A stretch of 52,318 nucleotides of DNA, taken from an uncultured Burkholderiales bacterium. GTDB lineage: Bacteria > Pseudomonadota > Gammaproteobacteria > Burkholderiales > Burkholderiaceae_E. Every line of letters starts with the position of its first letter. The first letter of the stretch is position 1. Under the pieces are notes generated by a model, which was not told where the DNA came from, made no database searches, and was given only the letters and a program-made list of their open reading frames with translations. Below, piece after piece: positions 1-52,318 of the stretch. The position numbers and the translations under genes are program-made. The DNA lies in NCBI GenBank assembly GCA_903903975.1, contig CAIVAS010000253.1, positions 1 to 52,318 of the forward strand. The letters run 5' to 3'.

Positions 1-1
1 C

Positions 2-1733
<1,732 letters not shown>

Positions 1734-1740
1734 GGCCAAC

Positions 1741-3075
1741 ATGCAACCCTACCTGTCCCGACGCCTGAAGCTGGCCGACCTGATGCGCGCCCGTGGTGGC
1801 GGCGTGGCCGTCGTCGCCACGGCGCCCGAGGTGATCCGCAATCGCGATGCTCACTATCCCTACCGCTCCGACAGCTACTTTCATTACCTGAGCGGATTCC
1901 CCGAACCCGAAGCGGTGGTGGTCATCGTGGCCGATGCCACCTCAAGCCGATCGATCCTCTTTTGCCGCGAAAAGCATGAAGAGCGTGAAATCTGGGACGG
2001 CTTTCGTTTCGGCCCGGATGCCGCCGCCGAACGCTTCGGCTTTGACAGCGCGTTTCCGATCGAGAGCATCGATGCGCAGATGGCGCACCTGCTGGCCGAT
2101 CAGCCGGCGCTCTTTTACGCGCTCGCCGAACGCCCCGAGATCGATGCCCGCGTGCAGCAGTGGCTCGGTGCAGTGCGCTCGCAGGCCCGCGCCGGCATCA
2201 ACGCACCGGCCACCGCCTACGATCTGAACGCCCTGCTCGACGAAATGCGGCTCATCAAGGACGCCGCCGAAATCGACCTGATGCAGCGGGCCGCGCGAAT
2301 CTCGGCACAGGCCCATGTGCGCGCCATGCAGGCCACGGCACCCGGGCGTCGCGAGTTCGAGATCGAAGCCGAACTGCTCCATGAATTCAGGCGCCAGGGA
2401 TCGCAGTTCCCGGCTTATGGATCGATCGTTGCCGGCGGTCGCAATGCCTGCGTGCTCCACTATCGCGACAATGCCGATGCCCTGCGCGACGGTGACCTGC
2501 TGCTGATCGATGCCGGCTGCGAGCTCGACGGCTATGCCTCCGACATCACCCGCACCTTCCCGGTCAACGGCCGCTTCAGCGGACCGCAGCGCGCGCTCTA
2601 CGACATCGTGCTCGACTCCCAGGCGGCCGCGATTGCCGCCACGCGGCCGGGCATGCGCTTCATCGATCCGCATGACGCCGCGGTCAGGGTGCTTGCCCAA
2701 GGCATGATCGATTGCGGCCTGATCAGCGGATCGCTCGACGGCGCCATCGAGAGCGGCAGCTACCGGCGTTTCTACATGCACCGCACCGGTCACTGGCTCG
2801 GCATGGATGTCCACGACTGCGGCGGCTATCGCGAACCCGGCGAAGCCGCGCAGGCCGGCCGCGAAAAGCCCTGGCGCGTGCTGCGTCCCGGCATGGTGCT
2901 GACCGTCGAGCCCGGCATCTACGTTCGCGCCGCCGCCGATGTGCCAGCGGCCTATCACGACATCGGCATCCGCATCGAAGACGATGCGCTCGTCACCGGG
3001 TCCGGCTGCGAGATCATCACCGGCGACGTGCCCAAGACGGCGGCCGACATCGAAGCGCTGATGCGGGCGGCATGA
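1741..3075 (+). CDS. pepP: Xaa-Pro aminopeptidase (M24B, PepP type)
   Basis: Cytoplasmic dimetal aminopeptidase that removes an N-terminal residue preceding proline; 444 aa, the normal PepP length. The N-terminal domain has the PepP-type YRSDSYFHYLSGFPEPEA segment. The catalytic pita-bread domain shows LLIDAGCELDGYASDITRTFP (both metal-binding Asp residues), the His of HRTGHWLGMDVHD, the Glu of VLTVEPGIY, and a last Glu in IGIRIEDD. The ATG at 1741 follows the murU stop by seven bases. The stop overlaps the next start codon (ATGA at 3072-3075), so translation of the downstream hydroxylase is probably coupled. The pepP-ubiH pairing is widespread in proteobacteria. Confidence 0.92.
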   Translation: MQPYLSRRLKLADLMRARGGGVAVVATAPEVIRNRDAHYPYRSDSYFHYLSGFPEPEAVVVIVADATSSRSILFCREKHEEREIWDGFRFGPDAAAERFGFDSAFPIESIDAQMAHLLADQPALFYALAERPEIDARVQQWLGAVRSQARAGINAPATAYDLNALLDEMRLIKDAAEIDLMQRAARISAQAHVRAMQATAPGRREFEIEAELLHEFRRQGSQFPAYGSIVAGGRNACVLHYRDNADALRDGDLLLIDAGCELDGYASDITRTFPVNGRFSGPQRALYDIVLDSQAAAIAATRPGMRFIDPHDAAVRVLAQGMIDCGLISGSLDGAIESGSYRRFYMHRTGHWLGMDVHDCGGYREPGEAAQAGREKPWRVLRPGMVLTVEPGIYVRAAADVPAAYHDIGIRIEDDALVTGSGCEIITGDVPKTAADIEALMRAA

Positions 3076-4205
3076 GTTCACCGGCGTGGCAGATCAAAGG
3101 CGCCGGACCGGTCGGGCTGGCCTGCGCGCTCTTTCTGATCCGTCGTGGTGTCCCCTCGAGCACGATTGCGCTCGATCCGCTGCCAATGGCAGGCCAGCCG
3201 ATCCCGGCAGGGCTGGCCGCCCGCGTGCTCGCGGTCTCGCACGGCAGCTGCCAGTTGCTCGGGCGCATCGCGACGCTGCCTGCGGCCGGCCGCATCGCCC
3301 GGGTCGAGGTCTCGATGTCCGGGCATCTTGGCCGCACCCGAATCGTCGCTGACGAATTGGGCGTACCGGCACTCGGACAGGTGATGCGCTATGGCGCGCT
3401 GCTCGATGCGCTGCGACAGGCCGCCGCACAGCACCACTGGGCAAGCGGGCCGGACGATCCTGAGGACGCCGGGCGCATCGAGCTCACCATCCATGCCGAG
3501 GGCGACGCCGGTGAGGACGCCCGGGTGCGCGAATTCGACCAATCGGCGCTGCTCGGGGAGGTCGCCGCACCCCAGGCCCGCAGCGAACATCTGAATACCG
3601 CCTTCGAGCGATTCGGCGACAAGGGTCCGCTCGCCCTGCTGCCTTTGCCGCAGTCGCGCCGCTGGGCGATGGTGTGGTGCGACCAGGCCGATGCCTGCGA
3701 GGCGCGCCGCGCCCTCGAGCCGGCACACCTGGCGGCCGAACTGCAAAAGCGTGCCGGCGATATGCTCGGGCCACTCGAGATCTGCGGCCCGCTTGCGCTG
3801 GCCCCTCTGGCGAGACGCGCACGGCGCAAGATCGCAACGCCCGACGCGGTCTGGATCGGCAACGCGGCGCAATCGCTGCATCCTGTCGCCGGCCAGGGAC
3901 TGAACCTCGGTTTGCGTGATGCCTTCGAGCTGGCCGATTACCTTGCCCGAGACGTGACCCAAGGCGCGGACGACCTCGAGCGCCCCAATCATCGTGGCGC
4001 CGGTCGTGTGCCCGACGCACTGCAGGCCTTCGAACGCCGGCGGCGCACCGATCGCTCGCTCACCATCGGTCTGACCGACCTGATGGCCGAAAGCTTTACC
4101 TGGCCGCTCATCCGCCCGGTGCAATCAGGTGTTTTAGGCGCCCTTGACATGCTGTCGGCACTACGCGCACCGCTTGCGCGCCAACTGATGTTCGGGCGCC
4201 GCTGA
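3072..4205 (+). CDS. ubiH: FAD-dependent UbiH/UbiF/VisC-family hydroxylase
   Basis: Flavin monooxygenase of 377 aa expected to hydroxylate a polyprenylphenol ring during ubiquinone synthesis at the inner membrane. The N-terminus carries the dinucleotide fold KGAGPVGLACALFLIRRG. The C-terminal half has the diagnostic WIGNAAQSLHPVAGQGLNLG followed by LRDAFELADYL, which binds FAD ribitol and phosphate. The frame is open further upstream inside pepP, but the ATG at 3072 gives the correct Rossmann N-terminus and overlaps the pepP stop. The protein is slightly shorter than the usual ~400 aa, with a compact middle region. Which ring position it oxidises (UbiH, UbiF or UbiI role) cannot be told from the sequence. 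Confidence 0.82.
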   Translation: MSSPAWQIKGAGPVGLACALFLIRRGVPSSTIALDPLPMAGQPIPAGLAARVLAVSHGSCQLLGRIATLPAAGRIARVEVSMSGHLGRTRIVADELGVPALGQVMRYGALLDALRQAAAQHHWASGPDDPEDAGRIELTIHAEGDAGEDARVREFDQSALLGEVAAPQARSEHLNTAFERFGDKGPLALLPLPQSRRWAMVWCDQADACEARRALEPAHLAAELQKRAGDMLGPLEICGPLALAPLARRARRKIATPDAVWIGNAAQSLHPVAGQGLNLGLRDAFELADYLARDVTQGADDLERPNHRGAGRVPDALQAFERRRRTDRSLTIGLTDLMAESFTWPLIRPVQSGVLGALDMLSALRAPLARQLMFGRR

Positions 4206-4223
4206 TCACTTTTGATCTGCCGA

Positions 4224-4255
4224 CTTTTTGTGCAGACCGATTTTCGTTAGAATCC
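4224..4255 (+). promoter_or_regulatory. Possible sigma70 promoter for dusB-fis
   Basis: The 117-base gap after the hydroxylase holds a T-rich stretch ending in TTTTTG and, 17 bases later, TAGAAT (5 of 6 matches to the -10 consensus). The -35 match is poor, so this is a weak call. It is the only promoter-like element before dusB. Confidence 0.35.
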
Positions 4256-4322
4256 GCTCCCCGCTCATGCCCTCACTGTCTGCGGTCGGCGCACCTCACT
4301 CGCCGCCCGCATCCCGCGACCC

Positions 4323-5351
4323 ATGCAACTCGGCCCCTATCGGCTGCCCAACAACGTGTTCGTCGCGCCCATGGCCGGCGTCACCGACCGCCCCTTCAGG
4401 CGGCTGTGCCGACAGCTGGGCGCGGGCTATGCGGTGTCCGAGATGGCGGCCTCCAACCCGCGGCTGTGGGCCTCGGTCAAGACATCGCGCCGGCTGAACC
4501 ATGACGGCGAGGCCGCACCGGTAGCGGTGCAGATCGCCGGCGCCGATCCGGCGATGATGGCGCAGGCCGCCCGCTTCAATGTCGATCGCGGCGCACAGAT
4601 CATCGACATCAACATGGGCTGCCCGGCCAAGAAAGTCTGCGATGTGGCGGCCGGCTCGGCGCTGATGGCCAATGAGTCACTGGCCCTGCAGATCGTCGAA
4701 GCCGTGGTCGCGGCCGTTGATGTGCCGGTGACCGTCAAGATGCGCACCGGCCCGTCAGTGGCCCAGCGCAACGCGGTGACGCTTGCACGCGCACTCGAAT
4801 CGGCGGGCGCAGCGATGATCGCGGTTCATGGCCGCAGCCGCGCGTGTGCCTTCGGTGGCCTGGCCGAATACGACACCATCGCGCTGGTCAAGCAGGCGGT
4901 GCGCGTGCCTGTGGTGGCCAATGGCGACATCGATTCGCCAGCCAAAGCGGCCTTCGTGCTGGCTCGCACTGATGCCGACGCGATCATGATCGGCCGGGCC
5001 GCGCAGGGTCGCCCCTGGATCTTTCGCGAAATCGATCATTTTCTTCGCACCGGCGAAATGCTCGCGGCGCCCTCGCTCGACGAAATCCGTCGCGTGCTGC
5101 GCGATCATCTGGTCGATCATTTCGCCTTCTATGGCGACCATGCAGGGCCGCGGATCGCGCGCAAACACATCGGCTGGTACATCGACGGATGGTTCAGCCA
5201 GCCGACGCAAGATGCGACCGGCTTTACCCCTCAGCCCGCTGCCGCGCTTGCGCTTCGCGATGAAATCAACCGGGCCGAATGCCCAACGCGGCAGCTCGCG
5301 CTGCTCGATGACTTTCTTGACCATGCACACGACGAAGTCGAATTCCATTGA
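4323..5351 (+). CDS. dusB: tRNA-dihydrouridine synthase B
   Basis: FMN- and NADPH-dependent enzyme that reduces uridine in the tRNA D-loop. It is 342 aa with a TIM-barrel start reading VAPMAGVTDRPFRRLCRQLG. INMGCPAKKVC near residue 100 contains the catalytic cysteine. AVHGRSR, VVANGDIDSP and MIGRAAQGRPWIF are the FMN phosphate-binding loops. The final ~80 residues are the helical tRNA-binding domain. Its 3' end overlaps the start of fis by 29 bases in another frame. dusB-fis is the classic bicistronic arrangement known from enteric bacteria, where it is growth-rate and stringently controlled. Confidence 0.93.
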   Translation: MQLGPYRLPNNVFVAPMAGVTDRPFRRLCRQLGAGYAVSEMAASNPRLWASVKTSRRLNHDGEAAPVAVQIAGADPAMMAQAARFNVDRGAQIIDINMGCPAKKVCDVAAGSALMANESLALQIVEAVVAAVDVPVTVKMRTGPSVAQRNAVTLARALESAGAAMIAVHGRSRACAFGGLAEYDTIALVKQAVRVPVVANGDIDSPAKAAFVLARTDADAIMIGRAAQGRPWIFREIDHFLRTGEMLAAPSLDEIRRVLRDHLVDHFAFYGDHAGPRIARKHIGWYIDGWFSQPTQDATGFTPQPAAALALRDEINRAECPTRQLALLDDFLDHAHDEVEFH

Positions 5352-5565
5352 CGAGGCGGTCACCCGCAGCCTCGAGAAATATTTTGCCGACCTCGAAGGG
5401 TCGCGCCCTAGCGCCATCTATGACATGGTGCTGTCAGCCGTCGAGCGCCCGATGCTCGAGGTCGTGATGAAACAGGCGCAAGGCAATCAGCTGCGTGCGA
5501 GCATGATGCTCGGCATCAACCGCAACACGCTTCGCAAGAAACTGCAGTTCTACGGGATGCTCTGA
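5323..5565 (+). CDS. fis: Fis-type nucleoid-associated DNA-binding protein
   Basis: Small DNA-bending regulator of 80 aa from the ATG at 5323. An ATG at 5308, five codons upstream and in frame, is also possible. The C-terminal helix-turn-helix AQGNQLRASMMLGINRNTLR is the recognisable Fis signature, ending in KKLQFYGML. The N-terminal half (about residues 9-45) corresponds to the dimerisation helix region. The start lies inside the end of dusB, so the two are co-transcribed and probably translationally coupled. In betaproteobacteria Fis is shorter than the 98-aa enteric form, as here. purH follows after 21 bases. Confidence 0.92.
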   Translation: MHTTKSNSIDEAVTRSLEKYFADLEGSRPSAIYDMVLSAVERPMLEVVMKQAQGNQLRASMMLGINRNTLRKKLQFYGML

Positions 5566-5586
5566 GCAGCCCGCCACGAGGACACC

Positions 5587-7146
5587 ATGCATCCCATCAA
5601 GCAGGCCCTGATCAGCGTTTCGGACAAGACCGGCGTTGTCGAACTGGCCACGCAGCTGACCGCTCTTGGTATCGGGCTGCTCTCGACCGGTGGCACCGCC
5701 AAGCTGTTGCGCGATGCAGGCCTCACCGTCACCGAAGTGTCCGACTACACCGGCTTTCCCGAAATGCTCGATGGCCGGGTCAAGACCCTGCATCCCAAGG
5801 TTCACGGCGGACTGCTCGCACGCCGCGATCTGCCCGAGCACATGCAGGCGCTCGCCCATCACGGCATCGGCACGATCGACCTGCTGGTGGTCAATCTCTA
5901 TCCCTTCGCCCAGACCGTCTCGCGCCTTGACTGCACCCTGACCGATGCGATCGAGAACATCGATATCGGCGGACCCGCGATGCTGCGGGCGGCTGCCAAG
6001 AACCACAGCGGCGTGGCGGTGGTGGTCGATCCCACCGACTATCGACAGGTGCTCGCCGAGATCCACGATCACGGTGCCGTGAGCGATGCGATGCGGTTCG
6101 AGCTGGCCCGCAAGGTCTTCGCGCATACCGCCCAATACGACGGCGCGATCGCCAACTACCTCGGCGGAATCCGTACAGACGGCTCGCACGATCCCTACCC
6201 GCAGACGCTCACCCTGCAGTTCGAGCGCCTGCAGCCGATGCGTTATGGCGAAAACCCGCACCAGAGCGCCGCCTTCTACCGCGACCGCGACCCCAGCGCC
6301 GGCGCGCTCGCCAACTATCGCCAGTTGCAGGGCAAGGAACTCTCCTACAACAACGTGGCCGATGCCGACGCTGCCTGGGAGTGCGTCAAGACCTTCGAGT
6401 CGGTGGCCTGCGTGATCGTCAAGCATGCCAATCCCTGCGGCGTGGCGCTTGGCGCCGACACGCTCGAGGCCTACGGCAAGGCGCTGGCCACCGATCCGAC
6501 CTCGGCTTTCGGCGGCATCATCGCCTTCAACCATCCGATCGATGGCCCGACCGCAGCGCTTGTCGCCAAGCAGTTTGTCGAAGTGGTGATCGCACCGGCC
6601 TTCGATGACACGGCGCGCCAGGTCTTTGCCGCCAAGCAGAATGTGCGGGTCCTCGAAATTCCCCTGGCCCGCAATTCAAACCGCATCGACCTCAAGCGGG
6701 TCGGCGCCGGTCTGCTGGTTCAATCGCCCGACGAGCGCAATCTTGAGCGATCCGAGCTGAAGGTGGTCACCCGCCTGGTTCCCACCGAGGCGCAGCTCAG
6801 CGATCTGCTCTTTGCCTGGCGCGTCGCCAAATTCGTGAAATCCAATGCGATCGTCTTTTGCGCTGCCGGCCAGACGCTTGGTGTGGGCGCAGGCCAGATG
6901 AGCCGCATCGACTCGGCCCGCATCGCCTCGATCAAGGCGGGGCACGCCGGCCTCACGCTGGCAGGCTCAGTCGTGGCGTCCGACGCGTTCTTTCCGTTTC
7001 GCGATGGCCTCGATGTGGTGGCCGAGGCCGGCGCAGTCGCAGTCATTCAGCCTGGCGGCTCGGTGCGCGACGACGAAGTCATCGCTGCGGCCAACGAGCG
7101 CGGTGTGGCCATGGTCTTTACCGGCGTGCGGCACTTTCGCCACTAG
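5587..7146 (+). CDS. purH: Bifunctional AICAR formyltransferase / IMP cyclohydrolase
   Basis: Carries out the last two steps of de novo purine synthesis, AICAR to FAICAR to IMP. The length of 519 aa is normal. The N-terminal MGS-like cyclohydrolase domain shows [14 protein letters not shown] and [15 protein letters not shown], with a [13 protein letters not shown] segment. The larger transformylase domain contains [10 protein letters not shown], the catalytic KHANPCG and [15 protein letters not shown]. The C-terminus ends in [10 protein letters not shown], typical of PurH. A GAGGA ribosome-binding site lies just before the ATG. ruvC follows after 17 bases. Confidence 0.95.
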
Positions 7147-7163
7147 GCGCGGCGGCACCAGCC

Positions 7164-7751
7164 ATGAGTTCGCAGACCGCCCTGAGAATTCTCGGTATCG
7201 ACCCCGGTCTGCGTCTGACCGGATTCGGTGTGATCGAGCGGCGTGATCGCGGCCAGCTGGTCTATGTGGCCAGTGGCGTGATCCGTGTGCCCGACGGTGA
7301 ACTGCCGACGCGGCTGGTGGCGATCTTCACGCAGTTGCGCGAAGTGATCTCCGAATACCGACCCGATACAGCGGCCATCGAAAAGGTCTTCGTCAACGTG
7401 AATCCCAACTCGACGCTGCTGCTCGGACAAGCCCGAGGGGCAGCCATCTGCGCGGCCGCCACCGCCGGGCTGCCGGTGGCCGAATACACCGCGCTGCAGA
7501 TCAAGCAGGCGACGGTCGGCTATGGTCGGGCCACCAAGGAGCAGGTTCAGGCCATGGTCGTGCGACTGCTGTCGCTGCCGGGCACGCCCTCCAAGGATGC
7601 AGCCGATGCCCTTGCCTGTGCGAGCTGCCATGCCAATGCCGATCGGCTCGCCAGCGCGCTGGTGGCCGGATCGATCGCCAGTGCCGGTGCGCCCCTTGCC
7701 ATCGCTCGCCGCGGCGTGCGCATCCGCCGTGGCCGGCTGGTGGCCTCATGA
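7164..7751 (+). CDS. ruvC: Holliday junction resolvase RuvC
   Basis: Dimeric endonuclease of 195 aa that cuts Holliday junctions symmetrically. The acidic catalytic residues appear in order: Asp in [17 protein letters not shown], Glu in [20 protein letters not shown], and the C-terminal pair in [15 protein letters not shown]. The frame is open far upstream within purH. The ATG at 7164 is chosen because it places ILGIDPG at the expected N-terminal position. Its last four bases overlap the ruvA start (ATGA at 7748). The C-terminal ~25 residues are basic and extend slightly beyond the family core. Confidence 0.94.
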
Positions 7752-8329
7752 TCGGGCGACTGTCGGGTGTGCTGCTGTCGAAGGCGCCGCCTCAGGTCCT
7801 GATCGATGTCGCCGGCGTGGGCTATGAGGTCGACGTCCCGATGAGTACCTTCTACGACCTGCCGCCAGCGGGTGATCGGGTGGTGCTGCTCACCCACATG
7901 GTGGTGCGCGAAGATGCCCAGCTGCTCTACGGTTTTCTCACCGAGAGCGAGCGGGCAGCGTTTCGCGAGCTCATCCGCATCTCGGGCATCGGCCCGCGGA
8001 TGGCGCTCGCCGTGCTCTCGGGGCTGTCGGTCGCCGATCTCGCCCAGGCCATCACGCTGCAGGAGTCAGGGCGTCTGGTCAAAGTGCCCGGCATCGGCAA
8101 GAAGACCGCCGAGCGGCTGCTGCTCGAGCTCAAAGGCAAGTTCGGACCGACCCTCGAGGGAGTGGGCGGCGGTGCACCGACAGCCGATCATGCCGGCGAC
8201 ATCCTGCGTGCACTGCTGTCGCTTGGCTACTCCGAGCGCGAAGCCACGATCGCCGCCAAACAGCTGCCAGCGGATGCTAGCGTCTCCGATGGCATCAAGC
8301 AGGCGCTCAAGCTTCTTGCCCGCAACTGA
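7748..8329 (+). CDS. ruvA: Holliday junction branch-migration subunit RuvA
   Basis: Tetrameric junction-binding protein of 193 aa that recruits RuvB motors. It begins [21 protein letters not shown], the OB-fold start. The two helix-hairpin-helix motifs are visible as [13 protein letters not shown] and [19 protein letters not shown]. The C-terminal domain III (about residues 145-193) contains [15 protein letters not shown], which contacts RuvB. It overlaps ruvC by four bases. Unlike ruvC-ruvA, ruvB is separated by 117 bases and seems to have its own -10 element. Confidence 0.95.
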
Positions 8330-8434
8330 ATCCGGCGGCAGCAACGGCGCTGGCGCTCGGGTATCAAGCCAGACCCGATGACAAGCGTCAGGACAAGGCG
8401 CCCAACGACAACATGGCCAACGCGGCGGGTCCGA

Positions 8435-8440
8435 TAGAAT
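8435..8440 (+). promoter_or_regulatory. -10-like TAGAAT immediately before ruvB
   Basis: TAGAAT (5 of 6 to consensus) ends seven bases before the ruvB ATG at 8447, and no Shine-Dalgarno sequence is visible between them. If used, transcription would begin at or next to the ATG and give a leaderless mRNA. No convincing -35 hexamer is seen 17 bases upstream. Confidence 0.4.
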
Positions 8441-8446
8441 GACCCG

Positions 8447-9496
8447 ATGATTGAACACGACCGGCTGATTGCGCCAGCCCCTGTATCGCCCGCTGAAGAA
8501 GCCGTCGAGCGGGCACTTCGCCCCAAGGCACTCGCCGACTATGTCGGCCAGCCCCGCATCCGCGAACAGCTCGACATCTTCGTGGCTGCCGCACGCAATC
8601 GTGGCGAATCGCTCGATCACCTGCTGCTCTTCGGTCCGCCGGGTCTGGGCAAGACCACGCTGGCCCATATCGTGGCCGCCGAAATGGGCGTCAACCTGCG
8701 CCAGACCTCGGGGCCGGTACTCGAGCGCCCGGGCGATCTCGCCGCACTGCTCACCAATCTCGAAAAAAACGACGTGCTCTTCATCGACGAGATTCATCGG
8801 CTCAGCCCGATCGTCGAAGAAATTCTTTATCCGGCGCTCGAAGATTTCCAGATCGACATCATGATCGGCGAAGGCCCTGCAGCGCGCTCGATCAAGCTCG
8901 ACCTGCAGCCCTTCACGCTGGTGGGCGCGACCACGCGGGCCGGCATGCTGACCAATCCGCTGCGCGACCGCTTCGGCATCGTCGCGCGGCTCGAGTTCTA
9001 CAACGAGGCCGACCTCACCCTGATCGTCACGCGCTCGGCCTCGCTGCTCAAGGCGCCCATCGATGAGGCGGGCGCGCGCGAAATCGCCCGCCGCTCGCGC
9101 GGCACACCTCGCATTGCCAACCGGCTGCTGCGGCGGGTTCGCGACTATGCCGAAGTCAAAGCGAAAGGCGTGATCACCGCGCCGGTCGCCGATGCGGCGC
9201 TCACCATGCTCGATGTCGATGCCATCGGACTCGACACCATGGACCGGCGACTGCTGCAGGCGGTCATCGAAAAATTCTCGGGCGGGCCAGTTGGGCTCGA
9301 CAATGTCGCTGCTGCCATCGGCGAAGAGCGTGACACCATCGAAGATGTACTCGAGCCCTATCTGATCCAGCAGGGCTTTTTGCAGCGCACGCCGCGCGGT
9401 CGTATCGCGACGCCGGCCGCCTGGCGGCATTTCGGCCTGAGCTCACCCGATCGGCTGGCCTCCCCCGATCTTTTTGACGACAGCGGAGCACCATGA
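8447..9496 (+). CDS. ruvB: Holliday junction DNA helicase RuvB
   Basis: AAA+ motor of 349 aa that drives branch migration with RuvA. Visible motifs are Walker [14 protein letters not shown], Walker [13 protein letters not shown], sensor 1 [19 protein letters not shown] with its arginine finger region, and the C-terminal winged helix [25 protein letters not shown] followed by [18 protein letters not shown]. The start has no ribosome-binding site but has TAGAAT seven bases upstream. The stop overlaps the rhomboid gene start by four bases. Confidence 0.96.
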
Positions 9497-10230
9497 ACTC
9501 ACCCGTCGACCACAATGAATTCGTCGACCGGCTGCATGCCGCCACGCCCCGCACCTGGGTCACACCAACCCTGATCGGGCTGTGCGTGCTGGTCTGGCTG
9601 CTCAATGTCGCCAGCGGCATCTCGCCAATGTCGCCGCGGCCGATCGATCTGCTGATGTGGGGCGGCAACTTCCTGCCCGCCACGATCCAGCAGCCATGGC
9701 GGCTGCTGTCTGCGGTTTTTCTTCATGGCGGCATCATTCATCTGGCCTTCAACATGTGGGCGCTCTGGGACACCGGACGTCTCGCCGAGCGCTTTTACGG
9801 CAACTTTCAATTGCTGCTGATCTTTATCGTCTCGGGCCTGTCGGGCTCGATGACCAGCCTGTTTTTCTCGGCCAGCCATTCGGTCTCGGTCGGCGCATCG
9901 GGGGCGATTTTCGGCGTGGTCGGCAGTCTGCTGGCCGCCGTCTTCACCAAGGCCCACAAGCTGCCCGCCGGGCTGGTGACCTCGATGCGCTCATCAATGC
10001 TCACCTTCGTGGGCTATTCCCTCTTCATGGGCTTCGTGGCGAGCTTCATCGATAATTCGGCGCACATCGGAGGTCTTGCCGGCGGCTTTGCGATGGGCAT
10101 GATCCTGGCCGAGAAATTCGACGTCGATGAGTATCGCCAACAGGCGCTGTGGCGCGTTGCGTCGGCCATCGTCGGCACCGCTGTCGTGCTGGGGGCCGCC
10201 TGGACAATGCTGCCGCGCCCGGGCGCCTGA
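9493..10230 (+). CDS. Rhomboid-family intramembrane serine protease
   Basis: Polytopic inner-membrane protein of 245 aa with about six hydrophobic segments. It contains the rhomboid signatures: HxxxN as HLAFNMWAL, the catalytic serine in GASGAIFG (bases about 9895-9918), and the catalytic histidine in the last transmembrane helix as [11 protein letters not shown]. Rhomboids cleave substrates within the membrane; the substrate here is unknown. It overlaps ruvB by four bases and lies 45 bases before tolQ, occupying the place where the acyl-CoA thioesterase ybgC normally heads the tol-pal cluster. A role in envelope protein quality control next to Tol-Pal is only inferred. Confidence 0.88.
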
Positions 10231-10275
10231 TTCGCCACCACCGTCACGACATCCCCTACGGCAGACCGTCCTCCC

Positions 10276-10947
10276 ATGAACAACGACATGTCGATTCTTT
10301 CCCTGATCACCAACGCCAGCCTGCTGGTGCAGGCGGTCATGGCGGGTCTGCTGGCCATCTCGATCGCCTCCTGGACGGTGATCTTTCGCAAGTACTTTCA
10401 GATCCGTGCAGCGCGCGTCGCCACCGACCGCTTCGAGGCCGAATTCTGGCGAGGCGGGGACCTCAATGCGCTTTACGCCAAAGCCGCCGAACAAACCGGC
10501 GACCATGGGCCGCTTGCCCGCATCTTCGAGGCAGGCATGCGTGAATACCTCAAGAATCGCCAGCAAAAACCGGTCGATACCAGGGCGATGCTCGAAGGCT
10601 CGCGACGTGCCATGCGCGCGGCCTATCAGCGCGAAATGGACGCACTCGAATCGCATCTGGCGTTTCTCGCGTCGGCCGGTTCGGTCAGCCCCTACATCGG
10701 TCTGTTCGGTACGGTCTGGGGCATCATGAATTCGTTTCGCGGGCTGGCCAACGTCAAGCAGGCAACGCTCGCTGCGGTCGCCCCCGGCATTGCCGAAGCG
10801 CTGGTCGCCACCGCAATCGGCCTGTTTGCCGCGATTCCGGCGGTGGTGGCCTACAACCGCTTTGCCTATGACATCGAACGGATGTCGAATCGCTTCGATA
10901 CCTTCGTGGAAGAATTTTCGAACATCCTTCAGCGCCAGGCGCGCTGA
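10276..10947 (+). CDS. tolQ: Tol-Pal system proton channel subunit TolQ
   Basis: Inner-membrane protein of 223 aa, three transmembrane helices, MotA/TolQ/ExbB family. With TolR it converts proton-motive force into TolA motion for outer-membrane constriction at division. The first helix is at about residues 12-32. The second and third flank the signature YIGLFGTVWGIMNSFRGL, followed by APGIAEALVATAIGLFAAIPAVVAYN. It is tolQ rather than exbB because tolR-tolA-tolB-pal follow directly. Confidence 0.95.
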   Translation: MNNDMSILSLITNASLLVQAVMAGLLAISIASWTVIFRKYFQIRAARVATDRFEAEFWRGGDLNALYAKAAEQTGDHGPLARIFEAGMREYLKNRQQKPVDTRAMLEGSRRAMRAAYQREMDALESHLAFLASAGSVSPYIGLFGTVWGIMNSFRGLANVKQATLAAVAPGIAEALVATAIGLFAAIPAVVAYNRFAYDIERMSNRFDTFVEEFSNILQRQAR

Positions 10948-10967
10948 ACCAGCGCCGGGGTCACACG

Positions 10968-11411
10968 ATGTCCACCGTCTCCTCAATGCGTCGCAGCGGC
11001 AAGCGCCGTCTGGTTGCCGACATCAACGTCGTTCCCTACATCGACGTGATGATGGTGCTGCTGGTGATCTTCATGGTGACCGCACCCCTTGCGCCGCCCG
11101 GTCAGATCGAGCTGCCTGCGGCCGGACAGAGTTCGGCGCCGCCCGATGCGCTGGTTGAGATCCGCCTTGCGCCCGGCGGCGAGCTGCGCCTCATCACCCG
11201 CAATATGGCCAAGCAGTTCGACCGGCCGATCGGCCGGCGCGACATCGCCCCGACCTTGCGCAGCCTGGGCGAACCCTCGACCCTGGCCGTACTGATCGCG
11301 GCTGACACCAAGGTGCCCTACGGCGAGGTGGTCGAGCTGATGAACGATGTGAAGGCGGCCGGAACCGGTCGGGTGGGGCTGATGGTCAAGGGCCAGGGCC
11401 AGAGCAAGTGA
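10968..11411 (+). CDS. tolR: Tol-Pal system subunit TolR
   Basis: ExbD/TolR-family protein of 147 aa with one N-terminal transmembrane helix and a periplasmic domain. The proton-path Asp is visible in VVPYIDVMMVLLVIFMVTAP (about residues 22-41). The periplasmic part ends with PYGEVVELMNDVKAAGTGRVG, the typical TolR fold end. The gene sits 20 bases after tolQ and overlaps the tolA start (GTGA at 11408-11411). Confidence 0.94.
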   Translation: MSTVSSMRRSGKRRLVADINVVPYIDVMMVLLVIFMVTAPLAPPGQIELPAAGQSSAPPDALVEIRLAPGGELRLITRNMAKQFDRPIGRRDIAPTLRSLGEPSTLAVLIAADTKVPYGEVVELMNDVKAAGTGRVGLMVKGQGQSK

Positions 11412-12397
11412 ATCCGATGCTGACCGGCGGCGGGCGAGCCAGGCCGCCTGCGGGAGGTCGCGGACTGGGCCGTGCAATCGCCTTTGCACTGGCTGTGCAC
11501 CTGCTGCTGTTTGCCCTGCTCTTTGTCGGATTGAAATGGCAGACCCGCCGCGACGAGCCGGTCCAGGCCGAACTCTGGGTGCCGCCGTCGTCAGCCGGAC
11601 CCAAACCCGTGCCGGCGCCCCGTCCTCCCGAACCCAAGCCAGAACCGAATCCCGAGCCGACGCCCGAACCCGAGCCGAAGCCTGTGCCGACACCCGAGCC
11701 GCCGGTGCCCGAGGTCAAGCCTGCGCCCACCCCTGCCCCCCTGCCCAAGCCTGCCGAGATCAACACCGAACAGGTCAAGCGAAAGGAGGCTGAACGCAAA
11801 GAGGCCGAACGCGCCGATCTCGAACGCAAAGCGGCTGCACGAAAAGAGGCCGAGCGAAAAGAACTCGCGCGAAAGGAAGTTGATCGCAAGGAGGCGGCAG
11901 ACGCCGCCCAGGCAAAGAAGCGCCAGGAAGATCAGGCCCGACGCGAGGCCGACGACAAGCGTGCCGAAGAACGCCGCCGCAAGGAAGAACAGGCTCGTCG
12001 CGACGCCGAGGCGAGCGAAGCGCGCCGCGCCGACGATATCCGCCGTTTGCAGAACCAGGCCGGCAACGCAGGCATCCCGAGCGACAGCGCCGCCAAGGGT
12101 GCACAGAGCGGGCGCATCGATGCCGGCTATGCCGGTCGGGTCGCCGCGGCCATCCGCAGCAACACCATTTTTCAGGCTTCTGCCGATCTCGAAGGCAATC
12201 CGCGCGCGATCTTTCTGGTGCAATTGCGCCCCGATTGCAGTCTGATCTCGGTCAAACTGCAAAAGTCGAGCGGGTTTCCCGCCTGGGATCAGGCTGCCGA
12301 ACGCGGCATCGAACGCACCGACCCCTTCCCCAGACCAGGTGGCAGCGCCTGCCAGTCCGTCATCGAAATCACCCGCGGGCCGCGCGATGAACGATGA
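11408..12397 (+). CDS. tolA: Tol-Pal energy-coupling protein TolA
   Basis: Inner-membrane anchored periplasm-spanning protein of 329 aa. The GTG start overlaps the tolR stop; an in-frame ATG at 11417 is an alternative. Layout is one transmembrane helix (about 20-40), a Pro-Glu/Pro-Lys rod (about 55-115), and a long Lys/Glu/Arg/Ala coiled coil (about 118-220) with repeated RKEAER-type units. The globular C-terminal domain III contains YAGRVAAAIRSNTIF and two cysteines (DCSLIS, SACQSVIE) expected to form a disulfide. It contacts Pal and TolB at the outer membrane. The coiled coil is lower in complexity than neighbouring genes but keeps the frame. Confidence 0.93.
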   Translation: MNPMLTGGGRARPPAGGRGLGRAIAFALAVHLLLFALLFVGLKWQTRRDEPVQAELWVPPSSAGPKPVPAPRPPEPKPEPNPEPTPEPEPKPVPTPEPPVPEVKPAPTPAPLPKPAEINTEQVKRKEAERKEAERADLERKAAARKEAERKELARKEVDRKEAADAAQAKKRQEDQARREADDKRAEERRRKEEQARRDAEASEARRADDIRRLQNQAGNAGIPSDSAAKGAQSGRIDAGYAGRVAAAIRSNTIFQASADLEGNPRAIFLVQLRPDCSLISVKLQKSSGFPAWDQAAERGIERTDPFPRPGGSACQSVIEITRGPRDER

Positions 12398-12449
12398 CGA
12401 GCCTCAAGACTCGCCAACGCCCGGCCAGGGCCGTCTTCAGTCCGACCGA

Positions 12450-12455
12450 TATAAT
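12450..12455 (+). promoter_or_regulatory. Perfect TATAAT -10 element before tolB
   Basis: TATAAT lies nine bases before the tolB ATG at 12465, in the 67-base gap after tolA, and no Shine-Dalgarno sequence follows it. No good -35 is visible. This suggests an internal promoter giving a near-leaderless tolB mRNA. Confidence 0.4.
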
Positions 12456-12464
12456 CAGCCCGCT

Positions 12465-13745
12465 ATGAAACACCTCATCACCACCCTCGCGACCTTGCCG
12501 ATCCTGATGATGATGCTGCTGAGCGCACCGGGCGCCGCGCAGATGCGCATCGATGTGTCGGGCGTGGGCGCCACCCAGCTGCCGATCTCTATTGCCGATT
12601 TCGCCACCGAAAGTCGCGTGGCTCAGGAAGTCGCCAATGTGATCCGAAGCGACCTCGGCAGCAGCGGCGCCTTCAGGGTGATCGACCCGCAGCAGACCGT
12701 GAGTGAATCGGCGCCCCCCGATTACACCAGCCTGCGAAGCAGCGGCGCCGACGCCTTCGTCGGCGGCTCGGCCAACAGGCTGAGCGACGGCCGATACGAT
12801 GTCCGATATCGGCTCTACGACGTCGCCAGGCAGTCGACCCTGACCGGCGAGTCGCTGATCACCCCCGAGGCCGATCTGCGTCTTGCCGGGCATCGCATTG
12901 CCGATGCGATCTATCAGAAACTCACCGGCGAGCGCGGTGTCTTTTCCACCCGGATCGCCTTCATCACGCGGCAGGCCGGACGATTCCGGCTCAACATCGC
13001 CGACTGGGACGGCGAAAACATTCAGTCGCCGCTCAACTCCCCCGAACCGATCATCTCGCCATCGTGGTCGCCCGACGGCACCCGTCTGGCCTATGTGTCC
13101 TTCGAGGCCAAAAAACCGGTGGTCTATGTCCACACGCTGGCCACCGGGCAGCGCGTGGCCGTGGCCAACTTCAAGGGCAGCAACAGTGCACCGGCCTGGT
13201 CTCCCGACGGTCGATCGCTGGCCGTGGCCCTCACGCTTGACGGCATGTCGCAGATTTATCTCATCAGTGCCACCGAGGCCGGCACGCCGCGGCGAATCAC
13301 CAGTTCGAGTGCCATCGACACCGAGCCGGCCTTCTCGGCCGACGGCAAGTTCATCTATTTCACCTCCGATCGCGGCGGCTCGCCGCAGATCTACCGCATG
13401 CCGGCTGCCGGCGGCGACGCGACCCGCCAGACCTTCGGTGCCACCTACAACGTCAGCCCCCGGATCAGCCCCGATGGCCGCCAGCTTGCTTTCATCACGC
13501 GGCGCGAAGGGCGCTATTACGTGGCGATCAAAGACCTGTCCGGCAGCAGCGAGACCGTGCTGACCGACGGCGGACAGGAAGAGTCACCGAGCTTCGCCCC
13601 CAATGGCCGCTGGATCATGTACGCCACGCGATCGGGCGGACGCGAGAACCTGATGGCGGTCTCGGTCGATGGCCGCATCAAGCAAAGATTGAGCTCGAGT
13701 CGAGGCGATATCCGCGAGCCCGCCTGGGGCCCCTTCGCCAAGTGA
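12465..13745 (+). CDS. tolB: Tol-Pal periplasmic beta-propeller protein TolB
   Basis: Periplasmic protein of 426 aa. The ATG at 12465 is preferred over upstream in-frame ATGs because it begins the Sec signal peptide MKHLITTLATLPILMMMLLS, cleaved after GAAQ. The N-terminal domain runs to about residue 160. The six-bladed propeller carries repeats such as SPSWSPDGTRLAYVSFE, APAWSPDGRSLAVAL, EPAFSADGKFIYFTSDRGG and SPRISPDGRQLAFITRR. TolB shuttles between Pal and the outer membrane and supports envelope stability. The gene follows tolA after 67 bases and precedes pal by 45. Confidence 0.95.
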   Translation: MKHLITTLATLPILMMMLLSAPGAAQMRIDVSGVGATQLPISIADFATESRVAQEVANVIRSDLGSSGAFRVIDPQQTVSESAPPDYTSLRSSGADAFVGGSANRLSDGRYDVRYRLYDVARQSTLTGESLITPEADLRLAGHRIADAIYQKLTGERGVFSTRIAFITRQAGRFRLNIADWDGENIQSPLNSPEPIISPSWSPDGTRLAYVSFEAKKPVVYVHTLATGQRVAVANFKGSNSAPAWSPDGRSLAVALTLDGMSQIYLISATEAGTPRRITSSSAIDTEPAFSADGKFIYFTSDRGGSPQIYRMPAAGGDATRQTFGATYNVSPRISPDGRQLAFITRREGRYYVAIKDLSGSSETVLTDGGQEESPSFAPNGRWIMYATRSGGRENLMAVSVDGRIKQRLSSSRGDIREPAWGPFAK

Positions 13746-13790
13746 TGGACACTGCGCCGGCCAGGTGCCGGCGCTCAACGGAGCATTAAC

Positions 13791-14357
13791 ATGAACAAAC
13801 GTTTGATTTATCTGATCGCAGCGACAGCCGCCTCACTGTCGATCGCCGCCTGCAGTTCACCGGTCAAACTCGATGATCCGGCGCCGATCGAGGACCGCTC
13901 CAATATGCCCACCGACGGCAGCGCCGCCGCGGGCGCAGGTGGCGCATCGACCAATCCTGCCGGCAGCTCGCGGCCGGTCACACCGGTCACGATCGATGCC
14001 AAGGACCCGCTCAAGGACCCGAACAGCCCGTTGGCCAAGCGCAGCATCTATTTCGACTTTGACAGCTTCGCGATCAAGGACGAGTACCGCACGACCCTTG
14101 ATGCCCATGCGAAATACCTGACCGCCAACCGCGCCAAAAAGGCCGTCATCCAGGGCAATACCGACGAGCGCGGCAGCCGCGAATACAACCTAGCGCTCGG
14201 CCAGAAGCGCGCCGAAGCGGTTCGCCGGGCGCTGGTCGCGCTCGGTGTGACCGAATCGCAGCTCGAGGCGGTGAGCCTGGGCGAAGAAAAGGCCCGCAGC
14301 GGCAATGACGATGCGGCACAAGCCGAGAACCGTCGCGCCGATCTGGTCTACCAGTGA
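13791..14357 (+). CDS. pal: Peptidoglycan-associated lipoprotein Pal
   Basis: Outer-membrane lipoprotein of 188 aa. A short signal peptide ends in the lipobox SIAAC (Cys at residue 21). A disordered Ala/Gly/Ser linker runs to about residue 75. The OmpA-like peptidoglycan-binding domain has YFDFDSFAI, the DAP-contacting GNTDERGSREYNLALGQKRA and NRRADLVY. It anchors the outer membrane to the wall and interacts with TolA and TolB. Its stop overlaps the GTG start of the following gene. Confidence 0.96.
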   Translation: MNKRLIYLIAATAASLSIAACSSPVKLDDPAPIEDRSNMPTDGSAAAGAGGASTNPAGSSRPVTPVTIDAKDPLKDPNSPLAKRSIYFDFDSFAIKDEYRTTLDAHAKYLTANRAKKAVIQGNTDERGSREYNLALGQKRAEAVRRALVALGVTESQLEAVSLGEEKARSGNDDAAQAENRRADLVYQ

Positions 14358-15268
14358 CCATCATCACGAACGCGGCGGCGATGCGCCCCCTCGTCCCCGC
14401 ATCAGGCCCCACGGCGGCTAGCTCGGCTGACCACGCGGCTGACCACGCGGCTGACCGCCGTGTGCCGAGCGTGGCCGCCCGACTCGCCCGTGCAGCGTGG
14501 CTTGCCGCCGCGCTGATCACGACACTCGCCCAGCCGGTGCAGGCGCAGCTCTTTTCTGACGACGAAGCGCGCCGCGCGATTCTCGATCTGCGCGGCAAGC
14601 TCGACCTGATGCAGCGCGATGTCAACCGCCGCCTCGATGATCTGCAGGCCCGGCTTGAACGCATGGAACAGGGCAGTCGCGGCCAGCTCGATCTGCAGAA
14701 CCAGCTCGGCGCGATGCGCCAGGAAATCGCCGCCCTGCGAGGTGCGGTCGAAGTGCAGGCCAATGACCTCGCCCAGGCCGACAAGCGCCAGCGCGAAGCC
14801 GCCCTCGATCTGGACACCCGACTGAAGCGCTTCGAGCCCACTGCCCTGAACCTCGACGGCAAGCAGATCACGGTCGACCCCAATGAGCGGCGGACGTATG
14901 AAGCCGCGCTCGCACAGCTTCGCAATGGCGATTTCAAGTCCGCGCAGACCGCCTTCCAGCAGTTCCAGACCGCGTACCCGCAAAGTGCCTATGGCGCCGC
15001 GGTGCAGTACTGGATCGGCAGCAGCCAATACGCGCAGAAAGACAACAAGGCAGCGATCACTACACTGCAGTCCTTCGTGCAACGCTATCCCGAGCATCCG
15101 CGCACGCCCGACGCCTTGTTGACACTCGGCAATGCGCAAACCGACAGCGGCGATCGCAAGGCCGCGGCCGACGCTTTCCGGCTCATCGTGCAGAAGTTTC
15201 CCGACAGCACTGCGGCACCCACCGCCCGCGACCGGCTCGCCGCACTCAGCGCACCGCCCAAGCGCTGA
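14354..15268 (+). CDS. cpoB: Cell division coordinator CpoB (YbgF)
   Basis: Periplasmic TolA-binding protein of 304 aa that links peptidoglycan synthesis with Tol-Pal-driven constriction. The GTG start overlaps the pal stop; ATG at 14381 is an alternative that shortens a long n-region. The signal peptide core WLAAALITTLAQPVQAQ is followed by a trimerising coiled coil (about residues 70-165). A C-terminal set of tetratricopeptide repeats includes YEAALAQLRNGDFKSAQTAF and a second GDRKAAADAFRLIVQKFPDS. A 12-base tandem repeat inside the n-region encodes ADHAADHAADR, so that part is probably dispensable. Confidence 0.9.
   Translation: MTIITNAAAMRPLVPASGPTAASSADHAADHAADRRVPSVAARLARAAWLAAALITTLAQPVQAQLFSDDEARRAILDLRGKLDLMQRDVNRRLDDLQARLERMEQGSRGQLDLQNQLGAMRQEIAALRGAVEVQANDLAQADKRQREAALDLDTRLKRFEPTALNLDGKQITVDPNERRTYEAALAQLRNGDFKSAQTAFQQFQTAYPQSAYGAAVQYWIGSSQYAQKDNKAAITTLQSFVQRYPEHPRTPDALLTLGNAQTDSGDRKAAADAFRLIVQKFPDSTAAPTARDRLAALSAPPKR
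14426..14456. repeat. 12-bp tandem repeat in cpoB 5' coding region
   Basis: About 2.6 copies of GCTGACCACGCG in frame within cpoB, encoding repeated ADHA. Copies are identical, which points to a recent slippage duplication. Confidence 0.8.
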
Positions 15269-15288
15269 GCGGCGGGCGCGGCCCTGCG

Positions 15289-16404
15289 ATGACCGAGATC
15301 GACACCGCCCTGCTGGCCCAAACCGTCGCCTGGTGGACCTTTGCCATCAGCGTCATGGTGGGCCTTGCGATGAGCCGCAGCGATTTCTGCACGATGGGCG
15401 CGCTCTCGGACATCTTCAGCATGGGCGACTGGACCCGCCTGCGGATGTGGTTTGCCGCAATCGGCGTCGCCATCATCGGCACCCAACTGCTGGCCGCCAG
15501 TGGCCTGATCGATCCCGGCAAGTCGATCTATACCGCCCCTCGTCTGATGTGGCTGTCGCATCTGGCAGGCGGGCTGCTGTTTGGCTTCGGCATGGTGCTG
15601 GCCTCGGGCTGCGGCGCAAAAACCGTGCTGCGCGCCGGCACCGGCAACCTGAAGTCGCTGGTGGTGTTCATCGTGATGGGTCTGGTTGCCTACATGACCC
15701 TCAAGGGTCTGATCGGCGTCGTGCGTGTCGCTACGGTCGACCGTGTGGCAATCGATCTGAGCACCGGACAGGACCTCCCCAGGCTGCTCGCAGGCAGCAA
15801 TGCCGCCCTGCGCCGCATCCTGCATCTGACGCTGGGCGTGGGGCTCGGAGGCCTGCTTGTCGTGGTCTGCCTGGCTTCACGACAAGCGCGAAGCCCTCGC
15901 AATCTGCTGGGCGTGCTGACAGTGGGCGCGGCCATCGTGGCGGTCTGGTATCTGTCGGGCCAGGTCGGCTTCGTTGCCGAAGACCCGCAAACACTTGAAG
16001 AGCGTTTCGTCGCCACCAACAGCGGCAAGATGGAATCGCTCAGCTTTGTCGCGCCCTTTGCCTATGGCCTGGAGCTGCTGATGTTCTGGAGCGATCGCAG
16101 CAAATCGGTGAGCCTGGGCATCGCCAGCGTCCTCGGCCTGCTGGCAGGATCGACCGCCAACGCCCTGATGACCCGCAGCTTTCGATGGGAGGGCTTTCGG
16201 GGCGCCGAAGACACCGCCAATCATCTGGTCGGCGGCGCGCTGATGGGCGCAGGCGGGGTCACGGCGCTCGGATGCACCGTCGGCCAGGGCATCAGCGGCA
16301 TCTCGACCCTGGCCCTTGGATCGATGATCTCGCTGATCGCGATCCTTGCGGGCGGCATGGCCGGACTGCGCTACCAGTCATGGCGCATCGATCGACTGTC
16401 GTGA
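15289..16404 (+). CDS. YeeE/YedE-family sulfur-compound transporter (TsuA-like)
   Basis: Integral membrane protein of 371 aa with about nine to ten hydrophobic helices arranged as two YeeE/YedE repeats. Each half carries conserved Cys/Gly motifs: RSDFCTMGALSDIFSMGDW, ASGCGAKTVLRAGTGNLKSL, and ALGCTVGQGISGISTLALGS near the C-terminus. In the characterised relative TsuA such cysteines pass thiosulfate across the membrane, so uptake of thiosulfate or a related sulfur ion is a reasonable inference. No TusA-like partner gene is adjacent, although one often is. It starts 20 bases after cpoB and may be read through from the tol-pal operon. Confidence 0.8.
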   Translation: MTEIDTALLAQTVAWWTFAISVMVGLAMSRSDFCTMGALSDIFSMGDWTRLRMWFAAIGVAIIGTQLLAASGLIDPGKSIYTAPRLMWLSHLAGGLLFGFGMVLASGCGAKTVLRAGTGNLKSLVVFIVMGLVAYMTLKGLIGVVRVATVDRVAIDLSTGQDLPRLLAGSNAALRRILHLTLGVGLGGLLVVVCLASRQARSPRNLLGVLTVGAAIVAVWYLSGQVGFVAEDPQTLEERFVATNSGKMESLSFVAPFAYGLELLMFWSDRSKSVSLGIASVLGLLAGSTANALMTRSFRWEGFRGAEDTANHLVGGALMGAGGVTALGCTVGQGISGISTLALGSMISLIAILAGGMAGLRYQSWRIDRLS

Positions 16405-16411
16405 CAAGCGT

Positions 16412-16440
16412 TTGACCACAGCCTCGTCAAAAACTATACT
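16412..16440 (+). promoter_or_regulatory. Sigma70 promoter of tRNA-Lys
   Basis: TTGACC (-35, 16412-16417) and TATACT (-10, 16435-16440) are separated by exactly 17 bases and lie 35 bases before the tRNA. This is the best sigma70 promoter in the window. Confidence 0.85.
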
Positions 16441-16475
16441 TGAAGGCTTTTCAGAACAACTAAAACAGTTTCATC

Positions 16476-16551
16476 GGGTCGTTAGCTCAGCTGGTAGAGC
16501 AGCGGACTTTTAATCCGTTGGTCGCAGGTTCGAATCCCGCACGGCCTACCA
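16476..16551 (+). tRNA. tRNA-Lys (anticodon TTT)
   Basis: 76-nt cloverleaf with encoded CCA (16549-16551). The acceptor stem GGGTCGT pairs with ACGGCCT with two G-U wobbles. The D-arm contains TAGCTCAGCTGGTAGAGC. The anticodon stem GCGGA/TCCGT encloses CTTTTAA with TTT at 16509-16511. The T-arm contains GGTTCGAATCC. It is close to the tRNA-Lys known from enteric bacteria. It has its own promoter upstream and a rho-independent terminator directly after. Confidence 0.98.
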
Positions 16552-16560
16552 AACCTCTCA

Positions 16561-16598
16561 ATGGGTTACCTGCTCAGGCCGGTAGCCCATTTTCTTTT
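16561..16598 (+). terminator. Rho-independent terminator of tRNA-Lys
   Basis: A 10-bp stem (ATGGGTTACC / GGTAGCCCAT, one G-U) with a 10-base loop, followed by TTTTCTTTT. It begins nine bases after the tRNA CCA. Confidence 0.9.
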
Positions 16599-16703
16599 GT
16601 GCCGGGCCGTCTCCTCGTCGGTGCAAGTGGCGTCATTCAAACTAAGCCTCATTCGTAAAATGCGCCTAAAACCGCTAGGCTGCGGTCTTCCGAGGAGAAA
16701 AAA

Positions 16704-17858
16704 ATGAGACTGAAATCGATTCTTGGGGCCTTCACCCTGATCGGCCTTGTCAGCCTGAGCGGCATCGCTGCAGCCGACATCACGGTCGGCGTCACGGTGT
16801 CGGCCACCGGACCCGCAGCATCGCTTGGGATTCCTGAGAAAAACACCATCGCCCTCATGCCTCGCACGATTGCCGGGCAAAAAATCAATTACATCGTGCT
16901 CGACGATGCCAGCGACACCACTGCCGCGGTGGCCAATACCCGCAAGCTGATCGCTGAAAACAAGGTCGACCTGATTCTGGGTTCGACGATCACCCCCAAT
17001 TCGCTTGCCATGATCGATGTGGTCGCCGAATCGCAGGTGCCCATGATTGCGATGGCCGCCTCAGCCCGGATCATCGAGCCGATGGATGCCAAGAAGCGCT
17101 GGGTGTTCAAGACCCCGCAAAACGATATCATGATGTCGCTGGCCATTGCCCAGCACATGGCCGCCAACGGCGTGAAGTCGGTCGGCTTCATCGGCTTTTC
17201 CGATGCCTACGGCGAGGGATGGTTCCAGGAGTTCGGCAAAGCCGCCGATCTGAAAAAGCTGACGATCGTGGGCAACGAACGCTTTTCGCGCTCCGACACC
17301 GCGGTCACCGGGCAGGTGCTCAAGCTGATCGCCGCCAGACCCGATGCCATTCTGATCGCAGGCTCCGGCACGCCGGCCGCACTGCCGCAAAAAGCCCTCA
17401 AAGAGCGCGGCTACAGCGGCAAGATCTACCAGACGCACGGCGTGGCAAATGCCGATTTCCTGCGGGTCGGCGGCAAGGATGTCGAGGGCACCTTCCTGCC
17501 GGCCGGCCCGGTGCTGGTGGCCAACCAATTGCCCGATGCCAATCCGGTCAAGCAATCGGCGCTGGTCTATATCAAGGCTTATGAAGACGCCTACGGCAAG
17601 GGCAGCGTCTCAACCTTCGGTGCCCATGCCTGGGACAGCGGCATCCTCATGACCGCAGCCATCCCGGTTGCCCTCAAGAAGGCCCAACCGGGCACGCCAG
17701 AATTTCGGGCGGCACTGCGCGATGCGATCGAGCAGGTCAAAAATACTGCCGGTGCTCACGGCATCTTCAATATGTCGCCTGGCGACCATCTCGGCCTTGA
17801 CGCTCGCGCTTTCGTGATGGTCAAGATCGAAAACGGCACCTGGAAATATCAGCCCTGA
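16704..17858 (+). CDS. ABC transporter periplasmic substrate-binding protein (LivK/branched-chain type)
   Basis: Type I periplasmic binding protein of 384 aa. A clear signal peptide (MRLKSILGAFTLIGLVSLSG, cleaved after IAAA or AAADI) precedes the mature protein. The fold shows VGVTVSATGPAASLGIPEKN, the region that binds the amino acid carboxylate and amine in LivJ-like proteins, and later VGFIGFSDAYGEGWFQEF. GAGGAG at 16692-16697 is a strong ribosome-binding site. It heads the permease-ATPase genes that follow by 34 bases. In betaproteobacteria this family binds branched-chain amino acids but also aromatic acids and urea, so the ligand is open. Confidence 0.88.
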   Translation: MRLKSILGAFTLIGLVSLSGIAAADITVGVTVSATGPAASLGIPEKNTIALMPRTIAGQKINYIVLDDASDTTAAVANTRKLIAENKVDLILGSTITPNSLAMIDVVAESQVPMIAMAASARIIEPMDAKKRWVFKTPQNDIMMSLAIAQHMAANGVKSVGFIGFSDAYGEGWFQEFGKAADLKKLTIVGNERFSRSDTAVTGQVLKLIAARPDAILIAGSGTPAALPQKALKERGYSGKIYQTHGVANADFLRVGGKDVEGTFLPAGPVLVANQLPDANPVKQSALVYIKAYEDAYGKGSVSTFGAHAWDSGILMTAAIPVALKKAQPGTPEFRAALRDAIEQVKNTAGAHGIFNMSPGDHLGLDARAFVMVKIENGTWKYQP

Positions 17859-17892
17859 CCTTGTCCGGCCGGGGTTGAGCTGAACCGTCACG

Positions 17893-18930
17893 ATGGATAG
17901 TCAGATCGCCCTGCTGCTGGGGCAGGACGGTCTTGTCAATGGTGCGGTCTACGGCCTGCTGAGTCTGGCGCTCGTGCTGGTCTTTTCAGTGACCCGCGTC
18001 ATCTTCGTGGCGCAAGGCGAGTTCGTGGCCTTCGGCGCGCTATCGCTCGCGATGCTGCAGGCCCACCGCACCCCGCCCACCTTATGGCTGCTGTGCGCCC
18101 TGGCGGGCATCGCGCTTGGCGTGGCGCTGTGGCGCCACTACCGGGGCGAGCAGGTCGACCTTCGCGCAACCCTCTTCTGGACGCTGCTCATGCCGGCTGT
18201 GGCCGGCGGACTCATCCTGATGCAGCAGCGGCTTTGGCCTGAGTCGCTGCTGGCGCAATCGATTGCCACCGCGGCACTCATCACGCCACTCGGTCCGCTG
18301 ATTTATCGCCTGGCCTATCGCCCGCTCGCCGATGCCACCGTGCTGGTCCTGCTGATCGTCTCGGTGGCCGTGCACGGTGTGCTGGTCGGACTCGGGCTGT
18401 GGTTTTTCGGGGCCGAGGGATGGCGCACGACGCCGCTGTCGCAGGCGCGTTTCGACTGGGGCGGTGTCACCGTCACCGGCCAGTCGCTTGCGGTCGTTGG
18501 GCTGGCTGCGCTGCTAGTTGTTCTGATGTTTCTGTTTTTCGAGCGCTCGATTGTCGGCAAGGCCCTGCGGGCCACCGCGATGAACCGGGTCGGTGCCAGG
18601 CTGATGGGCATTCCAACCGAACTGGCCGGCGAGCTTAGCTTTGCGCTTGCAGCACTCATCGGTGCGATCTCGGGGATGCTGATCGCCCCGCTCACCACGA
18701 TCTACTACGACACCGGCTTTCTGATCGGCCTCAAGGGCTTTGTTGCGGCGATCATCGGTGGGCTGGCAAGCTATCCGATGGCGATCGTCGGCGCACTGAT
18801 CGTCGGCCAGCTCGAAGCCTTCTCCTCGTTCTGGGCCAGTGCATTCAAGGAAGTGATCGTCTTCACGCTGATCATCCCGGTGCTGCTGTGGCGCTCGCTG
18901 CGCAGTCACAGCGTGGACGATGAGGAATGA
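17893..18930 (+). CDS. ABC transporter permease, LivH type
   Basis: Inner-membrane permease of 345 aa in the branched-chain amino acid transporter family. The N-terminus has GLVNGAVYGLLSLALVLVFS, and the C-terminal half has the family segments TAMNRVGARLMGI and GFVAAIIGGLASYPMAIVGA. It is ~50 residues longer than a typical LivH: an extra hydrophilic-hydrophobic stretch (about residues 75-125) lies before the conserved RLAYRPLADATVLVLLI. It overlaps the downstream gene by four bases. Confidence 0.87.
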   Translation: MDSQIALLLGQDGLVNGAVYGLLSLALVLVFSVTRVIFVAQGEFVAFGALSLAMLQAHRTPPTLWLLCALAGIALGVALWRHYRGEQVDLRATLFWTLLMPAVAGGLILMQQRLWPESLLAQSIATAALITPLGPLIYRLAYRPLADATVLVLLIVSVAVHGVLVGLGLWFFGAEGWRTTPLSQARFDWGGVTVTGQSLAVVGLAALLVVLMFLFFERSIVGKALRATAMNRVGARLMGIPTELAGELSFALAALIGAISGMLIAPLTTIYYDTGFLIGLKGFVAAIIGGLASYPMAIVGALIVGQLEAFSSFWASAFKEVIVFTLIIPVLLWRSLRSHSVDDEE

Positions 18931-20855
18931 GCCGGGTGGCGATGACACCGCGCAAGCTGACGGTGCTGAGCCTGGCCGCCCTGGCGGCGTGCTGGCCGCT
19001 GTTGCCCGATTTCACCGTGAGCGTGATGGCAAGCATCGCGCTCTATGCCATCGTGGCCGCCGGGCTGGTGCTGATGACCGGCATCGCGGGCATGACCTCA
19101 TTCGGACAGGCGGCCTTCGTCGGGCTTGGCGCCTACGCCAGTGCCTGGCTTTGCACATCGCCACACATTGCAGCGGTATGGCCGCCAGCACTGCCCCCGA
19201 CGCTGCTGCCGTGGCTGGGCTTGCTGCTTGGGTTGGCGGTGACCCTGGGTGTGGCCTGGGTGCTGGGCGCGGCAACGCTTCGCCTGTCGGGCCACTACCT
19301 GCCGCTTTGCACGATCGCCTGGGGACTGAGCCTGTACTTTCTCTTTGGCAACCTCGAGTTCCTGGGCGGCCACACTGGCATCGGCGGGCTGCCGCCCCTG
19401 ACCATCATGGGCCTGTCGCTTGCCTCACCGCGTGCACTCGGTGTGCTCGCCTGGGTGGTGCTGATGCTCGCCCTGTGGGCGCTGGCCAATCTGCTCGACT
19501 CCCGCGAAGGACGTGCCATCCGCGCGCTCAAGAGCAGTCGGGTGATGGCTGAATCGATGGGTATCGATACTGCCAGGCAGAGGATTCGGGTCTTCGTGCT
19601 CGCCGCATTGCTGGCCTCGGTCTCGGGTTGGCTTTATGCCCACATGCAGCGCTTCGTCAATCCCACGCCCTTCAGCCTGAATATCGGTATCGAATATCTT
19701 TTCATGGCGGTGGTGGGTGGCTCCGGCCATCTCTGGGGCGCCTTGCTCGGTTCAGCGCTGATCACCCTGCTCAAGGAGCAGTTGCAGGACCTGCTGCCCC
19801 GACTGCTTGGTGCAAGCGGCAATTTCGAAGTGGTGGCTTTTGGCCTGCTGATGCTGATCGTGCTGCAACGGTTTCCGCAGGGGCTGTGGCCAAGCCTTGC
19901 TCGCGGCGGACAGCGTCTGCTGAGCCCGTTCATGTCATTGGCCGGTGATGCCGGTGCATCGGGTGCATCGGGTGCGGCACGTACCTCGGGTGCGGCAGGC
20001 GAGGCGCTCGCCAGGCGAGATGCCGAGATCAATCCGATCAATCCGCCCGCACCGCTCCTGCCGACGTCACCGCCCCTTCCCGCCGATTCGCGTGAGCCCC
20101 TGCTCGATGCGCGCGAGATGACCCGCCAATTCGGTGGACTCATCGCCAACGACAAGGTGTCGCTCAGCCTGCATGCCGGCGAGATCCATGCACTGATCGG
20201 CCCCAATGGCGCCGGCAAGAGCACCTTCTTCAATCTGATCTCGGGCGTCGACCGACCGGACGACGGTCAGCTCGTGCTGATGGGCCAGGCCATGGCGGGC
20301 AAGCCCGCGCGGGAGTTTGCACGTCTCGGGCTTGGCCGAAGCTTTCAGCACGTCAAACTGCTCGCTGCGCGCCCAGTGCTCGAAAACATTGCGCTCGGCG
20401 CCTATCGCAGCGGCCACGCAGGCTGGCTGAGGGCCATGCTCAGGCTCGATCGACACGAAGAAGCGGCAACGCTGACCCGCGCCCGCTGGCAGCTTGCACG
20501 CTGCGGCTTGCAGGCGCATGCCGAGGATGCAGCCGGCGAATTGTCTTTGGGTCAGCAAAGAATTGTCGAGATTGCACGAGCGCTGGCCGGCGAGCCGCGC
20601 GTCCTGTTGCTCGACGAACCTGCGGCCGGTTTGCGTCATCTCGAAAAACGCGCGCTCGCGACCTTGCTGCATCAATTGCGCGCCGAGGGATTGGGGATTC
20701 TCGTGGTCGAACACGACATGGATTTCGTCATGACGATCGCCGATCGGGTCACCGTGCTGAACTTTGGCGCGGTGATTGCCTCGGGCACGCCGGCCCAGAT
20801 CCAGCAGGACCCGGCCGTGCTCGACGCTTATCTTGGCGGGGTCCTCGACGAATGA
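18927..20855 (+). CDS. Fused ABC permease-ATPase, LivM-LivG type
   Basis: A single chain of 642 aa. Residues 1 to about 335 form a LivM-type permease with GIAGMTSFGQAAFVGLGAYASAW-like and GGSGHLWGALLGSALITLLK-like segments. A low-complexity Ala/Gly/Ser/Pro linker (about 338-388) follows, encoded partly by 9-base repeats at 19953-19979. The rest is a LivG-type ATPase with Walker A GPNGAGKST (425-433), the signature LSLGQQRIVEIARAL, Walker B VLLLDEPAAGL and the H-loop VVEHDMDF. One Phe-rich EAA region should contact the fused ATPase. The frame is continuous through the linker, so this is a true fusion. livF overlaps its end by four bases. Confidence 0.9.
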   Translation: MSRVAMTPRKLTVLSLAALAACWPLLPDFTVSVMASIALYAIVAAGLVLMTGIAGMTSFGQAAFVGLGAYASAWLCTSPHIAAVWPPALPPTLLPWLGLLLGLAVTLGVAWVLGAATLRLSGHYLPLCTIAWGLSLYFLFGNLEFLGGHTGIGGLPPLTIMGLSLASPRALGVLAWVVLMLALWALANLLDSREGRAIRALKSSRVMAESMGIDTARQRIRVFVLAALLASVSGWLYAHMQRFVNPTPFSLNIGIEYLFMAVVGGSGHLWGALLGSALITLLKEQLQDLLPRLLGASGNFEVVAFGLLMLIVLQRFPQGLWPSLARGGQRLLSPFMSLAGDAGASGASGAARTSGAAGEALARRDAEINPINPPAPLLPTSPPLPADSREPLLDAREMTRQFGGLIANDKVSLSLHAGEIHALIGPNGAGKSTFFNLISGVDRPDDGQLVLMGQAMAGKPAREFARLGLGRSFQHVKLLAARPVLENIALGAYRSGHAGWLRAMLRLDRHEEAATLTRARWQLARCGLQAHAEDAAGELSLGQQRIVEIARALAGEPRVLLLDEPAAGLRHLEKRALATLLHQLRAEGLGILVVEHDMDFVMTIADRVTVLNFGAVIASGTPAQIQQDPAVLDAYLGGVLDE

Positions 20856-21598
20856 CGACGATCCTGGAGCTCGATCAATGCAGCGTCTTCTATGGCGATG
20901 TGCAGGCGGTCGATCGGGCGAGTCTGCAGATCGCGGCCGGTGAGATCGTCACCGTGATCGGTCCTAATGGCGCCGGTAAATCGACCCTGCTCGGCGCCGC
21001 AATCGGGCTGCTGAACTCTCGTGGCACGATCCGACTCGATGGCAAGGCCGTGGCAAGGCCGAGTGTCGAAATCATGGTGGCCGCCGGATTGGGGCTGGTT
21101 CCCGAAAAACGCGAACTGTTCGCGGACATGTCGGTCGCCGACAACCTCTTGCTGGGCGGCTTCTCGCGATGGCGACGCGGGCAGCGCGATCAGCGCGCAC
21201 GCCGCGATGACGTCTTCGACATCTTTCCTAAACTGCGCGAGCGAAGTGCCCAGACAGCCGCCACCCTGTCGGGCGGCGAGCGGCAGATGCTGGCCATCGG
21301 ACGCGCACTGATGGCCAGCCCTCGACTGCTGATGCTCGATGAACCCTCGCTCGGGCTTGCGCCGCTGATTGTTCGCGAGGTTTTTCGCGTCATCGCCTCA
21401 TTGCGTCAGATGGGCGTTGCGGTGCTGCTTGTCGAACAGAATGCGCGGGCCGCCTTGCAGGTGGCTGACCGCGCCTATGTGCTGGAGACCGGCACGGTCG
21501 TGCTGTCGGGCGCTGCGAGCGAACTGCTTCACGACAAGCGGATTGTCGAGTCCTATCTCGGCGTCGGGGGCAAAGGGTCTTCGCTCACGACACCTTGA
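20852..21598 (+). CDS. ABC transporter ATP-binding protein, LivF type
   Basis: Second ATPase of the importer, 248 aa. It shows Walker A GPNGAGKSTLLGAAIGLL, LVPEKRELFADMSVADNLLLG (typical LivF), the signature TLSGGERQMLAIGRALM, Walker B LLMLDEPSLGLAPLI and the H-loop LLVEQN. It would pair with the ATPase half of the preceding fusion as a heterodimer. Its 3' end overlaps the 3' end of the convergent multicopper oxidase gene by 14 bases. Confidence 0.93.
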   Translation: MTTILELDQCSVFYGDVQAVDRASLQIAAGEIVTVIGPNGAGKSTLLGAAIGLLNSRGTIRLDGKAVARPSVEIMVAAGLGLVPEKRELFADMSVADNLLLGGFSRWRRGQRDQRARRDDVFDIFPKLRERSAQTAATLSGGERQMLAIGRALMASPRLLMLDEPSLGLAPLIVREVFRVIASLRQMGVAVLLVEQNARAALQVADRAYVLETGTVVLSGAASELLHDKRIVESYLGVGGKGSSLTTP

Positions 21599-23804
21599 AG
21601 TGCGACATCATGCACATGTCCTCATGCTCGAGCAGATGGCAGTGATACACATAGTTGCCGACATAGCCGGGCGGGTAATAGACCAGAATCTCGACGAGTT
21701 CGTTCGACTCGACGCGCACGGTGTCCTGACGAGCCTGTCTGTCCAGATCGATCGCCGGTGAGGTCTTGAGCACGAACAGGCCGAACGCATTGAGCACCCA
21801 CCGACGCAACACCACCTGCGACACCATATGGACATGGAAGGGATGCATGTCCGGCATCAGCAGAGGATCGGCCACCGGACGCGGCGCTCCAGTCGCCGCC
21901 AGGTTGTTGCAGATATTGGCGACATACCAGCGCTCATAGGTCCCTGCCTTCGCCGAAATCGTCGGTGCCGCCAGGGCCGGATAGCTCCTGGTGACCGTGA
22001 TATCCGAATTGGTTTCGCTGGCAAAAAATGACTTCCGGGCAAGCTTGTAGTTGATCGGTCTGAGGGTTGGCGTGCCGGCCGCAGGATTGTTCGTCGTCTG
22101 CGCAGCAATATCGAATGCGAAGGGCCAGTAGCGATCGGTCGAGGTGAGGTACTGACCTGAACTCATTTCCATGATCTGGACATCAGACCAGCCACTGACG
22201 TTGTTGATCGGCGTTGCCGTCGCGGTACCGGTGGTGTTGCCCATCAGCAGCACCAGCCGGTTTGGCCCGAAGGCGATGCCCGACTTTGGGCCGAGACTGC
22301 CGGTGCTGGCATTCCAGACAAAATCATCATCGTTGGCGGTTGAGGCGAGGATGGTGTTGATCGCGGTCGCCGTCGGTGACGTGGTCGCTCCCGAGACAGC
22401 ACCGGATGACAAGCTGAAATCCTGGACCTTCGAGACCTGGGCCACCGGCAACGCCGAGGTCAGCCAGGCGTAGATGCCGCTGTCGGCCGTCGAAAAGTTT
22501 TGCGATGTCGGCGCAAACACGGTGCTGGCGGAGTCCGAGAAAATCGCGACAGGGCCGATCTGCATGCCACCCGGCGAGTTGGAATAGGCGTCATTTTCAG
22601 GCTTGAGCCCGATATTGACCAGCCTGAGTTTTGTCACGGTCGAGGGCACTGAAGACAGATCGATCAGCACATCGCGACGCTGCCCCGAGGTCACGACCAG
22701 TGCCTGCGTCGCGCCGAGTTGTACCGATGTCGATACCAGTCCGGCGTCGGCGCCGATCACCCTCAGGCAATCGGTGTACCAGACCCGCCCGCTCGACCTC
22801 GCAAGCGCGTCCATATCCACCAGCGCGAAGGAATAAGTGCGCGCATTCGATGCATTCAGGACTCGCAGCCGGTAGGTCCGCCGCGCCACTGCAACCGTTG
22901 GCGAGGGTTTGCCATTGACGAAAACCGTTGAGCCGAGAAACTCCGGGCGCTCGAATCCGACCGGCGCGATCGGCATGCCCGAGGCGTAGTTGATCGACAG
23001 GCTGTCGGACGACAGGATGCGATCTTGAACAACGCACAACAGTTCCTGTGCCGCACCGCCGATGGACGCAAGGATGCTGTCGTCGGCCGCATCGCGGATG
23101 AAGTAGACACCGGCCAGTCCGGCGTGCACATGCCGTCCGGTGCGATCAAGCGCATGGTCGTGGTACCAGAGCATCGAGCTGCGCTGGGCATTCGGGTAAA
23201 CGAACACCCCTGTACTTGCAAATGCGTAGGGATTGCCAGTGAAACTCAGGGGCGTAAGCGGCCAGCCATCGTAAGCGGCCTGCACGCGGGCGCCATGCAG
23301 GTGGATTGCCACACCGACGTCAGATTGCGTCTGAACATTGCCGCAAATGTCCGGCCCCACCGGGGCATTGATCGGCGGCGGGGCGAGGATGGTCCGGGTC
23401 GAATCCGACGCCAGATTTGATGTCCAGGTGACCGAGGTCGGCGCATCGCGACGGTAGCTGAGCGTGGGCCCCATCGGCGACGCCAGCACGCCGGATGACG
23501 TGGTGTCCGCACCGGTCACGAAGACCCAGGCATTCGGCACAGAGGGCGACCTTCCGCTGACCCACTGAACTTTTCTGGACTGAATATTGATCGCCGCAGC
23601 ATTAGTCGCCGCCTGCGTAACAGTCGACACGCTGACTGCAGATCCACCCAGGACTGCGCTTTCAAGCGTGAGGCCCGTGATACCGAATATCGCTGAACCC
23701 CCAGAAAATCCAAGTGTTTTAAGCAGATTTCGTCGAAGTGGGCTGACCGGGATACCCGATGTGTTTGCATCGGAATCAACTGCAGAAGCGCTTTTCTTGG
23801 TCAT
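21585..23804 (-). CDS. Tat-exported multicopper oxidase
   Basis: Three-domain cupredoxin-type oxidase of 739 aa from the ATG at 23804 (an in-frame TTG at 23843 is less likely). The N-terminus has a twin-arginine signal, RRNLLKTLGF at residues 24-33, followed by a hydrophobic stretch. All four copper-ligand motifs are present: HLHG (168-171), WYHDH (His 215, 217), HPFHVH, and HCHLLEHEDMCMM with type-1 ligands Cys722, His727 and probable axial Met732. It is longer than CueO (~500 aa), owing to a large insertion between the second and third cupredoxin domains. Likely substrates are metal ions, phenols or bilirubin-like compounds; which one is unknown. No neighbouring gene points to copper resistance. 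Confidence 0.88.
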   Translation of the reverse strand: MTKKSASAVDSDANTSGIPVSPLRRNLLKTLGFSGGSAIFGITGLTLESAVLGGSAVSVSTVTQAATNAAAINIQSRKVQWVSGRSPSVPNAWVFVTGADTTSSGVLASPMGPTLSYRRDAPTSVTWTSNLASDSTRTILAPPPINAPVGPDICGNVQTQSDVGVAIHLHGARVQAAYDGWPLTPLSFTGNPYAFASTGVFVYPNAQRSSMLWYHDHALDRTGRHVHAGLAGVYFIRDAADDSILASIGGAAQELLCVVQDRILSSDSLSINYASGMPIAPVGFERPEFLGSTVFVNGKPSPTVAVARRTYRLRVLNASNARTYSFALVDMDALARSSGRVWYTDCLRVIGADAGLVSTSVQLGATQALVVTSGQRRDVLIDLSSVPSTVTKLRLVNIGLKPENDAYSNSPGGMQIGPVAIFSDSASTVFAPTSQNFSTADSGIYAWLTSALPVAQVSKVQDFSLSSGAVSGATTSPTATAINTILASTANDDDFVWNASTGSLGPKSGIAFGPNRLVLLMGNTTGTATATPINNVSGWSDVQIMEMSSGQYLTSTDRYWPFAFDIAAQTTNNPAAGTPTLRPINYKLARKSFFASETNSDITVTRSYPALAAPTISAKAGTYERWYVANICNNLAATGAPRPVADPLLMPDMHPFHVHMVSQVVLRRWVLNAFGLFVLKTSPAIDLDRQARQDTVRVESNELVEILVYYPPGYVGNYVYHCHLLEHEDMCMMSHFKVS

Positions 23805-23924
23805 CGCTTTATTGCCAGATTTTTGTTGAGCGAAAGCTAACAACCTAAAGTCAATATCCCCAGTGAATTAGTTGTAATCAATCAATTCGGACATGACACG
23901 CTGGAAAATGCTTTGCAAACATTA

Positions 23925-23940
23925 GTGTCTGGTCAGACAC
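23925..23940. promoter_or_regulatory. Perfect palindromic operator-like site
   Basis: GTGTCTGGTCAGACAC is a perfect dyad (7 + 2 + 7) in the 303-base region between the divergent oxidase (starts 23804, -) and solute-binding gene (starts 24108, +). Its shape resembles GntR/FCD-type regulator sites, but no regulator gene is adjacent. The rest of this region is AT-richer than its surroundings, fitting a promoter region, without a clear promoter. Confidence 0.5.
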
Positions 23941-24107
23941 CCCGGAAATTGTTTGGTGAACAAGTTCGGCCTCCCGGCCTTGTTGACGCCGCGCCGATCC
24001 GCCGTCGACCGCGGGCATTGCTGGCAGAATGACGGGCTGAAAGACCGCATCCGATGGCCTGCAGCAAGCCCAGCGCGGCCGACAAATCCCATGCAAGGAG
24101 ACCCCCA

Positions 24108-25094
24108 ATGAACCCTGATCACACCCCGCGCAGTCGTCGCGCCTTCGTCAAAACCGCCTCGGCCGCCGCTGCGGTGCTGGCCCTGCCGGCACGTGCGCAG
24201 TCCGACTTCCCGCGCGGCCCGGTCAAGGTCATCGTCGGACTGCCGCCCGGGGGTGCGGCCGACATCATCGCCCGCACCATCGGCACCCAGATGGAGAAGA
24301 CCCTCAAGCAGCCGGTGGTCATCGAAAACAAGCCCGGCGGGCAATTCGTGATCTCGGTGCAGGCGCTGCTCAATGCCCCGGCCGATGGCCAGACCCTGCT
24401 CTACATTTACAACGGCTACGCCTCGGTCAACGCCACGCTCAAACTCTTCGACCTGGAAAAGCAGACCATTCCGGTGGCGCAGGTCGCCTCCACCCCGATC
24501 GTGCTGCTGGTGCGCAATGATTCGCCGCACAAGAGCGCCAAAGAGATGTTCGCCTGGGCGCGCGCCAATCCCGAAAAACTCAACTTCGGCACGCTGGGCG
24601 CGGGCGGCGTCGAGCATCTGAAATGGCGGCAGATCGAAAACGCGGCCGGCTTCAAAGGCAATCCGGTGGCCTACAAGGGCGGCCCCGATTCGATGCAGGC
24701 GCTGCTGGGCGGCGAGATCGATTGCGTGATGACCGCTGGCCTCTTCGCCAAGATGTACGTCCCCAAAGGACAGGCACGCGTGCTGGCGGTGCTGGAAGGC
24801 TCACGCTGGCAGGACTTCCCCGATGTGCCCACGCTTTCCGAGAGCGGCGTCAATGTGCCGCCGTTGTCCTATTGGGGCGGCTATGTGGTCAAGGCCGGCA
24901 CGCCGCCCGAGATCGTGCAGCGCCTGTTCCGCGACATCACCGAAGCCGCCGTGACCCCGCCGGTTCTCGAGCGCCTTGCCGCCACCGGCGGCATGCCCCT
25001 GGTCAGCAAGTCACCCGAAGAATTCCGCAAGCTGCTTAACTCCGACGTCGCCTGGATGACCGAAGCGTCCAAAGGCCTGAATCTGGGAGGCTGA
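24108..25094 (+). CDS. Bug/TctC-family tripartite tricarboxylate transporter solute-binding protein
   Basis: Periplasmic binding protein of 328 aa. The ATG at 24108 follows an AAGGAG site. A twin-arginine-like signal (SRRAFVKTASAAAAVLAL, cleaved after ARAQ) precedes the mature start FPRGPVKVIVGLPPGGAADI. The segment VIENKPGGQFVI and a C-terminal tail typical of Bug proteins are present. Bug proteins bind carboxylates and are greatly expanded in Burkholderiales, most without a linked TctAB membrane pair, as here. Three bases separate it from the amidohydrolase gene, so the two form an operon and may act on the same compound. Confidence 0.88.
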   Translation: MNPDHTPRSRRAFVKTASAAAAVLALPARAQSDFPRGPVKVIVGLPPGGAADIIARTIGTQMEKTLKQPVVIENKPGGQFVISVQALLNAPADGQTLLYIYNGYASVNATLKLFDLEKQTIPVAQVASTPIVLLVRNDSPHKSAKEMFAWARANPEKLNFGTLGAGGVEHLKWRQIENAAGFKGNPVAYKGGPDSMQALLGGEIDCVMTAGLFAKMYVPKGQARVLAVLEGSRWQDFPDVPTLSESGVNVPPLSYWGGYVVKAGTPPEIVQRLFRDITEAAVTPPVLERLAATGGMPLVSKSPEEFRKLLNSDVAWMTEASKGLNLGG

Positions 25095-25097
25095 ACG

Positions 25098-26939
25098 ATG
25101 AAAGCGTCACTGCTCAAATACTCCTTCGCCATGTCGCTTGGCATGGCGGCAATGCTGCCGCAGCAGGCGATGTCAGCGCCCGCGCAGACCGCCGACGCGA
25201 TCTATCTCGGCGGACCGATCGTGACCGTCAACGAGTTCCAGCCGCAGGCCGAGGCGATCGCGATACGCGGCGGGCGAATCATCGCGGTCGGTTATCGCGA
25301 CGAGGTGATGAAGCTCAAGGGGGCAAAAACGCGGATTGTCGACCTTGGCGGCAAAGCGCTGCTGCCGGGTTTCATCGATCCGCACGGCCATGTCTACAGC
25401 ACCGGCATCCAGGCGATTTCGGCCAACCTTCTGCCAATGCCTGACGGCGAGGTCAACACGATCGCCGCGCTGCAATCGGCGCTCAAGTCATGGAGCCAGC
25501 AGAACGCCCAACTGACGGCCAAATACCGATGGTTCGTCGGTTTCGGCTACGACGATGCGCAGCTTGCCGAGCGTCGTCATCCCACGCGCGAAGACCTCGA
25601 CAAGGTATCAACCGACCTGCCGGTAGTCATCGTTCATCAGTCCGGCCATCTGGGCGTAATGAACAGCAAGGCACTCGAATTGGTCGGCATCACCGCCAGC
25701 ACGAAAAACCCCCAAGGTGGCCTGATTCGGCGCAAGGCAGGCAGCCAGGAGCCCGACGGTGTGCTCGAGGAAGCCGCGTTCTTCGGTCCGCTGTTGTCCC
25801 TGATCAGCAAGCTCAGCCCGGATGCCAACCTTGCCATCTTCAAAGCGGGCGCCGACCTTTACAAGCGTTACGGCTACACCACCGGCCAGGAAGGGCGAGC
25901 GACTCCCGGCTCGGTGACGACGATGGCCGCGCTCGCCAAGGCAGGCGGTCTCGAAATCGACGTGGTCGCCTATCCCGACATGGCGGCCGACCCCGACATC
26001 ATCCGGGCGCCACTTCTCTCCAGGCAGTACACCGGAAAATTTCGAATCGGCGGCGCAAAGCTCACGCTCGACGGCTCACCGCAGGGCAAGACCGCCTGGC
26101 TGACCAAGCCTTATTTCAAGGTGCCCGACGGGCAGCCCGCCGACTATCGCGGCTATGCCCAGTTCAAGGACGATCAGGTCAATGACTATGTCGACCTCGC
26201 GTTCAAGAATGGCTGGCAGCTGCTCGCGCATGTCAATGGCGACGCCGCCATCGACCAGTTCATCGCGGCGGTCAAGCTCGCCGAGAAAAAGTACGGGATG
26301 GCCGACCGGCGCACAGTCGCCATCCACGGCCAGACGACGCGCCTCGATCAGGTCGAGGCCTTCAAGGCACTTGGCATCATTCCGTCCTTTTTCGCGATGC
26401 ATACCTTCTACTGGGGCGACTGGCACCGCGATTCAGTACTCGGGCCCGAGCGTGCGGCCAATATTTCGCCGACCGGCTGGGCACTCGAGCGGGGGATGAT
26501 CTTCACCTCGCATCACGATGCCCCGGTCGCGATGCCCGATCCGATGCGCGTCATCTCGTCGACCGTCAATCGCGTGACCCGCAGCGGCAAGGTGCTTGGC
26601 CCCGAGCAACGCGTCAGCCCGCTGACAGCCATCAAAGCGCATACCCTGTGGTCGGCCTATCAGCACTTCGAAGAGAAGACGAAGGGTTCGCTCGAGGTCG
26701 GCAAACTCGCCGATTTCGTGGTGCTCGATCGCAATCCGCTCGCAGGCGACCCGCTGACGATTGCCGACATCAAGGTGATGGAGACCATCAAGGAAGGCAA
26801 GACGGTCTATCAGCGCGATGCGGTGGCAAAGAAAGCCGCGACGACGTCCAGCTGCGCTGATTCGGGCGCCTGCTTCCAGATCGCCAGCCGCGCGCTCGGG
26901 CTGGCCGGCCTGGTTCATGTCCACGACAGCCATCAGTGA
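25098..26939 (+). CDS. Exported amidohydrolase-family protein (YtcJ-like)
   Basis: Metal-dependent hydrolase of 613 aa in the amidohydrolase 3 (YtcJ) family. A signal peptide (about residues 1-25, ending in MSAPA) suggests periplasmic location. After the small beta-sandwich start (DAIYLGGPIVTVNEF) come the metal-site PHGHVY, then VIVHQSGHLGVMNSKALE, LAHVNGDAAIDQF, VAIHGQTTRLDQ, TSHHDAPVAMPDPM and the end motif GSLEVGKLADFVVLDRNP. These supply the expected His and Asp ligands. The substrate is unknown; N-substituted amides or cyclic ureides are usual for the superfamily. It is translated directly after the Bug protein. A paralogue lies at 33478-35421 on the other strand. Confidence 0.85.
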   Translation: MKASLLKYSFAMSLGMAAMLPQQAMSAPAQTADAIYLGGPIVTVNEFQPQAEAIAIRGGRIIAVGYRDEVMKLKGAKTRIVDLGGKALLPGFIDPHGHVYSTGIQAISANLLPMPDGEVNTIAALQSALKSWSQQNAQLTAKYRWFVGFGYDDAQLAERRHPTREDLDKVSTDLPVVIVHQSGHLGVMNSKALELVGITASTKNPQGGLIRRKAGSQEPDGVLEEAAFFGPLLSLISKLSPDANLAIFKAGADLYKRYGYTTGQEGRATPGSVTTMAALAKAGGLEIDVVAYPDMAADPDIIRAPLLSRQYTGKFRIGGAKLTLDGSPQGKTAWLTKPYFKVPDGQPADYRGYAQFKDDQVNDYVDLAFKNGWQLLAHVNGDAAIDQFIAAVKLAEKKYGMADRRTVAIHGQTTRLDQVEAFKALGIIPSFFAMHTFYWGDWHRDSVLGPERAANISPTGWALERGMIFTSHHDAPVAMPDPMRVISSTVNRVTRSGKVLGPEQRVSPLTAIKAHTLWSAYQHFEEKTKGSLEVGKLADFVVLDRNPLAGDPLTIADIKVMETIKEGKTVYQRDAVAKKAATTSSCADSGACFQIASRALGLAGLVHVHDSHQ

Positions 26940-26947
26940 GTCATGCA

Positions 26948-26987
26948 AGGCCGATGAGCTCGCATCCGTCGCAGAGCTCATCGGCCT
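26948..26987. terminator. Perfect 14-bp inverted repeat between convergent genes, probable bidirectional terminator
   Basis: AGGCCGATGAGCTC (26948-26961) and its exact complement (26974-26987) enclose a 12-base loop, centred between the stops of the amidohydrolase (+) and dgkA (-). No T-run follows on either side, so termination may need Rho or simply protect the 3' ends. Confidence 0.55.
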
Positions 26988-26993
26988 GAGCGA

Positions 26994-27380
26994 TCAGCTC
27001 GATAGCCGCATCCAGAACGCCGGCCCTGCCAGGACCACCCAGGCGCCCCCGAGCATCACCAGGGCCACAAAGACCGCCGCACTGCCACAGTCCTTGGCCT
27101 TCATTGCCTGCGCATTGAACTCCGGCGTGGTCATATCCACAGCTGCCTCGAGCGCCGAGTTGAGCAACTCGGCCAGCAGCACCAATCCCATCAATGCCAG
27201 CAGCAGCACTGTGTCGAGTCTGGGCAATTGCAGCCACAGGGTGAGCGGCGCGAGCAGCAGGGTGAGCAGCAACTCCTGGCGAAATGCAGCTTCGTCGCGC
27301 CATGCACTGCGGATGCCCTGCTCCGAATACTGCATGGCCCGAACGACCCGGACGATGCTGAATGCCGACGCTGATTTCAC
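26994..27380 (-). CDS. dgkA: Diacylglycerol kinase DgkA (prokaryotic type)
   Basis: Small three-helix membrane kinase of 128 aa that turns diacylglycerol into phosphatidic acid, recycling lipid released when phospholipid head groups are transferred to periplasmic glucans or other acceptors. The family signatures are intact: EAAFRQE (30-36), the catalytic ELLNSALEAAVD (71-82) and KAKDCGSAAV (94-103). The start codon overlaps the stop of the upstream membrane protein (bases 27377-27380), so the two are translationally coupled. Confidence 0.93.
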   Translation of the reverse strand: MKSASAFSIVRVVRAMQYSEQGIRSAWRDEAAFRQELLLTLLLAPLTLWLQLPRLDTVLLLALMGLVLLAELLNSALEAAVDMTTPEFNAQAMKAKDCGSAAVFVALVMLGGAWVVLAGPAFWMRLSS

Positions 27381-28222
27381 GAGCAGTCTCCTTCGATCGC
27401 AACCAGTCCATTGTACGAACCGAGAAAGCGGGGCGCATGGATCAGACCGATGCTGAACCAGACCGCCACGCTGAAGTAGAGCGACATCCAGACCACCTCG
27501 GACTCCCAGTCAGCCCATCGATGTGAGACCACCCAACGACCCGAGGCATCGGCCAGCCCCTGTGCAACGCTGAGATAAGGGCGTGCCTGAGTGACATCGG
27601 CCACCCATCGCGCCCAATACATCGGCACATCGACCTCGAACATATAGATCACATAGATGAACCCTAAGGCGCCTGCGATTGTCAGCGACGGCCGGACCTC
27701 CCGACTGCAGCGTGGCCAGATGAACGCCAGGCTGCCGATCAGCAGCGCAGCGCAAAGCCCCCAGATCGACTCTTCCAGGACATGGCCCACATTGGAGGTG
27801 GTGAGCACGGCGTACCAGGAACACAGCTCTGCCACAGCAATCAGGGGCACAACCAGCCGCGCCGCACGCTCCCCCGCCGAACTGTCGGTGGCTCTGGAAA
27901 CCCCACGGAGCAGGAAGGCCCACTGGGCCGCAAAACAGAGCTCGGCCAAGGTTGCAACCGATCGGCCGACGATCACGCTCGACAGCCAGGAATCGACCAG
28001 ACAAAGGCGCTGCAGGTCATACACCGGGAACGCCGAGCGATATGCGCAGCCAAGCACATAGCCACCCGACAGCAGGATCTGCATGCGGGTGGCGGCCCCA
28101 CTCACCGGATGATGCAGCGCGCGCTGGCGGCGGATCCTGGCGACCGATGCTGACCAGACCATGACATTGAGCAGGCTCACGCCGCACAGACACCACCACC
28201 ATGTCAGCGTCGAAAGCGCCAT
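27377..28222 (-). CDS. Uncharacterised polytopic membrane protein coupled to dgkA
   Basis: I do not recognise this family. The protein has 281 aa and about seven hydrophobic helices (roughly 5-27, 46-62, 79-105, 121-141, 149-169, 178-196, 243-263). Charged and polar residues sit in or next to helices: RSAFPVYDLQRLCLVDSW (62-79), VGRSVATLAE (85-94), the EES at 150-152 and FEVDVPMYWARW (195-206). A row of charged residues within a membrane core suggests an enzyme or ion-coupled protein rather than a plain anchor. It overlaps dgkA by four bases, which implies equal expression and perhaps a shared lipid pathway. No signal peptide or soluble domain is seen. Confidence 0.75.
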   Translation of the reverse strand: MALSTLTWWWCLCGVSLLNVMVWSASVARIRRQRALHHPVSGAATRMQILLSGGYVLGCAYRSAFPVYDLQRLCLVDSWLSSVIVGRSVATLAELCFAAQWAFLLRGVSRATDSSAGERAARLVVPLIAVAELCSWYAVLTTSNVGHVLEESIWGLCAALLIGSLAFIWPRCSREVRPSLTIAGALGFIYVIYMFEVDVPMYWARWVADVTQARPYLSVAQGLADASGRWVVSHRWADWESEVVWMSLYFSVAVWFSIGLIHAPRFLGSYNGLVAIEGDCS

Positions 28223-28639
28223 CGATCCGCCCTCCCTGCATCAGGCCTGCGCGGTCTCATTCGCGCAGACCGCTCAAATCGATGCTGAGGCAGGACAGAT
28301 CAGAATCGGTTGACGGTGATCACCTGATTGCTCGTCCGCGACGCACGCTCACGCACACGCATCAAAGGCCGACGATGTCGCCCTGCAATCGGGCAGGGCA
28401 GCGCAGCCGCCTGCCTCGCTGATGCAGTGCCCAGCGCAACAACCACCCACGCCGACAGTGCCAAGGCTCCGACTCAAGCGCGGCGAGTCTGGCCGCTGCG
28501 CCGACAGCGCTGCGCTTTCAAACTTTGCCAAGGCACAAACGGATCCCGCGGCTGACTGTTTTGACGATGCCGCTCCGCCTCGCCTGGGTATCACACCGAA
28601 CCGGATCTCCTTTCAATTGACCCTTCAACTCGGGAGTTC
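28223..28639. other. 417-base intergenic region between divergent genes
   Basis: Lies between the membrane protein (-) and the PEP-CTERM gene (+). It holds a short hairpin (GCCCTG 28380-28385 with CAGGGC 28394-28399) and a GGGAG ribosome-binding-like site at 28632-28636. Open frames of 70-80 codons on both strands lack ribosome-binding sites and family features. No convincing promoter, sigma54 site or riboswitch was seen. Confidence 0.5.
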
Positions 28640-28642
28640 ACG

Positions 28643-29404
28643 ACGAGTTTAAAGACAAATGTATTGGGCGCCTCGATCGCAGCACTCTGCCTGGCCGCCT
28701 CGCCGGCCGACGCAGGCGTCGTCTCCTTCAGCAGTATTGTTGGCGCCTGGAGCAATGCCAGCCCGTCTTCGAGCATCGATTTCAACTCGGGGGCGGGAAC
28801 GTCGCTTGCCCGGGTCAGATGGGGAGGAACAATATTCGCCAACGACAGCGGCTACGACTTTCTGGCCGTCCCGGGCACCACCAGTGTCACCGTCCCACCG
28901 TCACAGTCCTCGATCTTCGATCTCGGAACCTTCACGCACATCAACAATCCAATCAGCGGCAACTCGATCGACTCGATCAGACTGACCGTCAACAAAAATG
29001 TCGCGATCGACAGCGTCAGTCAGGGCAATCTGCAATTCGTCTTCGACTTCTTTCACGATGAGACGCCGAATGGCGCGAACCCCTGCCAATACGGTGGCCA
29101 CAACAACCAGGGCGTCAACATCAACGGTTGTGCCGACCGGGTCACCACCGCCTACAACACCCTGTCGCAGACTTTCACGGTTGGCTCCGACATCTACACC
29201 ATTGATGTGCTGGGCTTCAAACTCGGGAACAACCCGGCGGTCAATGAATTTTTCACCAAAGAAGATTTCATCAACGACGCCACCCTGCAGGCTCAGGTCA
29301 AGTTGCGCAGCGAGGTCAATGTGCCCGAGCCTGCCACGCTCGGTCTGATCGGCCTGAGCCTGATGCTGGTGGGCGCAAACGGACTGAGGCGACGAAAGCG
29401 CTGA
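28643..29404 (+). CDS. PEP-CTERM protein with probable non-canonical (ACG) start
   Basis: Secreted protein of ~253 aa ending in the PEP-CTERM sorting tag: VPEPATLGLIGLSLMLVG followed by a basic RRRKR tail, processed by an exosortase for surface or matrix attachment. The body has a THINNPI segment seen in choice-of-anchor-type domains, and a pair of cysteines around the HNNQG region. No ATG or GTG exists in frame upstream of the signal peptide core SIAALCLAASPADA. The TTG at 28664 would leave a signal without a basic n-region. The ACG at 28643 has GGGAG six bases upstream and gives TSLKTNVLGAS, a proper n-region. No exosortase gene lies in this window. The frame itself is secure; the start is uncertain. 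Confidence 0.75.
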   Translation, partial: TSLKTNVLGASIAALCLAASPADAGVVSFSSIVGAWSNASPSSSIDFNSGAGTSLARVRWGGTIFANDSGYDFLAVPGTTSVTVPPSQSSIFDLGTFTHINNPISGNSIDSIRLTVNKNVAIDSVSQGNLQFVFDFFHDETPNGANPCQYGGHNNQGVNINGCADRVTTAYNTLSQTFTVGSDIYTIDVLGFKLGNNPAVNEFFTKEDFINDATLQAQVKLRSEVNVPEPATLGLIGLSLMLVGANGLRRRKR

Positions 29405-29417
29405 GCCGACGAGCCGC

Positions 29418-30053
29418 CTAGCGGATCCCGATGATCTTGTGCATCTGCACCGACAGACGCCACTGGGGATTCGCCTGGCAATAAGCGAGTGCGGCTTCGG
29501 TATTGCGCAGGCGATCCGGACCATCCATCGGCTGCAGCAGACGATGCTCGAATGACAGATGCTCAACCGCTTCCGGCAACAGACCTGGCTGCGGATAGAC
29601 GAGCTTCAGTTCATGGCCCTGCGTCTGCACGATCGCTGCGCCCGCCTTCGGGCTCATGCAGATCCAGTCGATTCCTGCGGGAGCCTTGAGCGTTCCGTTG
29701 GTTTCGACCGCGATCGTGAAACCCGCGGCATGCAGCGCGTCGATCAAGACCTCGTCGACCTGCAGCAGCGGCTCTCCGCCGGTCAGCACCACAAATCGGT
29801 GAGCGGTTGAGGCCACCGGCCACTGCGCTGCCACTTGCGCAGCAAGCGACTCGGCATCAGGGTATTTCCCGCCAAGCGTGCCGTCGGTGCCCACGAAGTC
29901 GGTGTCGCAGAACTGGCAGACTGCCGTCGTGCGATCGACCTCACGACCCGTCCAGAGGTTGCAGCCCGAAAAGCGGCAAAAGACCGCAGGTCGACCGGCA
30001 TGAAGGCCTTCGCCCTGCAAGGTGTAAAAAATTTCTTTCACCGAATAGGTCAT
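29418..30053 (-). CDS. queE: 7-carboxy-7-deazaguanine synthase QueE
   Basis: Radical SAM enzyme of 211 aa that contracts 6-carboxy-tetrahydropterin to 7-carboxy-7-deazaguanine in queuosine synthesis. It carries the QueE variant cluster motif CX14CX2C: Cys31 in SGCNLW, then CQFC (46-49). The VLTGGEPLLQ motif contacts S-adenosylmethionine. The N-terminus YSVKEIFYTLQGEGLHAGRPA is highly typical. It is the third gene of queC-queD-queE, four bases after queD. Its end faces the PEP-CTERM gene with only 13 bases between stops. Confidence 0.94.
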   Translation of the reverse strand: MTYSVKEIFYTLQGEGLHAGRPAVFCRFSGCNLWTGREVDRTTAVCQFCDTDFVGTDGTLGGKYPDAESLAAQVAAQWPVASTAHRFVVLTGGEPLLQVDEVLIDALHAAGFTIAVETNGTLKAPAGIDWICMSPKAGAAIVQTQGHELKLVYPQPGLLPEAVEHLSFEHRLLQPMDGPDRLRNTEAALAYCQANPQWRLSVQMHKIIGIR

Positions 30054-30056
30054 GCC

Positions 30057-31172
30057 TCACACCGGCAATGCCGGCCCCTCAAGGTCCTGCGCGATGATCG
30101 AGCCGCAGCCTTCGGTCTCGAAGAGATCGACCCGCACCAGTTCGGGCAGGACAACCCGGGTCGTGCGATAGATCCAGTCGGCGATGCTCGCGGTATCGGT
30201 ATCGGCGAGGCCCTCCAGCTCATGGAGCGGCCGATGATCGATCGCCTTGAACACCGGATCGAACAGCGTCTTGACGTCGCCGAAGTCGAGTGTCCATCCC
30301 ATCAGGGTATCGATCGGTGCGCTCAGGTGCAGCCGCAGCGTGAAGGTGTGGCCATGTATGCCGCGCTCGGCAGCGCCCGTCGGCGCACGCCGAATCTGCA
30401 CCGCGCTGTCGAGCGTGAAGTCCTTCCAGATGCGGTAATGGCTGCCATCGAAATTCGCGCCGCACGAGCCGGTCTCGAAGACCGTGACCCAGGAAAGCTC
30501 AGGCAGCACCGGGCGCAGTCGGGCCCACAGCCATGAGGAGATCAGCTCGCTGGTCGGATTGCCCAGCCCCTCGATGTCATTGAGGCAGCGATAGTCGAGT
30601 TCCCGCTGCAGCGGCGCCCAGATCGCATCGAGGTGATCGTAGTCGATACTGATCGCACGCCCGCCGAGGTCCTGGTTGGCATGCACGATGACTTCGAAGC
30701 CATGGCCGTGCATGCGACCGCACTTGTGACCCGGCGCCACATTGGGTAACTGGTGCGCCGCCTGAAACCGGTATCGCCGCCAGACATGCGCATGGCCGGC
30801 ACGGTCGAGGTCGACACCCTGATGCGCGGTACTCTGCACCGCGATGCGACCGATCTGCGGCATATCCAGGCGGGTTCTGATCCACCGGGCGATGTTCTCG
30901 TCGGTCGGCTGATCGATGACGGAATTCAGATGAACGTAATTGAGCGGCTCGAGCACCTCGGTCATCCGCTGCCGCAATGCTGGAACCTCGCCACCGGCAT
31001 AAGGCGCCCAATCAGGTGCCAGCTGAGCAAACGCCGAGGCCTTGAAACTGTGGCCATGCAGGGCCCGGCAGCGGTGCCCGTCGGGCAGCAGATCGACATG
31101 CCGCGCCGATTCGAAGCCACCGGTCGCCACCGTCATCAGCAAGGTCGACGGCAAGGTCGAGGTCGCGATCAT
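30057..31172 (-). CDS. queD: Three-domain 6-carboxytetrahydropterin synthase (QueD triplication)
   Basis: QueD makes 6-carboxy-tetrahydropterin from dihydroneopterin triphosphate. Ordinary QueD is ~120 aa; this chain of 371 aa holds three tandem T-fold domains (about 18-125, 130-243, 245-365). Domain 1 has the zinc and nucleophile pieces (His25, His33, Cys35, HGH 39-41), but LNYVHLN replaces the family's catalytic Asp-His and Ser114 stands where Glu should be. Domain 2 is the best match: AAH140, GHKC151, HGH 155-157, Asp193 followed by Tyr194 instead of His, and Glu233. Domain 3 lost the first His and the Cys but keeps HGH 273-275, Asp312-His313 and Glu352. T-fold active sites form at subunit interfaces, so the copies may complement each other. 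It overlaps queC by four bases. Confidence 0.9.
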
Positions 31173-31876
31173 GCCGGGCCGGCCTGGGCGCGAAACGCGG
31201 CATGCCCGTGGGCACGCAGTTCGCAGGCCGGGCAGCTGCCGCAGCCGTAGCCCCAGGCATGCCGCACCGAGCGGTCACCGAGATAGCAGGTATGGGTCTG
31301 CTCGATGATCAGATCGACCAGCGCCGTGCCGCCCAGCGACTCGGCCAGACGCCAGGTTGCAGCCTTGTCGATCCACATCAGCGGCGTCTCGATCACCATC
31401 GGACTGGCCAGCCCCAGACTCAAGGCCACCTGCAGCGCCTTGAGCGTGTTGTCGCGGCAATCGGGATAGCCCGAGAAGTCGGTCTCGCACATGCCGCCCA
31501 CCAGGACCTCAAGACCGCGCCGATAGGCCAGCGTGGCGGCAAAGGTCAGGAAGAGCAGATTGCGTCCGGGCACAAAGGTGTTCGGCAGACCGTTTTTTTC
31601 GAATTCGATCGCTTTGTCCTGGGTGAGCGCGGTGTCACTGATCTGGCCAAGCAAAGACAGATCAAGCAGATGATCGTCGCCGAGCTTGCCGCGCCAACGC
31701 GCAAACTGTGCTCGGAACTCGTCGAGGACCTTCAGTCGGCAATCGAGTTCAACCGCATGGCGCTGGCCGTAAGCGAAGGCAACGGTCTCGACATGCTGAT
31801 AGCGCTCAAGGGCCCAGGCCAGGCAGGTGGTCGAGTCCTGACCACCGGAGAAAAGAACGAGCGCACGTGAGTTCAC
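31169..31876 (-). CDS. queC: 7-cyano-7-deazaguanine synthase QueC
   Basis: ATP-dependent enzyme of 235 aa that converts 7-carboxy-7-deazaguanine to preQ0. The PP-loop [19 protein letters not shown] lies at the N-terminus, and the zinc-binding cysteine cluster is at the C-terminus ([13 protein letters not shown]). The start is a GTG (31876). It is the first gene of queC-queD-queE and overlaps queD by four bases. queF and the GTP cyclohydrolase are not in the window. The BLUF gene lies 99 bases upstream on the same strand; the gap has a T-rich stretch but no strong terminator, so read-through is possible. No preQ1 riboswitch was recognisable. Confidence 0.95.
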
Positions 31877-31975
31877 AGCATCAACCGGTTGGAGCGTTTC
31901 CGATTAGCCGTCGGACTGCTCAAATCGAACCCGCAGACGACCGCAGACAGAATCGGAAGAAAAATCGGGGTCAGA

Positions 31976-32593
31976 TCAGGATTTCGGACGCAAGAGCGCC
32001 AAAGCCGATTCACACATCCGCAGATGGTCTGCGTTCACACCGCCGCCATTGGCTGCCGCGATCACGCTTTCGAGCACCAGACTTGCCACCTCGGCCCGGC
32101 CACGGGATTGCACCAGCGCTACCCGAAGATGCTCAATCACCTTGTCCTTGGCGTCGATTTCGCGCACGAGCGGGTCCCAGTGGCTGACCCGGTAATGCTC
32201 CATCAGGCCCTGGACCATCGACTGGCTTGACGCCAGGGTGGCAAAGTTGAAGTCCTTCTCGCTGAAATCGCGCAGACCTTCGATGGTCTTGAAACTGTCG
32301 CTGGTCACGCGTTCGAAGCCCATGCTCCAGTCGGCATATTGCCGCGCCTCGATCGCGCGGCGACCAAGCAGCTGCACCGAGGTGTGGCGAGGGTCCTTGC
32401 CGATCACCGCCACCAGATCGTCGACCACCCGGTCATCGCCCTCGACAACCTGAAGGAAGGTGCCATTGGCAAACAGCAACATACCGGTGATGTCTCGGGC
32501 CATGTTATTGCGGCGACACTGCATGAGCAGTGAGAGCAAGTCCTCAGAGGACATTGGCGCTGCCGCCTGGCTGATATACGAAATCTGGATCAT
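31976..32593 (-). CDS. BLUF-domain blue-light photoreceptor
   Basis: Flavin-binding light sensor of 205 aa. The ATG at 32593 is preceded by a strong AGGAGGT. The BLUF domain (1 to about 95) has the photocycle residues: Tyr6 in ISYIS, Asn30 in CRRNN, Gln48 in GTFLQVVEGD, and Trp89/Met91 in ADWSMGF. The ITGMLLF and DPRHTSV segments are also standard. The C-terminal ~110 residues are helical with no EAL, GGDEF or other known output domain, so it is a short-type BLUF that probably signals through a partner. It is divergent from a SOUL heme-binding gene and lies upstream of queC on the same strand. Confidence 0.9.
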   Translation of the reverse strand: MIQISYISQAAAPMSSEDLLSLLMQCRRNNMARDITGMLLFANGTFLQVVEGDDRVVDDLVAVIGKDPRHTSVQLLGRRAIEARQYADWSMGFERVTSDSFKTIEGLRDFSEKDFNFATLASSQSMVQGLMEHYRVSHWDPLVREIDAKDKVIEHLRVALVQSRGRAEVASLVLESVIAAANGGGVNADHLRMCESALALLRPKS

Positions 32594-32802
32594 CGAGGCA
32601 CCTCCTGCCGATAAGCTGCTCCCGATATTGTAGTGGGTGATTGCTGCACCTGCGATAAATTGGCTGCCTGACTGATACACGCGCCATGCGATCGCAGCTC
32701 GGCCCTGCCGGCCGGGGCGCGCAGTCGCTCACCGTGATAACCCTTCGCCGCAAGGGGCCTGCCGTCCTTGCGTAAGCTGGAACCTCTTGGAGGAAAACAC
32801 CC

Positions 32803-33441
32803 ATGCAAGCTTGTCAGCCAAGACTGCTCGCTTTTTTTCCCGTCTTCCTTTCCGCGCTTCTGCTCTCAGCCCTGCCCGTCATGAGCCACGCCATCGAAGA
32901 ACCGGGATACGAGGTCATCCGGAAAATCGATCCGGTCGAGCTGCGCCGCTACGCCCCGTATGTGGTGGCCGAGGTGGTTCTGAACACGGCCCCTGAAAGC
33001 GCAGGCAACCAGGCCTTCCCGATCCTTGCGGGCTATATTTTCGGCAAGAACAAGGGGGAGCGGAAACTGCCCATGACCGCGCCGGTCATCCAGACCCCCG
33101 CGCCGGTGCGGCTTGAGATGACTGCCCCGGTGACGCAATCGGCAGTGCCAGGCGGCACGCTGGTGCAGTTCGTACTACCGAAAGACGTCACGCTTGCCAG
33201 CGCACCCGAGCCGATTGACGAACGAGTGCACTTGCGGGAAGTGCCGGCGACCACCTGGGCGGTCATTCGCTATTCAGGCGGCTGGTCGCAGTCCAATTAC
33301 GAGGAGCATCTGACGCGGCTGAAAACCCTGCTTGACGCCGCGGGCATCGTAACGCAGGGTGAGCCGGTGCTGGCGCGCTACGACCCACCCTTCATGCCGT
33401 CGTTCTTGCGGCGCAACGAGATCTGGCTGGAGGTCCGGTAG
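32803..33441 (+). CDS. SOUL-family heme-binding protein, exported
   Basis: Protein of 212 aa with a Sec signal peptide (about 1-29, ending in MSHA). The SOUL/HBP fold starts at YEVIRKIDPVELRRYAPYVVAEV and continues with GYIFGKNKGERKLPMTAPVI, EMTAPVTQ and, near the end, YDPPFMPSFLRRNEIWLEV, all typical. Family members bind heme or other tetrapyrroles. Periplasmic location is inferred from the signal. GGAGGA lies eight bases before the ATG. It shares a 209-base promoter region with the divergent BLUF gene, a pairing that would fit light-dependent tetrapyrrole handling, though nothing here proves it. Confidence 0.88.
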   Translation: MQACQPRLLAFFPVFLSALLLSALPVMSHAIEEPGYEVIRKIDPVELRRYAPYVVAEVVLNTAPESAGNQAFPILAGYIFGKNKGERKLPMTAPVIQTPAPVRLEMTAPVTQSAVPGGTLVQFVLPKDVTLASAPEPIDERVHLREVPATTWAVIRYSGGWSQSNYEEHLTRLKTLLDAAGIVTQGEPVLARYDPPFMPSFLRRNEIWLEVR

Positions 33442-33477
33442 GGCCCCGGCCGGGCACCGCGCTCGGATCAGGTCGCC

Positions 33478-35421
33478 TTACTCGGAAGCGCGCACCAGGC
33501 GCGCCAGCACCTGTTTCTGCTCGGCCGTCAGTGGGCGCTCGGGCACACCTGCGTGGTCATGGACATGATGCCGGTCGATCTGGTCAGCCGGGACGACCGG
33601 CATGGCCGTCGCCCGAGCATCGGGTTTTCGGTTGTAGACCAGCACGCCTTCCTTGAGGGTCTGGACGACCTGGATGTCCTTGATCGCCATCGGGTCGACC
33701 TTGACCGGGTTTCGATCGAGCACCACCAGATCCGCCAGCTTGCCGACCTCGAGCGTGCCCTTGGTCTTTTCTTCCTTGTACTGGTAGGCACCATTGATCG
33801 TCAGGCTGCGCATGGCATCGTAGGCCGAGACACGCTCTTGCGGCGCTAACGGTTTGCCTGAGCGGGTCACGCGGTTGACAACGTTCCAGGCGGCATACAT
33901 CAGACTCGGACTCACGCCTGCCGGCCAGTCGGTATTGACCGTCCAGTTCACGCCCTGGCGCTGAACCGAGCCGGCAGCGCCGACCCAGTCGATCCGATCG
34001 GGGACCAGACTCATGATGTAGTCACCCATCGGAAAGAGGCCCCCTGCGGTAAAGCTGGGCGTGCCGTTGACTGCCTTGATGCGGGCGATCTGGTCTGGCC
34101 GCAAAAACTGGGCGTGCTGGAAGATCGGACGCCCATCGCTCATGCCCTGACGGCGAATCACGTCCTCCAGCGCCAGCAGGAACTGTTCACTGGCTTCGTC
34201 ACCGATGGCATGGGCAGCAATCTGTCGATTGCTCTTCCAGTACTTGTCCAGAAAGGCGACCAGTTGCTCCTGAGGATCGACCCTCAGACCACGATAATCA
34301 GGGGTTGTCACCCCCGGCGGGTTGGTGATGAAAGGCCGCGACATGAACATGGTGTCGATGCTGCCGTCGAGCCAGAACTTGATTCCGGCGAGGCGCACGC
34401 GATTGATGTAGCGCTTGTCGAGATCGGGTCGCGCAGCAAGCATCGCACTGCCGGTGTCGATATTCGGCGCGTTGCGGCCTTTCTGAATCTGGTAGGCCGC
34501 ATCGATGATCCGATCGGCCGCGGAGGCCTTGGCGAACATCACCAGATCGATCGGCATCAACTGCTCGTCGACAATCGCCTGCGCGATCGGAATGTCATCG
34601 CCACTCAGACCAAGCCCCATCTCGCAGGCGGTGGTGATGCCGTGCTGCGTCCAGAGCGCCACCGCCCGGCCGACACCCTTTCGCGTTTGCGCCGCAGTCA
34701 AGGGCGCACGTGTTGCCAGCACGCCCATCCAGGCGGACTCGGCAGCATGGCCGGTGAGCTCACGAGAGCCGGGTTGACGCGAAAAAAAACCTCCCTCGGG
34801 ATCGGGTGTGTCAGCGGTGAATTTCATCTCGCGGATCAACGCGGTGTTCATGACGCCATGGTGGCCCGACCCGTCGGAGACGCCGATTGGACGGGTTGCG
34901 CTGACGGTATCGAGTTCGGCGGCGGTCGGATGGCGCTTTTCTGCCATTTGCTCGGCGCGATAGCCCATCCCGACAATCCGGTCACCATCGGGCACTTCAG
35001 CCGCATGCGCTTTCATGCGGGCGAGCAGTTCAGGGATGTCCTTGACCCCGGCGAGGTCGGCATCGAGCATCGTGTGCGTCGCATACACCAGATGGCCGTG
35101 CGCATCGATGAACCCGGGCATCAGGGTCGAGCCGGCGAGGTCGATACGGTTGGCACCCGGACCGGCAGCCTGCTGCACTTGCGCGAGCGATCCGACTGCC
35201 GCGATCCGGCCGTCCTTCACCAGCAGCGCCTCGGCGTAGCGCGGAGCGTCACCAACCATCGTGAGAATGTCCCCGCCGGTGTAGTAGTAAGTGGCAGACA
35301 CGGCGGCTGCACGGGAGAGATCGGAGGCCGGTGACGTGTTCGTGGCGCATCCGGTGATTGCAGCCAGACAGGAGAGGCCGATCACTGCGGCCTGGCATCG
35401 AAGGGCGCTAGATAGTGTCAT
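33478..35421 (-). CDS. Amidohydrolase-family lipoprotein (YtcJ-like)
   Basis: Metal-dependent hydrolase of 647 aa, paralogous in layout to the one at 25098-26939. The N-terminus is a lipoprotein signal with lipobox AITGC (Cys25), so it should be membrane anchored. Motifs in order: LTMVGDAPRYAEALLVKDG, metal-site GFIDAHGHLVYATH, GVSDGSGHHGVMNTALI, AAHAIGDEASEQFLLALE, FQHAQFLRPDQIARI, VNRVTRSGKPLAPQERVS and GTLEVGKLADLVVLDRNP. A C-terminal extension holds the His-rich segment DRHHVHDHAG. The substrate is unknown. It stands alone, with no transport gene coupled to it. Confidence 0.84.
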   Translation of the reverse strand: MTLSSALRCQAAVIGLSCLAAITGCATNTSPASDLSRAAAVSATYYYTGGDILTMVGDAPRYAEALLVKDGRIAAVGSLAQVQQAAGPGANRIDLAGSTLMPGFIDAHGHLVYATHTMLDADLAGVKDIPELLARMKAHAAEVPDGDRIVGMGYRAEQMAEKRHPTAAELDTVSATRPIGVSDGSGHHGVMNTALIREMKFTADTPDPEGGFFSRQPGSRELTGHAAESAWMGVLATRAPLTAAQTRKGVGRAVALWTQHGITTACEMGLGLSGDDIPIAQAIVDEQLMPIDLVMFAKASAADRIIDAAYQIQKGRNAPNIDTGSAMLAARPDLDKRYINRVRLAGIKFWLDGSIDTMFMSRPFITNPPGVTTPDYRGLRVDPQEQLVAFLDKYWKSNRQIAAHAIGDEASEQFLLALEDVIRRQGMSDGRPIFQHAQFLRPDQIARIKAVNGTPSFTAGGLFPMGDYIMSLVPDRIDWVGAAGSVQRQGVNWTVNTDWPAGVSPSLMYAAWNVVNRVTRSGKPLAPQERVSAYDAMRSLTINGAYQYKEEKTKGTLEVGKLADLVVLDRNPVKVDPMAIKDIQVVQTLKEGVLVYNRKPDARATAMPVVPADQIDRHHVHDHAGVPERPLTAEQKQVLARLVRASE

Positions 35422-35504
35422 CGCATGAACGCTTGAGAGTTGGCTGAAGCAGCGATTTTAGCCGACTCAGACGCAGCGTTGATTCTCCTTCCGCTGCAGC
35501 GAAC

Positions 35505-35530
35505 AATGAAAAATATCTTTATTTTTCATT
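35505..35530. promoter_or_regulatory. Perfect AT-rich dyad upstream of the amidohydrolase lipoprotein
   Basis: AATGAAAAATA and its exact complement flank a TCTT loop, 84 bases upstream of the start at 35421. In a high-GC genome this fully AT-rich dyad stands out and may be an operator. Read as RNA on the + strand, the right arm is itself T-rich, which also allows a terminator-like role. Confidence 0.4.
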
Positions 35531-35554
35531 TTATGCTGCGCAAGATGCCGCTAA

Positions 35555-35580
35555 TGATCGGCTGCTGATCGGCTGCTGAC
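35555..35580. repeat. 11-bp tandem repeat
   Basis: Two perfect copies of TGATCGGCTGC (35555-35565, 35566-35576) followed by a partial TGAC. It is intergenic, between the lipoprotein gene and the small frame at 35671-35967. Confidence 0.7.
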
Positions 35581-35670
35581 CGCACTGACTTTTCGGGACT
35601 CCAGAAGCCGTCACGAACCCGCGAAGCACATGTCTGACGAGACCGCCTGGCCGCGAATCTCGCTGAAAGA

Positions 35671-35967
35671 TCAGGTAAAGATCAGCGCCAGCAAAGCCGG
35701 CTCATCCAGCAGCGAGTTGGAAAAGAAAATCCCGACTTGATAAAGCCACGGTGTCAGCGACATCACGGCAGCATCTGAATCCGGAACCTGCCCGGTCACC
35801 GCATCATTCCCGTAGGGTGCAGTCGCGCTTGCGGTCATCGGCGGATCAACGCGGGTCGAGGCGTCGACCACTGATCCATCGTCCTCAATCGGTGTCACGG
35901 TGTGCATGCTGTGCTCTGATGATTGATCGCCGGCAACAAGCCGGTCTGCATTGCAGGGTAGTGACAT
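35671..35967 (-). CDS. Possible small hypothetical protein
   Basis: Open frame of 98 codons from an ATG at 35967 (ATG at 35907 is an alternative). It fills most of the 596-base gap between the amidohydrolase lipoprotein and the export ATPase. The product is acidic and Thr/Ser-rich, with a hydrophobic C-terminal tail (YQVGIFFSNSLL, ALLALIFT). There is no ribosome-binding site and no recognised family. It may be a chance frame; it is listed because nothing else occupies this stretch. Confidence 0.25.
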   Translation of the reverse strand: MSLPCNADRLVAGDQSSEHSMHTVTPIEDDGSVVDASTRVDPPMTASATAPYGNDAVTGQVPDSDAAVMSLTPWLYQVGIFFSNSLLDEPALLALIFT

Positions 35968-36017
35968 TCTCGCAAGCTCGTCAAAGCCGTCCGTCACATC
36001 GCATGAAGAACAGGCGA

Positions 36018-36746
36018 TCAGGGCATCAACTGCCCATCGACCACCTGGATGATCTTGTCGCAGCGGGCAGCAAGCGTCGGGTTGTGCGTGACGAAAAGCA
36101 CGGTGGTCGAATGCTCCACATTGAACTTGCGAAGCAGCGAAAAGACATCATCCGCGCTGCGCGTATCGAGATTGCCGGTCGGCTCGTCGGCCAGCAGCAG
36201 CGCCGGGTTCATCGCCAGTGCGCGTGCAATCGCCACCCGCTGCTGCTGCCCACCGCTCAGGTTGGCCGCGCCATTGTGCTGGCGATCACGCAGACCGACG
36301 CTGTCGATCAGCATGGCGGCGCGCTCTCGCATCGCGTCATTGGCGAAACCCGCGGCACCCAGCATCGGCATCATCACGTTCTCCAGGGCGCTGAAGGCGG
36401 TGATCAGGTGGTGGTACTGAAAAACGAAACCGATCGAATGGCCGCGCAATCGCGTGAGTGAACGGTCGTCGAGCTTGCCGGTCTGTTCGCCGCACACCGT
36501 CACGCTTCCGCTGCTTGGCCGATCGAGCAGGCCGATGATGTTGAGCAAGGTGCTCTTGCCCGAGCCCGAGGGGCCCATCACCGCACAGAACTCGCCCTGC
36601 ATCAGGTCGAGGTCGATGCCGTGCAGCACCTCGGTTTCGATCGGCGTGCCGGCGTTGTACGCCTTGCGCACGCCGCGCAACGACACCACCGCCGAACGGG
36701 CGGGCGCTGCGGCCGGCTCGATGCGCGGATCTTGCGGATCAGCCAC
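36018..36746 (-). CDS. ABC export ATPase, LolD/MacB type
   Basis: Nucleotide-binding subunit of 242 aa from a GTG at 36746, which overlaps the permease stop by eight bases; longer starts inside the permease are less likely. Walker [10 protein letters not shown] (58-66), Q-loop FVFQYHHLI, signature [16 protein letters not shown], Walker [13 protein letters not shown] and H-loop FVTHNP are all present. The DEPTGNLD form and [22 protein letters not shown] are typical of the LolD/MacB/FtsE group. It is the last gene of the adaptor-permease-ATPase operon on the minus strand. Confidence 0.9.
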
Positions 36747-37995
36747 GGATGGCCACCACCGGATCGAGACGGGCGGCCCGCAAGGCAGGCGCCACCGCCG
36801 CAAGCAGCCCTGTCAGGGTGGCCACCACCAGGGCGAGCACGAAGAGGGTCGGATCGAGGACCAGCGGAAACATCACCGTGCCATCAGCATTGCGCGCATA
36901 GCGCTGCCACAAGGCCAGCGCACCCGCACCCACCAGCGATCCGGCCGCCGCACCACCCAGAGCGAGCAGGCCGCCCTGCAGCAGAAACACCCTCAGGATC
37001 TGACCCTGCGAGATCCCCATCGCCCGCAGAATGCCGATCTCACGCGACTTCTGCACCACCACCACCACCAGCACGCTCGCAATGCCGAACGCGACCGAGA
37101 GCGCGACGAAAAAGCGGATCGCGCGGTTGGCAGTGGTCTGGGCGCTGATTGCAGCGAAAAACTGCGCGCTCGTGCGAATCCAGCTGTCGGCCACGACACC
37201 GGTGGTCGCCGTGATTCGCTGTGCCACGCGTTCGGCCGAATAAACATCGTGCACCGTGACATCGAGGCTGGTGACCCCACCGGGCAGACCGAGCAGGCCC
37301 TGGGCGGTATGCAAGGCCATGAATACGCTGCGTGAATTCACACCCTTATTGCCGAGATCGAAAATGCCGCTGATCGTCAGCGGATCCGAGACGACCGTGG
37401 CAGTGCTGATGCGCAACTTGTCACCGGCATCCAGACCCAGATCGGCAGCCAGCTCGATGCCGATCAGGATGTCGGTGCCGGTCAGGCGTGTGCTGCCGCG
37501 CACGATCTTGTCGCGCAGATCGACGATCCGAAAATATTGCTCGGGTTCGATGCCGTTGAGCGAAACCGATCTGCTTGCATTGCCGCGCAGCACCAGTGCC
37601 GAGCCACCTGCCATCGGCGAGACCACCAGCACTTCGGGCATCCCGCGGATCTGCGCGGCAATCGCCTGCCACTGGTCGATCGACTTCAGGCGTTGCAAGG
37701 GCGGCTGCACGATGGCACCCTCGATGACGCTCGCCACGCCCGCGCGCGACGCATCGTCGGGCACACCCCGCAGGGGTCGGGTCACCTCCTTGGGCGGCAG
37801 CAGCTGGATATGCGCCTGCGCCGAGAGCACGCGGCGAATGAAGTTGCTCTGCAGACCGGCCAGCAGCGCCGACATGAACACGATCACCGCCACGCCGATG
37901 GCCACGCCCATGATGATGAAAATTGTCTGAAGCCGGCCTTCGCGCAAAAAACGCAGCGCCACGATCCATTCGAACGGTATCCAGCGACTGAACAT
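36739..37995 (-). CDS. ABC exporter permease, FtsX/MacB-LolC type
   Basis: Inner-membrane protein of 418 aa from the ATG at 37995; the frame runs on upstream inside the adaptor gene without family sequence. Helix 1 is within residues 15-45 ([20 protein letters not shown]). A large periplasmic MacB-PCD-like domain spans about 50-270. Three C-terminal helices carry the FtsX core: [33 protein letters not shown], a second [19 protein letters not shown] and a third ending [16 protein letters not shown]. The mechanism is inferred to be mechanotransmission-type export with the adaptor. It starts 13 bases after the adaptor stop. Confidence 0.88.
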
Positions 37996-38008
37996 GGGCC
38001 GCCCTTTT

Positions 38009-39262
38009 TCAGCGAGAGGCCGCCGATGCGGCCGGTGAACTTGAGCGCACCCGTTGCCCGGGCGAGACCATCGCTGCCACCGGCACCACGCGATCACCCT
38101 CTTGCAGCCCCTCCAGCACTTCGGCCCAGCCTGCGCTGCGCAGGCCCAGCCGTACAGGTCGATGCACTGCCCGACCCTGCTCGATGCGCAGCACCGAACC
38201 GGTCTGGGCATCGGGCCCCTGTGCGTCATCGAGTGCGCTGACCGGCACAAGCAGGGCGTTGGTGCGATGCGCGACTTCGATATCGATCGACACGGTCATG
38301 TCCTGGGCCAGCACCCCAGGCGGCGCTGGCACATCGAACTTGACCTCAACCGCCCCGGTCTGGGCATTCACACCGGGATTGATGTAGGTCAATACCGCTT
38401 CGAAACGCTGGGCGGAATAGGCATCTGCCGAGGCGAGCGCGTTCTGACCCATCGCCAGAAGACGCAGATTTTTTTCGTCGATCTGGGCGACCAGCTGGGT
38501 GCGCCCGGCCGGCGACAGGGTCATCAGCAGCATGCCCGCCTGCACCACATCGCCAGCCTCGACATGTCGTCCGATCAGCGTGCCCGCGACCGGCGCACGA
38601 ATGACGGTGTAAGCAATCCGCGCACGCGCCACATCGGCTGCCGCACGCGCCTGCGCGACTGCTGCCAGCGCAAGGGCCCGGTCGCTGCCGCCGGGTCGCA
38701 GGGTTTCGCGCTGCATCTGCGCCGAGCGCCATTGCGCATCGGCCAGCTCGACGCCCTTGCGCGCCTCATCGAGTGCCGCATCGCCGATGAAGCCTTTGGC
38801 GGCCAGATCCTGCTGCCGGCGCAACATCGACTGCAGGTTGACCAGGCTCGCCTGTGCCTGTCGCACCGATTGCTCGGCAACCGGCAGGAGCAACTCGATG
38901 AGCTGCCGCTGGCGCGCTTCGGCCTGCGCCACCGCCACCTCGGCCTGGCGCAGCAGTGCACGCTGCTCGGATGCGTCGAGTTCGATGAGCACATCGTCCG
39001 CCCGCACTCTCTGACCCTCGGCAACCGGCACTCGCAGCACGGCCCCGGTGATCTGCGCGGCGACATCCACACGATGCGGCGTCTGCACGCGACCGCTCGC
39101 CACCACGGTTTTGACAAAGTCACGTCGCACAATCGTTTCGGCATCCACCTCGGCGCCACGCCACCAGCGCCAGCCGACCACGGCGGCCACCAGTAGCAAC
39201 CCGATCAGCACAGCGACCAGCATCCAGCGCGATCGGTTCGGCAGCGTCACAGCCTCGGTCAT
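38009..39262 (-). CDS. Periplasmic adaptor (HlyD/MacA family) of ABC exporter
   Basis: Membrane-fusion protein of 417 aa. ATG 39262 has GGGA at a fair distance; ATG 39268 is nearly adjacent. An N-terminal transmembrane anchor (about 14-34) is followed by the first lipoyl half (VDVAAQITGAVLRVPVAEGQ), a long alpha hairpin rich in Ala/Gln/Arg (about 95-200), the second lipoyl half (VIRAPVAGTLIGRHVEAGDVV) and a beta-barrel with a C-terminal domain. With the permease and ATPase genes it would form a MacAB-like tripartite pump, using an outer-membrane channel encoded elsewhere. The substrate is unknown. Confidence 0.87.
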   Translation of the reverse strand: MTEAVTLPNRSRWMLVAVLIGLLLVAAVVGWRWWRGAEVDAETIVRRDFVKTVVASGRVQTPHRVDVAAQITGAVLRVPVAEGQRVRADDVLIELDASEQRALLRQAEVAVAQAEARQRQLIELLLPVAEQSVRQAQASLVNLQSMLRRQQDLAAKGFIGDAALDEARKGVELADAQWRSAQMQRETLRPGGSDRALALAAVAQARAAADVARARIAYTVIRAPVAGTLIGRHVEAGDVVQAGMLLMTLSPAGRTQLVAQIDEKNLRLLAMGQNALASADAYSAQRFEAVLTYINPGVNAQTGAVEVKFDVPAPPGVLAQDMTVSIDIEVAHRTNALLVPVSALDDAQGPDAQTGSVLRIEQGRAVHRPVRLGLRSAGWAEVLEGLQEGDRVVPVAAMVSPGQRVRSSSPAASAASR

Positions 39263-39496
39263 GAGCATCCCGGATGAATCGGGCGTCGCTGCAAAAGGCA
39301 GCGCACCCTTGGCCCGAGCATGCGGCCAGCCCTGGCGCATCGTTCTGACCAGGGTCAAGCGAGCGAAGATTCGAGGCCCATGCGCGCCCCGTATCGCTCA
39401 GGCGCCGACGGCCGACCGACATAGGCCATAATCTCCGGATACGCCCGCTCTAACTGAATGCCGTCACCCTCGACGCACGGGCACGGAGACCACACC

Positions 39497-40681
39497 ATGC
39501 CCAGAATCCAGGCTTCCTCGGCGCTGTCGCGACTGCGCGTCCTCGACCTCTCGCGCGTGCGCGCCGGTCCGGTCTGTGCACGACACTTTGCGGACTTCGG
39601 CGCCGACGTCATCAAGGTTGAAACCGCCGGCGACGAGGATCTCGGTGGCGCACGCCACGGATCCGATTTCCAGAACCTTCACCGCAACAAGCGCTCCATT
39701 GCCATCGACCTGAAATCGCCGGCTGGAAAAAAAGTTTTTCTTACCCTGGTCAAGACTGCGGATGTGGTCATCGAGAACTACCGGCCCGATGTGAAAGACC
39801 GCCTCGGCATCGACTACACCTCACTGAAAGCGATCAATCCGCGCATCATTCTGGCCAGCATTTCGGGCTTCGGCCAGGACGGCCCCTATCGCGACCGCCC
39901 GGGTTTTGACCAGATCGCCCAGGGCCTGTGCGGCATCATGTCGGTCACCGGCTTTGCCGGACAGGGCCCGATGCGCGCCGGCGCTGCGGTCGCCGACGTC
40001 ACCGCCGGACTGCAGGCGGCACTCGGCATCATGACCGCCATCGTCGAGCGCGAGACTACGGGCGAAGGCCAGTGGGTTCAGAGCAACCTGCTGCAGGCGG
40101 GCCTGACCCTGCTCGATTTCCAGGCCGCCCGCTACACGATGGATGGGAAGGTGCCACCGCAAGTGGGCAACGACCATCCGACCAGCATGCCGACCTCGGC
40201 CTACCGCACCGCAGACGGTTTCATCAATGTCGCCGCAGCCGGATCGGCCATCTGGAAGCGACTGTGCGACGCCATTGGCCGCCCCGATCTCATGAATGAC
40301 CCCCGCTTTGCGAGCGCAGAGGGGCGCGCCTCCCATCGCGAGGCGCTGGCCGATGAAATCAATGCGGTGCTTGCGACCCGCCCGAGTCTCGAATGGGTCG
40401 AATCGCTCAACGCCGCCGGCGTGCCTTGCGGCCCGATTCATTCGATGGACGAGGTCTTTGCCGATGCCCAGGTCAAGCATCTCAATGCGGCGGTCGCGGT
40501 TGAACATCCGACACTTGGCACGCTGAACATTCTCAATCAGGCGATCAAGCTGTCGCGCACGCCCGGCGCGGTCCTGACCGCCACGCCCGAGCGCGGCGAA
40601 CACAGCGACGAGATCCTCGGCGAGCTTGGCCTCTCGGCGGCCGAGGTCGCCGATCTGCGTGAATCGGGGGCGATCCGCTAA
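39497..40681 (+). CDS. CaiB/BaiF-family (class III) CoA transferase
   Basis: Enzyme of 394 aa that moves CoA between an acyl-CoA and a free carboxylic acid. ATG 39497 has GGAG eight bases upstream; an ATG 13 codons earlier lacks one. Signatures are LRVLDLSRVRAGPVCARHFADFGADVIKVE at the start (reported in parts), HRNKRSIAIDLKSPAGK, ENYRPDVKDRLGIDY and ASISGFGQDGPYRDRPGFDQ. An AAVADVTAG segment carries the Asp expected to form the acyl-anhydride intermediate. It is upstream of an enoyl-CoA hydratase and a Bug binding protein, which suggests a small carboxylic-acid catabolic cluster. Confidence 0.9.
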   Translation: MPRIQASSALSRLRVLDLSRVRAGPVCARHFADFGADVIKVETAGDEDLGGARHGSDFQNLHRNKRSIAIDLKSPAGKKVFLTLVKTADVVIENYRPDVKDRLGIDYTSLKAINPRIILASISGFGQDGPYRDRPGFDQIAQGLCGIMSVTGFAGQGPMRAGAAVADVTAGLQAALGIMTAIVERETTGEGQWVQSNLLQAGLTLLDFQAARYTMDGKVPPQVGNDHPTSMPTSAYRTADGFINVAAAGSAIWKRLCDAIGRPDLMNDPRFASAEGRASHREALADEINAVLATRPSLEWVESLNAAGVPCGPIHSMDEVFADAQVKHLNAAVAVEHPTLGTLNILNQAIKLSRTPGAVLTATPERGEHSDEILGELGLSAAEVADLRESGAIR

Positions 40682-40682
40682 G

Positions 40683-40766
40683 TCATTCAGGCCGGATCAT
40701 TCACGCTCAGTCATTGACGCCAATTCATTCACGCTGATTCATTCACTTTTTATTCCACGCTCACAG
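40683..40766. repeat. 14-bp tandem repeat array between CoA transferase and enoyl-CoA hydratase
   Basis: Five copies of a 14-base unit beginning TCATTCA start at 40683, 40697, 40711, 40725 and 40739; the third reads TCATTGA. A degraded sixth unit follows at about 40753-40766. Best-conserved unit is TCATTCACGCTGAT. The array begins one base after the CoA transferase stop and ends about 30 bases before the next start. The period is not a codon multiple, so it is not relic coding sequence. Confidence 0.85.
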
Positions 40767-40793
40767 ATCAACCCTTTTTCATTCAGGACTGCC

Positions 40794-41576
40794 ATGCCCG
40801 AAATCATCAGCCGACGCGACGGCGCCGTCGCCACCCTGCTCTTTTCCAACCCGGCCAAGCTCAATGCGATGAGTCGCGACATGTGGGTGCAACTCGCCCA
40901 GGGCATTGAGGCGGCGGATGCCGATCCGTCGGTGCGGGTGATCGTGCTGCGCGGCGAGGGCGAACGCTCCTTCGTGTCTGGGGCCGACATTTCGCAATTC
41001 GGAGAAATGCGCAATCGTTCGGATACCCAAGCCGAATACGAGAAGGCGGTCACCGCCGGCTACAACGCGCCGACGGTCTGCAGCAAGCCGGTGGTGGCGG
41101 CAATTCGCGGCATCTGCATTGGCGGCGGGCTCGGTCTGGCAGCGGCCTGCGATGTGCGCATCTGCTCCGACGATACGGTGTTTCGCATGCCGGCCGGCCG
41201 CATGGGCCTAGGCTACAGCCCCTCGGGCGTACGCCGCTTCGTCGCCATGGTCGGCGCCGCCAATACCGCGGACCTGTTCATGTCAGCACGCAAATTCGGC
41301 GCAGCCGAAGCGCAGCGGATCGGCTTCGTGTCGCAGGTGCACAGCACCGCAACCTTCGACGCTGCGGTCGCCGACTATGTCGCAATGGTCGCCGACAACG
41401 CGCCACTGACCCTTGCCGCGGCCAAGGTCTCGATCATGGAGGCGCTGAAAGACCCGGCCGACCGCGAGCCACAACGCGCCCTGCAAATGGTCAAGGCCTG
41501 CTTCGACAGCGAGGACTACCGCGAAGGCCGAACCGCTTTCATGGAAAAGCGGGTACCGCAGTTCAAGGGTCGATAA
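40794..41576 (+). CDS. Enoyl-CoA hydratase/isomerase family protein
   Basis: Crotonase-fold protein of 260 aa. ATG 40794 gives the correct N-terminus (PEIISRRDGAVATLLFSNPA); the frame is open upstream through the repeat array, but that part has no family sequence. The oxyanion-hole segments are FVSGADISQFGEM and the glycine-rich AAIRGICIGGGLGLAAACDVRI. The catalytic region reads MPAGRMGLGYSPSGVRRF. The usual hydratase Glu pair is not plain: one position has Ala-Gly in PAGRMGLG and the other has Ser-Pro in YSPSG. Isomerase or another crotonase activity is therefore possible. The neighbouring CoA transferase likely supplies the thioester. Confidence 0.87.
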   Translation: MPEIISRRDGAVATLLFSNPAKLNAMSRDMWVQLAQGIEAADADPSVRVIVLRGEGERSFVSGADISQFGEMRNRSDTQAEYEKAVTAGYNAPTVCSKPVVAAIRGICIGGGLGLAAACDVRICSDDTVFRMPAGRMGLGYSPSGVRRFVAMVGAANTADLFMSARKFGAAEAQRIGFVSQVHSTATFDAAVADYVAMVADNAPLTLAAAKVSIMEALKDPADREPQRALQMVKACFDSEDYREGRTAFMEKRVPQFKGR

Positions 41577-41636
41577 GGCCGTCCTCAAAGCACCTGACAC
41601 ACAGCAATCAATACACATCACGATGGGCGACACACC

Positions 41637-42629
41637 ATGACCGCATCGAATCGTCGACGCAGCCTTCTGCAGGGCATCGCGAGCCTTGGCTTGGGAAGTA
41701 CCGTACTGAACGCCCCCGCGCAATCGTCGGGCTGGCCCAACAACAAGCCGCTGCGCATCGTGGTGGGCTATCCGCCCGGCGGCTCGGGCGACTTCATCAC
41801 GCGGGTGGCCGCCGACGAAATCGGCAAGGAACTCGGCGTGACGATCGTGGTCGAGAACCGCCCGGGCGCGGGCGGCACGATCGCCAACGAAGCGGTCTCC
41901 AAGGCGCCGCATGATGGCTATACCGTGCTGTGCGCCGGTCCGATGGCGCTCACCAGCGCGCTTTATCGCAAGCTCGGCTATGACGGCAACCGTGACTTCA
42001 TTCCGGTCACGCAATTGGCCACCGGCCCGATGATCATCTGCGTCAACAACGATCTACCGGTCAAAACGCTGCGCGAACTCATCGCCTATGCCAAGGCCAA
42101 CCCCGACAAACTCGCCAGCGCCGCCTCGGGCAATGGCTCGACACCGCACCTGGCCTCTGCGCAATTTGAAGCCACGGCAGGCGTGCAGATGATCACCGTT
42201 CAGTTCAAGGGCGGCGGCAATGCGGCCACCTCGACGATCGCCGGTGACACCCAGGTCATGTTCGCGACGCCACCCACCGTCATGGCCTTCATCAAGGCAG
42301 GCCGGATGCGCGCGCTGTCGCTCACCACTGCGACCAGTTCAGCGGCGATTCCGGGGATTCCCGGCGCAGCTGAAGCCGGCCTGTCGGGCTATGACTCGAG
42401 CTTTTCTTTCGGGCTGTATTTGCCGACCGGCACGCCGCCTGCGGTGGTCAAAGCCCTGCACGACGCAGCAGTCAAAGGCATGGCGCGACCCGGGGTACGC
42501 GAACGGGTCGCCAGCCAGGGCATGGATGTCGCAACCGATGCCTCGCCCGAAGCCTATGCCGCAGCGCTCAAGGCGGGCGCCTCAGGTCTGGAGCGGGCGG
42601 TGCGCGATTCGGGCGCAAAACTCGAGTAA
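41637..42629 (+). CDS. Bug/TctC-family solute-binding protein
   Basis: Periplasmic binding protein of 330 aa with a signal peptide (NRRRSLLQGIASLGLGSTVL, cleavage near NAPAQS). The Bug start WPNNKPLRIVVGYPPGGSGDF is clear. VVENRPGAGGTIANEAVSKAPHDGYTVL and the C-terminal tail fit the family. It is 60 bases after the enoyl-CoA hydratase gene, so it probably delivers the organic acid that the CoA transferase activates. No TctA/TctB membrane genes are nearby. It is not close in sequence to the Bug protein at 24108-25094 beyond family motifs. Confidence 0.88.
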   Translation: MTASNRRRSLLQGIASLGLGSTVLNAPAQSSGWPNNKPLRIVVGYPPGGSGDFITRVAADEIGKELGVTIVVENRPGAGGTIANEAVSKAPHDGYTVLCAGPMALTSALYRKLGYDGNRDFIPVTQLATGPMIICVNNDLPVKTLRELIAYAKANPDKLASAASGNGSTPHLASAQFEATAGVQMITVQFKGGGNAATSTIAGDTQVMFATPPTVMAFIKAGRMRALSLTTATSSAAIPGIPGAAEAGLSGYDSSFSFGLYLPTGTPPAVVKALHDAAVKGMARPGVRERVASQGMDVATDASPEAYAAALKAGASGLERAVRDSGAKLE

Positions 42630-42652
42630 TCGACTCGCCCGCACCGAAGTGA

Positions 42653-44797
42653 TCAGAAAGATGCGCTCAAGGTGAGTCGCGCTGTGCGCGACTCCATCGG
42701 GTGGAAATGCCGATCAGCGATTCCTGCGGCCGGTTCGCCAGCCAGCCGCGAGGTGTAGTAGTAGTCGATGTCGCTGGCCTGGCGATTGAAGAGATTAAAA
42801 ACATCAAGGCTCAGACGTAGCGTCGGCATCAGCTTGACGCCCACCCGCATTGACGCGAGCGTGCTGGAGCCCGATTGCTGTGAACCATCTTCAGTGAGCG
42901 GGCGCGGGCCGAAATAGCGAACATTAAACTGGCCGAACCAAGGCCCGAAGTCGGTAAGGGTCACCCCCAGGGAGGCCACTTTGCCGACAGATCCCGGAAT
43001 ATCGGAACCCGCGGGGTCGTACTGCGTGTAGCGGGCTTGGGAGATCGAAAGATCAGCATCGATCTGCAGCCACGACCTGGCGGCATAGTGATTGCTCCAT
43101 TCGACACCCTGGCGCCGACTTGCCCGGCTCGGCGCGGTATCACCCGCATCGCCCTGAAAGACCAGCTCAGAATCGACGGTCAGTTGCCACAGCGCAAGCG
43201 AGGATTGAAGTCCGCGCACGATCTCGGTCCGCACGCCCAGTTCCGAGCCTTTGGTACGAACCGCCAACGGGACCGAATCAACTGGCGTGCCTTCTCGCGG
43301 TGCGATCGTGGCCACCGTACCCCGGGCGTCATTGGTATGAAAGCCCCAGCCGTAGTTCACAAAATATTCGGTCTTCGACCATGGGCCGAACACCAGCGAC
43401 AGCTTCGGGCTGGTCACATTCGTCTGGGCCTTGCCGCTGTTGGCCGGAATCGAACTATTCACGTTGAAGTCGAAGTGGTCGGTACGCAAACCCGCCACAC
43501 TGCTGAACCAGTCAGTCCATTGAATCAGGTTCTCGGCGTAGAGCGAGACGCTGGTCTGACGCAGATTGGTTTCCTGGACGGTCGCCTGCCGCACGCCCAG
43601 TACCGAGCCATACAGGCCGACCGGTCTGAGCCAGTCGGTGCGAGTCTGCACACCGAAGGTCATCAGGCTGTCGAGCCCAGCGAAATAGAGCGGAACCGCG
43701 CGGCTCAGGTCGGCGCCAACCGTACTGCGCCGCTCCGATTGCTGAAACTGATCGCCATTGACCGGATCCTGCAGGGCGTAAGTAAAGTTCGAGGTCAGAT
43801 CGAATCGCGACTGGATGGCAAAGACATTGGCCTTGGTCAATCCGTCTGCGTCCTTGCGCCGTATGGCATACGACAGGCTGTAGCGTTCGGTGCGACCGCC
43901 ATCGGTGTTATCGATCGCACCGAATCGTGAGACCAGGCCGGCATCGACCGCACGCAGCGGAATCTGATCGGTCGCATTCCAGCGCGCCGAATAAGCCATC
44001 AGCGTGAGCGACTGTCGATTGTCGGCATCACCATCGCTGTAGCGCAGTACGCCATTAAGGCGACGCAGGTTCTCGGGTGTCTCCCAAGGGCCATTACTGT
44101 GGTCGGCTTCGAAGGCATAGAGCAGCTTTCCGCTACCCGCGTCAGTCGATCGGGCAAGCAGCAGGCGCTGATACGCATTTTGGCCGACTGTCACGGTTGC
44201 GATCGCCGCCGGCAGCGTATCGATCAGTTGAAAGCGGGCCGATCCGACCGATGAAAAGTCGCCCTCCTGGGCGTAATACGGCCCCTTGCGATAGTCGATT
44301 CGGTCGATGAGTTCGGGAATCAGCCAGTTCAGGTCGCTATAACCCTGCCCATGCGCATGGGAGGGCATATTGATCGGCATACCGTCGACGAAGGTCGCAA
44401 AGTCGGTGCCGTGATCGAGGTTGAATCCGCGCAGAAAGTACTGATTGGCTTTGCCACCGCCGCTGTGCTGCGTCACGACCAGACCCGGCACAAACTCCAG
44501 CACCTCGGCAGGTCGCAGCAAGGGACTGTTCTGGATCATGGTCGAGTTGATTGTCCCGGCGCTGGCCGCATCGGTCGTGCCGATTCGGGTGTCGTAATTT
44601 CCCTGGACCACAACCGCATCAAGCGTTGAGGAAGACTCTGCGGCGAGCTGCGTGACCTGTGCATGAAGCCCCCTGGCAGCGAATGCGCAGGCGATGGCCG
44701 CAACCAGCTTGCCTGCCCTAATCAAAGCAGCCGGGACATGCCGGCAAAATCGGTCAGAGCAGCGAACGAACGCAAACTTTCGGGGAACGAAAAACAC
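42653..44797 (-). CDS. TonB-dependent outer-membrane receptor
   Basis: Beta-barrel receptor of ~714 aa. The frame opens at 44917, inside the divergent gene and beyond the Fur box, so the true start must lie downstream. GTG 44797 has GAGG just before it and is preferred. TTG 44725 would give the neatest signal peptide (IRAGKLVAAIACAFAARGLHA). The plug shows LDAVVVQGNYDTRIGTTDA, LRPAEVLEFVPGLVVTQHSG, YFLRGFNLDHGTDFATFVDG and IDYRKGPYYAQEGDFSSVGS. The last strand ends in Phe (LTLSASF). The ligand is unknown; the Fur box and the FTR1 partner indicate iron. It is divergent from cupredoxin-FTR1. Confidence 0.85.
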   Translation of the reverse strand: MFFVPRKFAFVRCSDRFCRHVPAALIRAGKLVAAIACAFAARGLHAQVTQLAAESSSTLDAVVVQGNYDTRIGTTDAASAGTINSTMIQNSPLLRPAEVLEFVPGLVVTQHSGGGKANQYFLRGFNLDHGTDFATFVDGMPINMPSHAHGQGYSDLNWLIPELIDRIDYRKGPYYAQEGDFSSVGSARFQLIDTLPAAIATVTVGQNAYQRLLLARSTDAGSGKLLYAFEADHSNGPWETPENLRRLNGVLRYSDGDADNRQSLTLMAYSARWNATDQIPLRAVDAGLVSRFGAIDNTDGGRTERYSLSYAIRRKDADGLTKANVFAIQSRFDLTSNFTYALQDPVNGDQFQQSERRSTVGADLSRAVPLYFAGLDSLMTFGVQTRTDWLRPVGLYGSVLGVRQATVQETNLRQTSVSLYAENLIQWTDWFSSVAGLRTDHFDFNVNSSIPANSGKAQTNVTSPKLSLVFGPWSKTEYFVNYGWGFHTNDARGTVATIAPREGTPVDSVPLAVRTKGSELGVRTEIVRGLQSSLALWQLTVDSELVFQGDAGDTAPSRASRRQGVEWSNHYAARSWLQIDADLSISQARYTQYDPAGSDIPGSVGKVASLGVTLTDFGPWFGQFNVRYFGPRPLTEDGSQQSGSSTLASMRVGVKLMPTLRLSLDVFNLFNRQASDIDYYYTSRLAGEPAAGIADRHFHPMESRTARLTLSASF

Positions 44798-44810
44798 CGC
44801 CTCGCTTGCA

Positions 44811-44829
44811 AATACGACTGATTCGCATT
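44811..44829. promoter_or_regulatory. Fur box between the TonB receptor and cupredoxin-FTR1 genes
   Basis: The 19-base site, read on the minus strand as AATGCGAATCAGTCGTATT, matches the extended Fur consensus AATGAGAATCATTCTCATT at 15 of 19 positions. It forms a near-perfect dyad (AAATACGA / TCGCATTT). It lies 14 bases before the GTG of the receptor gene and 40 bases before the cupredoxin ATG, so one site could repress both directions under iron sufficiency. Confidence 0.7.
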
Positions 44830-44868
44830 TATTATCTGTCGCTTGCCGCCCTTGAAGAGAGTGTTCCA

Positions 44869-45219
44869 ATGCAGGCCCTGGTTCTTCGTCGAAAGTTTTC
44901 AAAATTTCTTTTCGCAATTCTGTCTTCTATCGTAACCACTGCAAGTTTCAGTACCGAGAACGAGGCGCTTCTGGTCATCAGCAAGCATCGCTTTGAGCCC
45001 GCCGAACTGAAAATTCCTGCGAATCAGCGGGTGCGGCTGACGATTCACAACACCGACAGCACCGCCGAGGAATTCGAAAGTCACGCATTGAACCGCGAAA
45101 AGCTGATCCCGGCGGGCAAGAAGGTCGTGATTTTCATCGGCCCGCTGAAGGCCGGCACCTATGCCTTTGTGGGTGAATACAACGAGGCCAGTGCCAAAGG
45201 CGTAGTGATTGCCGAGTGA
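44869..45219 (+). CDS. Periplasmic cupredoxin-domain protein of an FTR1 iron-uptake system
   Basis: Small exported cupredoxin of 116 aa from the ATG at 44869. A signal peptide (about 1-27, hydrophobic FLFAILSSIVTTASF) precedes FEPAELKIPANQRVRLTIHN. The segment AEEFESHALNREKLIPAG and the ending GTYAFVGEYNEASAKGVV are characteristic of cupredoxins encoded beside FTR1 permeases. They are thought to bind or oxidise iron with copper before transport. The classical type-1 Cys-His-Met set is absent; His and Glu residues in the EFESH region are the candidate metal ligands. The permease gene follows after 64 bases, and a Fur box lies upstream. Confidence 0.82.
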   Translation: MQALVLRRKFSKFLFAILSSIVTTASFSTENEALLVISKHRFEPAELKIPANQRVRLTIHNTDSTAEEFESHALNREKLIPAGKKVVIFIGPLKAGTYAFVGEYNEASAKGVVIAE

Positions 45220-45283
45220 GCACGGTATGAACGCCGAATGATCGGCGGCCGGAGCAGTGCAGCAGTGCTTGAAGAGGCCAGAG

Positions 45284-46156
45284 ATGTTCGCGACCAGCTT
45301 GATTGTTTTCAGAGAAACCCTCGAAGCCGCCCTGTTCGTGGGCATTGTTGCGGCTGCCACCCGCGCTATCCCGGGCCGAGGCCGGTGGATCAGCGGCGGT
45401 GTGATGGCGGGGTTTGCCGGGGCGCTGCTGTTGGCAGCCGGCATGGAGCAGATCAGTGCATGGGCCGATGGCATCGGCCAGGAACTCCTGAATATCGGCA
45501 TTCTCTGTATCGCACTGGCGATGCTCGGCTGGCACTGCATCTGGGTGTCGACGCATGCGGGCGAGATGGTGCGCCAGGCAAAAAACCTGGGCGCTCAGGC
45601 ACAAATCGTCCATGAGTCGGGCCATGAATCGGAGCACTCCTCCGGGCATCCATCGCTATGGGCTCTGACAACTGCGATTGCGCTCTCTGTCCTGCGGGAA
45701 GGCGCTGAGACGGTTCTCTTCGTGGCAGGCATCTCGTCGGGCGCGAGCGGCAATGCGATGCATGTGAGCGCGAGCGTCAGCCTCGGCCTGCTGGCAGGCG
45801 CTTTGCTTGGCGGGCTGATCTATCTGGGACTGGCTCGCGTCAGGACGCAATATGTCTTTGCAGTCACCAATGTCCTGATCCTCGCGCTGGCAGGCAGCCT
45901 TGCCAGTCAACTGGCCAAAGCGCTCGTTCAGTCCGGGCTGATCGTGCAGCCGTCAACGCCGGTATGGGATGCGTCGAGTTGGCTTGCCAATGGGTCGTCC
46001 TTCGGCACCTTGCTTCACGCTCTGATCGGCTATGACGCCAGCCCGTCGAGCGTGCAGTTGATGTTCTATGTCGGCGCGGTTGTGCTGATCGGCCTGGCAA
46101 CCCGCCTGGCCAAATCGCGCAGACTGTCACCACCGGCATCAGTCGCGATCGCCTGA
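45284..46156 (+). CDS. FTR1-family iron permease
   Basis: High-affinity iron permease of 290 aa with about seven transmembrane helices. Both REXXE iron-binding motifs are present in helices: RETLE (10-14) and REGAE (138-142). ATG 45284 puts the first motif at the normal position, with GAAGAGG upstream. Between them a periplasmic or cytoplasmic loop (110-122) reads HESGHESEHSSGH, giving four histidines spaced exactly four residues apart, a likely metal-binding strip not part of the FTR1 core. It works with the cupredoxin gene upstream. P19 and ferredoxin-like genes found in FtrABCD systems are missing here. Confidence 0.9.
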   Translation: MFATSLIVFRETLEAALFVGIVAAATRAIPGRGRWISGGVMAGFAGALLLAAGMEQISAWADGIGQELLNIGILCIALAMLGWHCIWVSTHAGEMVRQAKNLGAQAQIVHESGHESEHSSGHPSLWALTTAIALSVLREGAETVLFVAGISSGASGNAMHVSASVSLGLLAGALLGGLIYLGLARVRTQYVFAVTNVLILALAGSLASQLAKALVQSGLIVQPSTPVWDASSWLANGSSFGTLLHALIGYDASPSSVQLMFYVGAVVLIGLATRLAKSRRLSPPASVAIA

Positions 46157-46249
46157 ACCGTCTGAACCCGCAGGGCAATAAGCGTTAGACTTTGACCCCT
46201 GCAATGAGACCGCCGGACACCCAAGCGGATCCGAGTCCGAGCACACACC

Positions 46250-46801
46250 ATGACAACAACACACAACCCCGAGGCGGTGATCGCATTCTGGTTTACAGAC
46301 ATCACGCCCAAGCAATGGTGGGCGCGGTCGGACGAATTCGATCAGCTCATCACGACGCGCTTTGGCGCATTGCAAGCTGCTGCATCCCGCTGCGAGCTCT
46401 TTGAATGGCGCAAAACAGCCACCGGCAGATTGGCCGAAGTCATCGTGCTCGATCAGTTCTCGCGAAATATTTTTCGCGACCGGGCCGACGCCTTTGCAAG
46501 CGACAGTCTCGCGCTCGCGCTGGCACAGACCGCGGTTGACGTCGGCGCCGACCGCGAACTCGAAGTCGACCAGCGCGCCTTTCTCTACATGCCCTATATG
46601 CACAGCGAATCGGCTGTCATTCATGGCGTTGCCCAAGCGCTCTTTGCCTCACTCGGCGACAAGGACAAACTGAATTTCGAGTTGCGGCACAAGGCAATCA
46701 TCGATCGCTTCGGTCGCTATCCGCATCGCAATGCCCACCTTGGGCGAGTCTCGACAACCGACGAGATTGCCTTCCTTCAAACCCCCGGCTCGTCGTTCTG
46801 A
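46250..46801 (+). CDS. DUF924-family protein
   Basis: Soluble protein of 183 aa. The N-terminus AVIAFWFTDITPKQWWARSDEFD, the centre EVIVLDQFSRNIFRDRADAFASD, and YMPYMHSESAVIHG with FGRYPHRNAHLGR are the DUF924 landmarks. Members are single-domain, all-helical, TPR-like proteins of unproven function. The conserved Arg, His and Asp residues suggest a ligand site. It lies 20 bases before the second CoA transferase and may be co-transcribed with it. Confidence 0.85.
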   Translation: MTTTHNPEAVIAFWFTDITPKQWWARSDEFDQLITTRFGALQAAASRCELFEWRKTATGRLAEVIVLDQFSRNIFRDRADAFASDSLALALAQTAVDVGADRELEVDQRAFLYMPYMHSESAVIHGVAQALFASLGDKDKLNFELRHKAIIDRFGRYPHRNAHLGRVSTTDEIAFLQTPGSSF

Positions 46802-46821
46802 GCGTTCTGCGCGAACCCGCC

Positions 46822-48057
46822 ATGACCCAACCCTCTGACGCCACCTCCCCGCCTGAGCGCCTGCTCGAAGGCATCGTCGTGTGCGACTTCACACGCGTGC
46901 TCTCAGGTCCCTATTGCACACGGCTTTTAGCCGACCTGGGCGCCGACGTGATCAAGATCGAGCGTCCGGGCGAAGGCGATGAAGTGCGTCACATCGCGCC
47001 GCAGATGAGCCCGACCGCGAACGATCAGAGTGCCTACTTCGCCCGCATCAATGCCGGCAAGCGAAGCATCGCCATCGACTTCACCAATCCGCAGGCCCGC
47101 GACGTCGTGCTCGACCTGGTGCGAAAGGCCGATGTCGTGGTCGAGAATTTTTCGCCGGGGGTGATGGCTAAGTACCGGTTCGACGAGCCGAGCCTACGCG
47201 CCATCAAACCCGAGCTGGTCTATTGCTCAATCTCGGGATTCGGTCAGACCGGCCCGCTGCGCGGGCTGCAGGCCTATGCGCATCTGATCAACGCCTTCTC
47301 CGGCATGATGGACCTTGATAGCAGCGGCTTTCTGGCGCCCAAGGCCTCCAATTTGCAGGCCGCCGACGTGCTGGCTGGTGCCCATGCCTTCGGTGCAATC
47401 TGCGCGGCGCTGATCCGTCAGATCCGCCGCGGTCAGGGCGCCTATCTCGATGTGTCGATGCTCGAATGCCTGATCTGCGCCGACGATGTCAATTTCGCAG
47501 CGCTGCTCAATGACACGCCAATCGAGCGCAAACCGCGGGTGGGCATGGTGGTGCAGGAGATCGGTGGCCGTCATGTTGCGATGCAGGTGGGCGGCGCAGC
47601 CAATATGTGGGCGCGGATGGTCGAGGCGATGAAGCGCCCCGATCTGATCAATGATCAGCGCTTTGCGACCACCGCTGCGCGTCGTGCCAACTGGGGCGAG
47701 CTGATGACCCTGATTGCCGATTGGCTGGGCACCATGAAAAGTGCTGACGAGGCCCTCGAGACGCTGGGCGCCTCGAGGGTGCCGGCGGTGCCGATGATGC
47801 TGCCCGAAGAGATCGTGGTGCATCCGCATCTGGCGCATCGCAAGGCTTTCCCGGTGCTCTCGCATCCGCAGCGCCCGCAGGGTGTGCGCGTTACCGCGGC
47901 GCCCTTTCAGCTCGATGGCGAGGCGGTCGTGCCGCAGGCCAGCGCGCCCTGGCGGATCGGTGAACATACCCGCGAGGTGCTGGGCAGTGTGCTTGGCTAT
48001 GATGCGGCGCGCATCGCGGCGCTGCAGTCGGACGGCGTGGTCAGTTCGGCCGATTGA
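46822..48057 (+). CDS. CaiB/BaiF-family (class III) CoA transferase
   Basis: Second class III CoA transferase, 411 aa. It starts ERLLEGIVVCDFTRVLSGPY, with LGADVIKIERPGEGDEVR, then INAGKRSIAIDFTNPQARD, VVENFSPGVMAKY and CSISGFGQTGPLRGLQAY. The region of the expected catalytic Asp reads NLQAADVLAG. It shares the fold but differs clearly from the enzyme at 39497-40681 (a longer N-terminus and a different middle), so they likely serve different acids. A DUF2889 gene follows after 95 bases. Confidence 0.9.
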   Translation: MTQPSDATSPPERLLEGIVVCDFTRVLSGPYCTRLLADLGADVIKIERPGEGDEVRHIAPQMSPTANDQSAYFARINAGKRSIAIDFTNPQARDVVLDLVRKADVVVENFSPGVMAKYRFDEPSLRAIKPELVYCSISGFGQTGPLRGLQAYAHLINAFSGMMDLDSSGFLAPKASNLQAADVLAGAHAFGAICAALIRQIRRGQGAYLDVSMLECLICADDVNFAALLNDTPIERKPRVGMVVQEIGGRHVAMQVGGAANMWARMVEAMKRPDLINDQRFATTAARRANWGELMTLIADWLGTMKSADEALETLGASRVPAVPMMLPEEIVVHPHLAHRKAFPVLSHPQRPQGVRVTAAPFQLDGEAVVPQASAPWRIGEHTREVLGSVLGYDAARIAALQSDGVVSSAD

Positions 48058-48152
48058 GTCTCTGCGCCAAGCGCGGACAAGCATCACCAGGACAGGGGCG
48101 CAGTTCAGCGACAATAGGCGTCTGTGCCATCAACGATTCACGGATTGTCGCC

Positions 48153-48728
48153 ATGAGCCTTTCAGCCCCTGTCGAGCGCGCGCCGCTCCATACCCGCACC
48201 ATCGTCTGCCACGGCTTCAAGCGCGCCGACGGCCACTTCGACATCGAAGCCAGCATCATCGACGTCAAGGCCTATCAATACACCGAGCCCTTTCGCGGTG
48301 TGCGCGATCCGGGCAGCCATGTGCACGAGATGTGGGTGCGCCTCACTGTGGGCGAAGACATGGTGGTCAAGGGCATCGAAGTCTCGATGCCGGCCACGCC
48401 CTACCCTGCCTGCCAGACCGCCAAACCCAACTTCAAGGGCCTGATCGGTGTGACGGTAGGCAGCGGCTGGCGCCGCGCCGTGCAGGAATGCGTCGGCAAT
48501 GTGCGCGGCTGCACGCATGTGCGCGAGTTGCTGTTTCCGATGGCCACCGTCGCCTTTCAGACCATCGGCGGATGGCCGGTGGCCGGCGAGGAGCCCAAGA
48601 TTGCGCCGATCAAGCGGGCTGAAAAGCCGCGCGTGATCGACGGTTGTATTGCCTGGGCGTCTGATGGCGAGGTGGTCGCCAAGCTTCATCCGGAGTTTGC
48701 GGTGCCATCGCGCACCGCGACGGATTGA
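48153..48728 (+). CDS. DUF2889-family protein
   Basis: Soluble protein of 191 aa from the ATG at 48153. It shows the DUF2889 pattern: a leading LHTRTIVCHGFKRADGHFDI, then EASIIDVKAYQY, HEMWVRLTVGEDMVVKGIEV, and a conserved Cys/His region (ECVGNVRGCTHVRELLFPM). Function is unproven. It is commonly seen near acyl-CoA metabolism in proteobacteria, and here follows a CoA transferase. Its stop codon abuts that of the next, opposite gene (TGATCA shared at 48726-48731). Confidence 0.85.
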   Translation: MSLSAPVERAPLHTRTIVCHGFKRADGHFDIEASIIDVKAYQYTEPFRGVRDPGSHVHEMWVRLTVGEDMVVKGIEVSMPATPYPACQTAKPNFKGLIGVTVGSGWRRAVQECVGNVRGCTHVRELLFPMATVAFQTIGGWPVAGEEPKIAPIKRAEKPRVIDGCIAWASDGEVVAKLHPEFAVPSRTATD

Positions 48729-49664
48729 TCAAGGTGCTACGTCAATCAGCCCGATAAAGTCGTAAGTGTTGGCGCTGTCGATCGCGGTCAGGACGAGTCG
48801 GGGCTTCCCGGTGCTGGCGTTGGTGCCCGGCGTTGCAATGCCATTGAACACGGTCCCAGGCAAAGAACAGGATGCTTGCCGGCCGATTGTCATGGCGACG
48901 TTGTAAATATTCTTTCCGGACGCTCGCGGCGCGATCGTGCCACTCCAGATGCAGCCAGCCTGCGTGGAGGGGGCGAGAAAGGTCATCGCAAGAGTGGGGG
49001 CAGACGAGCCAGCGCTTGTCACAATGAAGCTGAATTTTTCGCGCCCGGTTGAGGACTCAACCGTGCCGGCCCAGTTCCCGATGACGTAAGTGTTGGTTGC
49101 CGGCGTGTCGTAGCTCGAATCGTATTTGAGACTGAAGCTCCAGCCGACCGACTGCGTCCCGGATTTCCAGTTGGTACTTCCCGGAAAAGACGTATTCACC
49201 ACGTAGGCATCGGTCGATGCGAGTGTGCCGGCCACATTCGTCTGGACGCCGTCCTTTCCCCAAAACTTGGCATCAGTCGAGTTGAACTTGCTGCTGGCAC
49301 TCTGCCCCGTACCGTGCACCATCGAATCGATCAAGCCATTGAGCGACACCACTAACCAATACTCGCCATTCTCCAGGACAGGCCCTGCCATAACGAAACT
49401 CGCGCCAGTGGCCGGATCGACCTGGCTGGTTGGCCCACCCCAATAACCTTCGACCGAGGTCTTGGTTGTACCCGTTCCGCCGCCGCCTGTACCGCCGCCG
49501 CCCGTTCCGCCGCCGCCCGTTCCGCCGCCTGAACTACCACCTGAGTCGCTGCCGGAACTCGACGACCCGCCGCCGCTACCGCAAGCCGCCAGCATCAGTG
49601 CTAGAGCAAACGCCGTCACCGGCACCAGTGCCGATCGTTTCAAGAGCTTCGTCATCGTGAACAT
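48729..49664 (-). CDS. Lipoprotein with glycine-rich linker, function unknown
   Basis: Predicted lipoprotein of 311 aa. A signal peptide ends in the lipobox LAAC (Cys28). Residues 29-65 form a Gly/Ser/Thr linker with repeated GGGGT units encoded by 15-base tandem repeats. The remaining ~245 residues are Ser/Thr/Gly-rich, beta-strand-like, with an early VEGYWGG and two cysteines (AGCIWSG, ASCSLPG) that could pair. VEGYWGG resembles starts of small lipocalin- or calycin-like surface domains, but I do not recognise a family. ATG 49664 is preferred; ATG 49655 is three codons in. Confidence 0.8.
   Translation of the reverse strand: MFTMTKLLKRSALVPVTAFALALMLAACGSGGGSSSSGSDSGGSSGGGTGGGGTGGGGTGGGGTGTTKTSVEGYWGGPTSQVDPATGASFVMAGPVLENGEYWLVVSLNGLIDSMVHGTGQSASSKFNSTDAKFWGKDGVQTNVAGTLASTDAYVVNTSFPGSTNWKSGTQSVGWSFSLKYDSSYDTPATNTYVIGNWAGTVESSTGREKFSFIVTSAGSSAPTLAMTFLAPSTQAGCIWSGTIAPRASGKNIYNVAMTIGRQASCSLPGTVFNGIATPGTNASTGKPRLVLTAIDSANTYDFIGLIDVAP
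49471..49530. repeat. 15-bp tandem repeat encoding the lipoprotein glycine linker
   Basis: Four in-frame 15-base units (49471, 49486, 49501, 49516) that encode GGGGT on the minus strand. Units differ at few positions, so the linker length is likely to vary between strains. Confidence 0.85.
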
Positions 49665-49809
49665 GATGGATATCCCTAAGGTTGCATGATCCGAACCGGC
49701 ACACAGGGTATCGGACTTATCTGACATGATCAAAAAAGTGATTTTTTGCAGTCACATTTCAGGAGGAGCGACCCTTTTGCACGTCGCCAGTCTGGCAGGC
49801 ACGCTAGAT

Positions 49810-49857
49810 GGCTCACCGAGAGGCTCAATCGGAGGCTCACTGGGGCGCTCAGATCGC
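49810..49857. repeat. 12-bp tandem array carrying successive in-frame stop codons of the helicase gene
   Basis: Units begin GGCTCA at 49810, 49822 and 49834, with a CGCTCA variant at 49846. On the minus strand each unit contains TGAGC, and the 12-base period keeps all four TGA codons in the helicase frame; the first is the true stop at 49849-49851. A TAG follows later in the same frame. Confidence 0.8.
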
Positions 49858-52318
49858 CGGCTCAAAGAGTCCGAGCAGGTCTTCCTGACTCAGTCCTTCG
49901 GCGCCCAGCGCGCCCGACAGCACCGATTGTGCCAGTTCCGCTTTACGGGCTTGCAAGCTCAGGATGCGCTCCTCGATCGTGCCGGCAGCGATCAGCTTGT
50001 AGACAAAGACTGGCCGCACTTGCCCGATGCGATGTGCTCGATCGGTGGCCTGCGCCTCGACCGCCGGATTCCACCACGGGTCGTAGTGGATGACGGTGTC
50101 GGCAGCGGTCAGGTTCAGGCCGACCCCGCCCGCTTTGAGCGATAGCAAAAAGATGCGCGCATCGCCCGCCTGAAAGGCCTCGACCGCGCCACGGCGATCG
50201 TCGGTATCCCCATCCAGACGGGTGCGATCGACCTTGGCCAACTGCGCATCGGCGTCCAGCGCCACTTCGATGCGATCGAGCATTGACGTGAACTGTGAAA
50301 ACACCAGCACCTTGCGGCCCTCGTCGACCAGCGTGCGCAGCAGCGTGAGCAGTTCCTCGCGCTTGGCCGAACCGCTCACCTTGCGCGCTGCGGGCAGCGC
50401 AAGCAAAGACGGGTCGCAGCAGGCCTGGCGCAATTTGAGGAGCGCATCGAGCACCACCACCCGGCTGCGCTCAAGCCCGGCACCGGCCAGCGCCATGCGT
50501 ACGCGTTCGTCCATCGCGACACGCACCGATTCATAGAGGTCGCGCTGCTCGCGACCGAGCTCGACACGGTGAATGATGTCGGTGCGCGCCGGCAGCTCGG
50601 TGAGAACCGCTGCCTTGGTCCGGCGCAAGAGAAACGGTCGGATGCGCTGCGCAAGCGAGTGCAGGCGGTCGGCGGCCTCGGGGCCGTCGCCACGTTTCTC
50701 GATCGGGCCTCGGAAACGCAGCCGGAAGGCCTCTTCCCGTCCAAGCAGACCCGGCACCACGAACTGCATCACCGACCACAGCTCGCCGAGGTGGTTCTCG
50801 AGCGGTGTGCCGGTCAGTGCAATCCGGTGCGATGCCCGCAGCGCCCTGATCGCACCGGCCGCGCGGGTGCGAGGATTCTTGACCAGGTGAGCCTCATCGG
50901 CGATGACCACATGCCAGCGCTGCGCCTCGAGCACATCGCGATCGCGCGGCAAAAGCGCATAGCTGGTGAGGACCAGATCATGATCGGCGATCTGATCGAA
51001 TCGCTTTGACCGATCGCTGCCGGTCAGCGCCAGCACGCGCAACTCGGGGGCATGGCGCTGCGCTTCGTCCTGCCAGTTGAAGATCAGCGAGGTGGGCGCC
51101 ACGACCAGCGCCGGCCGAGTAAGCCTGCCGGCCGCACGCTCGCACTCGAGATGCGCCAGCATCTGCACGGTTTTACCCAGGCCCATGTCGTCGGCCAGTA
51201 CGCCTCCGGTGCCACTGGCCGCGATGAACTGCAGCCAGGCGAGGCCCTGCTGCTGATAGGGGCGCAGCCTTGCCTTGAAGGAGGGCGGCGGTTCGACCGA
51301 AGGCAGGCCCTCGAAGGACTCCGACAGCGCGCGCAATGACGACAGCGATTCGGGCAGCGCCACCCCCGGGGAAAGCGCGGCAAGCGAGGCGGCGGCGGCC
51401 GCATCCAGACGCATCGAGGCCCTGAAGCCGGCCAGGTCGCCATCGTGCCCGCTGATCTGCGGGCCGAATTCTGCCCAGTCGGTCACAACGCGAACCAGCG
51501 GTTCGATGCGCTCGGCCTCGATCCGCAATACTTCACGCTCGCCGACCCTCAGCCACAGCACGCCATCCGGGCAGCGCGAGCGCGACCAGGCCTCATAGCC
51601 ACCGTGAGCAATGACCTGCGCGAGCACCGGTGCCAGGTCGATGCGGCTGCCGGCAACCTGGATGCCCGACTGCAGCTCGAACCAGCCATTGACCGGCGCG
51701 GGGCCTGACGCCGACTGCTTGGCGTCATCGACATCGTCGACATCATCAGCCTCATCGGCAGGAGCGGCGCCGGGATTTGAGGACACAGCATCTGCGGACG
51801 CCGCACTGTTGGCCCCGGCAACTTTGGGCGACTTCGCCGAGCGCACGCCCGAGCCGGTGGCGGATCTGATCGGCGCAGCGCCCGCCTCGGCGGGAACCGG
51901 CGTCAGTTCGAGCGATACCGAATCGGCTTCGACCAGGGTGAGCGGCACCACCGATTCATCGACCAGCATCCAGCCCTCGCGTTCGAGCCGGGGGGCGAGT
52001 TCGAACTTGATGCGTGCCGCGGCAACGCTGGTGCAAGGCAAGGTGGCAATCGTGAGCCAGCCGCTGCCGCCTTTTGATTTCGCACGGGCGGCATCGGTCG
52101 CCGGCTCGGTGGCAAAGCGCAGACCATCGTCGTCGGCCGCCAGGCGTCTGAGGCTGTCATGAAGCGACTCGCGCAGCGCACGCTCGGCCGGCGGATCGCA
52201 GATCAGCAGCAGCGGGCCGATGTCGTCTCGAATGCCAAGGCTGGTCGAGCGCAGCGGCTCGATGCGTCGCCCCTCGTATTCGACCGCAATCGACACCGCC
52301 ATCAGGCCAGATGACGAG
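49849..52318 (-). CDS. SNF2-family DEAD/DEAH-box helicase (5' end probably outside window)
   Basis: Swi2/Snf2-type ATPase; at least 817 aa are visible. An ATG at 52302 is possible but has no ribosome-binding site, and the frame stays open to the window edge, so the protein probably starts further out. A divergent N-terminal region (to about 340) includes an acidic DDVDDVDD linker near 195. The core shows GVLADDMGLGKTVQML (about 370), DEAH within VIADEAHLVKNPRTRA (about 470), ALTGTPLENHLGELWSV, VFSQFTSMLDRIEVAL, LSLKAGGVGLNLTAAD and DRAHRIGQ (about 757). Family members translocate on duplex DNA or displace RNA polymerase, as RapA does; the role here is unknown. Confidence 0.92.
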   Translation of the reverse strand, partial: SSSGLMAVSIAVEYEGRRIEPLRSTSLGIRDDIGPLLLICDPPAERALRESLHDSLRRLAADDDGLRFATEPATDAARAKSKGGSGWLTIATLPCTSVAAARIKFELAPRLEREGWMLVDESVVPLTLVEADSVSLELTPVPAEAGAAPIRSATGSGVRSAKSPKVAGANSAASADAVSSNPGAAPADEADDVDDVDDAKQSASGPAPVNGWFELQSGIQVAGSRIDLAPVLAQVIAHGGYEAWSRSRCPDGVLWLRVGEREVLRIEAERIEPLVRVVTDWAEFGPQISGHDGDLAGFRASMRLDAAAAASLAALSPGVALPESLSSLRALSESFEGLPSVEPPPSFKARLRPYQQQGLAWLQFIAASGTGGVLADDMGLGKTVQMLAHLECERAAGRLTRPALVVAPTSLIFNWQDEAQRHAPELRVLALTGSDRSKRFDQIADHDLVLTSYALLPRDRDVLEAQRWHVVIADEAHLVKNPRTRAAGAIRALRASHRIALTGTPLENHLGELWSVMQFVVPGLLGREEAFRLRFRGPIEKRGDGPEAADRLHSLAQRIRPFLLRRTKAAVLTELPARTDIIHRVELGREQRDLYESVRVAMDERVRMALAGAGLERSRVVVLDALLKLRQACCDPSLLALPAARKVSGSAKREELLTLLRTLVDEGRKVLVFSQFTSMLDRIEVALDADAQLAKVDRTRLDGDTDDRRGAVEAFQAGDARIFLLSLKAGGVGLNLTAADTVIHYDPWWNPAVEAQATDRAHRIGQVRPVFVYKLIAAGTIEERILSLQARKAELAQSVLSGALGAEGLSQEDLLGLFEPAI

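Follow-up and report, generated by a model that had tools for sequence, protein, structure and literature searches.

Can a single chain that carries three copies of QueD still build a QueD active site, and from which of its copies? QueD is an enzyme on the way to the tRNA nucleoside queuosine and normally consists of six identical subunits. The window analyzed here, a stretch of 52,318 nucleotides from an uncultured Burkholderiales bacterium, encodes a protein in which three T-fold domains follow one another in one polypeptide. An initial annotation had proposed a division of labor between these domains, and the comparison of 150 related proteins described below supports this. We consider it highly probable that the protein is the cell's QueD (6-carboxytetrahydropterin synthase), triplicated, with the halves of its active site divided between domains and one putative site per chain.

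The three-domain gene and its operon

The position of the gene and its reading as a triplicated QueD of 371 residues were given correctly in the initial annotation (Table 1). Pfam PTPS matches the protein in three stretches with a whole-protein E of 5.4e-51, the NCBIfam QueD model TIGR03367 scores 140.7 bits against a cut-off of 89.25, and the opposite, plus-strand reading of the same interval is interrupted by stops. The gene lies in a tight operon of the order queC-queD3-queE, all on the minus strand, so that both neighbors provide the queuosine-gene linkage looked for in a QueD. No sigma-70-like site was found in 29000-32900, which is weak as information, and PADLOC returned no match for the three-domain protein itself. 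Further out, and judged by eye, a BLUF blue-light sensor-like protein is encoded upstream of queC, likewise on the minus strand (31976-32680), a protein with a PEP-CTERM-like sorting signal at its end (28664-29404, plus strand) is convergent with queE, and the region is bounded on its two sides by large amidohydrolase-like proteins that resemble each other in type but lie on opposite strands (25098-26939, plus; 33478-35421, minus).

Table 1. Coordinates of the three-domain queD gene, its domains and its operon partners in the window.
Feature	Position	Strand	Description
three-domain QueD (queD3)	30057..31172	-	ORF of 371 aa plus stop; three Pfam PTPS stretches; TIGR03367 above cut-off
queC	31169..31876	-	PF06508 and TIGR00364; last 4 bases shared with the start of queD3
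queE, Cx14CxxC type	29418..30053	-	TIGR04508, 352.6 bits against a cut-off of 240; starts 3 bases after the queD3 stop
domain 1, residues 11-124	30801..31142	-	putative pseudo-domain; His39 and His41 kept, Arg24 for the first zinc His, Ser114 at the Glu position
domain 2, residues 127-243	30444..30794	-	zinc His140/155/157, Cys151, PTSE 206-209, Glu233
domain 3, residues 245-362	30087..30440	-	Trp293, Asp296, Asp312, His313; zinc/Cys half lost
Cys151 codon	30720..30722	-	
Asp312-His313 codons	30234..30239	-	

The assembly to which the window belongs (270 contigs, 98% complete) contains one queC above cut-off and one TGT, and the queuosine pathway is therefore likely. A further QueD above the family cut-off can be ruled out in this assembly, as the sole other PTPS-family match, on contig C99, is a protein of 134 aa that reaches 40 bits against the cut-off of 89.25 and, by eye, lacks the QueD Cys and the HGH motif; the ordinary queD elsewhere in the genome that would have spoken against a triplicated enzyme was thus not found in it. 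The C99 protein (L002, 1489-1890) lies between an alcohol-dehydrogenase-type gene and a glycosyltransferase gene, both assigned by eye, and perhaps belongs to another pterin pathway.

Catalytic residues in the three domains

Aligned with E. coli QueD, the protein holds the whole QueD residue set (three zinc histidines, the Cys, the pterin Glu and the Asp-His pair), but divided over domains 2 and 3. Domain 2 has His140, Cys151, His155, His157 and Glu233, with Asp193-Tyr194 in place of Asp-His; domain 3 has Val258 at the first zinc His and no Cys, and retains His273, His275, Asp312-His313 and Glu352. For both domains, the alignment agrees with the initial annotation. Domain 1 shows Cys35, His39, His41, Asn78-Tyr79 and Ser114, so that its reported lack of Asp-His and Glu is correct for this sequence; of the zinc histidines and Cys35 that it was said to keep, His39, His41 and Cys35 stand, and the first zinc His does not, as Arg24 lies opposite E. 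coli His16 in a part of the alignment free of gaps. No single T-fold of about 120 aa thus contains all of the catalytic residues, domain 2 lacking the Asp-His, and the protein is therefore classed as a QueD variant rather than as an ordinary member.

Removal of identical entries reduced 157 three-domain proteins, that of the window among them, to 150 distinct ones, which we aligned; ORFs below 250 aa or with a profile match spanning 280 positions or fewer, and loci repeating the window, had been dropped. The aligned proteins are 35-99% identical to the window protein, and pairwise identity goes down to 33% with a median of 53%. Seventy-five of the rows came from a scan for MHGHGFE or QPTDEN[IL]A, which biases the set toward His155 and His157; the other key residues lie outside these patterns. 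The existence of 150 such proteins rules out a local assembly or gene-calling artefact.

The three zinc histidines, Cys and Glu occur together in domain 2 of all 150 proteins and never in domain 1 or domain 3, and PTSE, which domain 3 does not keep, is likewise found in domain 2 of every protein. The Asp-His pair is present in domain 3 in 150/150, as are Trp293 and Asp296 of the GWxxDF loop; it occurs in domain 1 of 40 proteins and in domain 2 of 22, and the combination of Trp, Asp and Asp-His never appears in either of these domains. Domains 2 and 3 therefore each contain an invariant half-site. As a control, 29 single-domain comparators were inspected, among them E. coli QueD. The 21 loci scoring at least 130 bits with the domain 2 profile, and E. 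coli QueD, have all nine residues in one domain; the seven comparators at 56.5 bits or below lack the full nine in one domain. Two of these seven, L147 and L152, are ordinary QueD-like proteins with Met replacing the Trp, which is therefore no universal mark of QueD.

Domain 1 has followed a different course. Its first zinc-His position is never His (R in 77, C in 62, L in 7, A in 2 and V in 2), and His25, beside Arg24, is His in only 28/150. Cys35 is Cys in 17 proteins and absent in 133, and the Glu position, never Glu, is Ser114 in 141; His39 and His41 are kept in all 150. These losses bear on the proposal of one or two composite sites per chain made in the initial annotation. A second site, in which the Cys35 site of domain 1 would be completed by Asp312-His313 and work alongside that of domain 2, could draw on the invariant His39 and His41 and on the Cys35 that the window protein happens to have, but the missing first zinc His, the rarity of the Cys and the Ser at the Glu position leave it extremely improbable, and of the two numbers it is one, formed by domains 2 and 3, that the family favors.

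The division between domains is not strict throughout the family. The 22 proteins whose domain 2 has its own Asp-His are a real exception, and 18 of them also have Asp177, so that only the Trp is missing there. The window protein is not one of the 22; it belongs to the 128/150 in which domain 2 is unable to supply its own Asp-His. Such exceptions would be at home in an arrangement with a self-sufficient domain 2 that pairs with its counterpart in another chain, domain 3 serving as scaffold. Against this stand the 128 proteins just named and the Asp-His of domain 3, kept in all 150 and hence also in the 22, and we regard the arrangement as improbable.

Distribution, origin and identity of the enzyme

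The initial annotation had suggested a search for the same arrangement across the order. With the window protein as query, 58 genomes besides its own in an order sample of 399 gave one match over at least two domains, and G366 and G313 gave further matches, each in two pieces. A class sample of 276 genomes gave 15 long matches besides the window's own, and a phylum sample of 299 genomes gave nine, seven in another class and two (G038 and G480) already counted. The best 80 of 372 relatives are named loci, from Roseateles, Paucibacter, Rubrivivax, Ideonella, Sphaerotilus, Rhodoferax and Ramlibacter among others; 76 of these 80 have a queE downstream in the same orientation, in most cases no more than 50 bases from the match, and 28 have a queC upstream. 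No place covering 80% of the query was found in 72,556 plasmid or 50,697 phage records. A midpoint-rooted tree built from the short sequences of 26 fusions and 29 single-domain proteins places each of the three domains in a separate clade (support 1.0, 0.75 and 0.99), consistent with a single triplication that preceded the spread of the family.

Does the fused protein still act as a QueD? PTPS matches outside the fusion were counted in 27 fusion-bearing genomes, namely order-sample genomes also present in a further genome sample, and 25 of them have none, the exceptions being the window's own genome (C99) and G038. One of the 25, G018, has two fusions; these are different three-domain QueDs (L011 and L019/L020) separated by about 52 kb, and a queE follows one of the two. 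The G038 fusion adjoins a set of Dpd genes (DpdD, E, F, H, J and K), together with one for a DpdI-like protein that stays under its cut-off. In this Dpd island (L195, 1-19900; L012, 1-2604), dpdE is interrupted by an IS21-type element. That the fusion has ceased to be a QueD, with a different pterin product or a role in a different pathway, might be read from this copy in a DNA-modification island, in a genome that has an ordinary QueD-like gene elsewhere (94.9 bits, above cut-off). Dpd, however, makes its 7-deazaguanine DNA from preQ0, so that the neighborhood fits a preQ0 role of the fusion, and the queC and queE of the window's operon, the single queC above cut-off and TGT of its genome, the TIGR03367 score and the 25/27 genomes without another PTPS match all point the same way. 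We therefore hold a change of function to be distinctly improbable.

Predicted packing and the putative active site

How the half-sites may come together is suggested by known enzymes of this fold. The title of a 1995 report by Burgisser names an intersubunit catalytic triad, and in rat PTPS one subunit reportedly supplies the Cys and Glu while His89 belongs to another. According to PMC7546909, three adjacent monomers together form each PTPS site. Because known PTPS sites lie between subunits and the partition found here is the same, the half-sites of domains 2 and 3 should meet. Per domain, the protein resembles single-domain QueD/PTPS-I (E. coli QueD, 4NTK) in fold, in its zinc/Cys/Glu and Asp-His motifs and in its queC/queE operon partners; unlike E. 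coli QueD, it carries three copies per chain, with zinc/Cys/Glu intact only in domain 2 and Asp-His invariant only in domain 3.

An AlphaFold2 model of the window protein contains three T-folds (pLDDT 90), and fold comparison with VIA-align supports a predicted side-by-side packing of the tandem T-folds. Of the trimer-like packing put forward in the initial annotation, the side-by-side placement of the T-folds is thus predicted with good confidence. Urate oxidase and GTP cyclohydrolase IB also place T-folds side by side in one chain, but with two domains per chain, other chemistry and about 10% identity. The closest parallel is bimodular QueF, an enzyme of the same pathway. According to PMC5372742, QueF of V. 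cholerae and E. coli has tandem T-folds that arose after duplication, its active-site elements being separated into two domains and joined in an interdomain site, with two sites per homodimer. The window protein shares with it the side-by-side packing, here predicted, and the separation of catalytic elements between domains. It works alike without belonging to the same family: QueF, absent among the Pfam and NCBIfam matches of the window protein up to E 1, is a two-domain, NADPH-dependent nitrile reductase, whereas the window protein has three domains, one of which apparently contributes no half-site, and a site of the zinc/Cys/Asp-His type. As QueF already separates its site elements over tandem T-folds, the principle is known, and from the same pathway. 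What appears to be new is the three-domain zinc version with one apparent pseudo-domain; neither a triple QueD nor such a version was found among the matches listed from freely licensed PMC literature, and the consulted portion of PMC5041015, which treats PTPS subfamilies, mentions no such fusion.

The most likely architecture, as judged from sequence, is one composite site per chain, built by domains 2 and 3, with domain 1 as a pseudo-domain. The gene would have arisen when a queD of the E. coli type was triplicated long ago, its three domains standing in for the subunits of one trimeric QueD ring. In this family, one subunit provides the zinc, Cys and Glu of each active site and another provides the Asp-His, and because sites are shared between subunits, each copy could lose one half. 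Domain 2 would have kept the metal/Cys/Glu half and domain 3 the Asp-His half, while domain 1, having lost essential parts, would have become a structural, possibly regulatory, filler. The outcome would be one working site per chain and two per assumed chain dimer, against six per hexamer. Here we infer the meeting of the half-sites, the closure of the ring, the chain dimer and the activity. Were Asp-His contributed by the opposite ring, a chain dimer could pair domain 2 with the partner's domain 3, and the two copies of domain 1 with each other; were it contributed by the adjoining subunit within one ring, the composite site would lie inside a single chain. Both schemes give one site per chain.

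Covariation between pocket and loop of domain pairs, ranked against shifted windows, gives a mixed picture. The domain 1 pocket with the domain 2 loop (ranks 0/89, 5/89 and 0/89) and the domain 3 pocket with the domain 1 loop (0/84, 0/84 and 10/84) rank high, as do the domain 3 pocket with the domain 2 loop (0/89, 0/89 and 2/89) and the domain 2 pocket with the domain 1 loop (16/84, 3/84 and 4/84). The domain 2 pocket with the domain 3 loop, both nearly invariant, ranks low (78/83, 63/83 and 82/83), and the pockets give no signal with the Asp-His segment. Several domain pairs are thus high, some of them predicted by neither the within-chain nor the between-chain scheme.

Two observations count against a composite site of domains 2 and 3, namely the 22/150 proteins whose domain 2 has Asp-His beside a complete metal/Cys/Glu half, and the Trp that is not universal. 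It also leaves unaccounted the invariance of His39 and His41, Ser114 in 141/150 and Glu352 of domain 3, retained in 124/150. The pocket of domain 1, with both histidines always present, mostly Arg or Cys at 24 and Ser at 114, might be a ligand-sensing or allosteric site controlling the single catalytic site; a symmetric enzyme with six sites would then have become a regulated dimer with two, carrying its own pseudoenzyme subunits, at the entry to preQ0 synthesis, an idea that we find rather unlikely.

With one composite site per chain as the preferred reading, the protein amounts to a mutational experiment done by nature on an active site common to several subunits: joining the copies removed the symmetry of a homo-oligomer, after which evolution retained one invariant copy of each half. 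Domain-by-domain checks of catalytic motifs could wrongly score such bacteria as QueD-deficient. The family offers a clean system for asking why a cell should dispense with the majority of its active sites, and whether the inactive subunits have acquired a task.
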